Shown: positions 1 through 64,000 of the stretch, piece after piece
Position numbering within the stretch: the first letter of the stretch is position 1
Layout: each line of letters opens with the position of its first letter
DNA from: Leptodactylus fallax
Taxonomy: Eukaryota; Chordata; Amphibia; Anura; Leptodactylidae
Reading direction: 5' to 3'
NCBI GenBank assembly: GCA_947044405.1
Contig: CAMRHE010000505.1
Location: forward strand, 992,001-1,056,000
DNA: 64,000 nt
The notes under the pieces: model-generated
What the model was told of the DNA's origin: nothing
Database searches by the model: none
Seen by the model: only the letters and a program-made list of their open reading frames with translations
Program-made: the position numbers and the translations under genes

Positions 1-1480
1 AAGGACTAGTGGAGCACAGTTTATAGAATTATAGAACTACAAGTGGATCACAATTTATAGAATTATAGGAGGACTAGTAGAGAACAGTTTATAGAATTAT
101 AGGAGGAGGACTAATGGAGCACAGTTTACTGAATTATAGAATGATGAAGACTAGTCTGGAGCACAGTTTATAGAATTATAAAAGGAGGACTAGTGGATCA
201 CAATTTATAGAATTATAGGAGAAGGACTAGTTCATCAAAGTTTATAGAATTATAGGTGGAGAACAGTTTATAGAATTATTGGACGTGGACTAGTGGATCC
301 CAGTTTACAGAATTATTGGAGGAGTACTAGTGGAGCACAGTTTATAGAATTATAGGATGAGGACTAGTGGAGCCCAGTTTACAGAATTATACGAGGAAGA
401 TTACTGGAGCACAGTTTATAGAATTATAGGAGGAGGTCTAGTCCAGAGCACAGTTTATAGAATTATAAGAAGAGCAGTAGTGGATCACAATTTATAGAAT
501 TACAGGAGGAGGTCTAGTGGAGCACAGTTTATAGAATTATAAGTGGAGGACTACTGGAGCTCAGTTTATAGAATTATAGGATGAGCACTAGTGGATCAAA
601 GTTTTTAGAATTGTAGGAGGAGGACTAGTCTTGAGCACAGTTTAAAGAATTGTAGGAGGAGGACTAGTCTTGAGCACAGTTTAAAGAATTACAGCAGGAG
701 GACTAGTGGATCAAAATGTATAGAATTATTGGTGGATGACTACTGGAGCACAGTTTATAGAATTATAGGAGGACTACTAGTTTTGAACATAGTTTATAGA
801 ATTATAGGAGGAGTACAAGTGGATCACAATTTATAGAAATATACAAGGAGGACTAGTAAAGCACAGTTTATAGAATTTTATGATGAGTACTAGTCTGGAA
901 CTAGAACAGTTTATAGAAATTTAAAAAGAGGATTAGTGGAGCAAAGTTTATAAAATTATAGGAGGAAGATTAGTAGAGCACAGTTTATAGAATTATAGAT
1001 GGAGGAATAGTCTTGAGCTCAGTTCATAGATTTATAAGAGGAGGACTAGTGGATCACAATTTATACTATTATAGGAGGAGGACTAGTGGAGCACTGTTTA
1101 TAGAATTATAGGATTAGGATTAGTCTGGAGCATAGTTATAAGAATTATAGGAAGAGGACTAGTCTGGAGCACAATTCATATAATTATAAGAGGAGGACTA
1201 GTAAAGCATAGTTTAGAGAATTATAGGAGGACGATTAGTCTGGAGCACAGTTTGTAGAATTATATGAAGAGGACTAGTCTGGAGCATAGTTTATAGAATA
1301 ATAAGAAGAGGACTAGTGTAGCACAGTTTGTAGAAATATAGGAAGAGGAATAGTGGAGCAGAGTCTATAGAATTTCCAGAGAAGGATTAGAGGAGAACAG
1401 GTTAAAGAATTATAGGAGGAGGACTAGTCTGAACCACAATTTATAGAATTATATTAGAGAAGGACTAATGAAGAACAGTT
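1..1480. repeat. Minisatellite, ~35-bp unit, about 40 copies
   Basis: Degenerate head-to-tail copies of a unit like GGAGGACTAGTGGAGCACAG followed by TTTATAGAATTATA fill the left edge. Units vary in length through small indels (a CTGGAGC variant recurs), so the array is old compared with the 312-bp satellite. It starts outside the window, so its real length is unknown. It lies on the downstream side of the LRR exon of NLR-L, where further LRR exons would be expected. Confidence 0.93.
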
Positions 1481-2109
1481 TATTTAGATTTAATTAATTT
1501 TAATGAAGCTGTTGGCGGCTGCAGTTACGTGCGGTCATCTGCCGTATAGGAATTTTCTTTTTTACATTACTAAATGACAAATCAATGGCAAGATGCAACA
1601 AAATAAAACAAACAACCCCACCATTGCTTCTTCCAATACCAACACCATGTTGATGCAGCATTCTGCTACCATAAGGGAATAATTTTAGGCTGCTTTTTTT
1701 TTTTCTGAAAGCCACTTCATGACTTTTCAACCAGGCATACAGCCACAAATTATTCTCTAAAATAACAATCTTATTGCACTTACAAGTCCCAAAAATGGGC
1801 AAATTTTTGAATAAATTTGCTTTTTTGCAATAAAACCACCATGTCTATATAAAAACCTATTGACAAGAACTTTCCCCCCAAACAGTCTAATTTTCAGAGC
1901 ATTTTAAATGTTTAAATGCTTAAAAGAAATAGTTTGTGCAGTGTATTGTTAAACTAGCAATTTGTATCTATTGCATACCTTTTCCCATAAACATACATGT
2001 CACCGTCACTTCATAACTTCATCTGTGTTTCCCTTAGAGAGCTAGACTTGGGGTAGATAGAGTCCTAGGAGCCCTGACAGTGCAATACATTAGGTTTTAA
2101 GCCAATTTG
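1481..2109. other. No gene seen; fragment of the 48-bp minisatellite element
   Basis: AT-rich sequence with poly-T runs and no convincing coding exon. The part at about 1980-2105 (TGTCACCGTCACTTCATAAC, then TAGAGTCCTAGGAGCCCTGA and TTTTAAGCCAATTTGA) matches the flanks and one unit of the 48-bp minisatellite element seen at 48650-51150, so this is a copy with a single unit. Confidence 0.5.
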
Positions 2110-2299
2110 ACGCTAGGTTCACACTAGTGTTAGGGTTTCCGTCGTTTGGGTCCACACCGAGACCCGAAAGCTATTGGGTCTGTCATGTTTCCGTCTGGTT
2201 CAGTATAATATATAATATCCTCCTTGCAGGAATTTTCTCTCCGCTAATTTTAAGCGGAATCTAGGATGGAGTGGTCAAATGCTAGTGTGAACCTAGCAT
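2110..2299. mobile_element. Palindromic MITE with 16-bp terminal inverted repeats
   Basis: The ends GCTAGGTTCACACTAG (2112-2127) and CTAGTGTGAACCTAGC (2282-2297) are perfect reverse complements around a 150-bp core without coding capacity. This is a short non-autonomous DNA transposon, superfamily undetermined. A related end (GTGTGAACCTAG) occurs near 30668. Confidence 0.8.
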
Positions 2300-2600
2300 A
2301 AGCTTTGGTTTGTAATAAACTTATTTGTCTCAAAGCAAATCTTTGGACCAAACCAGAAACTAAACAAATCTTTATTGGTTTGCCCATCTCTACCCAAGAC
2401 TTTCAGGTTCTGACACACATGTTTGGTGCTCAGGTGCTAAAACATATTTGTTAAAAATATTATATTTTTGCATCATCAGCCACGGTGTGTGTGACACATT
2501 TCTGATTTCATGGCATAGAGAGGAAAGGTGATATGGGAAGACTAGACAGTCAGACATTAGTAGAGACGTCGCATATGAAGGTGCAGTCAGTATCACACAT

Positions 2601-2764
2601 GATAGGATTAGATACACAGCTCAGCAGACAGCATTACACATGATAGGATTAGATACACAGCTCAGTATACAGTATCACACATGATAGGATTAGATACACA
2701 GCTCAGCAGACAGTATCACGCATGATAGGATTAGATACACAGCTCAGTAGAGATGTCACATATG
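2601..2764. repeat. Minisatellite, 41-bp unit, 4 copies
   Basis: Four units beginning GATAGGATTAGATACACAGC start at 2601, 2642, 2683 and 2724. The array is bracketed by two copies of a CATATGAAGGTRCAGTCAG motif (about 2571 and 2759), as if a longer unit had been partly duplicated. Confidence 0.85.
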
Positions 2765-2886
2765 AAGGTACAGTCAGCAGTTTATCTCATAGACATAACA
2801 ATGGAGCGGAGAAACAAAAAATAGAATAAAATCCATGTATAACTTGTCCCCAAATGTCTCATCCTGTACACATCTCTTATACTCAC

Positions 2887-3057
2887 TGTAATTCCTCTAT
2901 CCTGCAGGCTGGACTGGACAGAGCGGCCATCAAGTCACTGAAGTGAGGACCAGACAGATGGTTATAGGACAGGTCAAGTATCTTCAGGGACTGGTTATTC
3001 CTTATTACAGAGGCCAACTGGGTGCAGGAAGTGTCTGGTAGATTATTACTACCGAAA
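2887..3057 (-). CDS. NLR-L LRR exon (171 nt, ribonuclease-inhibitor type)
   Basis: On the minus strand a 171-nt open exon is bounded by acceptor TTCTTACAG (ending at 3058) and donor ACA|GTGAGTA (GT at 2886-2885). It encodes 57 residues with motifs such as NQSLKILDLSYNHLSG and SSPACRIEELQ, typical of NLRP-style leucine-rich repeats, and 171 nt is the standard exon size of that repeat class. Entry and exit are both phase 2, matching the phase in which the NACHT exon at 12125 ends, so direct splicing keeps the frame. LRRs in this family act in ligand sensing and autoinhibition. Only this one separate LRR exon is in the window; others may lie past position 1. The cysteine of the usual xLxxCxLT start is absent. 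Confidence 0.85.
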
Positions 3058-3179
3058 CTGTAAGAATAAGAAGATGAGAGTGAGTGATCTGTCCACAGAG
3101 CATTAATATAAAATCTGTAGATTATAAATGTTGAGAGAAAATGTCCCAGACTGTTATAAAATTCAGTCCTCACTAGAAG

Positions 3180-3510
3180 TCACCTCTAGGATTGTTGGCA
3201 GCTATGTGACACCAAATTCAAGTTCTAGAAATAAAGAATCCTTGAGTAATACCCTCAAGTAATAGCATGTCAGAAACCAGTGTTTATTGCAGTAAGTGGA
3301 ATATATAATGTTCATAAAACTTGATGGATAAATAAATTATCTATTACATCTCTCAGTCTGTGGCTCCTGTGTCCTCCATTCACCTCCTCTCTTCATATTA
3401 TTACATATCACATGTGGCTACTTTTGTCCTCTATTCACTTTCTGTCTTTATGTTACTACAAGTCACATGATGGAGCAGCAGTGACAATTACAGAATTTCA
3501 AGAAAAATTT
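3180..3510. other. Intronic sequence, nothing recognised
   Basis: Unique-looking AT-rich sequence between the LRR exon and the 312-bp satellite. No exon, RNA gene or clear repeat end was seen. Confidence 0.4.
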
Positions 3511-6500
3511 GTTAGGGACAAGAATCTCTCACATTGAGGAGAGCACCATTGAAGGTGTGTAGAGATTTTAATTGCCTTTCGCCCTCTACTTAGCATCTAC
3601 ATATCACAAGGCATTATGGGAAAGGAGCTGGGGAGCTCATGCGCCCTCTATTGGATGTAACAGATCCTCAATTTGCTTTTGACTCACCGAGCCTTAAGAC
3701 AGCAAAAGGGATCTTAGCCAAGCCAATTTCACTTATCTGCATACAGCGCTGTTTCCGGATTGTTGTCCTTCATCAGTACAGAGCAAAGTGAATTGGCTGG
3801 CTTAGTGGGAGGCAATGAGTGGGTTAGGGACAAGAATCTCTCACATTGAGGAGAGCACCATTGAAGGTGTGTAGAGATTTTAATTGCCTTTCGCCCTCTA
3901 CTTAGCATCTACATATCACAAGGCATTATGGGAAAGGAGCTGGGGAGCTCATGCGCCCTCTATTGGATGTAACAGATCCTCAATTTGCTTTTGACTCACC
4001 GAGCCTTAAGACAGCAAAAGGGATCTTAGCCAAGCCAATTTCACTTATCTGCATACAGCGCTGTTTCCGGATTGTTGTCCTTCATCAGTACAGAGCAAAG
4101 TGAATTGGCTGGCTTAGTGGGAGGCAATGAGTGGGTTAGGGACAAGAATCTCTCACATTGAGGAGAGCACCATTGAAGGTGTGTAGAGATTTTAATTGCC
4201 TTTCGCCCTCTACTTAGCATCTACATATCACAAGGCATTATGGGAAAGGAGCTGGGGAGCTCATGCGCCCTCTATTGGATGTAACAGATCCTCAATTTGC
4301 TTTTGACTCACCGAGCCTTAAGACAGCAAAAGGGATCTTAGCCAAGCCAATTTCACTTATCTGCATACAGCGCTGTTTCCGGATTGTTGTCCTTCATCAG
4401 TACAGAGCAAAGTGAATTGGCTGGCTTAGTGGGAGGCAATGAGTGGGTTAGGGACAAGAATCTCTCACATTGAGGAGAGCACCATTGAAGGTGTGTAGAG
4501 ATTTTAATTGCCTTTCGCCCTCTACTTAGCATCTACATATCACAAGGCATTATGGGAAAGGAGCTGGGGAGCTCATGCGCCCTCTATTGGATGTAACAGA
4601 TCCTCAATTTGCTTTTGACTCACCGAGCCTTAAGACAGCAAAAGGGATCTTAGCCAAGCCAATTTCACTTATCTGCATACAGCGCTGTTTCCGGATTGTT
4701 GTCCTTCATCAGTACAGAGCAAAGTGAATTGGCTGGCTTAGTGGGAGGCAATGAGTGGGTTAGGGACAAGAATCTCTCACATTGAGGAGAGCACCATTGA
4801 AGGTGTGTAGAGATTTTAATTGCCTTTCGCCCTCTACTTAGCATCTACATATCACAAGGCATTATGGGAAAGGAGCTGGGGAGCTCATGCGCCCTCTATT
4901 GGATGTAACAGATCCTCAATTTGCTTTTGACTCACCGAGCCTTAAGACAGCAAAAGGGATCTTAGCCAAGCCAATTTCACTTATCTGCATACAGCGCTGT
5001 TTCCGGATTGTTGTCCTTCATCAGTACAGAGCAAAGTGAATTGGCTGGCTTAGTGGGAGGCAATGAGTGGGTTAGGGACAAGAATCTCTCACATTGAGGA
5101 GAGCACCATTGAAGGTGTGTAGAGATTTTAATTGCCTTTCGCCCTCTACTTAGCATCTACATATCACAAGGCATTATGGGAAAGGAGCTGGGGAGCTCAT
5201 GCGCCCTCTATTGGATGTAACAGATCCTCAATTTGCTTTTGACTCACCGAGCCTTAAGACAGCAAAAGGGATCTTAGCCAAGCCAATTTCACTTATCTGC
5301 ATACAGCGCTGTTTCCGGATTGTTGTCCTTCATCAGTACAGAGCAAAGTGAATTGGCTGGCTTAGTGGGAGGCAATGAGTGGGTTAGGGACAAGAATCTC
5401 TCACATTGAGGAGAGCACCATTGAAGGTGTGTAGAGATTTTAATTGCCTTTCGCCCTCTACTTAGCATCTACATATCACAAGGCATTATGGGAAAGGAGC
5501 TGGGGAGCTCATGCGCCCTCTATTGGATGTAACAGATCCTCAATTTGCTTTTGACTCACCGAGCCTTAAGACAGCAAAAGGGATCTTAGCCAAGCCAATT
5601 TCACTTATCTGCATACAGCGCTGTTTCCGGATTGTTGTCCTTCATCAGTACAGAGCAAAGTGAATTGGCTGGCTTAGTGGGAGGCAATGAGTGGGTTAGG
5701 GACAAGAATCTCTCACATTGAGGAGAGCACCATTGAAGGTGTGTAGAGATTTTAATTGCCTTTCGCCCTCTACTTAGCATCTACATATCACAAGGCATTA
5801 TGGGAAAGGAGCTGGGGAGCTCATGCGCCCTCTATTGGATGTAACAGATCCTCAATTTGCTTTTGACTCACCGAGCCTTAAGACAGCAAAAGGGATCTTA
5901 GCCAAGCCAATTTCACTTATCTGCATACAGCGCTGTTTCCGGATTGTTGTCCTTCATCAGTACAGAGCAAAGTGAATTGGCTGGCTTAGTGGGAGGCAAT
6001 GAGTGGGTTAGGGACAAGAATCTCTCACATTGAGGAGAGCACCATTGAAGGTGTGTAGAGATTTTAATTGCCTTTCGCCCTCTACTTAGCATCTACATAT
6101 CACAAGGCATTATGGGAAAGGAGCTGGGGAGCTCATGCGCCCTCTATTGGATGTAACAGATCCTCAATTTGCTTTTGACTCACCGAGCCTTAAGACAGCA
6201 AAAGGGATCTTAGCCAAGCCAATTTCACTTATCTGCATACAGCGCTGTTTCCGGATTGTTGTCCTTCATCAGTACAGAGCAAAGTGAATTGGCTGGCTTA
6301 GTGGGAGGCAATGAGTGGGTTAGGGACAAGAATCTCTCACATTGAGGAGAGCACCATTGAAGGTGTGTAGAGATTTTAATTGCCTTTCGCCCTCTACTTA
6401 GCATCTACATATCACAAGGCATTATGGGAAAGGAGCTGGGGAGCTCATGCGCCCTCTATTGGATGTAACAGATCCTCAATTTGCTTTTGACTCACCGAGC

Positions 6501-6959
6501 CTTAAGACAGCAAAAGGGATCTTAGCCAAGCCAATTTCACTTATCTGCATACAGCGCTGTTTCCGGATTGTTGTCCTTCATCAGTACAGAGCAAAGTGAA
6601 TTGGCTGGCTTAGTGGGAGGCAATGAGTGGGTTAGGGACAAGAATCTCTCACATTGAGGAGAGCACCATTGAAGGTGTGTAGAGATTTTAATTGCCTTTC
6701 GCCCTCTACTTAGCATCTACATATCACAAGGCATTATGGGAAAGGAGCTGGGGAGCTCATGCGCCCTCTATTGGATGTAACAGATCCTCAATTTGCTTTT
6801 GACTCACCGAGCCTTAAGACAGCAAAAGGGATCTTAGCCAAGCCAATTTCACTTATCTGCATACAGCGCTGTTTCCGGATTGTTGTCCTTCATCAGTACA
6901 GAGCAAAGTGAATTGGCTGGCTTAGTGGGAGGCAATGAGTGGGTTAGGGACAAGAATCT
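3511..6959 (-). repeat. 312-bp satellite, 11 perfect copies plus 17-bp partial
   Basis: Units start at 3511 and then every 312 bp (3823, 4135, 4447 and so on to 6631), with a broken copy from 6943. By eye the copies show no substitution at all; lines 312 x 5 or 312 x 10 bases apart are identical. Such homogeneity points to very recent amplification or conversion, or to an assembly of collapsed or expanded repeats. Each unit carries a hammerhead-like ribozyme on the minus strand (listed separately). The array sits in the NLR-L intron between the NACHT exon and the LRR exon, with the ribozymes in the sense direction of that gene. Confidence 0.97.
3713..3805 (-). ncRNA. Type I hammerhead ribozyme motif, first of 11 copies
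   Basis: Read on the minus strand: the inverted repeat 3786-3805 / 3713-3734 forms a long outer stem I (two bulges, one mismatch). A 3x1 internal loop follows, then a 6-bp inner stem I (TCTGTA with TGCAGA, one G-U). Next are CTGATGA (3776-3770), stem II GGA/TCC closing a CAACAA loop, GAAA (3755-3752), the palindrome ACAGCGCTGT as stem III, and the cleavage site GTA ending at 3742. The order and the strand polarity match a type I hammerhead, and a minimal palindromic stem III is known from newt satellite and Penelope-like element hammerheads. Odd point: an A-G mismatch at the base of stem II, which may weaken activity. The same motif recurs at +312 x n up to 6833-6925. Confidence 0.75.
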
Positions 6960-7459
6960 GTGGCAGAATGTCAGTGTTCCTGTCAGTTGAAAAGTGAAGA
7001 ATTAAAAACAAACAAACAAAAAAAAACCTCCAAAATTATACCATCATTCCACCATCATCACGTTAAAGAAATGATTGAGAAAAGTGAAGACTTTTTTATA
7101 CTGAGGCTGTGCATTGGCCTTAATATTTAATATCACTGCTGCCACCACCTTCTTCCCCAGATGTCACCTTGACCAGGATGCCAGGTCTATCCGCAACATA
7201 ATTCTCTTTGGCAATGACATCATCTTTCCCATTTTTTTTTCTAACTCATCATGGCCGGGAGATTCTTCTCACACCCTCTTATTTCCCACCTCAAGCCCTT
7301 ACCAGCATGATTAATACCTGTACCCCCCGCCACTTCTATCTCCACCACCAGCATCATCAATAATGTTTTCAACACATGCTGCCTCCACCTCTAAATAAGG
7401 CTATCTGTTCTCATTCAACTCATCAAGAAGACTCGGGCAAGGATAAATATTTCACTCAG
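6960..7459. other. Intronic sequence, no gene seen
   Basis: Simple A-rich stretch at 6998-7026 followed by unique-looking sequence. Two short open frames here lack splice context and family resemblance. Confidence 0.4.
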
Positions 7460-7790
7460 CAGGTGGAAAAATTTGATTTGACCGATTTACCGAAGTTTCC
7501 AAAAAGATTTGCTTCGATCCGAATTAATTTGCGGCGAATAGTGTTAAAAAACAGCTATTTCCTGGCTTCAGAGATCCTGTATAGTGGTGTAGAACACTGT
7601 GCCTTGCAGTAACACACATAGGGAGCCTACTGTGGAAGTGAATCAATACTGTGAGTCAGTATGACACGCACATGACAGGCGTCGCTCTTAGAACCACTGC
7701 ACACTTCACTTATTTGGACAGTTACGGGGCCAAAACTGACCAACTAACTCAAGTGTGAACTCAGCCTTACAGGTCCATGCTAATGCCAGG
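7460..7790. mobile_element. Interspersed repeat fragment, probably hAT-like
   Basis: Sequence around TTTGCTTCGATCCGAATTAA and the GTGTGAACTCAGCCTTAC end has the character of the short hAT-like elements scattered in this window. No complete terminal repeats were delimited, so the class is tentative. Confidence 0.35.
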
Positions 7791-8488
7791 TATAAAGAAC
7801 CGTGCAGAGGCCCAAGATCCTACTGTAGCGTGAAAGAGCGCACTCCTTTTACACCGTCATCTACTGATTCCATATAGATGTCTATGGAATATTTTTTTCT
7901 CAGCAAGTTCCACATAACTACTATGGATCTGTGTCACTGAAGATGAAGAAGACATGATTTGTGTTACAACATTAGAGGAAAAGCACACAAAAGTCAGACT
8001 CAAGATTGTATCAGATGCAATATCCTCCTGTGACTAAGAGGTAATCAAAAACTTCATCTTCATTCCCAGGAAGTACTATCCTGAAGCTTCTGGCAGTGCC
8101 ACTACAACCAGAAGTAGTGTTGCCACCCACATTCTTATTGTTAGTACTTGCACAAGTGTTTCCTCCTCCGCCTGTCCCTCCCTGTTTTTTTTCCCAGTCA
8201 TTTTAATGTACACTGCTTCATTATAGTGGTTGGCAACAATTATGACACTGTGTGTCTTTTATTTGTTTTGTTTTTTACAAAAAAAATTTTTAAAAATCAA
8301 GAAACGTTGCAGAGTACTAAAAGGGTGACCTAGTCAGTGACTATTAGATTAGAACTGCAACAGGCAACTTGTTTCTTTTGCCCTTAAAATGGCTGCAGTT
8401 TGTATGTATATTGGTTAACCAAAATAAAAAAAACCTTAAACATATTAGTAGGCTGCGACACACTGTTTATTAGGTGCAAAAAACGCCC
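7791..8488. other. Intronic sequence, nothing recognised
   Basis: No exon or RNA gene was seen. The segment ends with CTGCGACACACTGTTTATTAG, a motif that recurs in diverged form near 8950 and 9032, so parts are low-copy internal repeats. Confidence 0.35.
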
Positions 8489-8930
8489 TTAAAAGGGACC
8501 TTTCACTATCTCCACCAATTAAATTTCTTAGCATCTGTGAATATGTGCCGCTCCACTGATTCCAGTACAACTGGATTTTGTTCTCTAGCTCCCACCTTTC
8601 CTGAGCAACAAGCACAAGCATAATGTACTATTTAATCACTGTAATGTCAATAGAGCAGTGTCAGGGAAAGGGTGTGATTCAGAGCTCCAATCAGAGGCAG
8701 CCAGTGTCAGAGCTCAGAATCACACCCCTTGTCTGCTCCTGCCTGACACCGCCATCCTGACATTCTGAGTCTAAATAGTATATGAACCACCAAAACTAAC
8801 AGCATTGATTGCTTGGGAATAGTGGGGACTAGAGAAAAAAAATTCCAACTGTGCCAGATTCAGTGAAACAGCAGCTATCACTTGTTGTAAAGAGCTTGAG
8901 ATGTAGGAAGTGGTGAAATGTCCTCTTTAA
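8489..8930. mobile_element. MITE with TTAA ends (piggyBac-like?)
   Basis: The 442-bp unit starts TTAAAAGGGACCTTTCACTA and ends TGGTGAAATGTCCTCTTTAA, imperfect inverted repeats both ending in TTAA, the target favoured by piggyBac-type elements. A related but decayed copy lies at 11873-12112. There is no open reading frame. Confidence 0.6.
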
Positions 8931-9475
8931 CAAACATCATTTTTTCTGTGTCACACTGTTTATTAGGTGAGCAAAAAAAAAAAAAAGATTATGGCAGGTG
9001 TAAGAAAGATTTTTTTTTTTAGATTAGCAAGCTCTGTCACACTCTTTATTGAGTGAACAAAGAAAATAGCCCTTATATAACAGATTTTTTTTTTTCAAAT
9101 TAGTGACACAATCAGCATTTTACTGTTACAAAAGTGTTTTTCACTAATTCACTTTGTCAGTAAAAACTATGTTTAAACATTCTGCATATAGATTAATCTA
9201 CTCTTACAAAACAGACTTAGAAAAAAATTACATTATTGCCAATAAAAGGATTAACTGACCTTTGTCTGTCTGTATTACTTCTGCGGTCAGGCTCACACAG
9301 TACAGATATTCTCACTCCTATCTATGATTTCAATCAATAATCTGTCTCTAACTGATTAAATCTGACTAAACTGTGTTCTACTTTGCCTGCTCCTAGCTCT
9401 ATCGCAAGCTTAGCAGCTCTCAAACATGCATTGAGATGAATAACACATTCATCGCCTACTTCCGCCATTACTGAA
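8931..9475. other. Diverged repeat-like intron sequence, no gene
   Basis: Contains poly-A and poly-T runs and two further copies of a CACTNTTTATTRRGTGARCAAA motif. It partly resembles sequence at 45400-45600. No coding exon is visible. Confidence 0.35.
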
Positions 9476-9766
9476 ATGCCTCATGTTCCTGCCCGCAGCA
9501 CTTTATATATTGTTTATGATATCAGCACTGTAAAGTGTCCACCTGCCACTGATTATTGGCTGAGAGGCTTTCAGGTGGTTCCAGAACATCACAAGACACA
9601 TGCTGCTTCTGTATTTTTCTGTGCTATACATGTGGCTACGACCATTTTAGTTTATCCAAGGGAAATCTCCAATTATCCGGTTTTGTTAAAAACAAGAACA
9701 ATTTGGAATATTTGGGTAGATACAGCTCATGACGAATTGGTTTGCTCATCTCTACCCTTAATGTAA
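9476..9766. mobile_element. hAT-like interspersed repeat, copy 1
   Basis: The region ends in TTGGTTTGCTCATCTCTACC and contains TTGGCTGAGAGGCTTT and a CTATACATGTGGC-like block. The same blocks occur in opposite orientation at 43855-44140 (GCCTCTCAGCCAATA, GCCGCCACATGTA). This is one dispersed family whose end reads TAGAGATGAGC on the other strand, a motif common at the ends of amphibian hAT-like repeats (from memory, not searched). Confidence 0.55.
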
Positions 9767-10540
9767 AATTGCTTAATTCAGATGTTAAAAGACATTTGAC
9801 GTTACAGGAGCTCTGTAGGTTACATATAAATATTGCATTTGTACAATAATCTCATTATGACTGCGGGCTCATTTAACTTTGCAAAATGCAGCTGCTGGGG
9901 ACTTTAATATTCTTTTTTAAATAAAATTTTGAAATAGTCCCTCCTCTACCTGATCTCCGACCTCTTTGGTGCTTGCCCTACTGTCAGGGGGGTTTTTGCA
10001 ATCTCATTTGTTATCAAGCGCTATACGATTTATGGCACGTCAATAATCCCACTGTCAATAATATACTTTTTTCTCTGAAATTCTCCTAAACTATTTATCC
10101 GAGAATGAATCTCCAGACATTTCAGTCACAGTTCTCTGGAGGAAATGCATTTCTATTGCCACTCAACTGAAATAAAAAACTGGTGTGTGACAGGTTGTGC
10201 ATGAGAAGGAGCTGCACTTGAAGCCTTCCTTGCTTAAAATCTATTTAGATCCCTCTTAAAATGGGTCATTGACTTCCACTCAGCTTTACACTTTATCATC
10301 AATCAAGGTGAATAATGGATGGGATGGAAGTTCTCCTCTTGAATTCAGATACGGAGAACACCTTCGATATTCTCATGTGGTCGTTTATGTTTCATATTCT
10401 GAAACAGTTTGACTTTGAGGGTCAGATGTTATGGGCGGTGGCCTCTACTTCTCACCATTTGTGACTATCCGCCTTTTTAACAACCATTCTCGACCCTTGC
10501 AGATTCAAAATGAGACATTGCAAGGTTCCCCTTCCTTTAA
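9767..10540. other. Intronic sequence, no gene seen
   Basis: No exon or clear repeat end is apparent. It leads into the 48-bp minisatellite. Confidence 0.35.
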
Positions 10541-10544
10541 GCTG

Positions 10545-11660
10545 ACAGTGTCATACACTATGTTTTATAGATGTACAGTCCTAGGAGCCCTAAGAGTGTC
10601 ATACACTATGTTTTATAGATATATAGTCCTAGGAGCCCTGACAGTGTCATACACTATGTATTATAGATATAGTCCTAGAAGTCCTGACAGTGTCATACAC
10701 AATGTATTATAGATATATAGTCCTAGGAGTCCTGACAGTGTCATACACTATGTATTATAGATATATAGTCCTAGGAGCCCTGACAGTGTTATACACTATG
10801 TATTATAGATATATAGTCCTAGGAGACCTGACACTGTCATACACTATGTTTTATAGATGTACAGTCCTAGGAGCCCTAAGAGTGTCATACACTATGTTTT
10901 ATAGATATATAGTCCTAGGAGCCCTGACAGTGTCATACACTATGTATTATAGATATAGTCCTAGGAGCCCTGACAGTGTCATACACTATGTTTTATAGAT
11001 ATATAGTCCTAGGAGTCCTGACAGTGTCAAACACTATGTATTATAGATATATAGTCCTAGAAGTCCTGACAGTGTCATACACAATGTATTATAGATATAT
11101 AGTCCTAGGAGTCCTGACAGTGTCATACACTATGTATTATAGATATATAGTCCTAGGAGCCCTGACAGTGTTATACACTATGTATTATAGATATATAGTC
11201 CTAGGAGACCTGACACTGTCATACACTATGTTTTATAGATATATAGTCCTAGGAGTCCTGACAGTGTCAAACACTATGTATTATAGATATATAGTCCTAG
11301 GAGCCCTGACAGTGCCATACACTATGTTTTATAGATATATAGGCCTAGGAGTCCTGACAGTGTCATACACTATGTATTATAGATATATAGTCCTAGGAGT
11401 CCTGACAGTGTCATACACTATGTATTAAAGATATATAGTCCTAGGAATCCTGACAGTGTCATACACTATATTTTATAGATATATAGTCCTAGGAGTCCTG
11501 ACAGTGTCATACACTATGTATTAAAGATATATAGTCCTAGGAATCCTGACAGTGCCATACACTATGTATTATAGATATATAGTCCTAGGAGTCCTGACAG
11601 TGTCATACACTATGTATTATAGATATATAGTCCTAGGAGCCCTGACAGTGTCATATACTG
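10545..11660. repeat. Minisatellite, 48-bp unit, about 23 copies
   Basis: Tandem units around AGTCCTAGGAGCCCTGACAG with TGTCATACACTATGTATTAT recur every 48 bp (for example 10577 to 10625). Because 48 is divisible by 3 the array gives long open frames (SYTMYYRYIVLG repeated) that are artefacts. Blocks of neighbouring units are duplicated together, indicating higher-order expansion. The same unit occurs at about 2050, 48690-51140, 62120-62425 and 63190-63400. Confidence 0.95.
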
Positions 11661-11872
11661 TTTTGAGACAATATAAAATCTGATTTGTTACAAACGTATT
11701 CAACCAGAAACACATCTGTGGATGAAACCACCTGGATCTGAAAAACTGCATCCTTCAGGTCATTCGACCCATCTCTGGGTTCCAAAGGCAGAAATGTTAA
11801 ATGACCCCTCTCTGGGACTTCTAGTGTTAAGAGGTTTGCCCATCTCTATTTGCTGCATCTATATAATGGACC

Positions 11873-12112
11873 TTAAAGAGGACCATTCACCACTTCCACC
11901 AATTCAAGTTCTTAGCATCTGTTAATAGGCTCCATTGCTTTGATTCTAGCGCAGTTAGTTTTGGTGCCAAAACTAACAGCATTGATTGCTCAGGAATGGT
12001 GGGGGCTATACAGAGAAAAGTCTAACTGCGACAGAATCAGTGAAGCAACAACTATTAAATGATACAAAGAGCAGGATTTGTTGGATGTGGTGAAACAGCA
12101 ACATAAAATTTA
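11873..12112. mobile_element. Decayed TTAA-type MITE next to the NACHT exon
   Basis: Begins TTAAAGAGGACCATTCACCA and shares the blocks CCACCAATT and TTCTTAGCATCTGT with the element at 8489-8930. The right end is degraded. It reaches within about 15 bp of the splice donor of the NACHT exon. Confidence 0.5.
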
Positions 12113-12124
12113 ATTAGTACTTAC

Positions 12125-13823
12125 CTCAAAATCTGTAAGTTGTTTAAACCTAGTGCAAGTCTCTCTAATCCTTCAGTGTTTAAAGAACATCCAGATAGAT
12201 CAAGTTCTTTTATATTTGTGCAGGTTTCCATGACATATGCTAACACTGTACAGTCTAGAGCTGACATGTGATCACCAGAAAGGTCCAATTTTCTGTATGA
12301 TTGTAATGATTCCAGCACTAGATCCTTATTCCGGCTTTCAAACAGATAGAAAAATGTATTAAGAAGATGTCTCTTCTGGTCTTTGCCTTTGATCAGTCTC
12401 TGTTCTTCTGGAATGAAGTTCTTCAGCCAAGTGATAACATCTCTGGAAGTCTGAGCTGCTTGTTTGTCCAGGTATCCAGTTAGTATTGACCTGGTGGAGG
12501 TGTCTGATAGACCACACAGGAAACGGAGGAACATCTCACCACGTCCATCAGGATAGGATTTGGCTTCTTCTAGTGATTTCTGTAACTTCTCAGGAGAATA
12601 ATCTGTATAATGGACCAAGGCAGAGAAGAATTCCTGAACAGTGAGATGTAAGAAGGAATAGGTTACAGATTCCTCCGATTCCATCAGAAAACTTGATAAG
12701 AGCTTTGACTTATTGTCCACATGGAAAGAATCCAGATCTCGATCATCAAAAATAACCCTGTGATTCATGACTCCATGTTCTGCCATCCATCCGATGGACT
12801 GCAGGATCTTCTGAGCGTCACTTTTCTCCAGGCTGTGATTGGACAGAATGTTGGCGACAAATATGGCAAAGAGCTGTGTCACTGTTCTGGGTAATAATGT
12901 CACCTGCTGGTCACTACTTGTTGTCTGGAAGCTCCTGGATAATACAGTACAGATGATCCAGCAGTAGGACGGGAGGTAACAGAACGTGTACAAGGTGTCA
13001 TTCTGCTTCACATAAGTAAAAGCCTTTTCTGACAGTTCAGGGTTGGAGATGAAATTCTCAAAGTAAATCTGTCGTTCTTCTGGAAGAAACCCAGTGATTT
13101 CTACTATTCTCTGGAAGACTGTACAATCAATTGATGCCAGTCTGGTTGGACGACTGGTCATTAAGACAGAACAACCATTAAGAAGAGACTTTCTCACCAA
13201 ACTAACCACAATCTGACCACAATGTTCGAGCTGTTTAGGATTAGAGCACAAGTGACGTGATGTGAAATCCATTGTATGATTGCTTTCATCTAATCCATCA
13301 AATATAAAGAGAAGTTTCTCTGGATCTTGTAAGATGTTCTCCAGCTGCTCCTCCAGATATGGGTACTGATGAAGGATCATGGTCTCCAGACTAACCTTAT
13401 CCAGTCTGTTGAGTTCCCGGAATTTGAAGAAAAAGACAAAAGAGAATCTTTGATAGAGATCGCCCTTCACCCAGTCATAGACAAACTTCTGCATCAGTGT
13501 GGTCTTCCCTACACCGGGCACTCCGATCACCATTACCATATGTGGTACAAGTCTGGATTGGTGACACCAACGGAACATCTTGTTGGGGGAAATACGCTGT
13601 AATTTACTTTGCGAACCCTTTAAATATTCCTCATGTTTTGCCCCGGTCTCTATGAGCTCATTCTCAGAACGTTTCCAAAAGTGATCAGTGGTGACAATGA
13701 TGAGGTTCACAAAGCGTGTAGAGAAGGGGAAACTGTCCTCTCCCTGATTACATCTTGGAGGTTTGTTCTCTATAAGTTTCTCAGTTTGTTTATATAAATG
13801 TTTCTTGTGACAGTTCTGGATAT
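12125..13823 (-). CDS. NLR-L FISNA-NACHT exon with first LRRs
   Basis: A 1,699-nt uninterrupted exon between acceptor TTTCTACAG (13832-13824) and donor GAG|GTAAGT encodes about 565 residues. In order: a FISNA-like N-terminal segment (about residues 1-90 of the exon product), Walker A GVPGVGKTT, Walker B FIFDGLDE, the TSRP sensor motif, a winged-helix FLHLTVQEF motif, and two LDLSG-type leucine-rich repeats at the end. This is the ATP-binding oligomerisation module of an NLRP-type cytosolic immune sensor; ATP-driven assembly into an inflammasome-like ring is family knowledge. The open frame extends to a Met at 13869, but the splice acceptor and phase (completing a GAT codon) show the exon starts at 13823. 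No stop or frameshift is present, so NLR-L looks intact here. Confidence 0.95.
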
Positions 13824-14912
13824 CTGTAGAAAATAGAAAAACAAAGGTGAAGATAAGAGACTGAAACAAAGAGTCCTTTTAGCTATGCCCCTTTTTCGAT
13901 ACACAGTATAGCACTGCCACATGTATAAAAAGCATCAACACATAATAAATATGGCGCACACATCATTTACCACATATCAGCTTTAAATCTGTCCTGGGTT
14001 TGAGCAATATGTCCAGTTATTCTTTTGTGAAGTTCTTTAATTTATAACACGTTTCTCCCATACTGGCCAAGAGATGGGTCTTCAGGAGGAGAGATAGAAC
14101 CTATCAGGTAAGTTGAACAAAGATGACTGCAGTTTAAACTGCATTTCCTGTGACCCTGATGGTGGGATAATCAGAGTACTTCCACAGAGGGATACATTGC
14201 TCTTCTGTGATCTCACTGAGCTTATAGTCAGGTACACCTGTGGACATCCACAGCATCCTCCAGACTAATCCTCATCTATCATTGCATTATAGTGGTTGTA
14301 TTTTAGCAACCCTCTCTCATGTTCCCTGTGCAGATATTCATCTTTCTGCCAGGTACATTGATTTGAGAAGAGGACTGGTTTTTCCTTGGTATTTGCAAGC
14401 CCACATCCGTTATGGGTAATCTAAACTGAACAAATACCCTTACCTGGGAATGCAGAGGTGTTACACACCTGGAAGCATAGTACTCCACCCTGATATCTGC
14501 ACCACTATTATTACACTGCCCCAGGACTATACATTGGGTGTGTGATTTATGGATTCATTATACACTTTCAGACCATTTTCATTTCTAACGTTCATATTAA
14601 AAGTTAAGTTTTAGACATTCATTAATATATTGAATAAAATTCAAGATTTTTGGCATTGCGGGGATAAAAATAAACACAGGTATCAGTGTGTTTATGTTTT
14701 AAAGCGGTTATTCAGCTTCCAATAAGGATTTGCAAATACATTCACAGCAGTGCTAAATTCTCACTGTTACCTTGTGCAGCCTTTGCGTGGCTTTATTTTA
14801 CTTGCTGCTCCTTGTATCCATGTTATTTACATGCAGTGAATCTGAGGTCAAACTACATTTCCCATGATTCATCTGCCTGCTGTCACTCCCTATGTTTGCT
14901 GCTCACACTTAC
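13824..14912 (-). other. NLR-L intron between linker and NACHT exons
   Basis: About 1.1 kb of unique-looking intron. Short open frames at 14303-14488 and 14686-14931 lack splice sites in phase and resemble nothing known to me. A clear polypyrimidine tract precedes the 13823 acceptor. Confidence 0.6.
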
Positions 14913-14978
14913 CTGTCAGTTCTGGGGTTAGTCGGTGTCCTTCTTCATCCAGTAGGATTTGCTCCACCAGAATGTCAC
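14913..14978 (-). CDS. NLR-L linker exon (66 nt)
   Basis: Acceptor TTCTTATTAG and donor ACAG|GTAAGTG bound a 66-nt exon coding for DILVEQILLDEEGHRLTPEL and a final Thr. Entry phase 1 and exit phase 1 fit exactly between the CARD-like exon (27303) and the NACHT exon (13823), where the junction codon becomes GAT (Asp). It links the death-fold domain to FISNA. Its counterpart in NLR-R at 61961-62026 is nearly identical, including both splice sites. Confidence 0.85.
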
Positions 14979-15089
14979 CTAATAAGAAATGACAGATTAG
15001 TAGGATGTTCTAGTGTATAGACATCTCCAGTGCTGGATGTACCTACATAATATAAGTATGGGATTAAACAATGACCAAGACAGGAAAGG

Positions 15090-15265
15090 TCCCCAGGGGT
15101 GTAGTTATAGAGACTGCAGAGGTAACAGTCACTACGAGGCCCTGGAACCACAGGAGGCTCCAAAGGTCCTTCTGCCACATATAATATATCACTATTCTAA
15201 ATGGTACAAAGTAGGTGTCCCAATACAGATTTTGCACTAGGGCTCCGGAGCTTCCAGTTATGCCT
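15090..15265. repeat. SINE-like interspersed repeat, copy 1
   Basis: Blocks such as GTCCCCAGGGGTGTAGTTAT, GAGGCCCTGGAACC and AGGCTCCAAAGGTC match, in the same order, the sequence at 53025-53165 (AGGCCTTGGACCCC, GAGCCCCAAAGGTC). The copies are diverged, short and without terminal inverted repeats, suggesting a SINE or a fragment of a larger element. Confidence 0.5.
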
Positions 15266-15371
15266 CTGCCTGAACCCTTAAAGAAAATGTCTGCATTATA
15301 ATAAAATTGATGTAAAGTCAGTAAATGTCAAATAATAATTAAAAACAAACAAACAATATACTATATATATA

Positions 15372-16993
15372 CAGTCATATGAAAAAGTTTGGGCACCCCT
15401 ATTAATCTTAATCATTTTTAGTTCTAAATATTTGGGTGTTTGCAACAGCCATTTCAGTTTGATATATCTAATAACTGATGGACACAGTAATATTTCAGGA
15501 TTGAAATGAGGTTTATTGTACTAACAGAAAATGTGCAATATGCATTAAACCAAAATTTGACCGGTGCAAAAGTATGGGCACCTCAACAGAAAAGTGACAT
15601 TAATATTTAGTAGATCCTCCTTTTGCAAAAATAACAGCCTCTAGTCGCTTCCTGTAGCTTTTAATCAGTTCCTGGATCCTGGATGAAGGTATTTTTGACC
15701 ATTCCTCTTTACAAAACAATTCCAGTTCAGGTAAGTTTGATGGTCGCCGAGCATGGACAGCCCGCTTCAAATTATCCCACAGATGTTCAATGATATTCAG
15801 GTCTGGGGACTGGGATGGCCATTCCAGAACATTGTAATTGTTCCTCTGCATGAATGCCTGAGTAGATTTGGATCATTGTCTTGCTGAAATATCCATCCCC
15901 GGCGTAACTTCAAATTCGTCACTGATTCTTGTACATTATTCTCAAGAATCTGCTGAATCCATGCGACCCTCAACTTTAACAAGATTCCCGGAGCCGGCAT
16001 TGGCCACACAGCCCCAAAGCATGATGGAACCTCCACCAAATTTTACAGTGGGTAGCAAGTGTTTTTCTTGGAATGCTGTGTTTTTTGGACGCCATGCATA
16101 ACGCCTTTTTGTATGACCAAACAACTCAATCTTTGTTTCATCAGTCCACAGGACCTTCTTCCAAAATGAAGCTGGCTTGTCCAAATGTGCTTTTGCATAC
16201 CTCAGGCGACTCTGTTTGTGGCGTGCTTTCAGAAACGGCTTCTTTCGCATCACTCTCCCATACAGCTTCTCCTTGTGCAAAGTGTGCTGTATTGTTGACC
16301 GATGCACAGTGACACCATCTGCAGCAAGATGATGCTGCAGCTCTTTGGAGGTGGTCTGTGGATTGTCCTTGACTGTTCCCACCATTCTTCTTCTCTGCCT
16401 TTCTGATATTTTTCTTGGCCTGCCACTTCTGGGCTTAACAAGAACTGTCCCTGTGGTCTTCCATTTCCTTACTATGTTCCTCACAGTGGAAACTGACAGG
16501 TTAAATCTCTGAGACAACTTTTTGTATCCTTCCCCTGAACAACTATGTTGAACAATCTTTGTTTTCAGATCATTTGAGAGTTGTTTTGAGGAGCCCATGA
16601 TGCCACTCTTCAGAGGAGATTCAAATAGGAGAACAACTTGCAATTGGCCACCTTAAATACCTTTTCTCATGATTGGATACGCCTGGCTATGAAGTTCAAA
16701 GCTCAGTGAGGTTACAAAACCAATTTTGTGCTTCAGTAAGTCAGTAAAAAGTAGTTAGGAGTATTCAAATCAATAAAATGATAAGGGTACCCAAATTTTT
16801 GCACCGGTCAAATTTTGGTTTAATGCATATTGCACATTTTCTGTTAGTACAATAAACCTCATTTCAATCCTGAAATATTACTGTGTCCATCAGTTATTAG
16901 ATATATCAAATTGAAATGGCTGTTGCAAACACCCAAATATTTAGAACTAAAAATGATTAAGATTAATAGGGGTGCCCAAACTTTTTCATGTGA

Positions 16994-16996
<3 letters not shown>
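15372..16996. mobile_element. Tc1-like transposon A, 1,625 bp with long inverted repeats
   Basis: The element is flanked by TA on both sides (15370-15371, 16997-16998) and ends in CAGTCATATGAAAAAGTTTG and its near-perfect reverse complement. The inverted repeats run about 210 bp (to near 15590 and from about 16785), an extended IR layout seen in several vertebrate Tc1 families. The few mismatches between the arms suggest moderate age. It sits in the NLR-L intron. Confidence 0.93.
15600..16598 (-). pseudogene. Tc1-like transposase, frameshifted (element A)
   Basis: The minus-strand frame opens at MGSSKQLS (16598-) and continues through a paired helix-turn-helix region (LSQRFNLSVSTVRNIVRKW, GRPRKISERQ) into the DDE domain: WTDETKIELFG (first Asp), then QQDND (second Asp) and NIIEHLWDNLK (Glu). 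The three parts lie in different frames: the first ends at 15942, the middle runs in another frame to about 15850, and the last ends at 15600. At least two indels therefore break the gene, and about 340 residues are represented in total, the normal family length. The protein would have cut and pasted the element; this copy cannot. Confidence 0.9.

Positions 16997-17045
<49 letters not shown>
16997..17045. repeat. (TA)n microsatellite at the Tc1 insertion site
   Basis: About 24 TA repeats directly abut the right end of Tc1-like element A, whose target is TA. Confidence 0.95.
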
Positions 17046-17047
<2 letters not shown>

Positions 17048-17149
17048 CTAATTTAATCCCCTGCTCTTACCTACTATAGTTCTGCAACTTTTTGTTCTTT
17101 GGACAATTTAACCCCATCTGCTGTAATAATATGGCGGATGTTGGGCCAT

Positions 17150-17152
17150 TTA

Positions 17153-17183
<31 letters not shown>
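17150..17183. repeat. (AAT)n microsatellite = 3' tail of LINE A
   Basis: The AAT repeats directly join the 3' end of the LINE on its minus strand, so the tail was probably made by the LINE's reverse transcription and then grew by slippage. The same pairing is seen at 32526-32562. Confidence 0.85.
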
Positions 17184-18167
17184 GTCCTTTAATAGTCCCA
17201 CAATGGGGAAATTCAGTGTGTTACAGCAGCAAAGATAAGCAGATACAAATACAAATACAACATGTACAGGAATGTACCAAGGTGAGAGGCATTACATTAA
17301 TAGCAGACAGACAGATAGGACGTAGCAGAGGAGGGGGGGGATATAACAGGCAGAGAGATATTTCAGTTCTCTGTGTGTAATGATCTCCGCTTAGGTCGGT
17401 GTTGGTTGTACAGCCTAACCGCGGTGGGGAGGAAAGACTTCCGATAGCGCTCCTTCTCACACCTAGGGTGGAGCAGTCAGTCACTGACAGTACTGCTCAG
17501 CGCGATCACAGTCTCATGCATGGGATGGGACTTCTTCTTCATGGAGCTCACCACGGACAGTATCCTTCTGTCACCCACCACCTGCACTGGGTCCAGGGGG
17601 CTCCCCAGGACAGAGCTGGCCCTTCTAATCAGCTTGTCGAGTTTATTTCTGTCCCTGGTTGATATACTGCTCCCCCAGCAGGCCACTCCAAAGAAGATGG
17701 CTGATGCCACTACCGAGTTGAAGAAAGTTCTAAGAAGTGCCCCCCGGATTCCAAAGGCTCTCAGCTTCCTAAGCAGGTAGAGCCTGCTGTGGCCCTTCCT
17801 GTACAGGGCCTCCATATGATCTGCCCAGTCCAGCTTATTATTAAGGAGCAAACCCAGGTACTTATAGGTGTTCACAATCTCGATGCCCGTCCCCAGGATG
17901 TCCACTGGTTTTGGAGGGCATCTGCCTTTACGGAAGTCCACCACCATCTCCTTGGTCTTCCCCGTGTTAATCTTCAGGTGGTTCCGGTGGCACCAGTCCA
18001 CAAAATGCTGGTTCAGTTCTCTGTACTCCCTGTCATCATCATCTGTGATGAGACCCACTAATGCAGAGTCGTCAGAATACTTCTGTAGGTAGCAGCTGGA
18101 TGAGTTGCGCCTAAAATCTGCAGTGTACAGTGTGAAGAGGAAAGGGGCGAGAACCGTACCCTGAGGA
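17184..18167 (-). mobile_element. LINE A, 5'-truncated (CR1/L2/Rex1-like) with RT C-terminal part
   Basis: On the minus strand a partial reverse transcriptase starts at GPQGTVLAPFLFTLYTADF (RT motif 4) and includes the catalytic box QKYSDDSALVG, HLKINTGKTKEMVVDFRK, YKYLGLLLNNKLDW and the C-terminal CWGSSISTRDRNKLDKLIRR region, running open from 18187 to 17477. The first half of RT and the endonuclease are missing: the copy is truncated near 18167. The 3' end reads CTGAATTTCCCCATTGTGGG then TATTAAAGGACTATTATT. The clade is judged from motif style; CR1, L2 and Rex1 were not separated. Confidence 0.9.
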
Positions 18168-18349
18168 CCTTTCATGTTCTCAGACACATGTGGTTTTATA
18201 TACCACTAGTGCGCTGAAGATATCGGTGCCATTAGTTTTGGCACCGATCTCTGCCCATCGTCAGAAGGGCATTCCTGACAGTCTAGTAATGGTAATGCCC
18301 ATAATCATAGTCCACTCAGATAGCAGGCATTTCATTTAGCCACCTGCTT

Positions 18350-18870
18350 TCATTTTCTCCAGTGGGAGCCTTCCAACTTCCATAACAGCTGGAAATCTTG
18401 TGAAGGCTCCCTCACCTGTCACAGTATCATTGCTACAGGCAAGCCTCAATACATACAAAGGCATTTTTCTATAGACTACAATACAGATCTGATGATTGCA
18501 GGTTCAAGCCCCCAAGGAGACTAAAAAATATTTGAAAAAAAGTTTTAAAAAAATTAAAAATAAAAAAAAATATATATAGTCACCCCTTTGCCTAGATCTC
18601 AAATAAAAATAAACAAACATAAACAAACAAATTCTCGCATCCAAAAATGCCCCAAACTAAAAAATAATAAAATTATTTTCCCCATATGGTAAAATTCAAA
18701 ATGGCCAAACTTCAGTTTTTTTCTCCGTTTTGCCTCATAAAAATTTTTAATTACAAAGCGAATGATACATCAGACATTCTATAAAATGATATGAATTACC
18801 AGACCCTGCAAAAAAAAAAAAAAAAAAAGACACCTTATGCAGCCATGATTGTGTCAATATAAAAAAGTTA
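18350..18870. repeat. Interspersed repeat with tRNA-like B box, copy 1
   Basis: GCAGGTTCAAGCCCCCAAGG (about 18500) resembles a pol III B box and is followed by A-rich sequence. A related block (TGGGGTTCAAGACACTTAGG, then A-rich) occurs at about 28000. It is probably a tRNA-derived SINE family or a SINE-like part of a longer repeat. Confidence 0.5.
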
Positions 18871-18927
18871 TGGATGTTTATGGAACATTTTTGTTAAGGT
18901 GTAAAAACATAAGAAAAACAATATACA

Positions 18928-19046
18928 GTGGGGGAAAAAAAAGTATTTAGTCAGCCACCAATTATGTAAGTTCTCCCACTTATAAAGATGAGGCCGGCCT
19001 GTAATTGTCATCATAGGTAGACCTCAACTATGAGAGACAAAATGAG
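18928..19046. mobile_element. Solo end of a Tc1-like element (same family as element B)
   Basis: After TA at 18926-18927 the sequence CAGTGGGGGAAAAAAAAGTA followed by TTTAGTCAGCCACCAATTAT repeats about 120 bp of the inverted repeat of the element at 33248-34812. No second end or transposase follows, so this is a relic. Confidence 0.85.
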
Positions 19047-19789
19047 AAATAGCAATTGAAAGTGGTCAAAGATAATATTGATCTCCAGGCAGTGGAAATT
19101 CATCAGACGTGCTGCCAACTCAATCCCTTTAAAGAGGCCACCAGATTTGTGAGTAGGGACAACAGTGCCATCAATTGTGTTATCCCCCTGATTTTTATAT
19201 TGGCGCAAAAGCTTACAGTGATGCAAAAAGGAATAGAGGTAGAACAGTAGTCTGCTTACTACCCTCTGGGGTTTTTGGGGACAAGTGTGGATGATGTCAT
19301 GTGCAGATGGAAGTGATGGAGGATGATAAACTAGAACGTGGAGTGCAGGAGATGTTGAATGTGGAGGGGGACATAGCAAAGCAATGGAACAAGGATGGCA
19401 TTCATCTTTTTGTGAATTAAATGTTAGATTTTTTTTTAGTTAATATATTTAGTTAATATATTTTTTTAAGCTTTTTTGCTATTGTGTGATTGTTCATACA
19501 ATGCACTGCAAGTGTGGAGACATCAAATGTCAGAAAGGCGATAAAGGTTACCCTAATAAATGCATTTCAGGTGAACATGTTCACCTTATGAAATTGTGAT
19601 TAATGCGGAACATTTATAAAAGTGTCAGCTTTGATATCTTCTGGACTTGCTGTAAAAGATTGCAGAGAAGAGAGTCATACATGTAGTCTACCCACCCCAT
19701 AATTTCATGAATTGGTTATGTTTAACTGAAGCACATTGTCTGCAAGGCGCTGCTCTGAGCTCTGATTCATTCTAAGGTCTTGTCCAAGG
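19047..19789. other. Intronic sequence, no gene seen
   Basis: An open frame on the minus strand (19011-19379) overlaps the Tc1 relic and shows no family resemblance. The rest is AT-rich and unremarkable. Confidence 0.4.
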
Positions 19790-20929
19790 ACAGTGGTGAC
19801 CCTAGCCTCTTTGCTGCCTGAGGCGGACTATAGAAAGACGCCACTACCCCCCCAAAAAAAAAAAAAAAAAAAAAAAAACTGAGTTTCCATGCTACTAGTT
19901 TAACACACTGTTATCGTCGCACAATATACACAATATACACAGTTTTTAAGAATTCTTCTCCCTATATTACTTCAGTATCAGATCAACAACACGGCATTAA
20001 CAATGAAAGTAACTTCACACATCTTCTGCTTGGTGGATGGACGAGCCCACGTGGCCCCCATTCTCTATAATAGGAGCCCCACAGATAGCTGAGGACTGGA
20101 CTTCGGGTATCTTTGGCACTCCCATTAAAGTGAATGAGAGCCCCGCGGGTTCGTCCATCCACCAAGTGACACCTATATATATGGCTGCGGCCAGGCTGGA
20201 TTCCCACCTAGTGGGGGAAAAACCCAATTCTCAGGCTCAGTGGGGGTATCAGCAGACAGACCCCCATCACTCAGGTATTTATCCTCTATCATTTAGGTGT
20301 ATACAGTGCAGTAACATTCTGTGACTTACAGGTGACGTCTCTGACTAATCGGTCACATTTCTCTTCTCTTCCCTTTGGACCGCCATGACCACTTCTTCCA
20401 GCTGTGACTTGTCTCTGTAAAGGTTGCAGCACAGACATCTTTGGCTCCTCACTTTTCCAGGCATCCAACCCACATTGTCCTCACCTACACAAAGCCCCCA
20501 TCCTGCTGCTACCCCCAATTATACAATATATGATATAACCCCCCATAATGAATAATATCCCCAAGTGCATCTTTATATTAATAACATCCGTGTGTACCCT
20601 GTATAAATAGTGCCCCTTATTAATAATACCCCAGGTGTTAACTAATTAAAAGGTTTTCCAAGTCATTAATAAACTAATCAGTGGGGTTCAAAAACCCAGG
20701 ACCCCCACTGATCAGCTGTTTGAATGGTACCTGTGTAAGTGCCATGACCGCTTCTCTGATTACATAGTGTAATTCATCTCATAGCGGCCATGTAATGTAA
20801 CTACAGCCTCGTCCTGTACATGTCTACAGTATGTGACAAGGCTACAATTACATCACACGGTCACTATAAACAGACAGCGTATAATATAAACAGGTGCCAT
20901 AGCCCATGTTTATAGCACCCCATTTTCAC

Positions 20930-21430
20930 ACGCTATGATGTTCCACAGCAGCCCCTGCACACAGTATTACACAGTGTTATGGCCCGCAGCGGCCCCTGCA
21001 CACTGTATTATGCCTCTCAGCGGCCCCTGCACACGGTATTATGCCCCACATTGGCCACTGCACACGGTATTATGTTCCACAGCAACTCCTGCACACAGTT
21101 TTATGCCCCATATTGGCCCCTGCACACGGTATTATGCTCCATATTGGCCCCTGCACACGGTATTATGCTCCACATTGGCCCCAGCACACGGTATTATGCT
21201 CTATAGTGGCCCTTGCACTGGTATTATGCTCCATAGTGGCCCCTGCACTGGTATTATCCTCCATAGTGGCCCTTGCACTGGTATTATGCTCCATAGTGAC
21301 CCCTGCACCCGGTATTATGCTCTATAGTGGCCCCTGCACTTGTATTATGCTCCAGAGTGGCCCCTGCACAGGGTATTATGCTCTACAGTGGTCCCTGCAC
21401 AGGGTATTATGCCCCATAGTGGCCGACCCA
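20930..21430. repeat. Minisatellite, 31-bp unit, about 16 copies
   Basis: Units like CCCCTGCACACGGTATTATG plus CTCCATATTGG repeat every 31 bp (for example 21028, 21059). The overlapping open frames of 77-130 codons here are products of the repeat, not genes. Related units flank Tc1-like element B. Confidence 0.93.
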
Positions 21431-21439
21431 TGAACTATT

Positions 21440-21765
21440 ATTATACTCTGGGGTCTTTTCAGACCCCAGAGTATAATGATTGGAGACCCAGGGGAGAATA
21501 CAAACATAAAAACCAGAGTTACTTACCTATCCTGGACACCGGTGCACTACTTGCAGCTTTCGGCCCTGTTTAATTGCGCACACACGTCACGTGATCAGGC
21601 TGGCGACACGACCTGATGACGTCACCAGAGGCCCCAAGCCTGCTCGGAGTTACATCGGATCACAGGAGGTGAGTAACTGGTTTTTATGTTCCCTCACCAA
21701 CCCTAGGCCTCCGATTATTATACTCCGGGGTCTGAATAGGCCCCGGAGTATAATAATAGTAGTAT
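21440..21765. repeat. Paired GC hairpins in the composite repeat
   Basis: TCTGGGGTCTTTTCAGACCC followed by CAGA (about 21448) and CTCCGGGGTCTGAATAGGCC followed by CCGGAG (about 21724) are short perfect hairpins that also mirror each other across a 250-bp interval containing CGTCACGTGATCAGG. Confidence 0.6.
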
Positions 21766-22239
21766 TTGCGGCCCGCAGCCTAACTTACCGATCCCTGTGG
21801 CCGCTCACAGCGGCATCCGCTTCCCTTTCTGCGGCCCATAGCAGAAGGGGAAGCGGGAACGGCCACGAGCAGACGTGGGGTAGGGAAATAAATAGGCCCT
21901 GACCTACGGCCTATTTATATATATAAAAAAAAAAGTTATACTCACCTGCGATGCCTTGATGCAGCCGCCACCGCCTCCTCTTCTTGTCCGCGACGTCTGT
22001 GTCTCAGCGTAGGCGGCGTGATGACGTCATTGTATCGCCGCCTGCGCTGAGATGCGACGTCTTGTAAACCAGCCCAGGACAGGCCCCGCTCATCTCTGTT
22101 TTTTTTTTTGTTTTTTTTTAAAGCGGCCTGTCCTGGGCTGGTTTACATGAAATAGTAAAAATGCCACCCCCCCGTACAGTGCCGCCCGAGGCGGCCGCCT
22201 CACTTCACCTCATTAGCGATGCGCCCCTGCCAAGGATCT

Positions 22240-22525
22240 AACTTGTTACGGTGTAGCAGGCCAAATTAAACCCCTACCAGATTAAGCGCGGGTATAGTTT
22301 GGTCCAGGCCAGATTACACCCCGGGGATTAACTGTGCCAGGACAAACTATACCCCGAGGTGTAAAATAGCCTAGACCAAACTATACCCCTCCAGGCCAGA
22401 ATATACCCATCTAACATGGAACCCGGGTATAGTCTGGCCCTGGCCACAGTATACCCCTGAGGATAAACTGTATACCTGGGGGGTGTAAAATAGCCTAGGC
22501 CAGACTATATCCCTCCAGGCCATAA
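22240..22525. repeat. Subterminal repeats of a Ginger-like element
   Basis: The motif TATACCCC and its complement GGGTATAGT recur many times in both orientations, together with CAGGCCAGA and GGTGTAAAATAGCCTAG (twice). Dense inverted subrepeats next to a transposase-like gene suggest the 5' non-coding part of the element that follows; the outer end was not delimited. Confidence 0.5.
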
Positions 22526-22740
22526 TGTTATCACTTCAATGGTTTTCTCACTCTGTCTGTAACTTGTTGAAAAGTGTACAGATTTTTTTTTTTTTTATCA
22601 CAGCTGCTTCCTCTTGTTGGAAAATACAGTACAGTGCTTATATTGAACTGACAGTAGATGGCACTGTCCCATCAGTACATAGTAACTTTTTATGTATGTT
22701 TCTCTCTGCTCTCTATGACACCAAACTTTTTCTAATTTTG

Positions 22741-24120
22741 ACAACCATGGAAGGCCAACTGTATGACCAGCTTTTGAGATTCTACATTGCAACACAACAA
22801 AAGTTCCCCCAGTGGATCTACGATCTACCTCCAGAGAAATGTGTAAATGCCAAGTCCCACTTCAGACAAAAAGCTAAACCATATCGAGCAGACGGGGGAT
22901 TCTTTACCATGGGGAAAAGGAGGTTCTCACTAAAAGCCGACTGCCAAATATCCTGAAGGCCTGTCATGACAACCCAATTTCTGGTGACCATCTTGGAAAA
23001 GATAAGACGCTAGCCAAAATCTCTGACCGTTATTACTGGAAGGGAATAAAGAACGACGTTCACCAACATGTCAAAGCCTGTCAAAATGTTTTGTTATGAA
23101 TCCCAAAATCAGCAAGGAAGCTCCGCCACTCAACAGTGTACCATTGCCTGGAAAAGTATGGAGCTTAGTCGGGATTGATTTGATTGGTCCTCTTAGAAAG
23201 CATTAAATGGCAATAAATATGTAGTCACTGCCACTGATCATTTCTCCAAGTGGACTGAAGCAACAGCTGTCCCAGATAAAAGTGCCAACTCAGTAGCAAA
23301 TTTTTTGTACTCCTATCTTTGCCTCGTTGACTATATGGACACTCTTATTAGCGACTAGGGCTGAGAGTTTGTGAACTCGATCATCAACAACCTGATGGAG
23401 CATTTTCAAACAGATCATTGCATTTCATCTGCCTACCACCCACAAACAAATGGCCCGTGGGAACGTGACAACTGAACACTCACTTTCTTAGTAATCTCTT
23501 AGTAAGCTTGTCAATGACCAAGGAAACAACTGGGATCAGTAAACCCCTGCAGTTCTGTTTGCCTATCATACATCTGTGCATGCCTCAAGAAAGTGCACTC
23601 CATTTGAGGTCATGTATGGATGGAAGGCCAAGCTTCCTATGGACCTCAATCCCTCAGAAAATGACACTGTGGACCCCATGCCCATTTCAGAAGATGCCAA
23701 CTCTGATGTGCTAAATACACTGACAGCCATTCTTAAAAAGCTCCGCTCAACTGTCAGTACCAACATCCACTCTGCCCAGGAATACCAGTAGTGCGCTTTT
23801 GATCTCCGACACAACAGCAACAAAGAAATCCTTGCTGGTACCAGCATTTATATCAAGAATCATCACTGTATTCATCGCATGGGTTCAAAGATGGAACCAC
23901 GCTGGATTGGACCCTACTTAGTTGTGGAATCCTTGACCAAGGGATGAGTAAAACTTAACAATAAGACTGGCAAGATACCGAGCAACACCTACCACGCCAG
24001 CTATCTTAAAATTTACCAGGATGAAGAGACTTCTCCACCACCTCAGTCTCATGATGATTGTCCCAGTGACTCTTCCACACAGAAACACAAGCAAATTAAG
24101 ACTTTCAACCCACTACCAAG
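22741..24120 (+). pseudogene. Ginger-like integrase/transposase, decayed
   Basis: Successive frames carry an H2C2-type zinc motif region (PNILKACHDNPISGDH ... KACQNV), an integrase core with TATDHFSKWTEA (first Asp), LISD followed by a stop (second Asp, 23350 region) and HPQTNGPWERDN (Glu), then HASRKCTPFEVMYGWKAKLP and a GPY/F-like module RWIGPYLVVES. There are several stops and frameshifts (for example TAG and TGA near 23357-23364, positions where C-to-T change of CAG and CGA would explain them). No reverse transcriptase, protease or LTR is seen, so a cut-and-paste Ginger-type element fits better than a Gypsy retroelement. A domesticated relative is less likely because of the decay. Confidence 0.75.
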
Positions 24121-24126
24121 TTCAGT

Positions 24127-24604
24127 AAGGAAGTATCTTAGCGCCACTCTTGGCCTTACGTTTGGTAAGGTTGTATACTATGGATGCACAAGGGACCTTG
24201 GAAAACCGCAGCGTACACATAACCAAATGTATGGGAACTGCTACTTCCGGGCCATCAGCTACATCCTGACAGGAACAGAGGACAACCATTCCCTTCTCAG
24301 AGGTAAAGTCATCCACCACATGAAAACTGACTTGACAAAAAAACTACAGGACTACTTGAACCAAAATGTGAATGAATATGTGAACATCTTTGGAATGTCT
24401 CATGATGGAGTCTGGGCAACTGATGCAGAGATCATGGCCACAGCTAATCTGTTGAGTTGCAACATCATCATCTATGCGAATATCGGTGACTCCATGGATT
24501 GGTTGACATATCCTGCAAGCTCCAGTCTGCAGTCAACAACAGAACATGCCCTTTATCTGGAGAATAAGCCTGATCATTGTAATGTTATCAGTGTTTACCT
24601 TTAA
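24127..24604 (+). pseudogene. OTU-like cysteine protease at the end of the Ginger-like element
   Basis: The frame continues from the integrase tail into SVRKYLSATLGLTFGKVVYY, GNCYFRAISYILTGTEDNHS, GVWATDAEIMATANLLSCNI and HALYLENKPDHCNVISVYL, then a stop at 24602-24604. The block GNC-FRAIS with a C-terminal His matches the catalytic Cys and His regions of OTU deubiquitinases. The Asp normally just before GNC (DGNC) is Tyr here. Unlike the integrase part, this 125-160-residue stretch is open. An OTU domain attached to a Ginger-type integrase has, as I recall, been described for some families; its role is unknown. Confidence 0.75.
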
Positions 24605-24639
24605 ATGTTTATATTGTAGCAAGGACTTGCTAGTCTAAA

Positions 24640-25170
24640 GGCCCCAATACATGGGACGACTATTGGGCGATTTGTTGTCCCTTGCATTGAGCGATATTGT
24701 TTGTTCTAGACTGCTCCATATTGACCTTTCCTTGTTACTGGAAATCCGCTTGTCTTCTGATTTTGGCTCTGACGTTACCTTTCAGACTGACCATTCCTTG
24801 TTACTGGAAATCTACTTGTCTCCGGATTTGGCTCTGACGTTACCTCTCGGACAATTTTTTGGCTTGGACACATTCACTCTCCTTATTTATCCTCCTCGTT
24901 CTGATCTGCCTTGTAAATTTATTGTGGGTTCTGGTTTGACTTCAATTTGGGGAGCGTTTATTTCTTATACCAGTTTCTGTGGTGATAACTTGTGCCCCAA
25001 ATTCAGCACAAGTCCATCTGGCTTCCAGCTGTCGCTGGTGAAAATGTGCCTGGGATCTATTTCTCAGTGCTGTGTCAGATTTAACCAGCTAGTTCTACTG
25101 CTCTCTGTTGTCAACCAGTTCCTGCAATTTTTGATATTTGTTCCAGAGACACTATCATAACACATAATAA
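24640..25170. other. Repeat-like sequence with a 68-bp duplication, no gene
   Basis: The block TCCTTGTTACTGGAAATCYR ending GCTCTGACGTTACCT appears twice (about 24731 and 24794). A 170-codon open frame over this stretch is compositionally ordinary and resembles no protein I know. The sequence style (pyrimidine-rich, GACCTTG-like phrases) recalls untranslated parts of retroelements. Confidence 0.4.
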
Positions 25171-25909
25171 GTAAATATATGCCGTATATTGTAAATTCCA
25201 AAATTTATCATATCCTCCAGTTCCTTGTGTGCTGACTGTTCTGGCACTCTATGATTGACTTAATCTGCAGTGGATCAAACCCTCCCAGAAATTCAGATGT
25301 AAGTTCATATCCCAAATGAATCCCAGGAAGTGATAGAGATAAGATAAATTGACACTGACAAATTAATTGCTGTCAATCAAAACCTTTTACCAAACTTTGT
25401 AACTGCCCTGACCTCTGCCTGATAATCCTATTGACTCTGTGCCACCTGCTCTGACATTTGTCTGAATACCAATAAGCACAAACTATACCTGCCCGGATCC
25501 TAGTCTACTGACCATGTGTTTGCCTGTCTCTTCAATGCCATGCACTAGCATGAAGAATAAAGAACTTGGTTTGAGATAGAACTTATGGAGGAGGAAAAGA
25601 ACCTGATAAATGGAGAAAGAGGCATTTTTCTCTAATAAGATATACAGTATTACAAACTGTTATATATTTGTCATCTGTATTATGTATTTGTAAACAATTT
25701 GTTGAAAGGTTAATGACCATTTATTTATAGTATAATTTCATCCTTCTGTATCCCCCTTTCATATTAATTATATATTTTACTTGGAAATCCAGAACTGCAG
25801 TTTAATTTATGACTAATTTCTTCTGATCCCAGCAGAAGCCTCTGTATCCATACACTGCTGTAAATGACTGTACCAGAGGGGAAATCTTTATGTAAGTTAT
25901 GCAAACCTC
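25171..25909. other. Intronic sequence, nothing recognised
   Basis: AT-rich intron between the Ginger-like element and the 34-bp array. No exon, RNA gene or repeat border was seen. Confidence 0.4.
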
Positions 25910-27302
25910 AATGTCAAGATGGACACATCACATACACAATGTTACCTGTATGACGGACACATCACATACACAATGTTACCTGTATGACGGACACATCTCA
26001 TACACAATGTTACCTGTATGATGGACACATCGCATACACAATGTTACCTGTATGACGGACACATCACATACACAATGTTACCTGTATGACGGACACATCG
26101 CATACACAATGTTACCTGTATGACGGACACATCGCATACACAATGTTACCTGTATGACGGACACATCACATACACAATGTTACCTGTATGACGGACACAT
26201 CGCATACACAATGTTACCTGTATGACGGACACATCGCATACACAATGTTACCTGTATGACGGACACATCACATACACAATGTTACCTGTATGACGGACAC
26301 ATCGCATACACAATGTTACCTGTATGACGGACACATCACATACACAATGTTACCTGTATGACATACACATCACATACACAATGTTACCTGTATGGGGACA
26401 CATCACATACACAATGTTACCTGTATGACAGACACATCACATACACAATGTTACCTGTATGACATAGACATCACATACACAATGTTACCTGTATGACGGA
26501 CACATCGCATACACAATGTTACCTGTATGACGGACACATCGCATACACAATGTTACCTGTATGACGGACACATCACATACACAATGTTACCTGTATGACG
26601 GACACATCACATACACAATGTTACCTGTATGGGGACACATCACATACACAATGTTACCTGTATGACAGACACATCACATACACAATGTTACCTGTATGAC
26701 ATACACATCGCATACACAATGTTACCTGTATGACGGACACATCACATACACAATGTTACCTGTATGACGGACACATCACATACACAATGTTACCTGTATG
26801 ACGGACACATCACATACACAATGTTACCTGTATGACGGACACATCACATACACAATGTTACCTGTATGGGGACACATCACATACACAATGTTACCTGTAT
26901 GACGGACACATCGCATACACAATGTTACCTGTATGACGGACACATCGCATACACAATGTTACCTGTATGACGGACACATCACATACACAATGTTACCTGT
27001 ATGACGGACACATCGCATACACAATGTTACCTGTATGACGGACACATCACATACACAATGTTACCTGTATGACGGACACATCACATACACAATGTTACCT
27101 GTATGACGGACACATCGCATACACAATGTTACCTGTATGACGGACACATCACATACACAATGTTACCTGTATGACGGACACATCGCATACACAATGTTAC
27201 CTGTATGACGGACACATCGCATACACAATGTTACCTGTATGACGGACACATCACATACACAATGTTACCTGTATGACGGACACATCACAAACACAATGTT
27301 AC
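25910..27302 (-). repeat. 34-bp splice-donor minisatellite of NLR-L, about 41 copies
   Basis: Read in gene sense (minus strand), each unit is GTAACATTGTGTATGYGATG plus TGTCCGTCATACAG. It starts exactly at the 5' splice site of the CARD-like exon (27303), and each unit junction re-creates CAG|GTAACA, a donor-like sequence. Units vary mainly at one CpG/CpA site (CGCATACAC versus CACATACAC), as expected from methylated CpG decay. The matching array in NLR-R is at 58070-58745. Confidence 0.95.
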
Positions 27303-27474
27303 CTCTCTGTTGGAGTTCCTCCAGCACAGAGTGCAGGCCGGGGGTGCCATGATCCTTCCGTAAGGCATAAAGACTAAGCCACATTGTTATAACGGCTTCT
27401 CTTCCTCTGTGGAAAATATCCTGTAGTAAAGTCTGAGCCAATGTTTTTCTATCATTTTCTAGACTCAGGTATTT
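27303..27474 (-). CDS. NLR-L CARD-like domain, second exon
   Basis: Acceptor TTTCCCTAG-type (CCCTAG|AAATAC) and donor AGAGAG|GTAACA bound a 172-nt exon encoding 57 codons. Visible stretches: KYLSLENDRKTLAQTLLQDI, then FHRGREAVITMWLSLYALRK, and GLHSVLEELQQR. The RG-EAV pattern and the final HxxLxxL helix resemble the last three helices of a CARD death-fold domain, which would recruit a CARD partner by homotypic contact. Entry phase 0, exit phase 1. The 5' splice site lies at the edge of a long array of near copies of itself. The domain type is an inference from pattern; a different death fold is possible. Confidence 0.85.
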
Positions 27475-27639
27475 CTAGGGAAACAATAAAAGGTCATACC
27501 TAAGGGTCAGTATACAAAGGGTTAACATACACATACAGAAATTTGATGTCAGTCTTCTCTATAATGGATTGAACCTGAGAAAGATAAATAGTCATGGAGA
27601 AAATAATTTCTGAATCCACAAGTAACAATCATATCTACT

Positions 27640-28110
27640 GTATTTACCCCCCTACTGTATGAGGCAAGGCCTACACCGGATTGGTGGGTATTTAAATATG
27701 GTGGCCACTCAGGAGCTGAATGCCCGCCATAGCCGCCGGGTCTCTGCTGTATTATAAAGCAGAGACGCGGTGTTAATTCCCGGTATCAGTGCCTGCACTG
27801 ATCACAGGCATTAACCCCCCCAGCACCATTTTGCCAGGTATCACCAGCCCCCGGAGCAAGATCTGGGGCTGGCGTCCCATTGGCATGACTGCTTGTTTGG
27901 AACCTATTGAAGGCTCTCAGGTTTGTCTGCCATTTACTTCTATTGCAGGCTGCACTAAGCCAATATTTAGCAATGCATTGCATTAGTGATCAGACCCCCT
28001 GGGGTTCAAGACACTTAGGGTGTCTAATAAATGCAAAAAAATAAATTAATTAATTAATTAAAAAATTTAAAAAAATATATATATAAATGTACTAAAATAC
28101 TGTGAAACAC
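27640..28110. repeat. Interspersed repeat with tRNA-like B box, copy 2
   Basis: GC-rich body with GCATTAGTGATCAGACCCCC and TGGGGTTCAAGACACTTAGG followed by an A-rich tail, like the unit at 18350-18870. Probably SINE-related. Confidence 0.45.
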
Positions 28111-28249
28111 ATACACATTAGATATCCCAGTGTCTGAAAATGTCCGCTCTACAAATTTAAAGGGGTTAAAGTTTCTGTCTTCAACTGAACACATGATAAA
28201 TAAAGAGGAGTTCCTATGTATACAACCTTGACAGTTTATGTCTTCTCAC

Positions 28250-28410
28250 CTCCAGATCTGGGATATTTCTGGAATGCAGCTCACTCAGAAGTGATTGAGA
28301 TTTCCAGTTCTCCACAATGTAGAGCAGATCATCCTGGAAATATTCATGTATCATCCTCAATGCATGATCTTTATACAGACAAATCTGCCAGTAAAACTGC
28401 CGGGTCTCAT
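28250..28410 (-). CDS. NLR-L CARD-like domain, first exon
   Basis: Minus-strand exon of 161 nt from acceptor TTTCCTAG to donor CTGGAG|GTGAGA. It encodes ETRQFYWQICLYKDHALRMI, HEYFQDDLLYIVENWKSQS and LLSELHSRNIPDLE, the first helices of the CARD-like domain. Entry phase 1 (an upstream G completes GAT), exit phase 0, joining exactly to 27474. The 5' partner that carries the start codon was not found in this arm. Compared with NLR-R, two codons are missing (one Asp at the start, one in the GSPR loop). A dispersed repeat begins only about 20 bp upstream of the acceptor. Confidence 0.85.
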
Positions 28411-28424
28411 CTAGGAAATAATAA

Positions 28425-28500
28425 TAAAAATTTTATTTAGCGCCAACATATTCCGCGGCACTTTACAAATCAGAGGACACATGAACAGACAAATGAGGCA
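28425..28500. mobile_element. Fragment of a dispersed repeat (ATTTAGCGCCAACATATTCC family)
   Basis: ATAATAATAAAAATTTTATT leads into TAGCGCCAACATATTCCGCG and GCACTTTACA. The same block occurs at about 34815, 55425 and 59150. In NLR-L it supplies most of the branch-point and pyrimidine region upstream of the first CARD-like exon. Confidence 0.75.
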
Positions 28501-30180
28501 TTACAATGTGACAAAGAAATAAACACATCAAACAATAGGAAATGAAAGAAATGTAGCTCAGCATTTGAGCAGCAGCCTCCAAGACCCACCATCATTTGGA
28601 GACTGTTGTGTTCTCTAGACTTGTCTCACTACAGTGTGTCTGGTTGTAATGTGTGCTCAGTAGTGACATTTGTATCCGTAAGAAATATTTCACAGAGCAA
28701 ATCACACACACAATGCAAAGAAAAGCAGAGCCCTTGATTCCTCCTCTCACAAACCACTTAACCCTCTTCTGTCTCTCTCCATTCTCCTGCTAATAGCTGC
28801 AGGAAACATTTCTCCGAACCCTGGTCCACCTTCTGCTAATTCCATCTTCTTACCCAACAGACAAAGAAACCCAGTTAATCTCATTAATATATAGCCTAGC
28901 CCTTTTCCTTTTCCTGTCTGCAGTCTGGAATGCCAGGCCAGTATGTAAAATAACTTGAAGTTGTTCATCACATATTTCTTTCAATATCTCTCAACTCATT
29001 GGACCTCACAGAAATTTGGATGTAACAGTCTTTGATATGTCCTCTGCTGCTCTGTTCTATGGTGGGTTATAAGTCTCATATCCCTAGACCTAAATATAGG
29101 GTAAGTAAGCCTACTCCACTAAGTAAGCCTATGGGTATAGTGCAATGACCAGGTCACCCATACTCACTTTAACTCAATTGAGTTTGACACCATCAGATTC
29201 TTCCGCCCATAACCCTCGCTGGTAGCTATTATCTATTGTCCCCCTGGCTTACCCTGTCAGTTCTTACCACTTTGCTTTCTGGCTTCCCCATTTCCTAGTC
29301 TACAAATTTCCTATTCTTATCATGGGCAAATAAAATTCACATTAGCATCCTTATCTCTTCTCCTGTCTCTCACTAAACTCCTCCTTTGCCTTTTCACAAT
29401 TTTTTACCTCTCCCCCATACAGACAGCAAAATGCTTAATCTGGTCTTCGTCTGGCTTAATAAATGTTTCTTTGCTAATTTCTGACCTTAACCTTCTATAC
29501 TTCACTATTAGGACTTTTTCTACTACTCAGAACACATACAGAATCAGACACGCTCCAGAAATCATTGCTCCCCATCTCTGTTTCGTCCTGATCTAGTCAC
29601 CATACAATATAATAAAACTCCTAAAAGTGCAATGGATGCGCCTTTGCCCCACTCAATCCAAACTTTTCATCACAGATGGCAGTAAGCTTGGCACACGCCA
29701 CAAACATACTTTGTACAGCAGTGCTGTAGGTGTGCCAGCTGTCTGTAGACAAGATTTCACACATCTGCAGATTTTGATCATTTCAAATTCCTACTTAAAA
29801 CCTAGAACACTGCAATCCACCTCACCAAAAAGTCCTACTTTACCAAGATAACCCAAACGAGTCATGGACACCTTTAATGTTATCCTTACTCCCAATAGTT
29901 TAGGCACCTATTACAGACCTTGGTGCTGAAGACCTGGAGCTTACTTTACTTCAAAGGTAAAATTTATAACATTTGTCACAAAGTACAGTCATGAGAAAAA
30001 CAGTGTCCGTCCCGTATGAATTCTGTAGATTTACTTATCAGGGCATAATAAGGAAAATAAGAAGGTGTTAAAACTCAGGTGAAAAAAAACACAGAACACA
30101 ATGTAACATGTCATTAATATAACAAAAACTAGGACAACATGGAAAGTAATGTGTGAAAATGTGTAATGTGTAGCAATTAG
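28501..30180. other. Intergenic or intronic sequence, no gene seen
   Basis: About 1.7 kb without a recognisable exon, RNA gene or repeat. Open frames are short (75 codons or fewer) and unlike known proteins. The expected NLR-L start exon should lie between here and 38778 but was not found. Confidence 0.4.
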
Positions 30181-30304
30181 GGCAGGACTTTTCTCACCGC
30201 ATTTTTCGGGCGGAAACTTGGCAGAATCCCCAAACAGTCACTGAGCGCAGATGTGAACACAGCCTTAATTGCTATGAAAGAAGTAAGAGCAGTAGAGTCT
30301 ATGG

Positions 30305-30561
30305 CAGGGATAGGCAACCTTTCTCATTCGGTGTGCCAATTTTAATTAAAAAAATCAAAGATGAGGTACTCGGAGTGCCGGTCAATAATTGTAAGTCTGA
30401 CGACCCCTAAACTAAAGTCATATACCACAAACCATAACACAGAAGTGCTGCCACCAGATGCTTTAGGACACATGCATTTAATGCTATTTCCTGCTCAATG
30501 ATGGATCGGGCTGCCCGTGCCAGGGAAATAAGCCTCGCGTGCCCGGGGTTGCCGACCCCTG
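30305..30561. mobile_element. hAT MITE with perfect 8-bp target duplication
   Basis: The 257-bp unit starts CAGGGATAGGCAACC and ends GGTTGCCGACCCCTG (imperfect inverted repeats). It is flanked on both sides by GTCTATGG (30297-30304 and 30562-30569). Eight-base duplications and CAGGG-type ends are diagnostic of hAT transposons. It is inserted into another short repeat whose ends are about 30180 and 30680. Confidence 0.9.
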
Positions 30562-30789
30562 GTCTATGGGATCCTATGGTTTCCACAGGTAACCACTTTT
30601 TTAACAGATTGGATTTCCGTTTTTCGAGTCCCCAAGCAGACCCGAAGAACGGAAACCAGAGCACAGGTGTGAACCTAGAGTAATAAGGTAATTAAATTCC
30701 CTTGATTAAATCATCAGCAAAGCCAGCAGGGTATGTAGGGGATATAGACTCTCGGGACAGGGGTGTATTATTAATAGTAATAGTATAAG

Positions 30790-32130
30790 AGAAGTGGTAC
30801 TGTGCAATCACTATATACTGTATACAGAACAGGAGCAGATACTGAGAATTACACCAGTATACAGGACAAGAGAAGTGGTACTGTGCACTGTCCGTATATA
30901 CAGAATAAGAGCAGATACTGAGAATTACACCCAGTATACAGGACAAGAGAAGTGGTACTGTGCACTGTCCGTATATACAGAATAAGAGCAGATACTGAGA
31001 ATTACACCAGTATACAGGACAAGAGAAGTGGTACTGTGCACTGTCCGTATATACAGAATAAGAGCAGGTACTGAGAATTACACCAGTATACAGGACAAGA
31101 GAAGTGGTACTGTGCACTGTCCGTATATACAGAATAAGAGCAGATACTGAGAATTACACCCAGTATACAGGACAAGAGAAGTGGTACTGTGCGCTGTCTG
31201 TATATACAGAATAAGAGCAGATACTGAGAATTACACCAGTATACAGGACAAGAGAAGTGGTACTGTGCACTGTCCTTATATACAGGATAAGAGCAGATAC
31301 TGAGAATTACACCCAGTATACAGGACAAGAGAAGTGGTACTGTGCACTGTCCTATATATACAGAATAAGAGCAGATACTGAGAATTACACCTAGTATACA
31401 GGACAAGAGAAGTGGTACTGTGCACTGTCCGTATATACAGGATAAGAGCAGATACTGAGAATTACACCAGTATACAGGACAAGAGAAGTGGTACTGTGCA
31501 CTGTCCTATATACAGAATAAGAGCAGATACTGAGAATTACACCAATATACAGGACAAGAGAAGTGGTACTGTGCACTGTCCGTATATACAGAATAAGAGC
31601 AGATACTGAGAATTACACCCAGTATACAGGACAAGAGAAGTGGTACTGTGCACTGTCCGTATATACAGGATAAGAGCAGATACTGAGAATTACACCAGTA
31701 TACAGGACAAGAGAAGTGGTACTGTGCAGTGTCCGTATATACAGAATAAGAGCAGATACTGAGCATTACACCAGTATACAGGACAAGAGAAGTGGTACTG
31801 TGCACTGTCCGTATATACAGAATAAGAGCAGATACTGAGAATTACACCCAGTATACAGGACAAGAGAAGTGGTACTGTGCACTGTCCATATATACAGAAT
31901 AAGAGAAGTGGTACTGTGCACTGTCCGTATATACAGAATAAGATCAGATACTGAGATTTACACCAGTATACAGGACAAGAGAAGTGGTACTGTGCACTGT
32001 CCGTATATACAGAATAAGAGCAGATACTGAGAATTACACCAGTATACAGGACAAGAGAAGTGGTACTGTGCACTGTCCATATATACAGAATAAGAGAAGT
32101 GGTAGTGTGCACTGTCCATATAAAACCTGT
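30790..32130. repeat. Minisatellite, 76-bp unit, about 17 copies
   Basis: Units read AGTATACAGGACAAGAGAAG, then TGGTACTGTGCACTGTCCGT, then ATATACAGAATAAGAGCAGA and TACTGAGAATTACACC. Some units are shortened by internal deletion (31890-31920, 32090-32120). Open frames of 60-154 codons across the array are repeat artefacts. Confidence 0.95.
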
Positions 32131-32439
32131 ACATATACTCCTTTGTAGAGCCATTATCTATCACTATATGATCACTATATGATGATAATATTGGTATACC
32201 ATGGTGAGGGCCATACGGATATGCTCATCTTCCCCTCTGCTAAACCTCTAGCTACACCTCTGATCGTACAATGCAGTTTTGATGGTCTTTTTGGCAAAAC
32301 TGATTAACAATATTCTTCACATACACAAATGTATAGAGGGCCATACAGCAGATATGTAGATGTGCCCTTCACAAGGTTATATCCCCCCCAACGCTACTTC
32401 TTATCTGTTTGTCTACTATCAATGAAATGCCTCTACCTT
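32131..32439. other. Nothing recognised
   Basis: Unique-looking sequence between the 76-bp array and the LINE tail; no gene or repeat border seen. Confidence 0.4.
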
Positions 32440-32522
32440 GGAATCATTCTTGTATATATTGTATTTGTATTGCATATATTTGCTGTTTTAACACACTGAA
32501 TTTCCCCATGGTGGGACAATTA

Positions 32523-32561
<39 letters not shown>

Positions 32562-32562
32562 C
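32440..32562 (+). mobile_element. LINE 3' tail fragment with (TTA)n
   Basis: TTTGCTGTTTTAACACACTG then AATTTCCCCATGGTGGGACA and AATTAAAGTATTATTATT match the 3' end of LINE A and LINE B, here on the plus strand. Only about 90 bp of LINE remains, plus a (TTA)12-like tail. Confidence 0.85.
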
Positions 32563-33164
32563 AGAGCAGCAAATTTTGCCAAAATGGGAGTAGCCATTTG
32601 AGGAGTGACATATGCATAAAAGTGTGGCTAATTCACTCAGACAATTTTATTAACATTAGGGGAAATACGCACCATCTCTGGAGGTTGTATTACCCATTCC
32701 CACGCTTGGGAAAATCCCTGCAAAAAAATAAAATAATATAAACAAAAAAAAACAACATGAATTTTCTATAACCGTTAAATGTGTTTTCCAGCAAAAATTT
32801 ATTTTTCAAAAAAGGTCAGTTAGTGCTATTAATAGGTTAAAAAGTGCACCCAAAAAACTTTAGCAGTGTTTTGAGTGATTTCTGGGTTTCTCTGGGAGCT
32901 CCTGGCATCTTCTGAATTTGTTTAAATGGTGTAGCTTCCTGCTCTGTCCCTCTCTCCCCCCCCCCTCTCTCACACACTCCCACTCCCTGTTTCCCCAGCT
33001 AGCCCGCCCACTACACCTTCATCAGCCATCTTTAGACTCCTAGTTCTCACTAACTCAATAACCTTCTCCTTTGGCTGTAATATTGTAATCACCTCCGTAT
33101 ATCATCATTACAGTCACGTAGAGAAAGCTTCAGGACAACAATGAATTCTTCATGCTTTTTTGGC
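32563..33164. other. No gene seen
   Basis: Contains an A-rich segment and a poly-C/CT stretch (32945-32965), otherwise unremarkable. Confidence 0.4.
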
Positions 33165-33246
33165 ATTTGGTAAATGCTCCACAGCGACCCCTGCACAGTA
33201 TAATATGCTCCGTAGTGGTCCCCGCACAGTATTATTATGCTTACTT
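33165..33246. repeat. 31-bp minisatellite fragment left of Tc1-like element B
   Basis: Two or three units (GCTCCACAGCGACCCCTGCA, CAGTATAATATGCTCC) of the family at 20930-21430. The array resumes beyond the transposon at about 34880. Confidence 0.75.
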
Positions 33247-33247
33247 A

Positions 33248-34812
33248 CAGTGGGGAAAAAAGTATTTAGTCAGCCACCAATTGTGCAAGTTCTCCCACTT
33301 AAAAAGATGAGGCCGGCCTGTAATTGTCGTCATAGGTAGACCTCAACTGTGAGAGACAAACATATCTAGAAAATCACATTGTATGATTTTATAAGAATTT
33401 ATTTGCAAATTATGGTGGAAAATAAGTATTTGCTCACCTACAAACAAGCAAGATTTCTGTCTCTCACAGACCTGTAACTTCTTCTGTAAGAGGCTCCTCT
33501 GTCCTCCACTCATTACCTGTAGTAATGGCTCCTGTGTGACATTGTTATCAGTATAAAAGACACCTGTCCACAACCTCAAACAGTCACACTCCAAACTCCA
33601 CTATGGTGAAGACCAAAGAGCTGTGGAAGGACCAGAAACAAAATTGTAGCCCTGCACCAGGCTGGGAAGACTGAATCTGCAATAGGCAAGCAGCTTGGTG
33701 TGAAGAAATCACCTGTGGGAGCAATAATTAGAAAATGGAAGACATACAAGACCACTGATAATCTCCCTCCATCAGGGGCTCCACGCAAGATCTCACCCCG
33801 TGGGGTCAAAATAATTACAAGAACGGTGAGCAAAAATCCCAGAACCACACGGGGGGACCTAGTGACTGACCTGCAGAAAGCTGGGACTAACGTAACAAAG
33901 GCTACCGTCAGTAACACACTACGCCGCCAGGGACTCAGATCCTGCAGTGCCAGACGTGTCCCTCTGCTTAAGCCAGTACATATCCGGGCCCGTCTGAAGT
34001 TTGCTAGAGAGCATTTGGATGTTCTAGAAGAGTATTGGGAGAATGTCATATGGTCATATGAAACCAAAGTAGAACTGTTTGGTAGAAACACAAGTCGTGG
34101 TGTTTGGAGGAGAGTGAATGCTGAGTTGCATCCAAAGAACACCATACCTACTGTGAAGCATGGGGGCAGCAACATCATGCTTTGGGGCTGTTTCTCTGCA
34201 AAGGGACCAGGACGACTGATCCGTGTACATGAAAGAATGAATGGGGCCATGTATCGTGAGATTTTGAGTGCAAACCTCATTCCATCAGCAAGGGCATTGA
34301 AGATGAAACGTGGCTGGGTCTTTCAGCATGACAATTATCCCAAGCACACCGCCAGGGCAACGAAGGAGCGGCTTCGTAAGAAGCATTTCAAGGTCCTGGA
34401 GTGGCCTAGCCAGTCTCCAGATCTCAGCCCCATAGAAAACCTTGGAGCGACAGCCCCAAAACATCCCTGCTCTAGAGGAGATCTGCATGGAGGAATGGGC
34501 CGACATACCAGCAACAGTGTGTGCCAACCTTGTGAAGACTTACAGGAAACGTTTCACCTCTGTCATTGCCAACAAAGGAGATAGAACAAAGGATTGAGAT
34601 GAACTTTTGTTATTGACCAAATACTTATTTTCCACCATAATTTGCAAATAAATTCTTTAAAAATCAGACAATGTGATTTTCTGGATTAGTTTTCTCATTT
34701 TGTCTCTCATAGTTGAGGTCTACCTATGATGACAATTACAGGCCGGCCTCATCTTTATAAGTGGGAGAACTTGCACAATTGGTGGCTGACTAAATACTTT
34801 TTTTCCCCACTG
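33248..34812. mobile_element. Tc1-like transposon B, 1,565 bp
   Basis: Bounded by TA (33246-33247, 34813-34814) and by CAGTGGGGAAAAAAGTATTT and its reverse complement. Inverted repeats extend about 190 bp on each side. The element is inserted inside a 31-bp minisatellite. The family differs from element A and also gave the solo end at 18928. Confidence 0.93.
33603..34600 (+). pseudogene. Tc1-like transposase (element B), broken
   Basis: The start [13 protein letters not shown] is at 33603, but a frameshift near 33640 moves the rest into the frame that is open at 33700-34584. Visible motifs: [12 protein letters not shown] (GRPR-like linker), [24 protein letters not shown] and NPIENL-like SPIENL. 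The first catalytic Asp of WSDET is Tyr, the second Asp and the Glu are present, and a second frameshift follows directly after SPIENL (about 34443). The product is therefore inactive for at least three reasons. Normal length would be about 340 residues. Confidence 0.9.
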
Positions 34813-34814
34813 TA

Positions 34815-35060
34815 TATAGCGCCATCATATTCTGCAGCACTTTACAGACATTGTTGTCATATAGGGCTCACAATCTATATTCCCTATCAGTATAATATGT
34901 TCCACAGTGGCCCCTGCACAGTATAATGCTCCACAGTGGACTCTGCACGGTATCATGCTTCACAGTTACCCCTGCAAGGTATAATGCGCCATAGTGTCCC
35001 CCGCAGGGTATAATGGTCCATAGTGTTCCACTCACAGTATACTTTGGAATGCGCTTTCAC
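34815..35060. repeat. Dispersed-repeat fragment and resumed 31-bp minisatellite
   Basis: TAGCGCCATCATATTCTGCA starts a copy of the family seen at 28425. From about 34880 the 31-bp units resume (GTTCCACAGTGGCCCCTGCA). Confidence 0.7.
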
Positions 35061-35560
35061 AGTCCATATTATATGGTGCTGCATGACTATGGAGGTGCCA
35101 GCTGGTACAAACCCATTACACTTACCTTCCTTTCCAGGTTTGGACCCATGACATCATCAGCATCCGACACACCCTCTTTGTGATGTGTTCTGGCTGCCCA
35201 CTGTATTGCGCATGTGTGGACGGCCAGCACACACAATGAAGAGGCGGGCCTTCTAGTGATGACGTCCCAGAATCCACAGGAGGAACAGGTAAGTATAATG
35301 GGGCTGGGGGTGGGGGTGGGCAGGCTTCTTTCCAGTGACATCCTGGGGTGTGGATGTCCCTTAGATTAACACCCCTGGACGTCAGCGGAAAGGCAAAAAT
35401 CTAATATGTAGGTCATATAACCTACATATAATACAATAAAAGTAAAAAAAAAAGGATAATACATGTTATTTAGAAAGTTGGAGGGGGGGTATGGGGGGTT
35501 CTTTATTAAATTATTAATTTATCCCGGACAACCCCTTTATGGCTGAGGCCCCATGTTGCA
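35061..35560. repeat. Fragment of the composite repeat of 19790-22235
   Basis: CTTACCTTCCTTTCCAGGT, GTGATGACGTCCCAGAATCC and CACAGGAGGAACAGGTAAGT parallel the blocks around 21520-21680. No coding exon is supported, although some borders look like splice sites. Confidence 0.45.
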
Positions 35561-35639
35561 GAAACACAGCTTTTTTTATGCAGATTTTGTTGAGTTTTTT
35601 TGAGCCAAAGCCATGAATTGTTACATAAGGAATGGGAAA

Positions 35640-38600
35640 TATATAGGACGCTCTGATAATTCTCCCTTATTGTATGACTTACTGTATAGTGATGTCTCCC
35701 CTGTGTGTACAGTATGTGGTCAGTATATGACTTACTGTATAGTGATGTCTCCTGTGTGTACAGAGTGTGGTCAGTATATGACTTACTGTATAGTGATGTC
35801 TCCCCTGTGTGTACAGTATGTGGTCAGTATATGACTTACTGTATAGTGATGTTTCCCCGTGTGTACAGTGTGTGGTCAGTATATGACTTACTGTATAGTG
35901 AGGTCTCCCCCTGTGTGTACATTGTGTGGTCAGTATATGACTTACTGTATAGTGATGTCTCCCCTGTGTGTACAGTATGTGGTCAGTATATGACTTATTG
36001 TATAGTGATGTCTCCTCCTGTGTGTACAGTATGTGGTCAGTATATGACTTACTGTATAGCGATGCCCCCCCTGTGTGTACAGTATGTGGTCAGTATATGA
36101 CTTACTGTATAGTGATGTCTCCTGTGTGTACAGTGTGTGGTCAGTATATGACTTACTGTATAGTGATGTCTCCTCCTGTGTGTACAGTATGTGGTCAGTA
36201 TATGACTTACTGTATAGTGATATCTTCCCCTGTGTGTACAGTATGTGGTCAGTATATGACTTATTGTATAGTGATGTCTCCTCCTGTGTGTACAGTATGT
36301 GGTCAGTATATGACTTACTGTATAGTGATGTCTCCTCCTGTGTGTACAGTATGTGGTCAGTATATGACTTACTGTATAGTGATGTCTCCCCTGTGTGTAC
36401 AGTATGTGGTCAGTATATGACTTACTGTATAGTGATGTCTCCCCTGTGTGTACAGTGTGTGGTCAGTATATGACTTACTGTATAGTGATGTCCCCTGTGT
36501 GTACAGTATGTGGTCAGTATATGACTTACTGTATAGTGATGTCTCCCCCTGTGTGTACAGTATGTGGTCAGTATATGACTTACTGTATAGTGATGTCTCC
36601 CTCCGTGTGTACAGTATGTGGAAAGTATATGACTTACTGTATAGTGATGTCTCCCCTGTGTGTACAGTATGTGGTCAGTATATGACTTACTGTATAGTAA
36701 TGTCTCCCCGTGTGTACAGTATGTGGTCAGTATATGACTTACTGTATAGTGATGTCTCCTGTGTGTACAGTATGTGGTCAGTATATGACTTACTGTATAG
36801 TGATGTCTCGCCTGTGTGTACAGTGTGTGGTCAGTATATGACTTATTGTATAGTGATGTCTCCTCCTGTGTGTACAGTATGTGGTCAGTATATGACTTAC
36901 TGTATAGTGATGTCTCCCCTGTGTGTACAGTGTGTGGTCAGTATATGACTTACTGTATAGTGATGTCTCCTCCTGTGTGTACAGTATGTGGTCAGTATAT
37001 GACTTACTGTATAGTGATGTCTCCCCTGTGTGTACAGTATGTGGTCAGTATATGACTTACTGTATAGTGATGTCTCCCCGTGTGTACAGTATGTGGTCAG
37101 TATATGACTTACTGTATAGTGATGTCTCCCCTGTGTGTACAGTGTGTGGTCAGTATATGACTTACTGTATAGTGATGTCTCCTCCTGTGTGTACAGTATG
37201 TGGTCAGTATATGACTTACTGTATAGTGATGTCTCCCCGTGTGTACAGTATGTGGTCAGTATATGACTTACTGTATAGTGATGTCTCCCCTGTGTGTACA
37301 GTGTGTGGTCAGTATATGACTTACTGTATAGTGATGTCTCCTCCTGTGTGTACAGTATGTGGTCAGTATATGACTTACTGTATAGTGATGTCTCCCCGTG
37401 TGTACAGTATGTGGTCAGTATATGACTTACTGTATAGTGATGTCTCCCCTGTGTGTACAGTATGTGGTCAGTATATGACTTACTGTATAGTGATGTCTTC
37501 TCCTGTGTGTACAGTATGTGGTCAGTATATGACTTACTGTATAGCGATGTCTCCTGTGTGTACAGTATGTGGTCAGTATATGACTTACTGTATAGTGATG
37601 TCTCCCCTGTGTGTACAGTATGTGGTCAGTATATGACTTACTGTATAGTGATGTCTTCTCCTGTGTGTACAGTATGTGGTCAGTATATGACTTACTGTAT
37701 AGTGATGTCTCCCGTGTGTACAGTATGTGGTCAGTATATACTTACTGTATAGTGATGTCTTCTCCTGTGTGTACAGTATGTGGTCAGTATATGACTTACT
37801 GTATAGTGATGTCTCCCCTGTGTGTACAGTATGTGGTCAGTATATGACTTACTGTATAGTGATGTCTCCTCCTGAGTGTACAGTATGTGGTCAGTATATG
37901 ACTTACTGTATAGTGATGTCTCCCGTGTGTACAGTATGTGGTCAGTATATGACTTACTGTATAGTGATGTCTCCCCTGTGTGTACAGTATGTGGTCAGTA
38001 TATGACTTACTGTATAGTGATGTCTCCTCCTGAGTGTACAGTATGTGGTCAGTATATGACTTACTGTATAGTGATGTCTCCCGTGTGTACAGTATGTGGT
38101 CAGTATATGACTTACTGTATAGTGATGTCTCCCTGTGTACAGTATGTGGTCAGTATATGACTTACTGTATAGTGATGTCTCCTCCTGAGTGTGCAGTATG
38201 TGGTCAGTATATGACTTACTGTATAGTGATGTCTCCCCTGTGTGTACAGTATGTGGTCAGTATATGACTTACTGTATAGTGATGTCTCCTCCTGTGTGTA
38301 CAGTATGTGGTCAGTATATGACTTACTGTATAGTGATGTCTCCCCTGTGTGTACAGTATGTGGTCAGTATATGACTTACTGTATAGTGATGTCTCCCCCT
38401 GTGTGTACAGTATGTGGTCAGTATATGACTTACTGTATAGTGATGTCTCCCCCTGTGTGTACAGTATGTGGTCAGTATATGACTTACTGTATAGTGATGT
38501 CTCCCTGTGTACAGTATGTGGTCAGTATATGACTTACTGTATAGTGATGTCTCCCCCTGTGTGTACAGTATGTGGTCAGTATATGACTTATTGTATAGTG

Positions 38601-38745
38601 ATGTCTCCTCCTGTGTGTACAGTATGTGGTCAGTATATGACTTACTGTATAGTGATGTCTCCCCTGTGTGTACAGTATGTGGTCAGTATATGACTTACTG
38701 TATAGTGATGTCTCCCCCTGTGTGTACAGCGTGTGTTTCAGTATA
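35640..38745 (-). repeat. 53-bp minisatellite of NLR-L, about 58 copies
   Basis: Plus-strand unit TGTGTACAGTATGTGGTCAG, then TATATGACTTACTGTATAGT and GATGTCTCCCC, 50-53 bp. Small C/T indels create in-frame and out-of-frame runs that yield many false open frames (MYSMWSVYDLLYSDV). In gene sense it follows the leader-like exon 38778-38817. The orthologous array in NLR-R (52206-52806) has only about 11-12 units. Confidence 0.97.
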
Positions 38746-38777
38746 TAATATATCTTAAGAGAGATGATTGGTCTTAC

Positions 38778-38817
38778 CTGAAAGCCGTATGTAGTGTGTA
38801 GAAATACAGTTCAAGAT
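38778..38817 (-). CDS. NLR-L leader-like exon (40 nt), probably 5' UTR
   Basis: On the minus strand, acceptor CCTCCCTGTAG and donor TTTCAG|GTAAGACC bound a 40-nt exon ending TACATACGGCTTTCAG. The same exon end, donor and upstream TTTGCCCTTT tract occur in NLR-R at 51958-51994, so selection or recent duplication has kept both. It lies upstream of the exon that carries the ATG in NLR-R, so it is most likely untranslated. The type is entered as CDS because it belongs to the NLR-L transcript model. Confidence 0.65.
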
Positions 38818-38934
38818 CTACAGGGAGGGAAAAGGGCAAAGTGCAAAGGAAGTTATAAAATATCCTTTATGATTTACTTTCATTTGCAGTTTATACAATT
38901 TTTAAAAGCAGCACAAATTATGTATATTGACCAC

Positions 38935-39090
38935 TAAAGTCGTAACACAATTATGTCCACAAAGTAGGTAGTTGTAAACAACAAGGACTAAATTTTTGTC
39001 AACACTCCAATATTTATTCTTTTTTAGTCCTTGCTGTTTACAACTACATACTTTGTGGACATAATTATGCTACGACCTTAATAGTGTTAT
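38935..39090. mobile_element. Hairpin MITE with ~63-bp arms
   Basis: AAGTCGTAACACAATTATGT through AACAAGGACTAAA (38938-38995) is mirrored by TTTAGTCCTTGCTGTTTACA through AATTATGCTACGACCTT (39025-39082), with about a 30-bp loop. The arms differ at few positions. No coding capacity. Confidence 0.85.
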
Positions 39091-39689
39091 GTTTAGATGC
39101 AAGGCCGCAATAAAAGCAATAGCAGGGAATTGGCTGATAACTGCGAGCAGTAGAGACAGCTATCAAGTCAGACCCCCGATGCCTTCACCAGAGCTCACCG
39201 CAAGGAGAGATGGACTTGCACTGAGTCTGAAAATCTGAATTGTCACCAAACAGATACATGTACTAATAATAAATTCAGTGCTGCAGAAACCAACACAAAG
39301 TGCAGGAAACTTACAAAGTGGTGTGGAGACAAGAGGGTCAAAAACCAGGAGAGAACGTAATATACAGAAACAGGAGACAAAAGTGATATCTAGGAAACAA
39401 GCCAAGGGTCACAAATTCAACGTTAAAGCAGATTCAAGAGGCAAAAAGGAAATCGAGGGAGCAAGCCAGAGGTCAGTAAGCCAACAGGTATACACAAAGA
39501 AGATGTGGAGCCAAACTAGGAAGCAAACTAAATTAGTTGGCATCTGTGTCAGGAAGGAGTGGTCTTATATAGGCCTTTTCAGCTGCTAATTAGCCAAGGC
39601 ATGGAAGTATACAACACAAAAGCTTCACCAAGTTGTCGCGGCAACCTTATTTTTGGTTTTGCTTATTTGACTGATTAGAGATGTCTGAT
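39091..39689. other. No gene recognised
   Basis: A 103-codon open frame at 39278-39589 is rich in charged residues but resembles no family known to me and has no start or splice context. Confidence 0.35.
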
Positions 39690-42560
39690 TTCCTGTCGGT
39701 TAGTATAGACAAAGAAACATGGCTCACAGATGTGGAGGAAGTTTTTTTTGGGGAAAAACTTTATACAAAAACGGTATACTCCTTCCTTTAATGCAGCATT
39801 CCATGAGCTAGCACAAACATATAAGGAACACATCACAAGCTGGTGGGAGGTCCACAGCCTCAAGGCCTATATTAAGGGGAATATTGTCCCCAGGGGCTTG
39901 CGTATTACTTTATTGCCGTCATTAAAAAAAGAAGTCCTTGACTACTTACTAAGTAGAAAAAGCAGGCAACCGCTAGTAGTTTAAGATTCATAAATCTATT
40001 GCTAGATGAGGAACGCCGCAGTCGGAGGAGGAGAGGACGTACATATTTGAGAGACAGAGATAGAGGATTAGGAGGTAGGGGAGAGAATCGTCTTACTTCA
40101 TCAACCGGGTATTTTTTAGACCCAGTGTACTCCCTGAGGAGCAGACAAAACCCATATCTGACCCTACCCAAGTGATTAATGTCTGATCTAGACCTCTTTC
40201 CCAAAGAGAAATGTTGGTTTCATATAAGGGCTTATCATTTGTCCCTACATACGACTTCAATTCCTTTGAATGGTTTAAAGGGAGTCAGAGCACAGCTTCA
40301 TCATCCCTGCAACGCCGCCTCTGTCTTTTATTAGTGATGCCCCCTGGTTCTTCTGCTGTCCTCTTCACTGTTTCAGCAGCTGATGTTCTCCTCTTCGGGA
40401 TCGAAATCCCGTGCATGCGCTATAGGCTCTGCCCGAACACGAAGTGACAAGATTTCCGTACTTGTCAAGACCTAGGCATCCCTACCAATATGCTAGAAGA
40501 TGTTAGGCTCCTCTATGACTTACAGGAGGGGGTAGGTAAAGGTCCGTTTACATCACTTAAAGGGAAAAGTAGAAAAATGCCTTGAGCTGGTTACTTCAGA
40601 ATGGCGAATGTTGAAACCGAGTTTCACTCATTTTAACTGCCCTATGCAGGAGATGCAGACCCCACGTAAATTAGAACAGGACTATCAGATCACTATAAAG
40701 CCCTCTGACAAGGGGGGCAATGTAGTGATCCTTGACAGTTCTCAGTATAAAACAATGTGTGATCAACTTCTAGCAGACCCTCAGGGATATGAAATACTAG
40801 CTTCTAATCCCACAAATAATTATATGAATTAATTGAGAGTCCTCTTGACATCAGCTAAAGAAAGTGATCTGATCAGCCAGGACAAATTCAATTTTCTTTT
40901 CCCAAGATTTCCAGTCACCGCGACATTTTATGACCTACCAAAAGTCCACAAGGGGTGGATCCCCTAAAGGGATGCTCCACAGTATCGGGGGTGGGATCGT
41001 TGGGACAGAACTGTGGTATTTACATAGACAGTATCTTAAGAGGTTTTGTGTCATCTTTACCCTCATTTACAAGGGATACAACTGACCTTTTGTCCAAATT
41101 AGTAGATATCTCCTTGGATAAGGAGGTATGATTTGCCAGTATCAACGTCGAATGACTGTACTCCTCTATTCCATTTGACAAAGGTCTTGTGGCAATTCAT
41201 CGTTTTCTTAAGTCTAGAGAGTGCAGTTTCAGAGCCACAGCTCTTTCGTCCTCAACCTTCTGGAATTTTCATTGACAAGAAACTACTTTGTCTTTAATAG
41301 CAAGTTCTTCCACCAGCTCAGGGGCACAGCTATGGAGAATTCATGTGCCCATCTTACACCAACCCGTTTCTGGGCTGGTGGGAGGAAACTATAGTTTTTG
41401 GGGAACCACCCTCCACCAGGGGTCAAGGCGATCGAACTGTGGCTCTGTTATATCGACAATATTCTGGTACTGTGAAGGGGTAATTAGGACAACTTCACTG
41501 AGTTTCTATAAACTGTCCATTCAAACAATATAGGTCTCAAGTTTACATCGGAGATGGCCTATAACGCCCTACCATTTCTGGATGTCCTGATCTCAAGGTC
41601 AGACTCTGGCAGGGTCAAGACTACAATCTATCACAAACCAACTGCCACCAACTCCCTCCTGACATGAGAAAGTCACATCCAGCCCCACTTAGGAGGGTAT
41701 ACCAAAGGGGCAGTATTTGCGAGTTAGAAGAAATTGGAAATTGCCGGCATTTAAGAGGCAGGCAGATAACCTGCACCAGAGATCTTTTGATAGGGGTTAC
41801 CCAGACAGCCTTTTAAGATCCACGTATCAACAAGTTCTGTTCCATCCACAGAAACCTTTGTTACATGCACAACCACGATTAGAAGAGGACAAGAAGATAA
41901 TTCACCTAGTAGCGACATACGATAATGGTGCGTACGATGTGAGAAACATACTTACCAAATATTGGCATATCCTCTCCTTAGACAGTGACATAAGTGATGT
42001 CATTGGTTCCTATCTCCACATTATCTATAGACGGGGGTCATTCAATTTGGGACTGAGTGAAACAGAGCCACTTTAAACCGAAGACGGTGGCGGGTACATG
42101 GCTAGATACACAAGTCAAAGGCTGTTTTCATTGTGGGGGCTGCATAGCATTCACTTACCTAAAAACGAATAACGTAGTAACATCACTGGTTTGACCTATA
42201 TTATTCACAGTTATATTAAATTGAAGGGAGTGATTTATAAAGCAATGTGTAAATGCAGCATCAAGTATGTGGGAAAGACCCGCCGCGAGATGGAAAGTGG
42301 GAGAACATCGAGGGGACATTAATCACAAGCGAGATACCCCATTAGCAAAACATATTGTACTGAAGCATGGTGGAGATCCCAAATGTATTTCCTTTATGGG
42401 AATTGAATTGGTGCGCCTGAACACTCCTGGGGGCAATTGGGACAAAAAAAAAAATCCTGCAATGGGAAACATTTTCGATATTCAAATTGGATACTATGCA
42501 TCCCAAAGGCCTGAATGACCGGTTATATTTTGAGAGCTTTTTGATGTAATAATCTGAATA
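39690..42560 (+). pseudogene. Penelope-like element (RT plus GIY-YIG), decayed
   Basis: In order on the plus strand: GLSFVPTYDFNSFEWFK (N-terminal conserved region, about 40228), KPSDKGGNVVILDSSQYK (40690), FPVTATFYDLPKVHKG (40908), RT motif A as ASINVE followed by a stop (about 41140), LRGTAMGNSCAP-like sequence in shifted frames (about 41315), RT motif C as YIDN (41450), a thumb region RRNWKLPAFKRQADNLHQRS and RGYPDSLLRSTYQQ (41722), then a GIY-YIG nuclease remnant KYVGKT, GEHRGDINHKRDTPLAKHIV (42300). This order is typical of Penelope-like elements, which insert with their own nuclease. Several stops and frameshifts, and Asn in both RT catalytic motifs, make it dead. About 170 bp at 40275-40445 looks like a later insertion. 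Confidence 0.85.
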
Positions 42561-43247
42561 CAGGTCTTGATACATACACTAATATGATGAATCTATCACT
42601 TCATGAGTACCACAATACTGTAAAGTATGGTAACCTCTGGTGGATATATAATTGTGACCGGTATCTTACATGTTGCACGCCATTTAGGTATTTTAGTGGT
42701 GTAGAGGGCATTATTGATATAGCCGTGTTCTGCTGTTATCTTGGAAACTATAGCCATATGCCACTATGTATTTTTCCTATTTTTGGAAGAAACGTGTCAC
42801 GTTCCTGCACATGCCCCCGGCCTTTCTTGGCTGGTACCTCGCACTGCACTTGAGCCTCATCTGTGTATTTCTAAAAACTGCTTTTTGAAGGAAATGCATG
42901 TAATGGTATGAAAACGCTCTCTGTAATGTCCCCTACAATGTGCTGGTTTAATATTGTGTTTCCCCAGGAATGCCCTAACAAAATTTTGGCCTTTAAAAAC
43001 AGGCTGAAGAACTTCTAGATCGGCAATGATGTCGGGACACCTTCAAGTCCCAATATACCATGTATTTGCCTGTGACAGTGGTCTATACAGCGAGACACCT
43101 GCTCTGAAAAGCGAGAGCCCTGATACCTGCCCGGCCCTAGGAAGTCAATAGCAGTCTAATCTGTGGGGCCTGGAAAATAATAATTGTAAGACGTAAGGTA
43201 AGAGGCCAGGTAGTCCTCTGACCCTGCACAGTCAATAGCAAGATAGA
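42561..43247. other. No gene recognised
   Basis: Follows the Penelope-like element and may hold part of its 3' non-coding end. Nothing diagnostic was seen. Confidence 0.35.
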
Positions 43248-43325
43248 GCTGAGTATCAGGACTTGAACCCAGGGACTTTGGTGTCCCAAGCTGTAGCTCT
43301 CCCAACTGAGCTATTCAGCCTCCTG
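43248..43325 (-). tRNA. tRNA-like sequence (tRNA pseudogene or SINE head)
   Basis: The minus strand contains an A box (TAGCTCAGTTGGGAGAGC) and a B box (GGGTTCAAGTCC) with normal spacing, preceded by AGGCTGAA. The anticodon arm is poorly formed and the acceptor ends do not pair cleanly, so a functional tRNA is unlikely. A tRNA-derived SINE or pseudogene is favoured. Confidence 0.55.
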
Positions 43326-43329
43326 GGCA

Positions 43330-43850
43330 GCTCCTGTGCTGATCTAAAGCCTAGTTCCCAGTGTCTCTTGCTTCAGTTCCCGCCTCTCTGGTTTGCTCCA
43401 CCCTGTTCCTTGATTGAACTTCCTATTTAAACCCAGCCTTGCACTTCCTGCTTTGTGAGATTATTGTTCTCTTATCCTGTAATCTTGCTAGGTTCTCATG
43501 CTCTGATGCTAATACTGATGTTCATCTTGTGCATCGACCCTTGGCTTCCTGACTATGACCTCCTCTGCTTGATCTTTGATTTTGCTACTGCGTGACCTCC
43601 TGATACCAACTCGGCTTTCTGACTACTGTCTCGTCTAACCCCTTGTACTGTGCTATCTCCTGTTGCCGACTTGGACCGTACAACAACGTTATATTGGACC
43701 TCTGCCACCTCCTGGAAACTACCTGCTATTGCATCTTCCTCTGCTTCTGGATTTCCATCGGCCTCTACACTTGCTCAGCCTGGCAATTACCCCAAGTAAG
43801 TTGCACAAAAATACTCCGAACTAGACCCAGACCATCACACTGAGAGTGAG
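43330..43850. mobile_element. Possible LTR or retroelement 5' region
   Basis: Pyrimidine-rich sequence with phrases such as CTTCCTGACTATGACCTCCT, CTCGGCTTTCTGACTACTGT and GTTGCCGACTTGGACCG, a style I associate with leader regions of amphibian Gypsy-like LTRs. No paired LTR, primer site or coding sequence was found, so this is a weak call. Confidence 0.3.
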
Positions 43851-43854
43851 GAGT

Positions 43855-44230
43855 AGAAATGGTGGAGCCAATCCATTATGAGCCAGGTTTGACCCAAATA
43901 TTTCAAATTGTTCAGTTTTTAAAGAAACCAAACAAATGGCGATTCGTCTTGAATGAACTAAAATGGCCGCCACATGTACTGTATTTCACAGGAAAAATAC
44001 AGACGAGATCTGTGTCCGTGAGTCACAGTGTGAGGTTCTAGCACCAACTGACATCAGCTGACAGCCTCTCAGCCAATAGACAGTGGTAGGCGGCCACCTT
44101 ACAGGACTGATGTCATAGACACTATATAAGGTGCTGTGCGACTGAACAAGAGGCATTACAGTAATTGTGGAGATAGTGAAGGATCTGTGATTCATCTCAC
44201 TGAAACCTACAGAGCACTCAGTGCTTATTC
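43855..44230. mobile_element. hAT-like interspersed repeat, copy 2
   Basis: Starts GTAGAAATGGTGGAGCCAAT (compare TAGAGATGAGCAAACC on the minus strand at 9766) and holds ATGGCCGCCACATGTA and CAGCCTCTCAGCCAATA. It is the inverted counterpart of copy 1 at 9476-9766. A TATAAGG box at about 44128 lies inside the repeat. Confidence 0.55.
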
Positions 44231-44419
44231 TGCCTGCGCTAATCTGAAAACAAAACCTGTTATTTCTCTGCTCTGAATGACAGAATGTGTTATTCTGAGA
44301 GAATATTCTTAAGTGTTTCTTCTGTTGCTGAGCACATATACAGTATTATAGCCTGCGCTAATCTGAAAAAAACCTCTGCTATTTGAAGTTTTTTTTTTTT
44401 TTTTTTTCCTGCTCTGATC

Positions 44420-44819
44420 ACCCAATATATTGCAAAAAATGCCGAAATTTGGCTGCGGTGGATATGCTGCAGCAAAAACTGTGACGGAGGTGCCGTGGGA
44501 AAGACTGCAGTGTTTTACAGTACCTGCAAAGGGGATGGGATTCTGGCTAATAACAGTCACACATTGCAGAAAAATATCCACAGCGGAAATGCTGCAAATT
44601 CAAAAAAATATTGTATTTTTGTAAATCGCAGCATGTCAATTATACTGATGGAAACGCTGGTGTTTTCTGTAAAGGTATAATAGGGACAGAAGGTCTGCAG
44701 AGGAAAACGCTGCAGACTTTCTGTGAAAAGCGCTGCGGAAAAAAAAAAACACGATATCTGCAGCACTTTTTGGCTGTGGCTCACTGTGGGGCCTTAGCCT
44801 TAAGTGTTTGTTTGTGGTA

Positions 44820-44820
<1 letters not shown>
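44420..44820. mobile_element. MITE of the GGGGCCTTAGCC-end family, copy 1
   Basis: Ends in CACTGTGGGGCCTTAGCCTT and contains AATATCCACAGCGGAAATGC and TGCAGACTTTCTGTG. The same family is at 45050-45400 (start TAAGGCCCCACATTGCG), 61480-61660 and 62510-62790. It is non-coding. Confidence 0.65.

Positions 44821-44891
<71 letters not shown>
44821..44891. repeat. (TA)n microsatellite
   Basis: About 35 uninterrupted TA units directly after the MITE end. Confidence 0.97.
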
Positions 44892-44895
<4 letters not shown>

Positions 44896-45049
44896 TTGCA
44901 GCGTGCGCTAAGAAAACTTATTTAAGGGATTTATTTCTGCAGTATAATACAGTCTGACAGTTTGGAACAATCTATGATACTTAGGCATTTTTTTTTATTG
45001 TTGTTCAACCAATATACAGCCTGGCAGCCTGCGCTAATCTGAAACAAAA

Positions 45050-45400
45050 CTCTGTTATTGATGCTAAGGCCCCACATTGCGTCCCGCAGCAAAAGAGCAC
45101 TGCGAAAAAACCTCGGCGGCAACGTATCACGGTTTTTCCCACAGCCATTTTCACAGAAAGTCCGCAGAAATTTCCTCTGCAGACATTCTGTCCTATTATA
45201 CCTATAAGGAAACCACCGGCATTTTCTTATGTATAATTGACATGCTGTGATTACCAAAACTGCAATGGTAATCACACGCACTGTGGGGATGGGATTCGCT
45301 AGAATCCAATCTACTACACACTGACTCTAAAACGCCATGTTTTTTTCCACGGCATTTACACCACGTGTGTCCCCTGCCTAAAGTCGTTTTTTCTTTTCTC
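45050..45400. mobile_element. MITE of the GGGGCCTTAGCC-end family, copy 2
   Basis: Starts GCTAAGGCCCCACATTGCGT and contains CAGAAAGTCCGCAGAAATTT, TATTATACCTATAAGGAAAC and ATTGACATGCTGTGATT, the reverse complement order of the unit at 62510. The right end is unclear. Confidence 0.6.
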
Positions 45401-46264
45401 AGCCAATAAACAATGTTACACAGCCGTATATAATCTCCGTATATTAAAGGTTTTTTGTTTTTGCTTACCCAATTTACATACAAACTGCTGGTAATATAAC
45501 AGCAAATCTAAAACATAGTTCTGTTATTTAAGGGTTTTTTGTGCTCTCCTCCACAATACATAGTGTGACTGATTTGGATAATTTGAAAAAAAGTAAACAA
45601 AAATCTCTGTTATTTAAAGCAGACTGATGCAGTTCTAGTCTAATACTAACTGACCAGGTGACCCTTTTAGTGCTTTGCTTTTTTTCTTGAACTTGTTTTT
45701 TGCAAAAAGAAATAGTCAGTATCAGAATTGTTGCCAGTCATTATTATAATTCATCAGTGTGCAGTAAAATTACTGGAGGAGGAGAAAAAACTCACAATAC
45801 AAGTATTAATTATAAGAATGTAGATAGCAAGAGCAACACTACTTCTTGTCTGGACAGCGCAGCCAGTAGCTGCAGTGTTGTTATACTTCCTGAGAATAAA
45901 TACGTTTTTGGAAGCCATGAAGCATACTTTTTGAGTCATGGTTCTGTGTGTTCCTAACCTGTTGTAACAAGTAATTTACCATGAGGTCTTTCTGTACTGT
46001 CAGCCATGTCTTCTTCACTGATACAGATCCCATTGTCTAGTAGTCATGTGGTATTTGCTGAGAGATATTCCTCATAGCCCCAGACTTCCTCTTCTTCCAC
46101 TTCTTAATGAATAGAATGAGAACAGACAGTGCTATATGTATGCAGTAGTCGTGCTTTTAAGGGCATGGGGGAATCTGTTAGGCATTGTGAGAGCACAGAG
46201 GAATTCCATTGACATGATGAGTCACAAAAAAGTGGGGGAAGGTGATGACTGAATTTGGTGATTC
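45401..46264. other. No gene recognised
   Basis: AT-rich sequence with some similarity to 9000-9470. Open frames up to 85 codons show no family resemblance. Confidence 0.35.
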
Positions 46265-46608
46265 TATAAGGGGGCGTTCACACTACCGTTGGTGACCATC
46301 AGTAGTGTCCGTTGCTATTGTCCGTTACAAGATTTTAGCATCGGACATTAGCTGAAGGGTCAGAAATCCGTTAAAATTTCCATTCATTTCAATGGGTTTT
46401 TATATTGTGTCCGTTTACATCAAATCCGTCAGAAGTCCGTTATTTTTTTGTGGACAAAAAATCCTACATGTAGGACTTTTTGTCCGTTTGAAAAAAAACA
46501 GATTCTTGACGGACAGCAAGTTTCCGTTATTTTTTTAACATTGAAGTCTATGGGTAACGGACTTATAATGGACAGTAACTGATAGCCATCAGTTATTGTC
46601 CGTTTGTC

Positions 46609-46655
<47 letters not shown>
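46265..46655. mobile_element. Palindromic MITE (GGGCGTTCACAC end) with poly-T
   Basis: Begins GGGGGCGTTCACACTACCGT and carries many copies of TCCGTT and its complement, with GACCATCAGTAGTGTCCGTT mirrored by AACTGATAGCCATCAGTTAT. The right end passes into about 37 T residues, so the terminal repeat is lost or replaced. A related start lies at the right edge of the window (about 63977). Confidence 0.6.
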
Positions 46656-46656
<1 letters not shown>

Positions 46657-46864
46657 AAAAGCAAATTTTTATTTTTTTTTTATCACTTTTCAACTATTCT
46701 CACAGCCACAAATTAGTCTCCCAAATATAAAAAAAATCTCTTTGAATCCCCGTATTCTGACACCTGTAACTTTATTATATTTCAGTGTACAGAGCTGTGT
46801 AAGGTGTCTCTTTTTTTTTTTTTTTTTGTGATCGCATGTTGTGCAATGTATGATGTTTTTTTTT

Positions 46865-47090
46865 CTTCACTTTTAGGCTGAGGCCCCACATTGCGGAAAC
46901 GCAGCTTTTTTTTTGTTGCAGTTTTTTGAGCCAAAGCCAGGAGTGGATTGAGCAGAAGGGAGAAGTAGAAGAACTTCCTTTATGTTTCCCTTTCCATTTG
47001 TAGACATTCTTGGCTTTGGCTTGAAAAAGCGCAACAGAATCTGCAACAAAAAAGCTGTGTTTCTGCAACGTGGGGCCTCTGCCTTATTCA
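46865..47090. mobile_element. Palindromic MITE (GCTGAGGCCCCACATTGCGG family), copy 2
   Basis: GGCTGAGGCCCCACATTGCG, AACGCAGCTTTTTT and TTTTGAGCCAAAGCCAGGAG are mirrored by CTTGGCTTTGGCTTGAAAAA and AAGCTGTGTTTCTGCAACGT with GGGGCCTC. The long imperfect inverted repeat makes it a foldback element. Other copies: 35540-35650 (partial) and 63405-63615. Confidence 0.8.
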
Positions 47091-47553
47091 GATTTTTTTA
47101 GTGGAAGAGTGAAGAAATCAGGCGATACCTTTTAGAGGCTAACTGAGTATATTTATAAGTAAGCTTTCAGGAGTACTAGCTCCCTTCATCAGACATGGTG
47201 TGATACAAGAACTGAAAATTCACAGATTTTTATACACATGGTCTTCAAAGCATTTTAGAGTCCTTAAAAAAAAAAAAAAAAAGCCAAAACAAAATGCAAT
47301 CGAAGTAGTAGAGAAGTTATTTACAACAGGTCAAAAAACAATCTGGAAAGTTGTGGTGCGTGACAGAGGGATCTGTTATCTGTTTGCTATCAGGAGGTGA
47401 TTTGTGACCCTCACAGGTCATACATAGTGTGACATGAAGCTGGCATGAATATTAAGTCCAAATTGCAGAGTTTGAAATTTTTCCATAAACTTGTATTCTG
47501 ATTCTTTCCTTTTTTCCTGCGTCTTAAAATGTCCCATTAAAACCACAACCCGG

Positions 47554-47886
47554 GGGACATTCTCCTGCAGGTCTTCCAATGTGGTGTACCTCATAATGTG
47601 TACGCAATGTCCCACCACAGGCCTCTATGTGGGGGAAACAGGGCAGAGACTCGGTCAACGAATGAACTCACACAGATCCAGCATTAATAACAGAACCGAT
47701 CTCCCAGTGGCCGCACATTTCTCCGGAGAAAACCACTCTATTGAAGATTTGCGGGTTGTGGTTTTAATGGGACATTTTAAGACGCAGGAAAAAAGGAAAG
47801 AATCAGAATACAAGTTTATGGAAAAATTTCAAACTCTGCAATTTGGACTTAATATTCATGCCAGCTTCATGTCACACTATGTATGA
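47554..47886 (+). pseudogene. GIY-YIG endonuclease fragment of the Penelope-like element
   Basis: The plus frame gives SSNVVYLIMCTQCPTTGLYV, GETGQRLGQRMNSHRSSINN, RTDLPVAAHFSGENHSIEDL and a tail MGHFKTQEKRKESEYKFMEK ending at TATGTATGA. VYL and YVG correspond to the GIY and YIG motifs, with the following Arg and a distal Glu as expected for the nuclease that nicks target DNA. The part before residue 20 comes from the inverted arm and is not original coding sequence. The RT that should precede it is missing. Confidence 0.8.
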
Positions 47887-48102
47887 CCTGTGAGGGTCAC
47901 AAATCACCTCCTGATAGCAAACAGATAACAGATCCCTCTGTCACGCACCACAACTTTCCAGATTGTTTTTTGACCTGTTGTAAATAACTTCTCTACTACT
48001 TAGATTGCATTTTGTTTTGGCTTTTTTTTAAGGACTCTAAAATGCTTTGAAGACCATGTGTATAAAAATCTGTGAATTTTCAGTTATTGTATCACACCAT
48101 GT

Positions 48103-48140
48103 CTGATGAAGGGAGCGAGTACTCCTGAAAGCTTACTTAT
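48103..48140 (+). ncRNA. Hammerhead-like motif in the Penelope-like element (right arm)
   Basis: CTGATGA (48103-48109), a GGAG/CTCC stem around a CGAGTA loop, then GAAA (48127-48130) and a palindromic AGCT in place of stem III. The left arm has the same on the minus strand (47165-47192). Stem I pairing is weak, so this may be a degenerate or very minimal ribozyme. Penelope-like elements are known to carry minimal hammerheads. Confidence 0.35.
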
Positions 48141-48205
48141 AAATATACTCAGCCTCTAAAAGGTATCGCCTGATTTCTTCACTCTTCCACTACTCTCAAT
48201 GGCTA

Positions 48206-48689
48206 ACACGGTACAACATTATACTACTATCAGATTTTTTTAGGAAGGCAAAGCAGCGAAAAACTCCAATTCAGCCATTTTGATTTTGTTCCTGTTACAG
48301 TGTTTTTACCGTATGGGACAAATGTTTTTATATCTTAATAGTTTGGGCATTTTTCGGACTTAGGGATGTTCAATGTGTTTATCTATATTTATGTGTTCTA
48401 GTGAATGAGGTTGATTTAAACTTTTTTTATTTTTTTTTTTTCGTAAATTTTTTTTAAATATTTAGAAAAAATTTTTTATATTCTTCTACTTTTTTTTTTT
48501 TTTTTTTTTGTTTAGCCTGTAGAGGGCTTGAACATGCAATGTTCAGATCACTTGTGCCATAGACTGCGATACTACTCTATAGCAGATTCCTTATGTAACT
48601 ATTGAAGCCTGCTGTAGGTAGGGGTTACTGTCCATTTTTCTATAGATATACAGTACAGTACATGTCACTGTCTCTTTAACATAACTTCA
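48206..48689. other. Poly-T rich sequence, flank of the 48-bp element
   Basis: Several T runs (48423-48440, 48490-48510). From about 48650 CATGTCACTGTCTCTTTAAC to AGCTATAAATTAG matches 1980-2060, so it is the left flank of the 48-bp minisatellite element. Confidence 0.5.
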
Positions 48690-48862
48690 GCTGTGTTTTC
48701 CTTAGGGAGCTATAAATTAGATAGATGAGTTCCTAGGAGCCGTAAGAGTGTTCTACACTGTTATATAGATATATAGTCCTAGGAGCCCTAAGTGTTCTAC
48801 ACTATGTTTTATAGATGTAGATATATATATAGTCCTAGGAGCCCTAAGAGTATTCTACACTG

Positions 48863-48899
<37 letters not shown>

Positions 48900-48987
48900 T
48901 ATAGTCCTTGGAGGCCTGACAGTGTTCTACACTGTTTTATAGATATATATAGTCCTAGGAGCCCTAAGAGTATTCTACACTGTTATA
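48690..48987. repeat. 48-bp minisatellite family, left part with (GATA)n
   Basis: Units GTCCTAGGAGCCCTAAGAGT and TTCTACACTG with variable length. One unit has an expanded AGAT/GATA run (48869-48900). The array is interrupted by LINE B and resumes at 50998. Confidence 0.85.
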
Positions 48988-50995
48988 TAATAAAAATAGT
49001 CCTTTAATAGTCCCACAATGGGGAAATTCAGTGTGTTACAGCAGCTAAGATAAGATAAGATAAGCAGATACAAATACAACATGTACAGGAATGTTCCAAG
49101 GTGAGAGGCATTACATTAATAGCAGACAGACAGATAGGACGTAGCAGGGGGGGGGGGGATTTAACAGGCAGAGAGATATTTCAGTTCTCTGTGTGTAATG
49201 ATCTCCGCTTAGGTCGGTGTTGGTTGTACAGCCTAACCGCGGTGGGGAGGAAAGACTTCCGATAGCGCTCCTTCTCACACCTAGGGTGGAGCAGTCGGTC
49301 ACTGACAGTACTGCCCAGCGCGATCACAGTCTCATGCATGGGATGGGACTTCTTCTTCTGCATGGAGCTCACCACGGACAGTATCCTTCTGTCACCCACC
49401 ACCTGCACTGGGTCCAGTGGGCTCCCCAGGACAGAGCTGGCCCTTCTAATCAGCTTGTCAAGTTTATTTCTGTCCCTGGTTGATATGCTGCTCCCCCAGC
49501 AGGCCACTCCAAAGAAGATGGCTGATGCCACTACCGAGTTGAAGAAAGTTCTAAGAAGTGCCCCCGGATTCCAAAGGCTCTCAGCCTCCTAAGCAGGTAG
49601 AGCCTGCTGTGGCCCTTCCTGTACAGGGCCTCCATATGATCTGCCCAGTCCAGCTTATTATTAAGGAGCAAACCCAGGTACTTATAGGTGTTCACAATCT
49701 CGATGCCCGTCCCCAGGATGTCCACTGGTTTTGGAGGGCATCTGCCTTTACGGAAGTCCACCACCATCTCCTTGGTCTTCCCCGCGTTAATCTTCAGGTG
49801 GTTCTGGTGGCACCAGTCCACAAAAAAACGGTTCAGTTCTCTGTACTCCCTGTCATCATCGTCTGTGATGAGGCCTACTATTGCAGAGTTGTCAGAATAC
49901 TTCTGTAGGTAGCAGCTGGATGAGAGCACCTAAAATCAGCAGTGTACAGTGTGAAGAGGAAAGGGGCGAGAACCGTACCCTGAGGTGCCCCCGTATTACA
50001 GATCACGGTACCTGACACACAGTCTTGGGCTCTCACGTATTGAGGTCGATTTGTGAGGTAGTCTAGGATCCAGTTGGAGAGGTGGTGGTCCACTCCAGCA
50101 AGGCCCAGCTTGTCTCTCAGTAACCTGGGCTGTATGGTGTTAAAAGCACTGGAGAAATCAAAGAACATTATTCTCACCGTGTTCCCTGGTTTTTCCAGGT
50201 GAGACAGAGCCCTGTGCAGAAGGTGGATGATGGCATCATCTACCCCAGTGCCCGGCCGATAAGCAAACTGGAGAGGGTCCATAGCGGGGCTCACTAGAGG
50301 GTGAAGATGTGTGAGAACCAATCTCTCTAAGATCTTCATCAAGTGGGATGTCAGTGCTACAGGTCTGTAGTCGTTGAGGTCCATAGGGTGAGGTTTCTTT
50401 GGAACTGGTACCACACAAGAAGATTTCCATAATTCAGGTACTATTTCCTGCCTCAGGCTCATATTATACATAGATGTAATTATACCACAGCTGGTCCCCA
50501 CAAGTCTTAATTAGCCTTGCACTGATGTCATCTGGCCCTGCGGCTTTCCTCGCATTGATCTTTTTCATCTCCTTCCTCACCTGGGCCCGTGTGAAGGTCA
50601 GACTGTGGTCAGATAAATACAGATTTCTGGATTTACTGGTCTGTTGGGAAGTAGCCACATGGGGTGAAGTCATTGTGGTGAGGGGAGCTGAAGGACATGC
50701 TGGGGTGGGAGGAGCTGGTGTGTGATCAAATCTGTTGAAGAATAGGTTTAGTTCATTAAGCCAATTAACATCTGCCTCAATCTGGCAGACAGACTGTTTA
50801 TGACCCGAAATTGACTTAAGCCCCTCCCAGACCCCCCTTATGTCTTTTCTTTCCATTTGCTTTTCCATTTTTTCCTTATAACTGGCTTTTCCTTGCCTGA
50901 TTTGATGCCTCAGCTCCTTTTGTACTTCCCTGAACCCCTCCTTATCTCTTGTCCTGAATGCCATCTTTTTCGCCTTAAGTAGTGTTTTTATATCA
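48988..50995 (-). mobile_element. LINE B, 5'-truncated, about 2.0 kb
   Basis: A longer copy of the LINE A family inserted into the 48-bp minisatellite. The 3' end (CTGAATTTCCCCATTGTGGG, then TATTAAAGGACTATTTTTAT) is at 48988 and the 5' truncation near 50995. The endonuclease domain is absent; the sequence begins in the linker before RT. Confidence 0.92.
49181..50990 (-). pseudogene. LINE B reverse transcriptase, frameshifted
   Basis: From 5' to 3' on the minus strand: the pre-RT linker (KAKKMAFRTRDKEGFREVQK, ARKAAGPDDISARLIKTCG), RT fingers and palm (SCVVPVPKKPHPMDLNDYRP, DPLQFAYRPGTGVDDAIIHL, IMFFDFSSAFNTIQP with the motif A Asp, TGAPQGTVLAPFLFTLYTAD), then QKYSDNSAIVG, KEMVVDFRKGRCPPKPVDIL, YKYLGLLLNNKLDW and the C-terminal domain. 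The segments lie in at least three frames (breaks near 50465, 49900 and 49530). The catalytic box is YSDN rather than the YSDD of LINE A, a further loss. It has not moved since. Confidence 0.9.
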
Positions 50996-50997
50996 GA

Positions 50998-51140
50998 GAT
51001 ATATAGATATATAGTCCTAGGAGCCCTGACAGTGTCATACACTGTTATATAGATATATAGTCCTAGGAGCCCTAAGAGTATTCTACACTGTTATATAGAT
51101 ATATAGTCCTAGAAGTCCTAAGAGTATTCTACACTGTGTT
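50998..51140. repeat. 48-bp minisatellite family, right part
   Basis: Three further units (AGTCCTAGGAGCCCTGACAG, TGTCATACACTG) and the right flank TTTTAAGACAATTTAAAG, which matches 11655 and 2094. Confidence 0.85.
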
Positions 51141-51957
51141 TTAAGACAATTTAAAGTGTGGCTAATACCAAACTTGTTCGATCCGAAACTAACATAGAAC
51201 CCAAATCACATCTAGAGAAGTTCGCCAGTCTCTAGTGAGGAGTATGACCTGTCACTGGGGTGATGTGGGGTTTTAATACATTAGGGGTCCTGTTCAAGCT
51301 TTTTGCTAGGTGACCCCGCACATAATTCATGTAGCCATTGCTCATTACATCTCTTGCTGTCTCTCTACTATAAAATTTCTTTAAAAAAAATCACTGATAC
51401 AGAAAAATGTCCCAACTGCCTTGAAGACCCCTAACCAAACCACACTTTACTACGCCCCATGCTATATCCCTTTTCACCCATGTCCCCCTTTTTTTGGTAG
51501 AAAGTGTCAGATATAATGGTATATTCCTAGCCTTATGGTGGGTGCATTACAGTTATTTTATTGGGTGACAGATTTAGGCAGGTTTGTGATGTCACCAGAG
51601 ATGTGTACATGTCATCTCCAGGCTCCAGGGCTGCAGCTCAGGACTTGTTACCCTCCAGTCTGTGGGCTCTATATGTGATGGCTCCTGTCCCTTCTGTGTA
51701 CAGTGATATAACCCGGCATCACTGCCCCCTGCCATTGTAATAAACCTACATGTCAGACTGAGCCTTCATGTGTATGGACAGGTCAGATACGTAAAAGAGG
51801 ATTAGCAAGTGTGTGACAGGCTGCAGCCAATAATCTATAGGAATACAACATATCTACTATATCTTATAGGGTTAATATCATAAAGAACTTGAATAGAAAG
51901 TAACTTGTACAGTCTCCTCCCATCTGTCATTTGCATTTTGCCCTTTGTACTTTTCAG
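51141..51957. other. Upstream region of NLR-R leader exon
   Basis: No transposon border is obvious. A pyrimidine tract TTTTGCCCTTTGTACTTTTC precedes the leader exon. As the leader exon has an acceptor, the true first exon and promoter should lie in or before this region; no TATA box could be assigned. Confidence 0.4.
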
Positions 51958-51994
51958 AGATCTTGTATTTCTGAACCCTGTATACGGCTTTCAG
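51958..51994 (+). CDS. NLR-R leader-like exon (37 nt), probably 5' UTR
   Basis: Acceptor TACTTTTCAG and donor TTTCAG|GTAAGACA bound an exon ending GTATACGGCTTTCAG. It matches the NLR-L exon at 38778-38817 except for a 3-nt length difference, and both are followed in gene sense by the 53-bp minisatellite. The start codon is in the next exon, so this one is untranslated if the model holds. Confidence 0.65.
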
Positions 51995-52021
51995 GTAAGA
52001 CATTAATCTTTCTTAGATAAA

Positions 52022-52030
52022 ATATATATG

Positions 52031-52086
<56 letters not shown>
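52022..52086. repeat. (TA)n / (TATG)n microsatellite
   Basis: TATATGTATATG followed by about 25 TA units, between the NLR-R leader exon and the 53-bp array. Confidence 0.95.
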
Positions 52087-52087
<1 letters not shown>

Positions 52088-52205
52088 TGTTTGATGCTGG
52101 GGGTTATTACACTGATCAATGATATTATGAGGGGAGCACAAACTATTAGGCCAGATTCAGAGCATTTACTATTCACTGCTGAAGTCAATGAGGAAATAAA
52201 CTCCA

Positions 52206-52806
52206 TAAAGATAGGACAGAGAGGAGACATCACTATACAGTAAATCATATACAGACCACACTCTGTACACACAGGAGGAGACATCACTATACAGTAAGTC
52301 ATATACTGACCACATACTGTACACACGAGGAGACATCACTATACAGTAAGTCATATACTGACCACATACTGTACACACAGGGGAGACATCACTATACAGT
52401 AAGTCATATACTGACCACATACTGTACACACAGGAGGAGACATCACTATACAGTAAGTCATATACAGACCACATACTGTACACACAGGAGGAGACATCAC
52501 TATACAGTAAGTCATATACTGACCACATACTGTACACACGGGGAGACATCACTATACAGTAAGTCATATACTGACCACACTCTGTACACACAGGAGACAT
52601 CACTATACAGTAAGTCATATACTGACCACATACTGTACACACAGGAGGAGACATCACTATACAGTAAGTCATATACTGACCACATACTGTACACACGGGG
52701 AGACATCACTATACAGTAAGTCATATACTGACCACATACTGTACACACAGGAGACATCACTATACAGTAAGTCATATACTGACCACACTCTGTACACACA
52801 GGGGAG
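52206..52806 (+). repeat. 53-bp minisatellite of NLR-R, about 11-12 copies
   Basis: Unit GAGACATCACTATACAGTAA plus GTCATATACTGACCACATAC and TGTACACACAGG, the reverse complement of the array at 35640-38745. It occupies the same place relative to the leader exon, so the arrays are orthologous across the inverted duplication but differ about fivefold in length. Confidence 0.95.
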
Positions 52807-53024
52807 ACCTTTTATGTCTGGCGCATTATTAAAGATACTTTTATCTATTGGATACTGCAATGGTTAGTAAGAAGCCTGTACAGAATGTGAGACATTACAG
52901 AACTACATAAAAAAGCTTCAAGGTGAAGTATAAATGCTACAAGAGAAGGAGGTCTAAGTGTAACTTCATTATGTCCTAGGAGATATTATTAGGTAAGAGG
53001 GGCATTACTATAAAGGATACAGCA

Positions 53025-53165
53025 ATAGGTGTCACTACCAGGCCTTGGACCCCAAGGGAGCCCCAAAGGTCTCTCTGACATAAAATGTAGCACTACTCTA
53101 AACTGCACAAGGTGGGTCGGGGGCCCATCACTGATTATACTTCAGGACCCAGGAGTTACGTCTCT
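53025..53165. repeat. SINE-like interspersed repeat, copy 2
   Basis: GTGTCACTACCAGGCCTTGG, GGGAGCCCCAAAGGTC and TAAAATGTAGCACTACTCTA parallel 15090-15265. Confidence 0.5.
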
Positions 53166-53400
53166 GGGAATAACATACATTTATCTGGGGATATTCAAGT
53201 ATGATATAAAACATTCTGGCATAGTAAGAAGGAGTAAAACATGTAAAATATTGTTTTCACCCCGACACTAATTTATAAATATCCCAAAATATTGTCTAAA
53301 GATCGGGAATCATTCTGCTGACAGATGACATTATCTTTTATTGGGGTATAAAGTAATTCTGTGTCTCTCCTAAATGTAATGAAGGTTTTTCATCTTTCAG

Positions 53401-53453
53401 AGATTGTGTTACCTAGGAAGGCTCAGAGATGAGTATTATAACCTGCAATGATG
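53401..53453 (+). CDS. NLR-R start exon
   Basis: Acceptor CATCTTTCAG and donor ATG|GTAAGG bound a 53-nt exon with 28 nt of leader and an ATG at 53429. It codes for MSIITCND plus one base (phase 1). The next exon at 54900 begins AT, giving GAT, so the frame carries into the CARD-like domain. This is the only ATG in phase upstream of the domain. No equivalent was found in NLR-L. Confidence 0.75.
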
Positions 53454-53457
53454 GTAA

Positions 53458-53550
53458 GGATTCCTCTTCCTCCTCCTTCTCTTCCTCTTCTTCCTTCTCT
53501 TCTTCCTTCTCCTTCTCCTTTTCTTCATCTTCCTTCTCGTCGTCTTTCGT
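53458..53550. repeat. Polypyrimidine (TTC/TCC)n tract just inside intron
   Basis: A run of CTTCCTCCTCCTTCTCTTCC-type sequence starts 5 nt after the donor of the NLR-R start exon. Confidence 0.95.
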
Positions 53551-54899
53551 TCTTACAATATTAATACTATGATACTGTTGTGTATTTTTCTGTCTGGGCC
53601 ATTACATTTATATGGAGGCTACTGTGAGCAGGATATTACCGCCATACTGTGCCCCTATACCGGCATATCTTTGTATTGTTTGGTTTGTTACTTTTCCTCT
53701 CTCTTCCGCACATGTGGATTTTAGGTTATGATGTATAAGTTACAATCTGAATTGTGTTCTATCATTGTGGAAACTGTGGAATATTTGGTAAATTACAGTA
53801 TCTGGATTCATGATTGTTTCTGCAGTGTGTGAACCCCTCTTTACAGAGGACACCCAGTTTGGATACATCTTTATGCTGAACTATCACCACAAAGTATCCT
53901 TACTTGGGGTTATAGGTTTGGCCAAAGCAAACTATCCCATTAAAGGGGTCGGCCCATGGGAATTGTATACATGTTCACTGCACTATTCACATAGGGACTA
54001 GAGCAAATAAAAGTTATCGCCTACATTTAGGATCCACAGGACAGGTAATAGAAGTAGGATTACTGGGGGTCAGACCGATGATCATACCTAGTTGACATAC
54101 ATTTCCTGCATCATTTCCTCCAGGTTTCTGGGATAAATTATGATAAATCTGACGTACAAGGCATAATAAATATGGGCCGATATGTTTATTACCTGGCTAG
54201 TAAATAGAACCAGTTGCTATATTGGTTATGGTTTTCTTTAGTAGTCTGGGCGTAGCTGTTATGTGGCCGGGGAATTGCCTGAGGCTAAGGACCCATATAG
54301 AAGTGGGACATATGATCCATCTGTGATGGTAACTCATGCTGCGGGAAATTAATTTGAATTGCAGGGAAATCCCTGCATGTATTTATATTGCAGAATTTAC
54401 CCAGCAATTCATATGAAATGTCGGGTAGCGCCTTCCTCCTCCTGCCAGTCCTGCTGTCTACAATAAAAAATCATTGGAGACTGTGTGGTGGATTGCTAAA
54501 TAAAATGATAGCGGAGCCATTTGTTCTGCTGCAGCTCTGCTATCACTTATCCCTATACTGTAACGCAGTGATGTCATAGTACACGTATATTACATACTTT
54601 CAGAATGGTAACTGAATCTGTTTACTCTACCCCATTTAATAATATGCACATCACAAAGTGTCCCTCAGCAGACCCCCCCTCTATTAAATGTATCTGCCCC
54701 AGAATATTGTGCCTGTTTAAGGCCAGAAAGCAATGTAACAAGTGCTGTAATAGTAACAGTGCTGGTAAGTGACAGGGTGGTGGAGTCTCATCTGTAGAAG
54801 CTTCTAGAATGATCCAGGACAGGAATATTCTACATACAATGCTGCCAGTCTTCTCCATGTCCTAGAAGATTTCATTCTTGTGTCTCCTTCATGTCCTAG
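53551..54899 (+). other. NLR-R intron, no other gene seen
   Basis: About 1.35 kb of unique-looking intron. It ends in a TGTGTCTCCTTCATGTCCTAG acceptor. Confidence 0.6.
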
Positions 54900-55066
54900 A
54901 TGATGAGACCCGGCAGTTTTATCAGCAGCTTTGTCAGTATAAAGATCATGCAGTGAGGATGATACATGAATATTTCCAGGATGATCTGCTCTACATTGTG
55001 GAGAACTTGGGGAGTCCTCGATCACTTCTGAGTGAGCTGAAATCCCGGAATATCCCAGATCTGGAG
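54900..55066 (+). CDS. NLR-R CARD-like domain, first exon
   Basis: Acceptor ATGTCCTAG and donor CTGGAG|GTGAGA bound 167 nt coding for DDETRQFYQQLCQYKDHAVR, MIHEYFQDDLLYIVENLGSP and RSLLSELKSRNIPDLE. Entry phase 1, exit phase 0. It is about 80 percent identical by eye to the NLR-L exon at 28250-28410, and the differences are mostly single substitutions, so the domain is conserved in both copies. It forms the first helices of the CARD-like fold and, by family knowledge, would mediate adaptor binding. Confidence 0.88.
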
Positions 55067-55134
55067 GTGAGAACTAGCAATGTTATATGCAAGAGCCCCA
55101 TGTGATATCATGTTTTATATGCAAGAGCCCCATG

Positions 55135-55240
55135 TGATATCATGTGTTATATAGGAACAGGTTACCGGTGATATCGTGTGTTATATAGGAACAGGTTACC
55201 GGTGATATCGTGTGTTATATAGGAACAGGTTACCGGTGTT
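55135..55240. repeat. 32-bp repeat, 3 copies
   Basis: GTTATATAGGAACAGGTTAC plus CGGTGATATCGT repeats three times, preceded by two copies of GCAAGAGCCCCATGTGATAT. Small intronic minisatellite. Confidence 0.85.
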
Positions 55241-55424
55241 ATCTTTCTGCTTTATATTCTTTCACATCACAGACTAAAATGGGGAACATTTTTTTTAGAT
55301 TAGTAAAAGACAACATCTTATATGTAACAGAGCATTTGCCCAAATGGAATAATCCAGTCTTGCCCATCCCGACACATATTCAGTACTGTGCAAAAACTTT
55401 GGGCAGGCGTAGGGGAAATATATA

Positions 55425-56400
55425 TATAATGCCAACATATTCCACAGCACATTATAAATTATAGGGTAGAAGTGGGGGCACAATAGATAGAAGGGGGCAC
55501 ACTAGTGGTAGAAGGGGGACACGAGAGGTAAAGGTGCTTATACAGGAGCATCTCAATAAATGAGTGTGAAACGTTCCTTCATGTCAGTAATTCAGTAATA
55601 CAATCCAGAATCAGCGTCTTCCATGATTGTGTGTCCTACTGAACCAGACTGAGGGACCATGTAAAGGCTTAGGAAACCTTGGCAGGTGACACTGAATTTA
55701 CAAGACTGAACTGAATTTACAAGATTCTCATTTTCTTAGATTTGGGTTTTCATTCCCTGTAATCCATAATCAACATTTACAGAAATAAATCACTTGGAAT
55801 AGAAGACTCTGTGTGTAAAGAATCTAGAAAATATAGGAGGTCACTTTATTAATGGAATTACTGAAAGAAATAAACGTTTCACAGATATTCTCATTTATTG
55901 ACATGCCCAGGTCTGTATAGTGGGCCAACTGTTTTCATGAAATAAGTTTACACAAATATATAAAGCTGTATGAGCCGTCCCCAGCAGTGTCCTCTTATGT
56001 ACAGCTCCATAGTGACTTATCCTGCAGGGTGACACTTACATAAATCGTATCATGTTCTATGGAATAATGTGTTTGGTGGATGAACAGAGAAGGGTTTGTC
56101 TGGGGAGCGCAAGTGCAGAGGTTTTAGATTAGGAAATGTGATAGACCTATCTGAAGAGAGATGTGTTAAGGATGTGCTTGAAGTTGGGTGCTGATGTCAT
56201 TGTCCAGGGTAGCGCATTCCAGAGAATTGGTGCAGCTAGGAAGAAGTCTTGTAGTCAGGAGTGGGAGGTTCTTATTATAGAGGATGTTGATCTAAGATCA
56301 TTCACAGTACTGAGAGCGCAGGTAAGGTGATAGACAGGGATGAGGGAGGAGATGTGCAGCACTATGGAGAGATCTATGGAGTTTATCACAGCCTACATCC
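55425..56400 (+). mobile_element. Dispersed repeat (GCCAACATATTCC family) with 3-unit internal array
   Basis: TAATGCCAACATATTCCACA, a short GGTAGAAGGGGGCACA-type array (about 3 units, 55460-55530), then, beyond an inserted MITE, GTGATAGACCTATCTGAAGA, ATGTGCTTGAAG and AGGAAGAAGTCTTGTAGTCA with GAGTGGGAGGTTC. The same order is found at 59140-60830, where the internal array has grown to over 50 units. Confidence 0.75.
55540..55918. mobile_element. Mariner/Tc1-type MITE inserted in the dispersed repeat
   Basis: After TA the sequence CAGGAGCATCTCAATAAATG is mirrored by TTCTCATTTATTGACATGCC followed by CAGGTCTGTA. A non-coding element of about 380 bp with TA at both borders. Confidence 0.7.
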
Positions 56401-57049
56401 ACAGAAGATCTGGGCTTAGTTCTCCTGCCAAGGTCCTTCTAAAACTGCAAGTGTACCTAGAAGAATTGATGAAAGGCAAAGGGTCCTGAATATTCATTGG
56501 GTTTTGATTTCTCTTTTCTTCTTTCACTTCATTTTGTTAATTGTCAAAAATAAACTATTAACCCTTCTATTTTTTAAAGAATTGTCACTTTACAGTCCCC
56601 CCCCCCCACCCACGCCTGACACTTTTGCACAGTACTGTACATTAGGGAGTCATTAGAGCCTAGGAAATAATCTGATTATTACTTGTGTATTCAGGAAGGT
56701 TTTTCTCCCCATCTATTCCATATATCTATCTTTCTTTGTAATAACACATTATAATGATGGCTAACATGAAATATTTTGGGATCCTAACCCCTTGTAGTAT
56801 TCGTTATTGAAGAAGCATTTTTTTTTTTTTTTTGACCCTGTGATGATTCCACTTACATATGGCTATAACTCAAAGATGTATTTTGATCTCTGGGTAGCGT
56901 ATCTCTCTCTTAATTCCATTTAATCTAACTGTGCGTAGCTCTAATCCCAGGTGTATGTTGTCAGTAGTAGCAACAATGTAACAATAGGGCTTTGTACTCA
57001 TCCCATAATGGCTCCATTGAATTCCTACCTAGCCCCTTGGTGATCAAAT
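56401..57049 (+). other. NLR-R intron, no gene
   Basis: Contains a poly-C run (56599) and a poly-T run (56820). Nothing else stands out. Confidence 0.4.
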
Positions 57050-57610
57050 ACACATGTATTGTTTAGCCTAGGCTATTGGATCAGACATGGTTGATAACAT
57101 ATAGACGGCATTGTTTCATTCCACTTAATCCCATCTTCTTACAAAGAATCTGGACTTGAGTGCGTTATTCAATCAGACTTGCTGTCGCCGGTGACCTCTT
57201 TCTGGGTGGTGGCATAAAGGGTATATAAGATGAGGTAGGGATCAGTGGGAGAGAAGCTACTATGATGAGTTGCTGGCTGGAATGCTGTGATGCTGCTGCT
57301 AGGAGCCTCCACTGGTTATCCCCACATGCCAGGGCATGTGTGAGTGTTGGATTATAGAGCCACATCAAGGATATGTGTGGTAAAGTAATTATTTCACTTT
57401 TATTCCCTTTTTAATGTGCTGTATATTGTAACTAGTAACTGTTAATGCTTGTATATATCTGCATATCTGTTCTGAACTGCATGTGTTAGATGTTAATACC
57501 GACCCATCTAGGGGTTAATAAATATACAAAATTTAGAAAGCTTGTCTTGTATTATCTTGTGAACCCAACACTCACTGGCGGTGAGTGTGGTTTTTATTAA
57601 AGAAGTCTCA
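57050..57610. mobile_element. Possible solo LTR
   Basis: A TATA box (GGGTATATAAGATGAGG, about 57220) is followed about 300 bp later by AATAAATATAC (about 57520) and then TTGTGAACCCAACACTCAC. Promoter and poly-A signals so close together, outside a gene, suggest a solo LTR. TG/CA ends and a target duplication could not be fixed. Confidence 0.3.
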
Positions 57611-57896
57611 GGTGTGGGCCAAAGCGGTGTTGGCGCACTGAGGATCTTTCACAGACCCATTTGAATTTTTTCCTGTGTAGTGTAATGTTGTTAAATGGCT
57701 TGTTAATAGCTGTATTGTGAGGTTATATGCTCCCCTCCAGAGCACTGACCTTCTTACTAACCTCTTGTATAAAGAAGAACATAATAATAAGAATAACTTC
57801 ACATAAACCTGTCAGTAAGTTCTTCAATAACATTTCACAGCACACAGGCTGGAGTACTTCTTTAATGACCATTTTGTGTGTTTTCTTGTGTTCTAG

Positions 57897-58069
57897 AAAT
57901 ATCAGAGTCTAGAAAATAATAGAAAAATATTGGCCCAGACTTTCCTACAGGATATTTTTTGCAGAGGAAGAGACGCTGTTATGGCATTGTGGGTCAGTCT
58001 TCATGTCTTACACAAGAATCATAGTACCCCCCGACCTGCAGGCTGTACTGGAGGAACTCCGTCATACAG
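57897..58069 (+). pseudogene. NLR-R CARD-like domain, second exon, +1 frameshift
   Basis: Acceptor TTGTGTTCTAG and donor CATACAG|GTAACA bound 173 nt, one more than in NLR-L. The frame reads KYQSLENNRKILAQTFLQDI, then FCRGRDAVMALWVSLHVLHK, and then leaves the family sequence at a run of six C (58027-58032) where NLR-L has five. Without the extra C the end would read DLQAVLEELRHT, in register with NLR-L. With it, the exon ends in the wrong phase and the linker exon gives an immediate TGA. Either NLR-R is a pseudogene or makes a CARD-only protein, or the C run is an assembly error. The last bases CCGTCATACAG are identical to the array unit that follows. Confidence 0.8.
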
Positions 58070-58745
58070 GTAACATTGTGTATGTGATGTGTCCGTCATA
58101 CAGGTAACATTGTGTATGTGATGTGTCCCTCATACAGGTAACATTGTGTATGCGATGTGTCCGTCATACAGGTAACATTGTGTATGCGATGTGTCCGTCA
58201 TACAGGTAACATTGTGTATGTGATGTGTCCGTCATACAGGTAACATTGTGTATGTGATGTGTCCGTCATACAGGTAACATTGTGTATGCGATGTGTCCCT
58301 CATACAGGTAACATTGTGTATGTGATGTGTCCGTCATACAGGTAACATTGTGTATGCGATGTGTCCGTCATACAGGTAACATTGTGTATGCGATGTGTCC
58401 GTCATACAGGTAACATTGTGTATGCGATGTGTCCGTCATACAGGTAACATTGTGTATGTGATGTGTCCGTCATACGGGTAACATTGTGTATGTGATGTGT
58501 ATGTCATACAGGTAACATTGTGTATGTGATGTGTATGTCATACAGGTAACATTGTGTATGTGATGTGTCCGTCATACGGGTAACATTGTGTATGTGATGT
58601 GTCCGTCATACGGGTAACATTGTGTATGTGATGTGTCCGTCATACGGGTAACATTGTGTATGTGATGTGTCCGTCATACGGGTAACATTGTGTATGTGAT
58701 GTGTCCGTCATACAGGTAACATTGTGTATGGGATGTGTCCGTCAT
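58070..58745 (+). repeat. 34-bp splice-donor minisatellite of NLR-R, about 20 copies
   Basis: Units GTAACATTGTGTATGTGATG plus TGTCCGTCATACAG follow the CARD-like exon directly, each restoring CAG|GTAACA. It is orthologous to 25910-27302 and about half its length. Variants with CGGGTAACA cluster at 58475-58690, a sign of local spread of one variant. Confidence 0.95.
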
Positions 58746-59139
58746 GATATAGGGGATTATATAAATTACATACACACATCAGTCACATACAGCAGTGTAT
58801 ACATGTAGAGTCTTGTACTAGGATTGGAAGTAGACTGTGGCTCCTAAGCTGGCCATAAACATTTGGCTATTGGCAGCCAAACACACTGAATTTAGCCGGA
58901 CCGACAGACCATGTAATGTGAATAGGAGATTCCCGACTCCCAACTAAGAGAGGATGCTGGGGAAATAAGGATCGGGCATTTACATTAATACTCAATCATT
59001 TTGTCTTCATGCAGATAAGTCATCTTAGATTCTGGCCAGCGTTATATTCTTCTCAGCAGATATTCTCCATTTACATGGCTCAGAGAAAACCTCTACAAAC
59101 CTGATGAATTTACTGACCAATGTACTAATGTCTATAATA
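58746..59139 (+). other. NLR-R intron, no gene
   Basis: Unique-looking sequence, no exon, RNA gene or repeat border seen. Confidence 0.4.
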
Positions 59140-60830
59140 ATAATAAATTTTATTTATATAGCACCAACATATTCTGCAGCACTTTACAGATTGTAGGGTT
59201 AAATTACTGACAAAATGAGACATTACAGATTAATAAGTCAATTCACACAATGGGACTGAATGCCCTGCTCGCAAGAGCTTACAATAAGTGAGGTAGCAGG
59301 GGGTGACATAGGAGGTAGCAGGAGGTGACACAGGAGGTAGCAGGAGGTGACATAGGAGGTAGCGGGGAGGTGACACAGGAGGTAGCGGGGGTGACATAGG
59401 AGGTAGCGGGGGGGTGACACAGGAGGTAGCGGGAGGTGACACAGGAGGTAGCGGGGGTGACATAGGAGGTAGCAGGGGGTGACATAGGAGGTAGCGGGAG
59501 GTGACACAGGAGGTAGCAGGAGGTGACACAGGAGGTAGCAGGGGGTGACATAGGAGGTAGCGGGGGTGACACAGGAGGTATCAGGGGTGACATAGGAGGT
59601 AGCAGGAGGTGACATAGGAGGTAGCAGGAGGTGACATAGGAGGTAGCAGGAGGTGACACAGGAGGTAGCGGGGGTGACATAGGAGGTAGCAGGAGGTGAC
59701 ACAGGAGGTAGCAGGGGGTGACATAGGAGGTAGCGGGGGTGACACAGGAGGTAGCGGGGGTGACACAGGAGGTAGAGGGTGACACAGGAGGTAGCGGGGG
59801 GTGACATAGGAGGTAGCGGGGGTGACATAGGAGGTAGCGGGGGTGACATAGGAGGTAGCGGGGGTGACATAGGAGGTAGCGGGGGTGACACAGGAGGTAG
59901 CGGGGGTGACATAGGAGGTAGCAGGAGGTGACATAGGAGGTAGCGGGGGTGACATAGGAGGTAGCGGGGGTGACACAGGAGGTAGCGGGGGGTGACATAG
60001 GAGGTAGCAGGAGGTGACATAGGAGGTAGCGGGGGTGACACAGGAGGTAGCAGGAGGTGACATAGGAGGTAGCGGGGGTGACATAGGAGGTAGCGGGGGT
60101 GACACAGGAGGTAGCAGGAGGTGACATAGGAGGTATCAGGGGGAGACATAGGAGGTAGCAGGGGGTGACATAGGAGGTATCAGGGGGAGACATAGGAGGT
60201 AGTAGGGGTGATATAGAAGGTAGCGGGGGTGATATAGGAGGTAGCAGGGGGTGATATAGGAGGTATCAGGGGTGATACAGGAGGTAGCAGGGGGTGACAT
60301 AGGAGGTATCAGGGGAGGCATAGGAGGTAGCAGGGGTGATATAGAAGGTAGTAGGGGTGATATAGGAGGTATCAGGGGAGGCATAGGAGGAAGCAGGGGG
60401 TGACATAGGAGGTATCAGGGGGTGATATAGGAGGTAGCAGGGGGTGACATAGGAGGTATCAGGGGGTGATATAGGAGGTAGCATTGCTTATACAGTGGAC
60501 CAGCCATTTCTATGATAAAGGTTACTTTCATTACACATAAATGAAGCTGTAGGAGCCGTCACCAGTCGTGTCCTTTTATGTGTATATTGTGCCTGAACAC
60601 ACAGGGTTACAGTCCAATAAGGCATCATGTCCTGTGGGGTTGGGGGGCGTGAACAGTGGAGGGTTAGTTTTAGGAAGCCTAACTGCATTAGGATTTAGAT
60701 TAGGAATTGTGATAGGCTTGTCTGAAGAGATTTTTAGGATGTCTTTAGGATGTGCTTGAAGAAGTCTTGGATACGGGAGTGTGAGGTTCTGATAATAGAG
60801 GATGTTAGTCCAGCGCTCTCTACTTACCCC
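59140..60830 (+). mobile_element. Dispersed repeat (GCACCAACATATTC family) with expanded internal array
   Basis: Starts ATTTATATAGCACCAACATA, passes GCCCTGCTCGCAAGAGCTTA, then the 22-bp array, then GTGATAGGCTTGTCTGAAGA, GGATGTGCTTGAAGAAGTCT and GAGTGTGAGGTTCTGATAAT. The block order equals that of 55425-56400. Confidence 0.75.
59290..60482 (+). repeat. Minisatellite, 22-bp unit, about 54 copies
   Basis: Units GGAGGTAGCGGGGGTGACAT plus A, 20-23 bp, purine-rich on the plus strand. The strand asymmetry and G runs could favour triplex or G-quadruplex structures. The 303-304-codon open frames on the other strand (SPPATSCVTPATSYV) are artefacts of the repeat. Confidence 0.95.
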
Positions 60831-61480
60831 TCTGAGTGCTATCACTATTCGCCATAGATTGTTCATACAAATCCTGGATTCTGCCTGATGCTCCAGGATT
60901 GTTCCTATGTCTGTGTGTCACAGATCTACACTCATTCTCATCTATCTAGGTGTTTATGGAAAATCTCTTTATACAATGTCCAATAATCTGTAAAACACGG
61001 CACAGCGGTGTCCAATTCCTAGAGGACGCCGCCCCCCCTCTGCAGTATAGAAACACATTGGGGCAGATGTACTAGTGACAATGTGTATAAAGTTAGACTA
61101 GACGGACTAAGTATGTGTCAGATTTCTCAAACCACGTTAGACTTTTTGGTAAATCTGGCACAGTTTAATACTGTCTAGTCTTTGCATTGTCCATATCTAG
61201 AACTTAGAAATTATTAGTAAATCTGTCCCGTGTGACTTAGGGGTCTGGGCACATAGTGGTAGTTTGCTCAAGGACTAAGCACCATATGACAAAACAGTGT
61301 ACGAAACCATGGCTTCACCAGTATGAGCCCCATGGACAGAGCCAGAATATGTAATGGCAGCAATTTGTGGTAAAATCTGCCCTAACAATGTATGTTTGTG
61401 TACAGAGGAGCCTGGTCGGGTCAGTGCGTTACAATTAGATTTGGAAGAGAAGGCACGTTGTGGCCAAAACCACTCAGACA
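60831..61480 (+). other. NLR-R intron, no gene
   Basis: No exon or clear repeat border seen before the duplicated block. Confidence 0.4.
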
Positions 61481-61526
61481 GAAAATCATGTGTAACATTG
61501 TGTGGAAAAGTACAACGTGAGCGCGA

Positions 61527-61925
61527 TATTTTTCTGCAATGGGTGGATGGGGTCAGCCAGAATCCTATCCACTTTGCAGGTACTGTAAAATGCTGCAGTT
61601 TTTGCCACAATGTTTCAGCCATGCAACGTTTTTGCAACGTTTGGTCCTGGCCATAAAGTGTTTATATGAGTTGTTCTTGTCATGGTTATTCAGTAGGATT
61701 TTCAGATACGTGGCAGAACCAGGGCGGTTTTTACAAAATCTGTTTTATGCTGCAGAACTACTGTTAGTAAATCCTAGTCTAACATCAAAACTGGACTGAG
61801 ATGATAGATCACTGGACTTCAGTGGTGAGGGTGTAGGGGGAGGGGCGCTTTGTTTTTAGGGCCATTACACCTTGTCCCGATGACTGTATAATCCCATATT
61901 TATATGAGATCTGGACATCTATACA
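61527..61925. repeat. ~400-bp direct duplication, copy 1
   Basis: ATTTTTCTGCAATGGGTGGA through TTTAGGGCCATTACACC and CATCTATACACTA is repeated at 62678-63098 with few changes. The left 130 bp belong to the GGGGCC MITE family; the rest is not otherwise recognised. Confidence 0.9.
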
Positions 61926-61960
61926 CTAGAAAATCCTACTAATTTGTCACTTCTTATTAG

Positions 61961-62026
61961 GTGACACTCTGGTGGAGAAAATCCTACTGGATGAATATGG
62001 ACAACGACTAACCCCAGAACTGACAG
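61961..62026 (+). CDS. NLR-R linker exon (66 nt)
   Basis: Acceptor TTCTTATTAG and donor ACAG|GTAAGTG bound an exon coding for DTLVEKILLDEYGQRLTPEL and Thr, phases 1 and 1, the counterpart of 14913-14978. It is intact. In the present sequence the upstream frameshift would bring it in the wrong frame and meet TGA at its second base. The NACHT exon that should follow is not reached within the window. Confidence 0.85.
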
Positions 62027-62119
62027 GTAAGTGTATATTATATGTATGCAGGGCCAAATACAGATATCATAGGGCCATGTAGCAAATGTAGTATCCCCTC
62101 CCCCAAGTGACTGTTGCTT

Positions 62120-62425
62120 TAAATATCGTATGGCACTGTCAGGACTCCTAGGACTATATATATAAAACATAGTGTATGACACTGTCAGGGATCCTAGGAG
62201 TATATATCTATAATGCATAGTGTATGACAGTCAGGACTCCTAGGACTATATATATAAAACATAGTGTATGACACTGTCAGGGCTCCTAGGACTATATATC
62301 TATAATACATAGTGTATGACACTGTCAGGGCTCCTAGGACTATATATCTATAATACATAGTGTATGACACTGTCAGGGCTCCTAGGACTATATATCTATA
62401 ATACGTAGTGTATGACACTGTCAGC
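62120..62425 (-). repeat. 48-bp minisatellite family, inverted orientation, 6 units
   Basis: CACTGTCAGGGCTCCTAGGA plus CTATATATCTATAATACATA GTGTATGA-type units, the reverse complement of 10545-11660. Confidence 0.9.
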
Positions 62426-62509
62426 CCCCCCCCTCGCACCAGTATCAGTCAAACCATTTAACCCCTTATATGCTGCAGTCAATGTTGACCCCAACACATG
62501 AAAAAGATG

Positions 62510-62790
62510 CTTTAGGCTAAAGCCCTACATAGCGAGCCGCAGCCAAAAAGCGCTGCAGACTTTCTGTCCCTATTATACCTATACGGAAAAAGGCAACGTT
62601 TCCATAGGTATAATTGATATGTTGCGATTTACAAAAATGCAACGGTTTTCTGAAATCGCAGCATTTCCGCTGCGGATATTTTTCTGCAATGGGTGGATGG
62701 GATGAGACATAATCCTATCCACTTTGCAGGTACTGTAAAATGCTGCAGTTTTTGCCGCAATGTCTCAGCCACGCAATGTTTTTGCAACGT
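62510..62790. mobile_element. MITE of the GGGGCCTTAGCC-end family, copy 4
   Basis: Starts TTAGGCTAAAGCCCTACATA, holds GCGCTGCAGACTTTCTGTCC, TATTATACCTATACGGAAAA and TTGATATGTTGCGATTTAC, and ends near GTTGGGCCCCGGCCATAA. Its right half overlaps the second copy of the direct duplication. Confidence 0.7.
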
Positions 62791-63098
62791 TGGGCCCCGG
62801 CCATAAAGTGTTTATATGAGTTGTTCTTGTCATGGTTATTCAGTAGGATTTTCAGATATGTGGCAGAACCAGGGCAGTTTTTACAAAATCTGTTTTATGC
62901 TGCAGAACTACTGTTAGTAAATCCTAGTCTAACATCAAAACTGGACACCGAGGACGGAGATGATAAATCACTGGACTTCAGTGGTGAGGGTGTTGGGGGA
63001 GGGGTGCTATTTCTCAACTTTGTTTTTAGGGCCATTACACCTTTTCCCAGTCACTGTATAATCCCATAGTTATATTATATCTGTACATCTATACACTA
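62678..63098. repeat. ~400-bp direct duplication, copy 2
   Basis: Copy of 61527-61925 with a 20-bp insertion at about 62946 (CACCGAGGACGG region) and a small insertion near 63010. The two copies flank the NLR-R linker exon, which itself is not duplicated. Confidence 0.9.
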
Positions 63099-63189
63099 AA
63101 TCATGTTACATAGTAAGAAACACCAGACAGTGGAGACCTCTCAAGATTTGTTTTGGGTTTGGGGTTTCGGGAGTCGATTGACATCTTAA

Positions 63190-63400
63190 AATGGATTACA
63201 TAGTGTAGAACACTCTTAGGGATCCTAGGTAACTATCTATAAAACATAGTGTAGAATACTCTTAGGACTCCTAGGACTAGATCTATAAAACATAGTGTAG
63301 AATACTCTTAGGACTCCTAGGACTAGATCTATAAAACATAGTGTAGAATACTCTTAGGACTCCTAGGACTAGATCTATAAAACATAGTGTAGAACACTCT
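63190..63400 (-). repeat. 48-bp minisatellite family, short variant, 4-5 units
   Basis: GTAGAATACTCTTAGGACTC plus CTAGGACTAGATCTATAAAA CATA-type units, inverted relative to 48690. Confidence 0.9.
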
Positions 63401-63404
63401 AAGG

Positions 63405-63615
63405 CTGAGTCCCCATGTTGTGGAAATGCTGTTTTTTTTTTTTTTTGCTGTTGCACATTTTGCTGCGGTTTTTTGAGCCAAAGACAGCAGTGGATTGCGC
63501 AGTACAGAGAAGTAGAAGTACTACCTATATATTTCCCATTCCTTTTATAGCCAGTCTTGGTTTTGGCTCAAAAAGCTGTAGCAAAATCTGCAACAAAAAA
63601 AGCGGTGTTGCTCTA
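63405..63615. mobile_element. Palindromic MITE (GCTGAGTCCCCATGTTGTGG), copy 3
   Basis: The left arm GGCTGAGTCCCCATGTTGTG and TTTTGAGCCAAAGACAG pair with GGTTTTGGCTCAAAAAGC and AAAAAAAGCGGTGTTGCTC. Same family as 46865-47090. Confidence 0.75.
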
Positions 63616-64000
63616 AGGTAAGCACAACCAAAGTTATGTCATAGTGACAGTGACATGGATGTCTATGGGAAATCAGATGGTAAGCAGAGGATACAAACTC
63701 GGAGTTTAACCGCAAACTGCGCTGATACTCACTAATGGCTTGTAAGCGTTACGGGGGCTTATTGTTATATTTGTGGCTGTGAGAATTGACTTTTCAAAAA
63801 ATAATGAATAATAAAAAAATAAATAAAATCCACCAAAAATTATCCCTATAATGGGATCAAAAGTGAAACCCAAATGTTTTTGTTTTTTGGGGGGATTTTT
63901 TTTATGCCACTGCTGTGGCCCCAACTGTTCTTCCTCTTCTTGTGAATACTGGCAAAGTTAGATTCAGTATCTGTGAATGGGGCGATTCACATGACCGTTC
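63616..64000. other. No gene; start of a MITE at the right edge
   Basis: Mostly unremarkable AT-rich sequence. From about 63977 GGGGCGATTCACATGACCGT resembles the start of the MITE at 46265 and is cut by the window end. Confidence 0.4.

Follow-up and report, generated by a model that had tools for sequence, protein, structure and literature searches.

A ribozyme array in an intron of an NLR gene

Eleven tandem repeats, each carrying the parts of a hammerhead ribozyme, lie in an intron of an NLR gene of the frog Leptodactylus fallax, which raises the question of how they came to be there and whether they serve the gene that holds them. The reading favoured here, at a probability of about 0.8, is that a frog retrozyme inserted recently, and that for this a 312-nt RNA circle would have been copied for several turns into a target cut by a Penelope-like element (PLE). 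It builds on the array, its ends, the target duplications, the mostly uniform turns and a target preference held in common with a PLE, all observed in the genome, and from these we infer the circle, its cleavage and the PLE as agent.

In the window (the whole stretch of 64,000 nucleotides that was analysed), the array occupies positions 3511..6959 on the minus strand and consists of 11 units of 312 bp, identical at every base (0 mismatches), followed by a further 17 nt; extent, period and identity of the copies are exactly as given in the preliminary description. Its 3' end, as read at this locus, is 3511 (unit position 231, in the end site called B below), and its 5' end is 6959 (unit position 215). 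With tandem units of 312 bp and a GC content of 46%, it falls within the range of retrozymes (150-450 bp, GC <50%), the base of stem II being the exception.

Exon boundaries confirm that the minus strand is the sense strand of the NLR gene and that the array lies between NACHT and LRR exons. The NACHT exon (12125..13823, minus strand, upstream limit approximate) ends at the donor TTGAG/GTAAGT at 12125 and has 88% identity over 97% to Leptodactylus fuscus proteins. The 171-bp LRR exon (2887..3057, minus strand) begins at the acceptor CTTACAG/TTTCGG, and the following LRR exon is found about 10.6 kb beyond it. The intron between NACHT and LRR exons (3058-12124, 9.07 kb) holds the array in sense orientation.

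Both flanks of the array belong to an interspersed repeat, whose copies read straight across the junction formed by the left (3486..3510) and right (6960..6990) halves of the target. Three copies of the repeat elsewhere run directly from the base of 3510 to the base of 6960; thus, 3449 bp were inserted at the window locus, with 0 bp duplicated and 0 bp lost. A candidate 15-bp target site duplication (TSD) at this locus was rejected, as it is the 17-nt repetition between the ends of the array itself, and the empty site gives 0 bp. In the window, a member of a dispersed mobile family has inserted once, inside an interspersed repeat of the NLR intron, and the zero divergence among the units, the dispersal of the family and the interspersed-repeat target make this insertion look recent.

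The hammerhead and its older relatives

On the minus strand, each unit contains a stem I made of an outer part of 16 bp that contains two bulged bases, a 3x1 loop and a 6-bp inner part, and a core made of CTGATGA, a GGA/TCC stem II, GAAA, the palindrome ACAGCGCTGT and GTA ahead of the expected cut. This is the core of a type I hammerhead (CUGANGA ... GAAA ... NUH, with stem I open). Taken from stem I outer to outer, the first homologue, placed by descriptor and fold, spans 3717..3801 on the minus strand, and its 85 nt recur each 312 bp up to 6837-6921. Cleavage is predicted from the sequence between 3742 and 3741 on the minus strand, after GTA (3742) and before TGCAG (3741), and again every 312 bp. 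The hammerhead descriptor matched the window at exactly the 11 unit places and nowhere else; in 400 dinucleotide-shuffled versions of the window, first reduced to a single unit, it gave 2 matches, and 0 when the outer stem I was required. Single-strand folding of the unit recovers stems I and II. As a circle, the unit has a minimum free energy of -80.8 vs -74.9 (sd 4.8) for shuffles (z -1.2), 27 of 200 shuffles being equally or more stable.

The base of stem II departs from this pattern, with A opposed to G at 10.1/11.1 in every window unit in place of a standard pair. Across the young family, A stands at 10.1 in 197 of the 198 units read there and G at 11.1 in 199 of 200, so the doubt that the preliminary description attached to this mismatch is real. 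Rfam searches of the window and array, at gathering thresholds and with E cutoffs relaxed to 5 or 10, matched no hammerhead family, and an exact 20-mer of the hammerhead core had no match in viral_contigs. A search of the whole genome with the Rfam Hammerhead_1 model gave 0 matches and is uninformative, the controls having matched nowhere either.

Support for the classification comes from older relatives of the unit, the first of which was met by chance next to a PLE copy (L058) and has G at 10.1. Searching with this older piece gave 1365 first-look candidates, of which the best 40 were scored, and eight small pieces were fetched from six of the places listed. All eight read GGGA-CAAAAA-TCCC and then GAAA, which gives a G10.1-C11.1 pair, and CTGATGA (or TGATGA where clipped) is present in each of the six pieces, from four places, that extend to this part of the core. 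Rfam was run on the two longer pieces alone, and both matched the full model of Hammerhead_HH9 (RF02275), which we take to be one of the human intronic ribozymes, at 29.7 and 29.1 bits (E 8e-6 and 1.3e-5), both below its gathering score of 52. A covariance match, proposed as a check on the ribozyme, was obtained for two older relatives at sub-gathering scores, and for the unit itself none appeared to E 10. Between young and old copies, pairing is kept where stem I goes from G.U to G-C and stem III from A-U to G.U. Given the canonical core and the HH9 matches of these relatives, the young family is, by its sequence relationships, a hammerhead homologue without the canonical stem II base. The type I assignment of the preliminary description is supported by this route.

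A dispersed family of one-way and head-to-head arrays

Used as a query against the genome, the unit yielded 725 first-look candidates, of which the best 40 were scored (at least 241 matches). The 40 loci described here are the window and all 39 loci outside it that stand among the matches listed; as the best-scored of 725 candidates, they form a sample biased to young copies. The family is dispersed and multi-copy with TSDs longer than 4 bp when present, as are metazoan non-LTR retrozymes, and judging from sequence it is best filed as an animal retrozyme. What is new is the insertion anatomy of these 40 loci.

Within this best-scored sample, 25 of the 40 loci have two arms and 15 are one-way arrays. 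In all 25 two-arm loci the minus arm comes first, so that the hammerhead 5' ends face each other in the middle and the 3' ends are outermost; with TSDs at 24 of the 25, this is the arrangement of head-to-head inverted arms found in PLEs. The outer ends are concentrated at two sites: site A (unit 130-155) accounts for 36 of 64 arms and site B (222-235) for 19, which leaves 9 elsewhere and places 55 of 64 outer ends at what appear to be two preferred internal start sites of reverse transcription (bins drawn after the data were seen; L009 omitted from the end counts as degenerate). Two-arm loci pair A with B in 16 cases, A with another place in 7, A with A in 1, and neither site in 1. In one unit of the window, site A corresponds to 3595..3606 (minus strand, unit 136-147), the commonest array 3' end at other loci, and site B to 3508..3519 (minus strand, unit 223-234), the second preferred 3' end and the one used by the window array. 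In the circular fold predicted for the unit, positions 138-145 and 224-233 are single-stranded. Inner ends are spread out, with an excess just 3' of site A (23 of 64 in 128-172 vs 9.2 expected, a bin set afterwards).

Uniformity of turns and the nature of the template

Turns within an arm are mostly uniform, as is best seen at unit position 46, which is mainly T in 20 of the 40 loci and C in the other 20. Uniformity at this position holds in 47 of 49 multi-turn arms, and each of the two exceptions has one altered turn. Where both arms could be read (22 two-arm loci), they agree at position 46 save for altered turns; the two pieces of L009 disagree. Private variants behave in the same way: 193A is present in 11 of 11 window units and is the majority base in 0 of the other 39 loci, and 34T occurs in both arms of L043. 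Among variants in arms with at least two turns, 30 fill every turn of the arm, 150 are confined to a single turn, and 27 are intermediate, shared by two or more turns but missing from others. These 27 include alignment effects (L017, L031), differences in T-run length at position 35 (L016, L027, L044) and, in L011, two substitutions in 2 of 8 turns. With seven arms omitted because they aligned badly, 62 substitutions unfixed within an arm were counted over 55,830 nt, which indicates that the sampled copies are young.

The arrays continue uninterrupted across the cleavage junction 203 times, and only one of 64 inner ends falls within 5 nt of it; the template was thus either closed or uncut at that point. 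As DNA-primed copying begins at the 3' side of the RNA, and this side lies outside in the arrays, the template would be the hammerhead-sense strand. An uncut linear multimer, with the hammerhead dispensable for movement, might have served as such a template: uniform parent arrays would yield uniform daughters, and a lizard PLE is described as taking unprocessed RNA in vitro, where hammerhead mutants still insert (PMC11167929). Against this, the arms of L034 (15.3 and 7.3 turns) and the 11 turns of the window, uniform at the positions that were compared, would call for parent arrays and transcripts that were both uniform and very long, which makes an uncut multimer rather unlikely. A circular RNA is the best reading of the template and is favoured over a long uniform linear multimer.

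A target preference shared with a Penelope-like element

At 24 of the 25 two-arm loci the TSD is at least 12 bp long, and at 15 it measures exactly 13 bp; only 2 of 400 random edge pairings used as a control reach 12 bp. The 15 one-way loci are more varied, with TSDs of 13-14 bp in 3, 9-10 bp in 4, and at most 7 bp or none in 7, and none at the window. The flanks suggest the target consensus CTGWC/T-N11-A/GWCAG. A matrix trained on the left half-sites of 15 loci scored the held-out right half-sites of these loci at 0.52 vs -7.5 (sd 1.4) at shifted positions, and the target is thus two-fold symmetric.

The window also contains a PLE copy with a GIY-YIG frame (47100..48229, plus strand), itself composed of two head-to-head arms, the minus arm at about 47100-47552 and the plus arm reaching 48229. 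It is flanked on both sides by TCAGATTTTTTTAG (47088-47101 and 48230-48243). The 3' part of this PLE, used as a query, gave 1792 first-look candidates, of which the best 40 were scored; the copies described are from 20 of the 38 other places listed, four of them picked for visible two arms, plus the window copy. In 21 of 21 copies the main arm stops at q667-678 (678 being the last position of the query), and inverted arms stop at q630-638 in 8 of 9; these are read as the tail and no-tail ends of the PLE. TSDs of 12-17 bp, two with one mismatch, were found in 8 of 9 two-arm copies and in 0 of 72 cross pairings; at the remaining copy, L049, no TSD was found.

The matrix trained on the retrozyme recognizes the PLE targets. 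Eight of them scored 29.3 vs -42.4 (sd 12.8) at random places, with 0 of 3000 as high, one of the eight (L068) scoring no better than chance. The right half-sites of 12 further PLE copies, whose second arm lies outside the stretch fetched, scored 3.21 vs 1.60 (sd 0.60), a value reached by 20 of 5000. The main result is that the retrozyme shares the integration traits of a PLE, with the same target, in one genome, and its partner may be this PLE family or a sister family with a like target taste. Comparison of the unit with the 3' part of the PLE gave mismatch-free matches of 10 nt at most (CTGATGAAGG among the 10-mers), and no ungapped 24-nt stretch with at least 17 identities. The end sites of the two elements are also spaced differently, 90 nt apart (A to B) in the retrozyme vs about 38 nt in the PLE.

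L1 twin priming makes head-to-head copies with TSDs, and a retrozyme mobilized in this manner by a LINE would likewise leave inverted arms between duplications. Such a mover is improbable here: the TSDs centre on 13 bp, the target has two-fold symmetry, and a PLE in this genome matches the retrozyme in TSD length, two-end pattern and target preference.

A model of insertion

The retrozyme reading can be laid out as a series of steps. Transcripts of an older array would be cut by the hammerhead and closed into 312-nt circles; cutting is probably weak, and may proceed as dimers via the palindromic stem III or with the help of a protein. A Penelope-like protein would then cut both target strands about 13 bp apart at the roughly palindromic consensus given above, and each free DNA 3' end could prime reverse transcription at site A or B of the circle, several turns being copied. 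Joining of the two cDNAs would produce head-to-head arrays with a 13-bp duplication, and use of a single end would produce a one-way array, as in the NLR intron. On balance, we lean towards the view that PLE proteins integrate animal retrozymes by such double-ended, target-primed, rolling-circle reverse transcription on one ribozyme-made RNA circle. If true, this would be a distinct single-step route to tandem repeats, inverted ones included.

Identical tandem units, the A.G at the base of stem II and the lack of an Rfam match for the unit could also describe a satellite that spreads and homogenizes as DNA, by unequal crossing-over or DNA circles, and whose hammerhead is a relic with no function. 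Spread through DNA circles would not be expected to produce any of the features seen at the two-arm loci, namely the TSDs of about 13 bp, the two preferred outer ends, the constant head-to-head order and the private variant common to both L043 arms; a purely DNA-based satellite is accordingly very improbable. It is scarcely credible that the array was retained because sense-strand cleavage tunes NACHT-LRR joining, as the preliminary description had suggested: its sense orientation in the intron and the conservation of amniote intronic hammerheads (PMC3088659) speak for such a role, but the zero divergence of copies, the dispersed family and the interspersed-repeat target point to a recent insertion, and analysis of the locus and the family found no link between the array and the NLR gene.

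The mover of non-autonomous animal retrozymes has so far been a proposal, with LINEs or PLEs as candidates (PMC7229834, PMC11722881). The insertion scars of the frog family point to PLE machinery and define a stagger, a target motif and two start sites. They also suggest that a uniform satellite-like array may arise in one insertion, not by slow homogenization, and they suggest a route for sense-strand ribozymes into vertebrate introns as a source of conserved intronic hammerheads.

Comparison with known systems

Tandem hammerhead repeats (PMC7229834) and intronic hammerheads of vertebrates (PMC3088659) were already known, and the resemblance in layout to PLEs and to the hammerheads of amphibian repeats that was noticed at the outset holds up. 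Like the frog family, the axolotl elements Rtz_331 and Rtz_353 and newt satellite 2 are described as tandem units of about 300-350 bp with low GC and a type I hammerhead with a tiny stem III, and one axolotl motif also has a palindromic stem III loop (PMC7229834). The frog family differs from them in the A.G at the base of stem II, where an axolotl motif has a natural U.U (PMC7229834); natural U.U exceptions at this position are reported elsewhere too, and U-U is said to allow more cleavage than other mispairs (PMC3088659). By the descriptions given of the axolotl and newt elements, it is further set apart by head-to-head arms, two end sites and a 13-bp TSD. Retrozyme TSDs, when present, are given as longer than 4 bp, and PLEs are named as a strong candidate mover (PMC7229834). 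Within the openly accessible main texts and listings covered, we found no report of retrozymes in head-to-head arrays, with two fixed end sites or with a 13-bp TSD.

PLEs resemble the frog retrozyme in their head-to-head inverted copies, the tail at one of the 3' ends, the involvement of both target strands and two internal starts of reverse transcription. In rotifers, PLE copies are described as head-to-head for the most part, with TSDs of 8-10 bp and a tail that may be present at one end (Arkhipova and colleagues 2013, PMC3846280), and the lizard PLE cuts and extends both strands, with two internal reverse transcription starts that match the tail (Frangieh 2024, PMC11167929). The lizard element prefers AT-rich ATT sites in vitro (PMC11167929), unlike the target motif of the frog retrozyme and PLE. 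Its hammerhead is reported to cut only with the protein present, and cutting is unneeded for insertion in vitro (PMC11167929), which advises caution on whether the weak-looking frog hammerhead works alone. The retrozyme differs from PLEs in being non-coding and only 312 nt long, in having arms of up to 15 turns, and in the wider spacing of its end sites.

The C10 and RECK hammerheads of amniotes have been suggested to stem from an ancestral amphibian element that is still active in some frogs (PMC3088659). As described there, RECK and C10 are single conserved copies, whereas the frog family is mobile and multi-copy.

Hammerhead relatives and neighbouring repeats

Compared with the majority unit across the 40 loci of the dispersed retrozyme family, the 11 units of the intronic array carry a single change: unit position 193 is A instead of C in all 11 (window position 3549 and every 312 bp thereafter). 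At two other loci of the family (L017 and L022), the arrays contain long C runs and clusters of small insertions that look like assembly errors, and the copy numbers of arrays at other loci may be wrong too. The intron sequence adjoining the window array (3342-3469) is similar, at approximately 77-84% identity, to a tandem repeat of which contigs C271 and C551 of the same genome hold numerous copies.

The Penelope-like element (PLE) of the window carries the motif CTGATGAAGGGAG...CCTGAAAGC at 48103 (+) and 47192 (-), and the motif is present in 21 of the 21 PLE copies compared. It is read as a probable minimal hammerhead belonging to the PLE itself, with an A-U pair at the base of stem II (10.1/11.1). 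The Rfam search of the window returned no match to this motif, sub-gathering scores included.

The same search gave a long hairpin at 22054-22156 a mir-26 score, below gathering, on both strands. The hairpin is probably an inverted-repeat element rather than a microRNA.

A genome search for the older relative of the unit yielded 1365 first-look candidates, 40 of which were scored. This relative lies beside a PLE at L058 (1-126) and at further places, for example C67:3466589-3466844; among the places listed, contig C12 has three copies spaced 2065 bp apart. The sequence beyond stem I forms an inverted repeat, which gives the older relative the look of a small fold-back element whose tip is the hammerhead.
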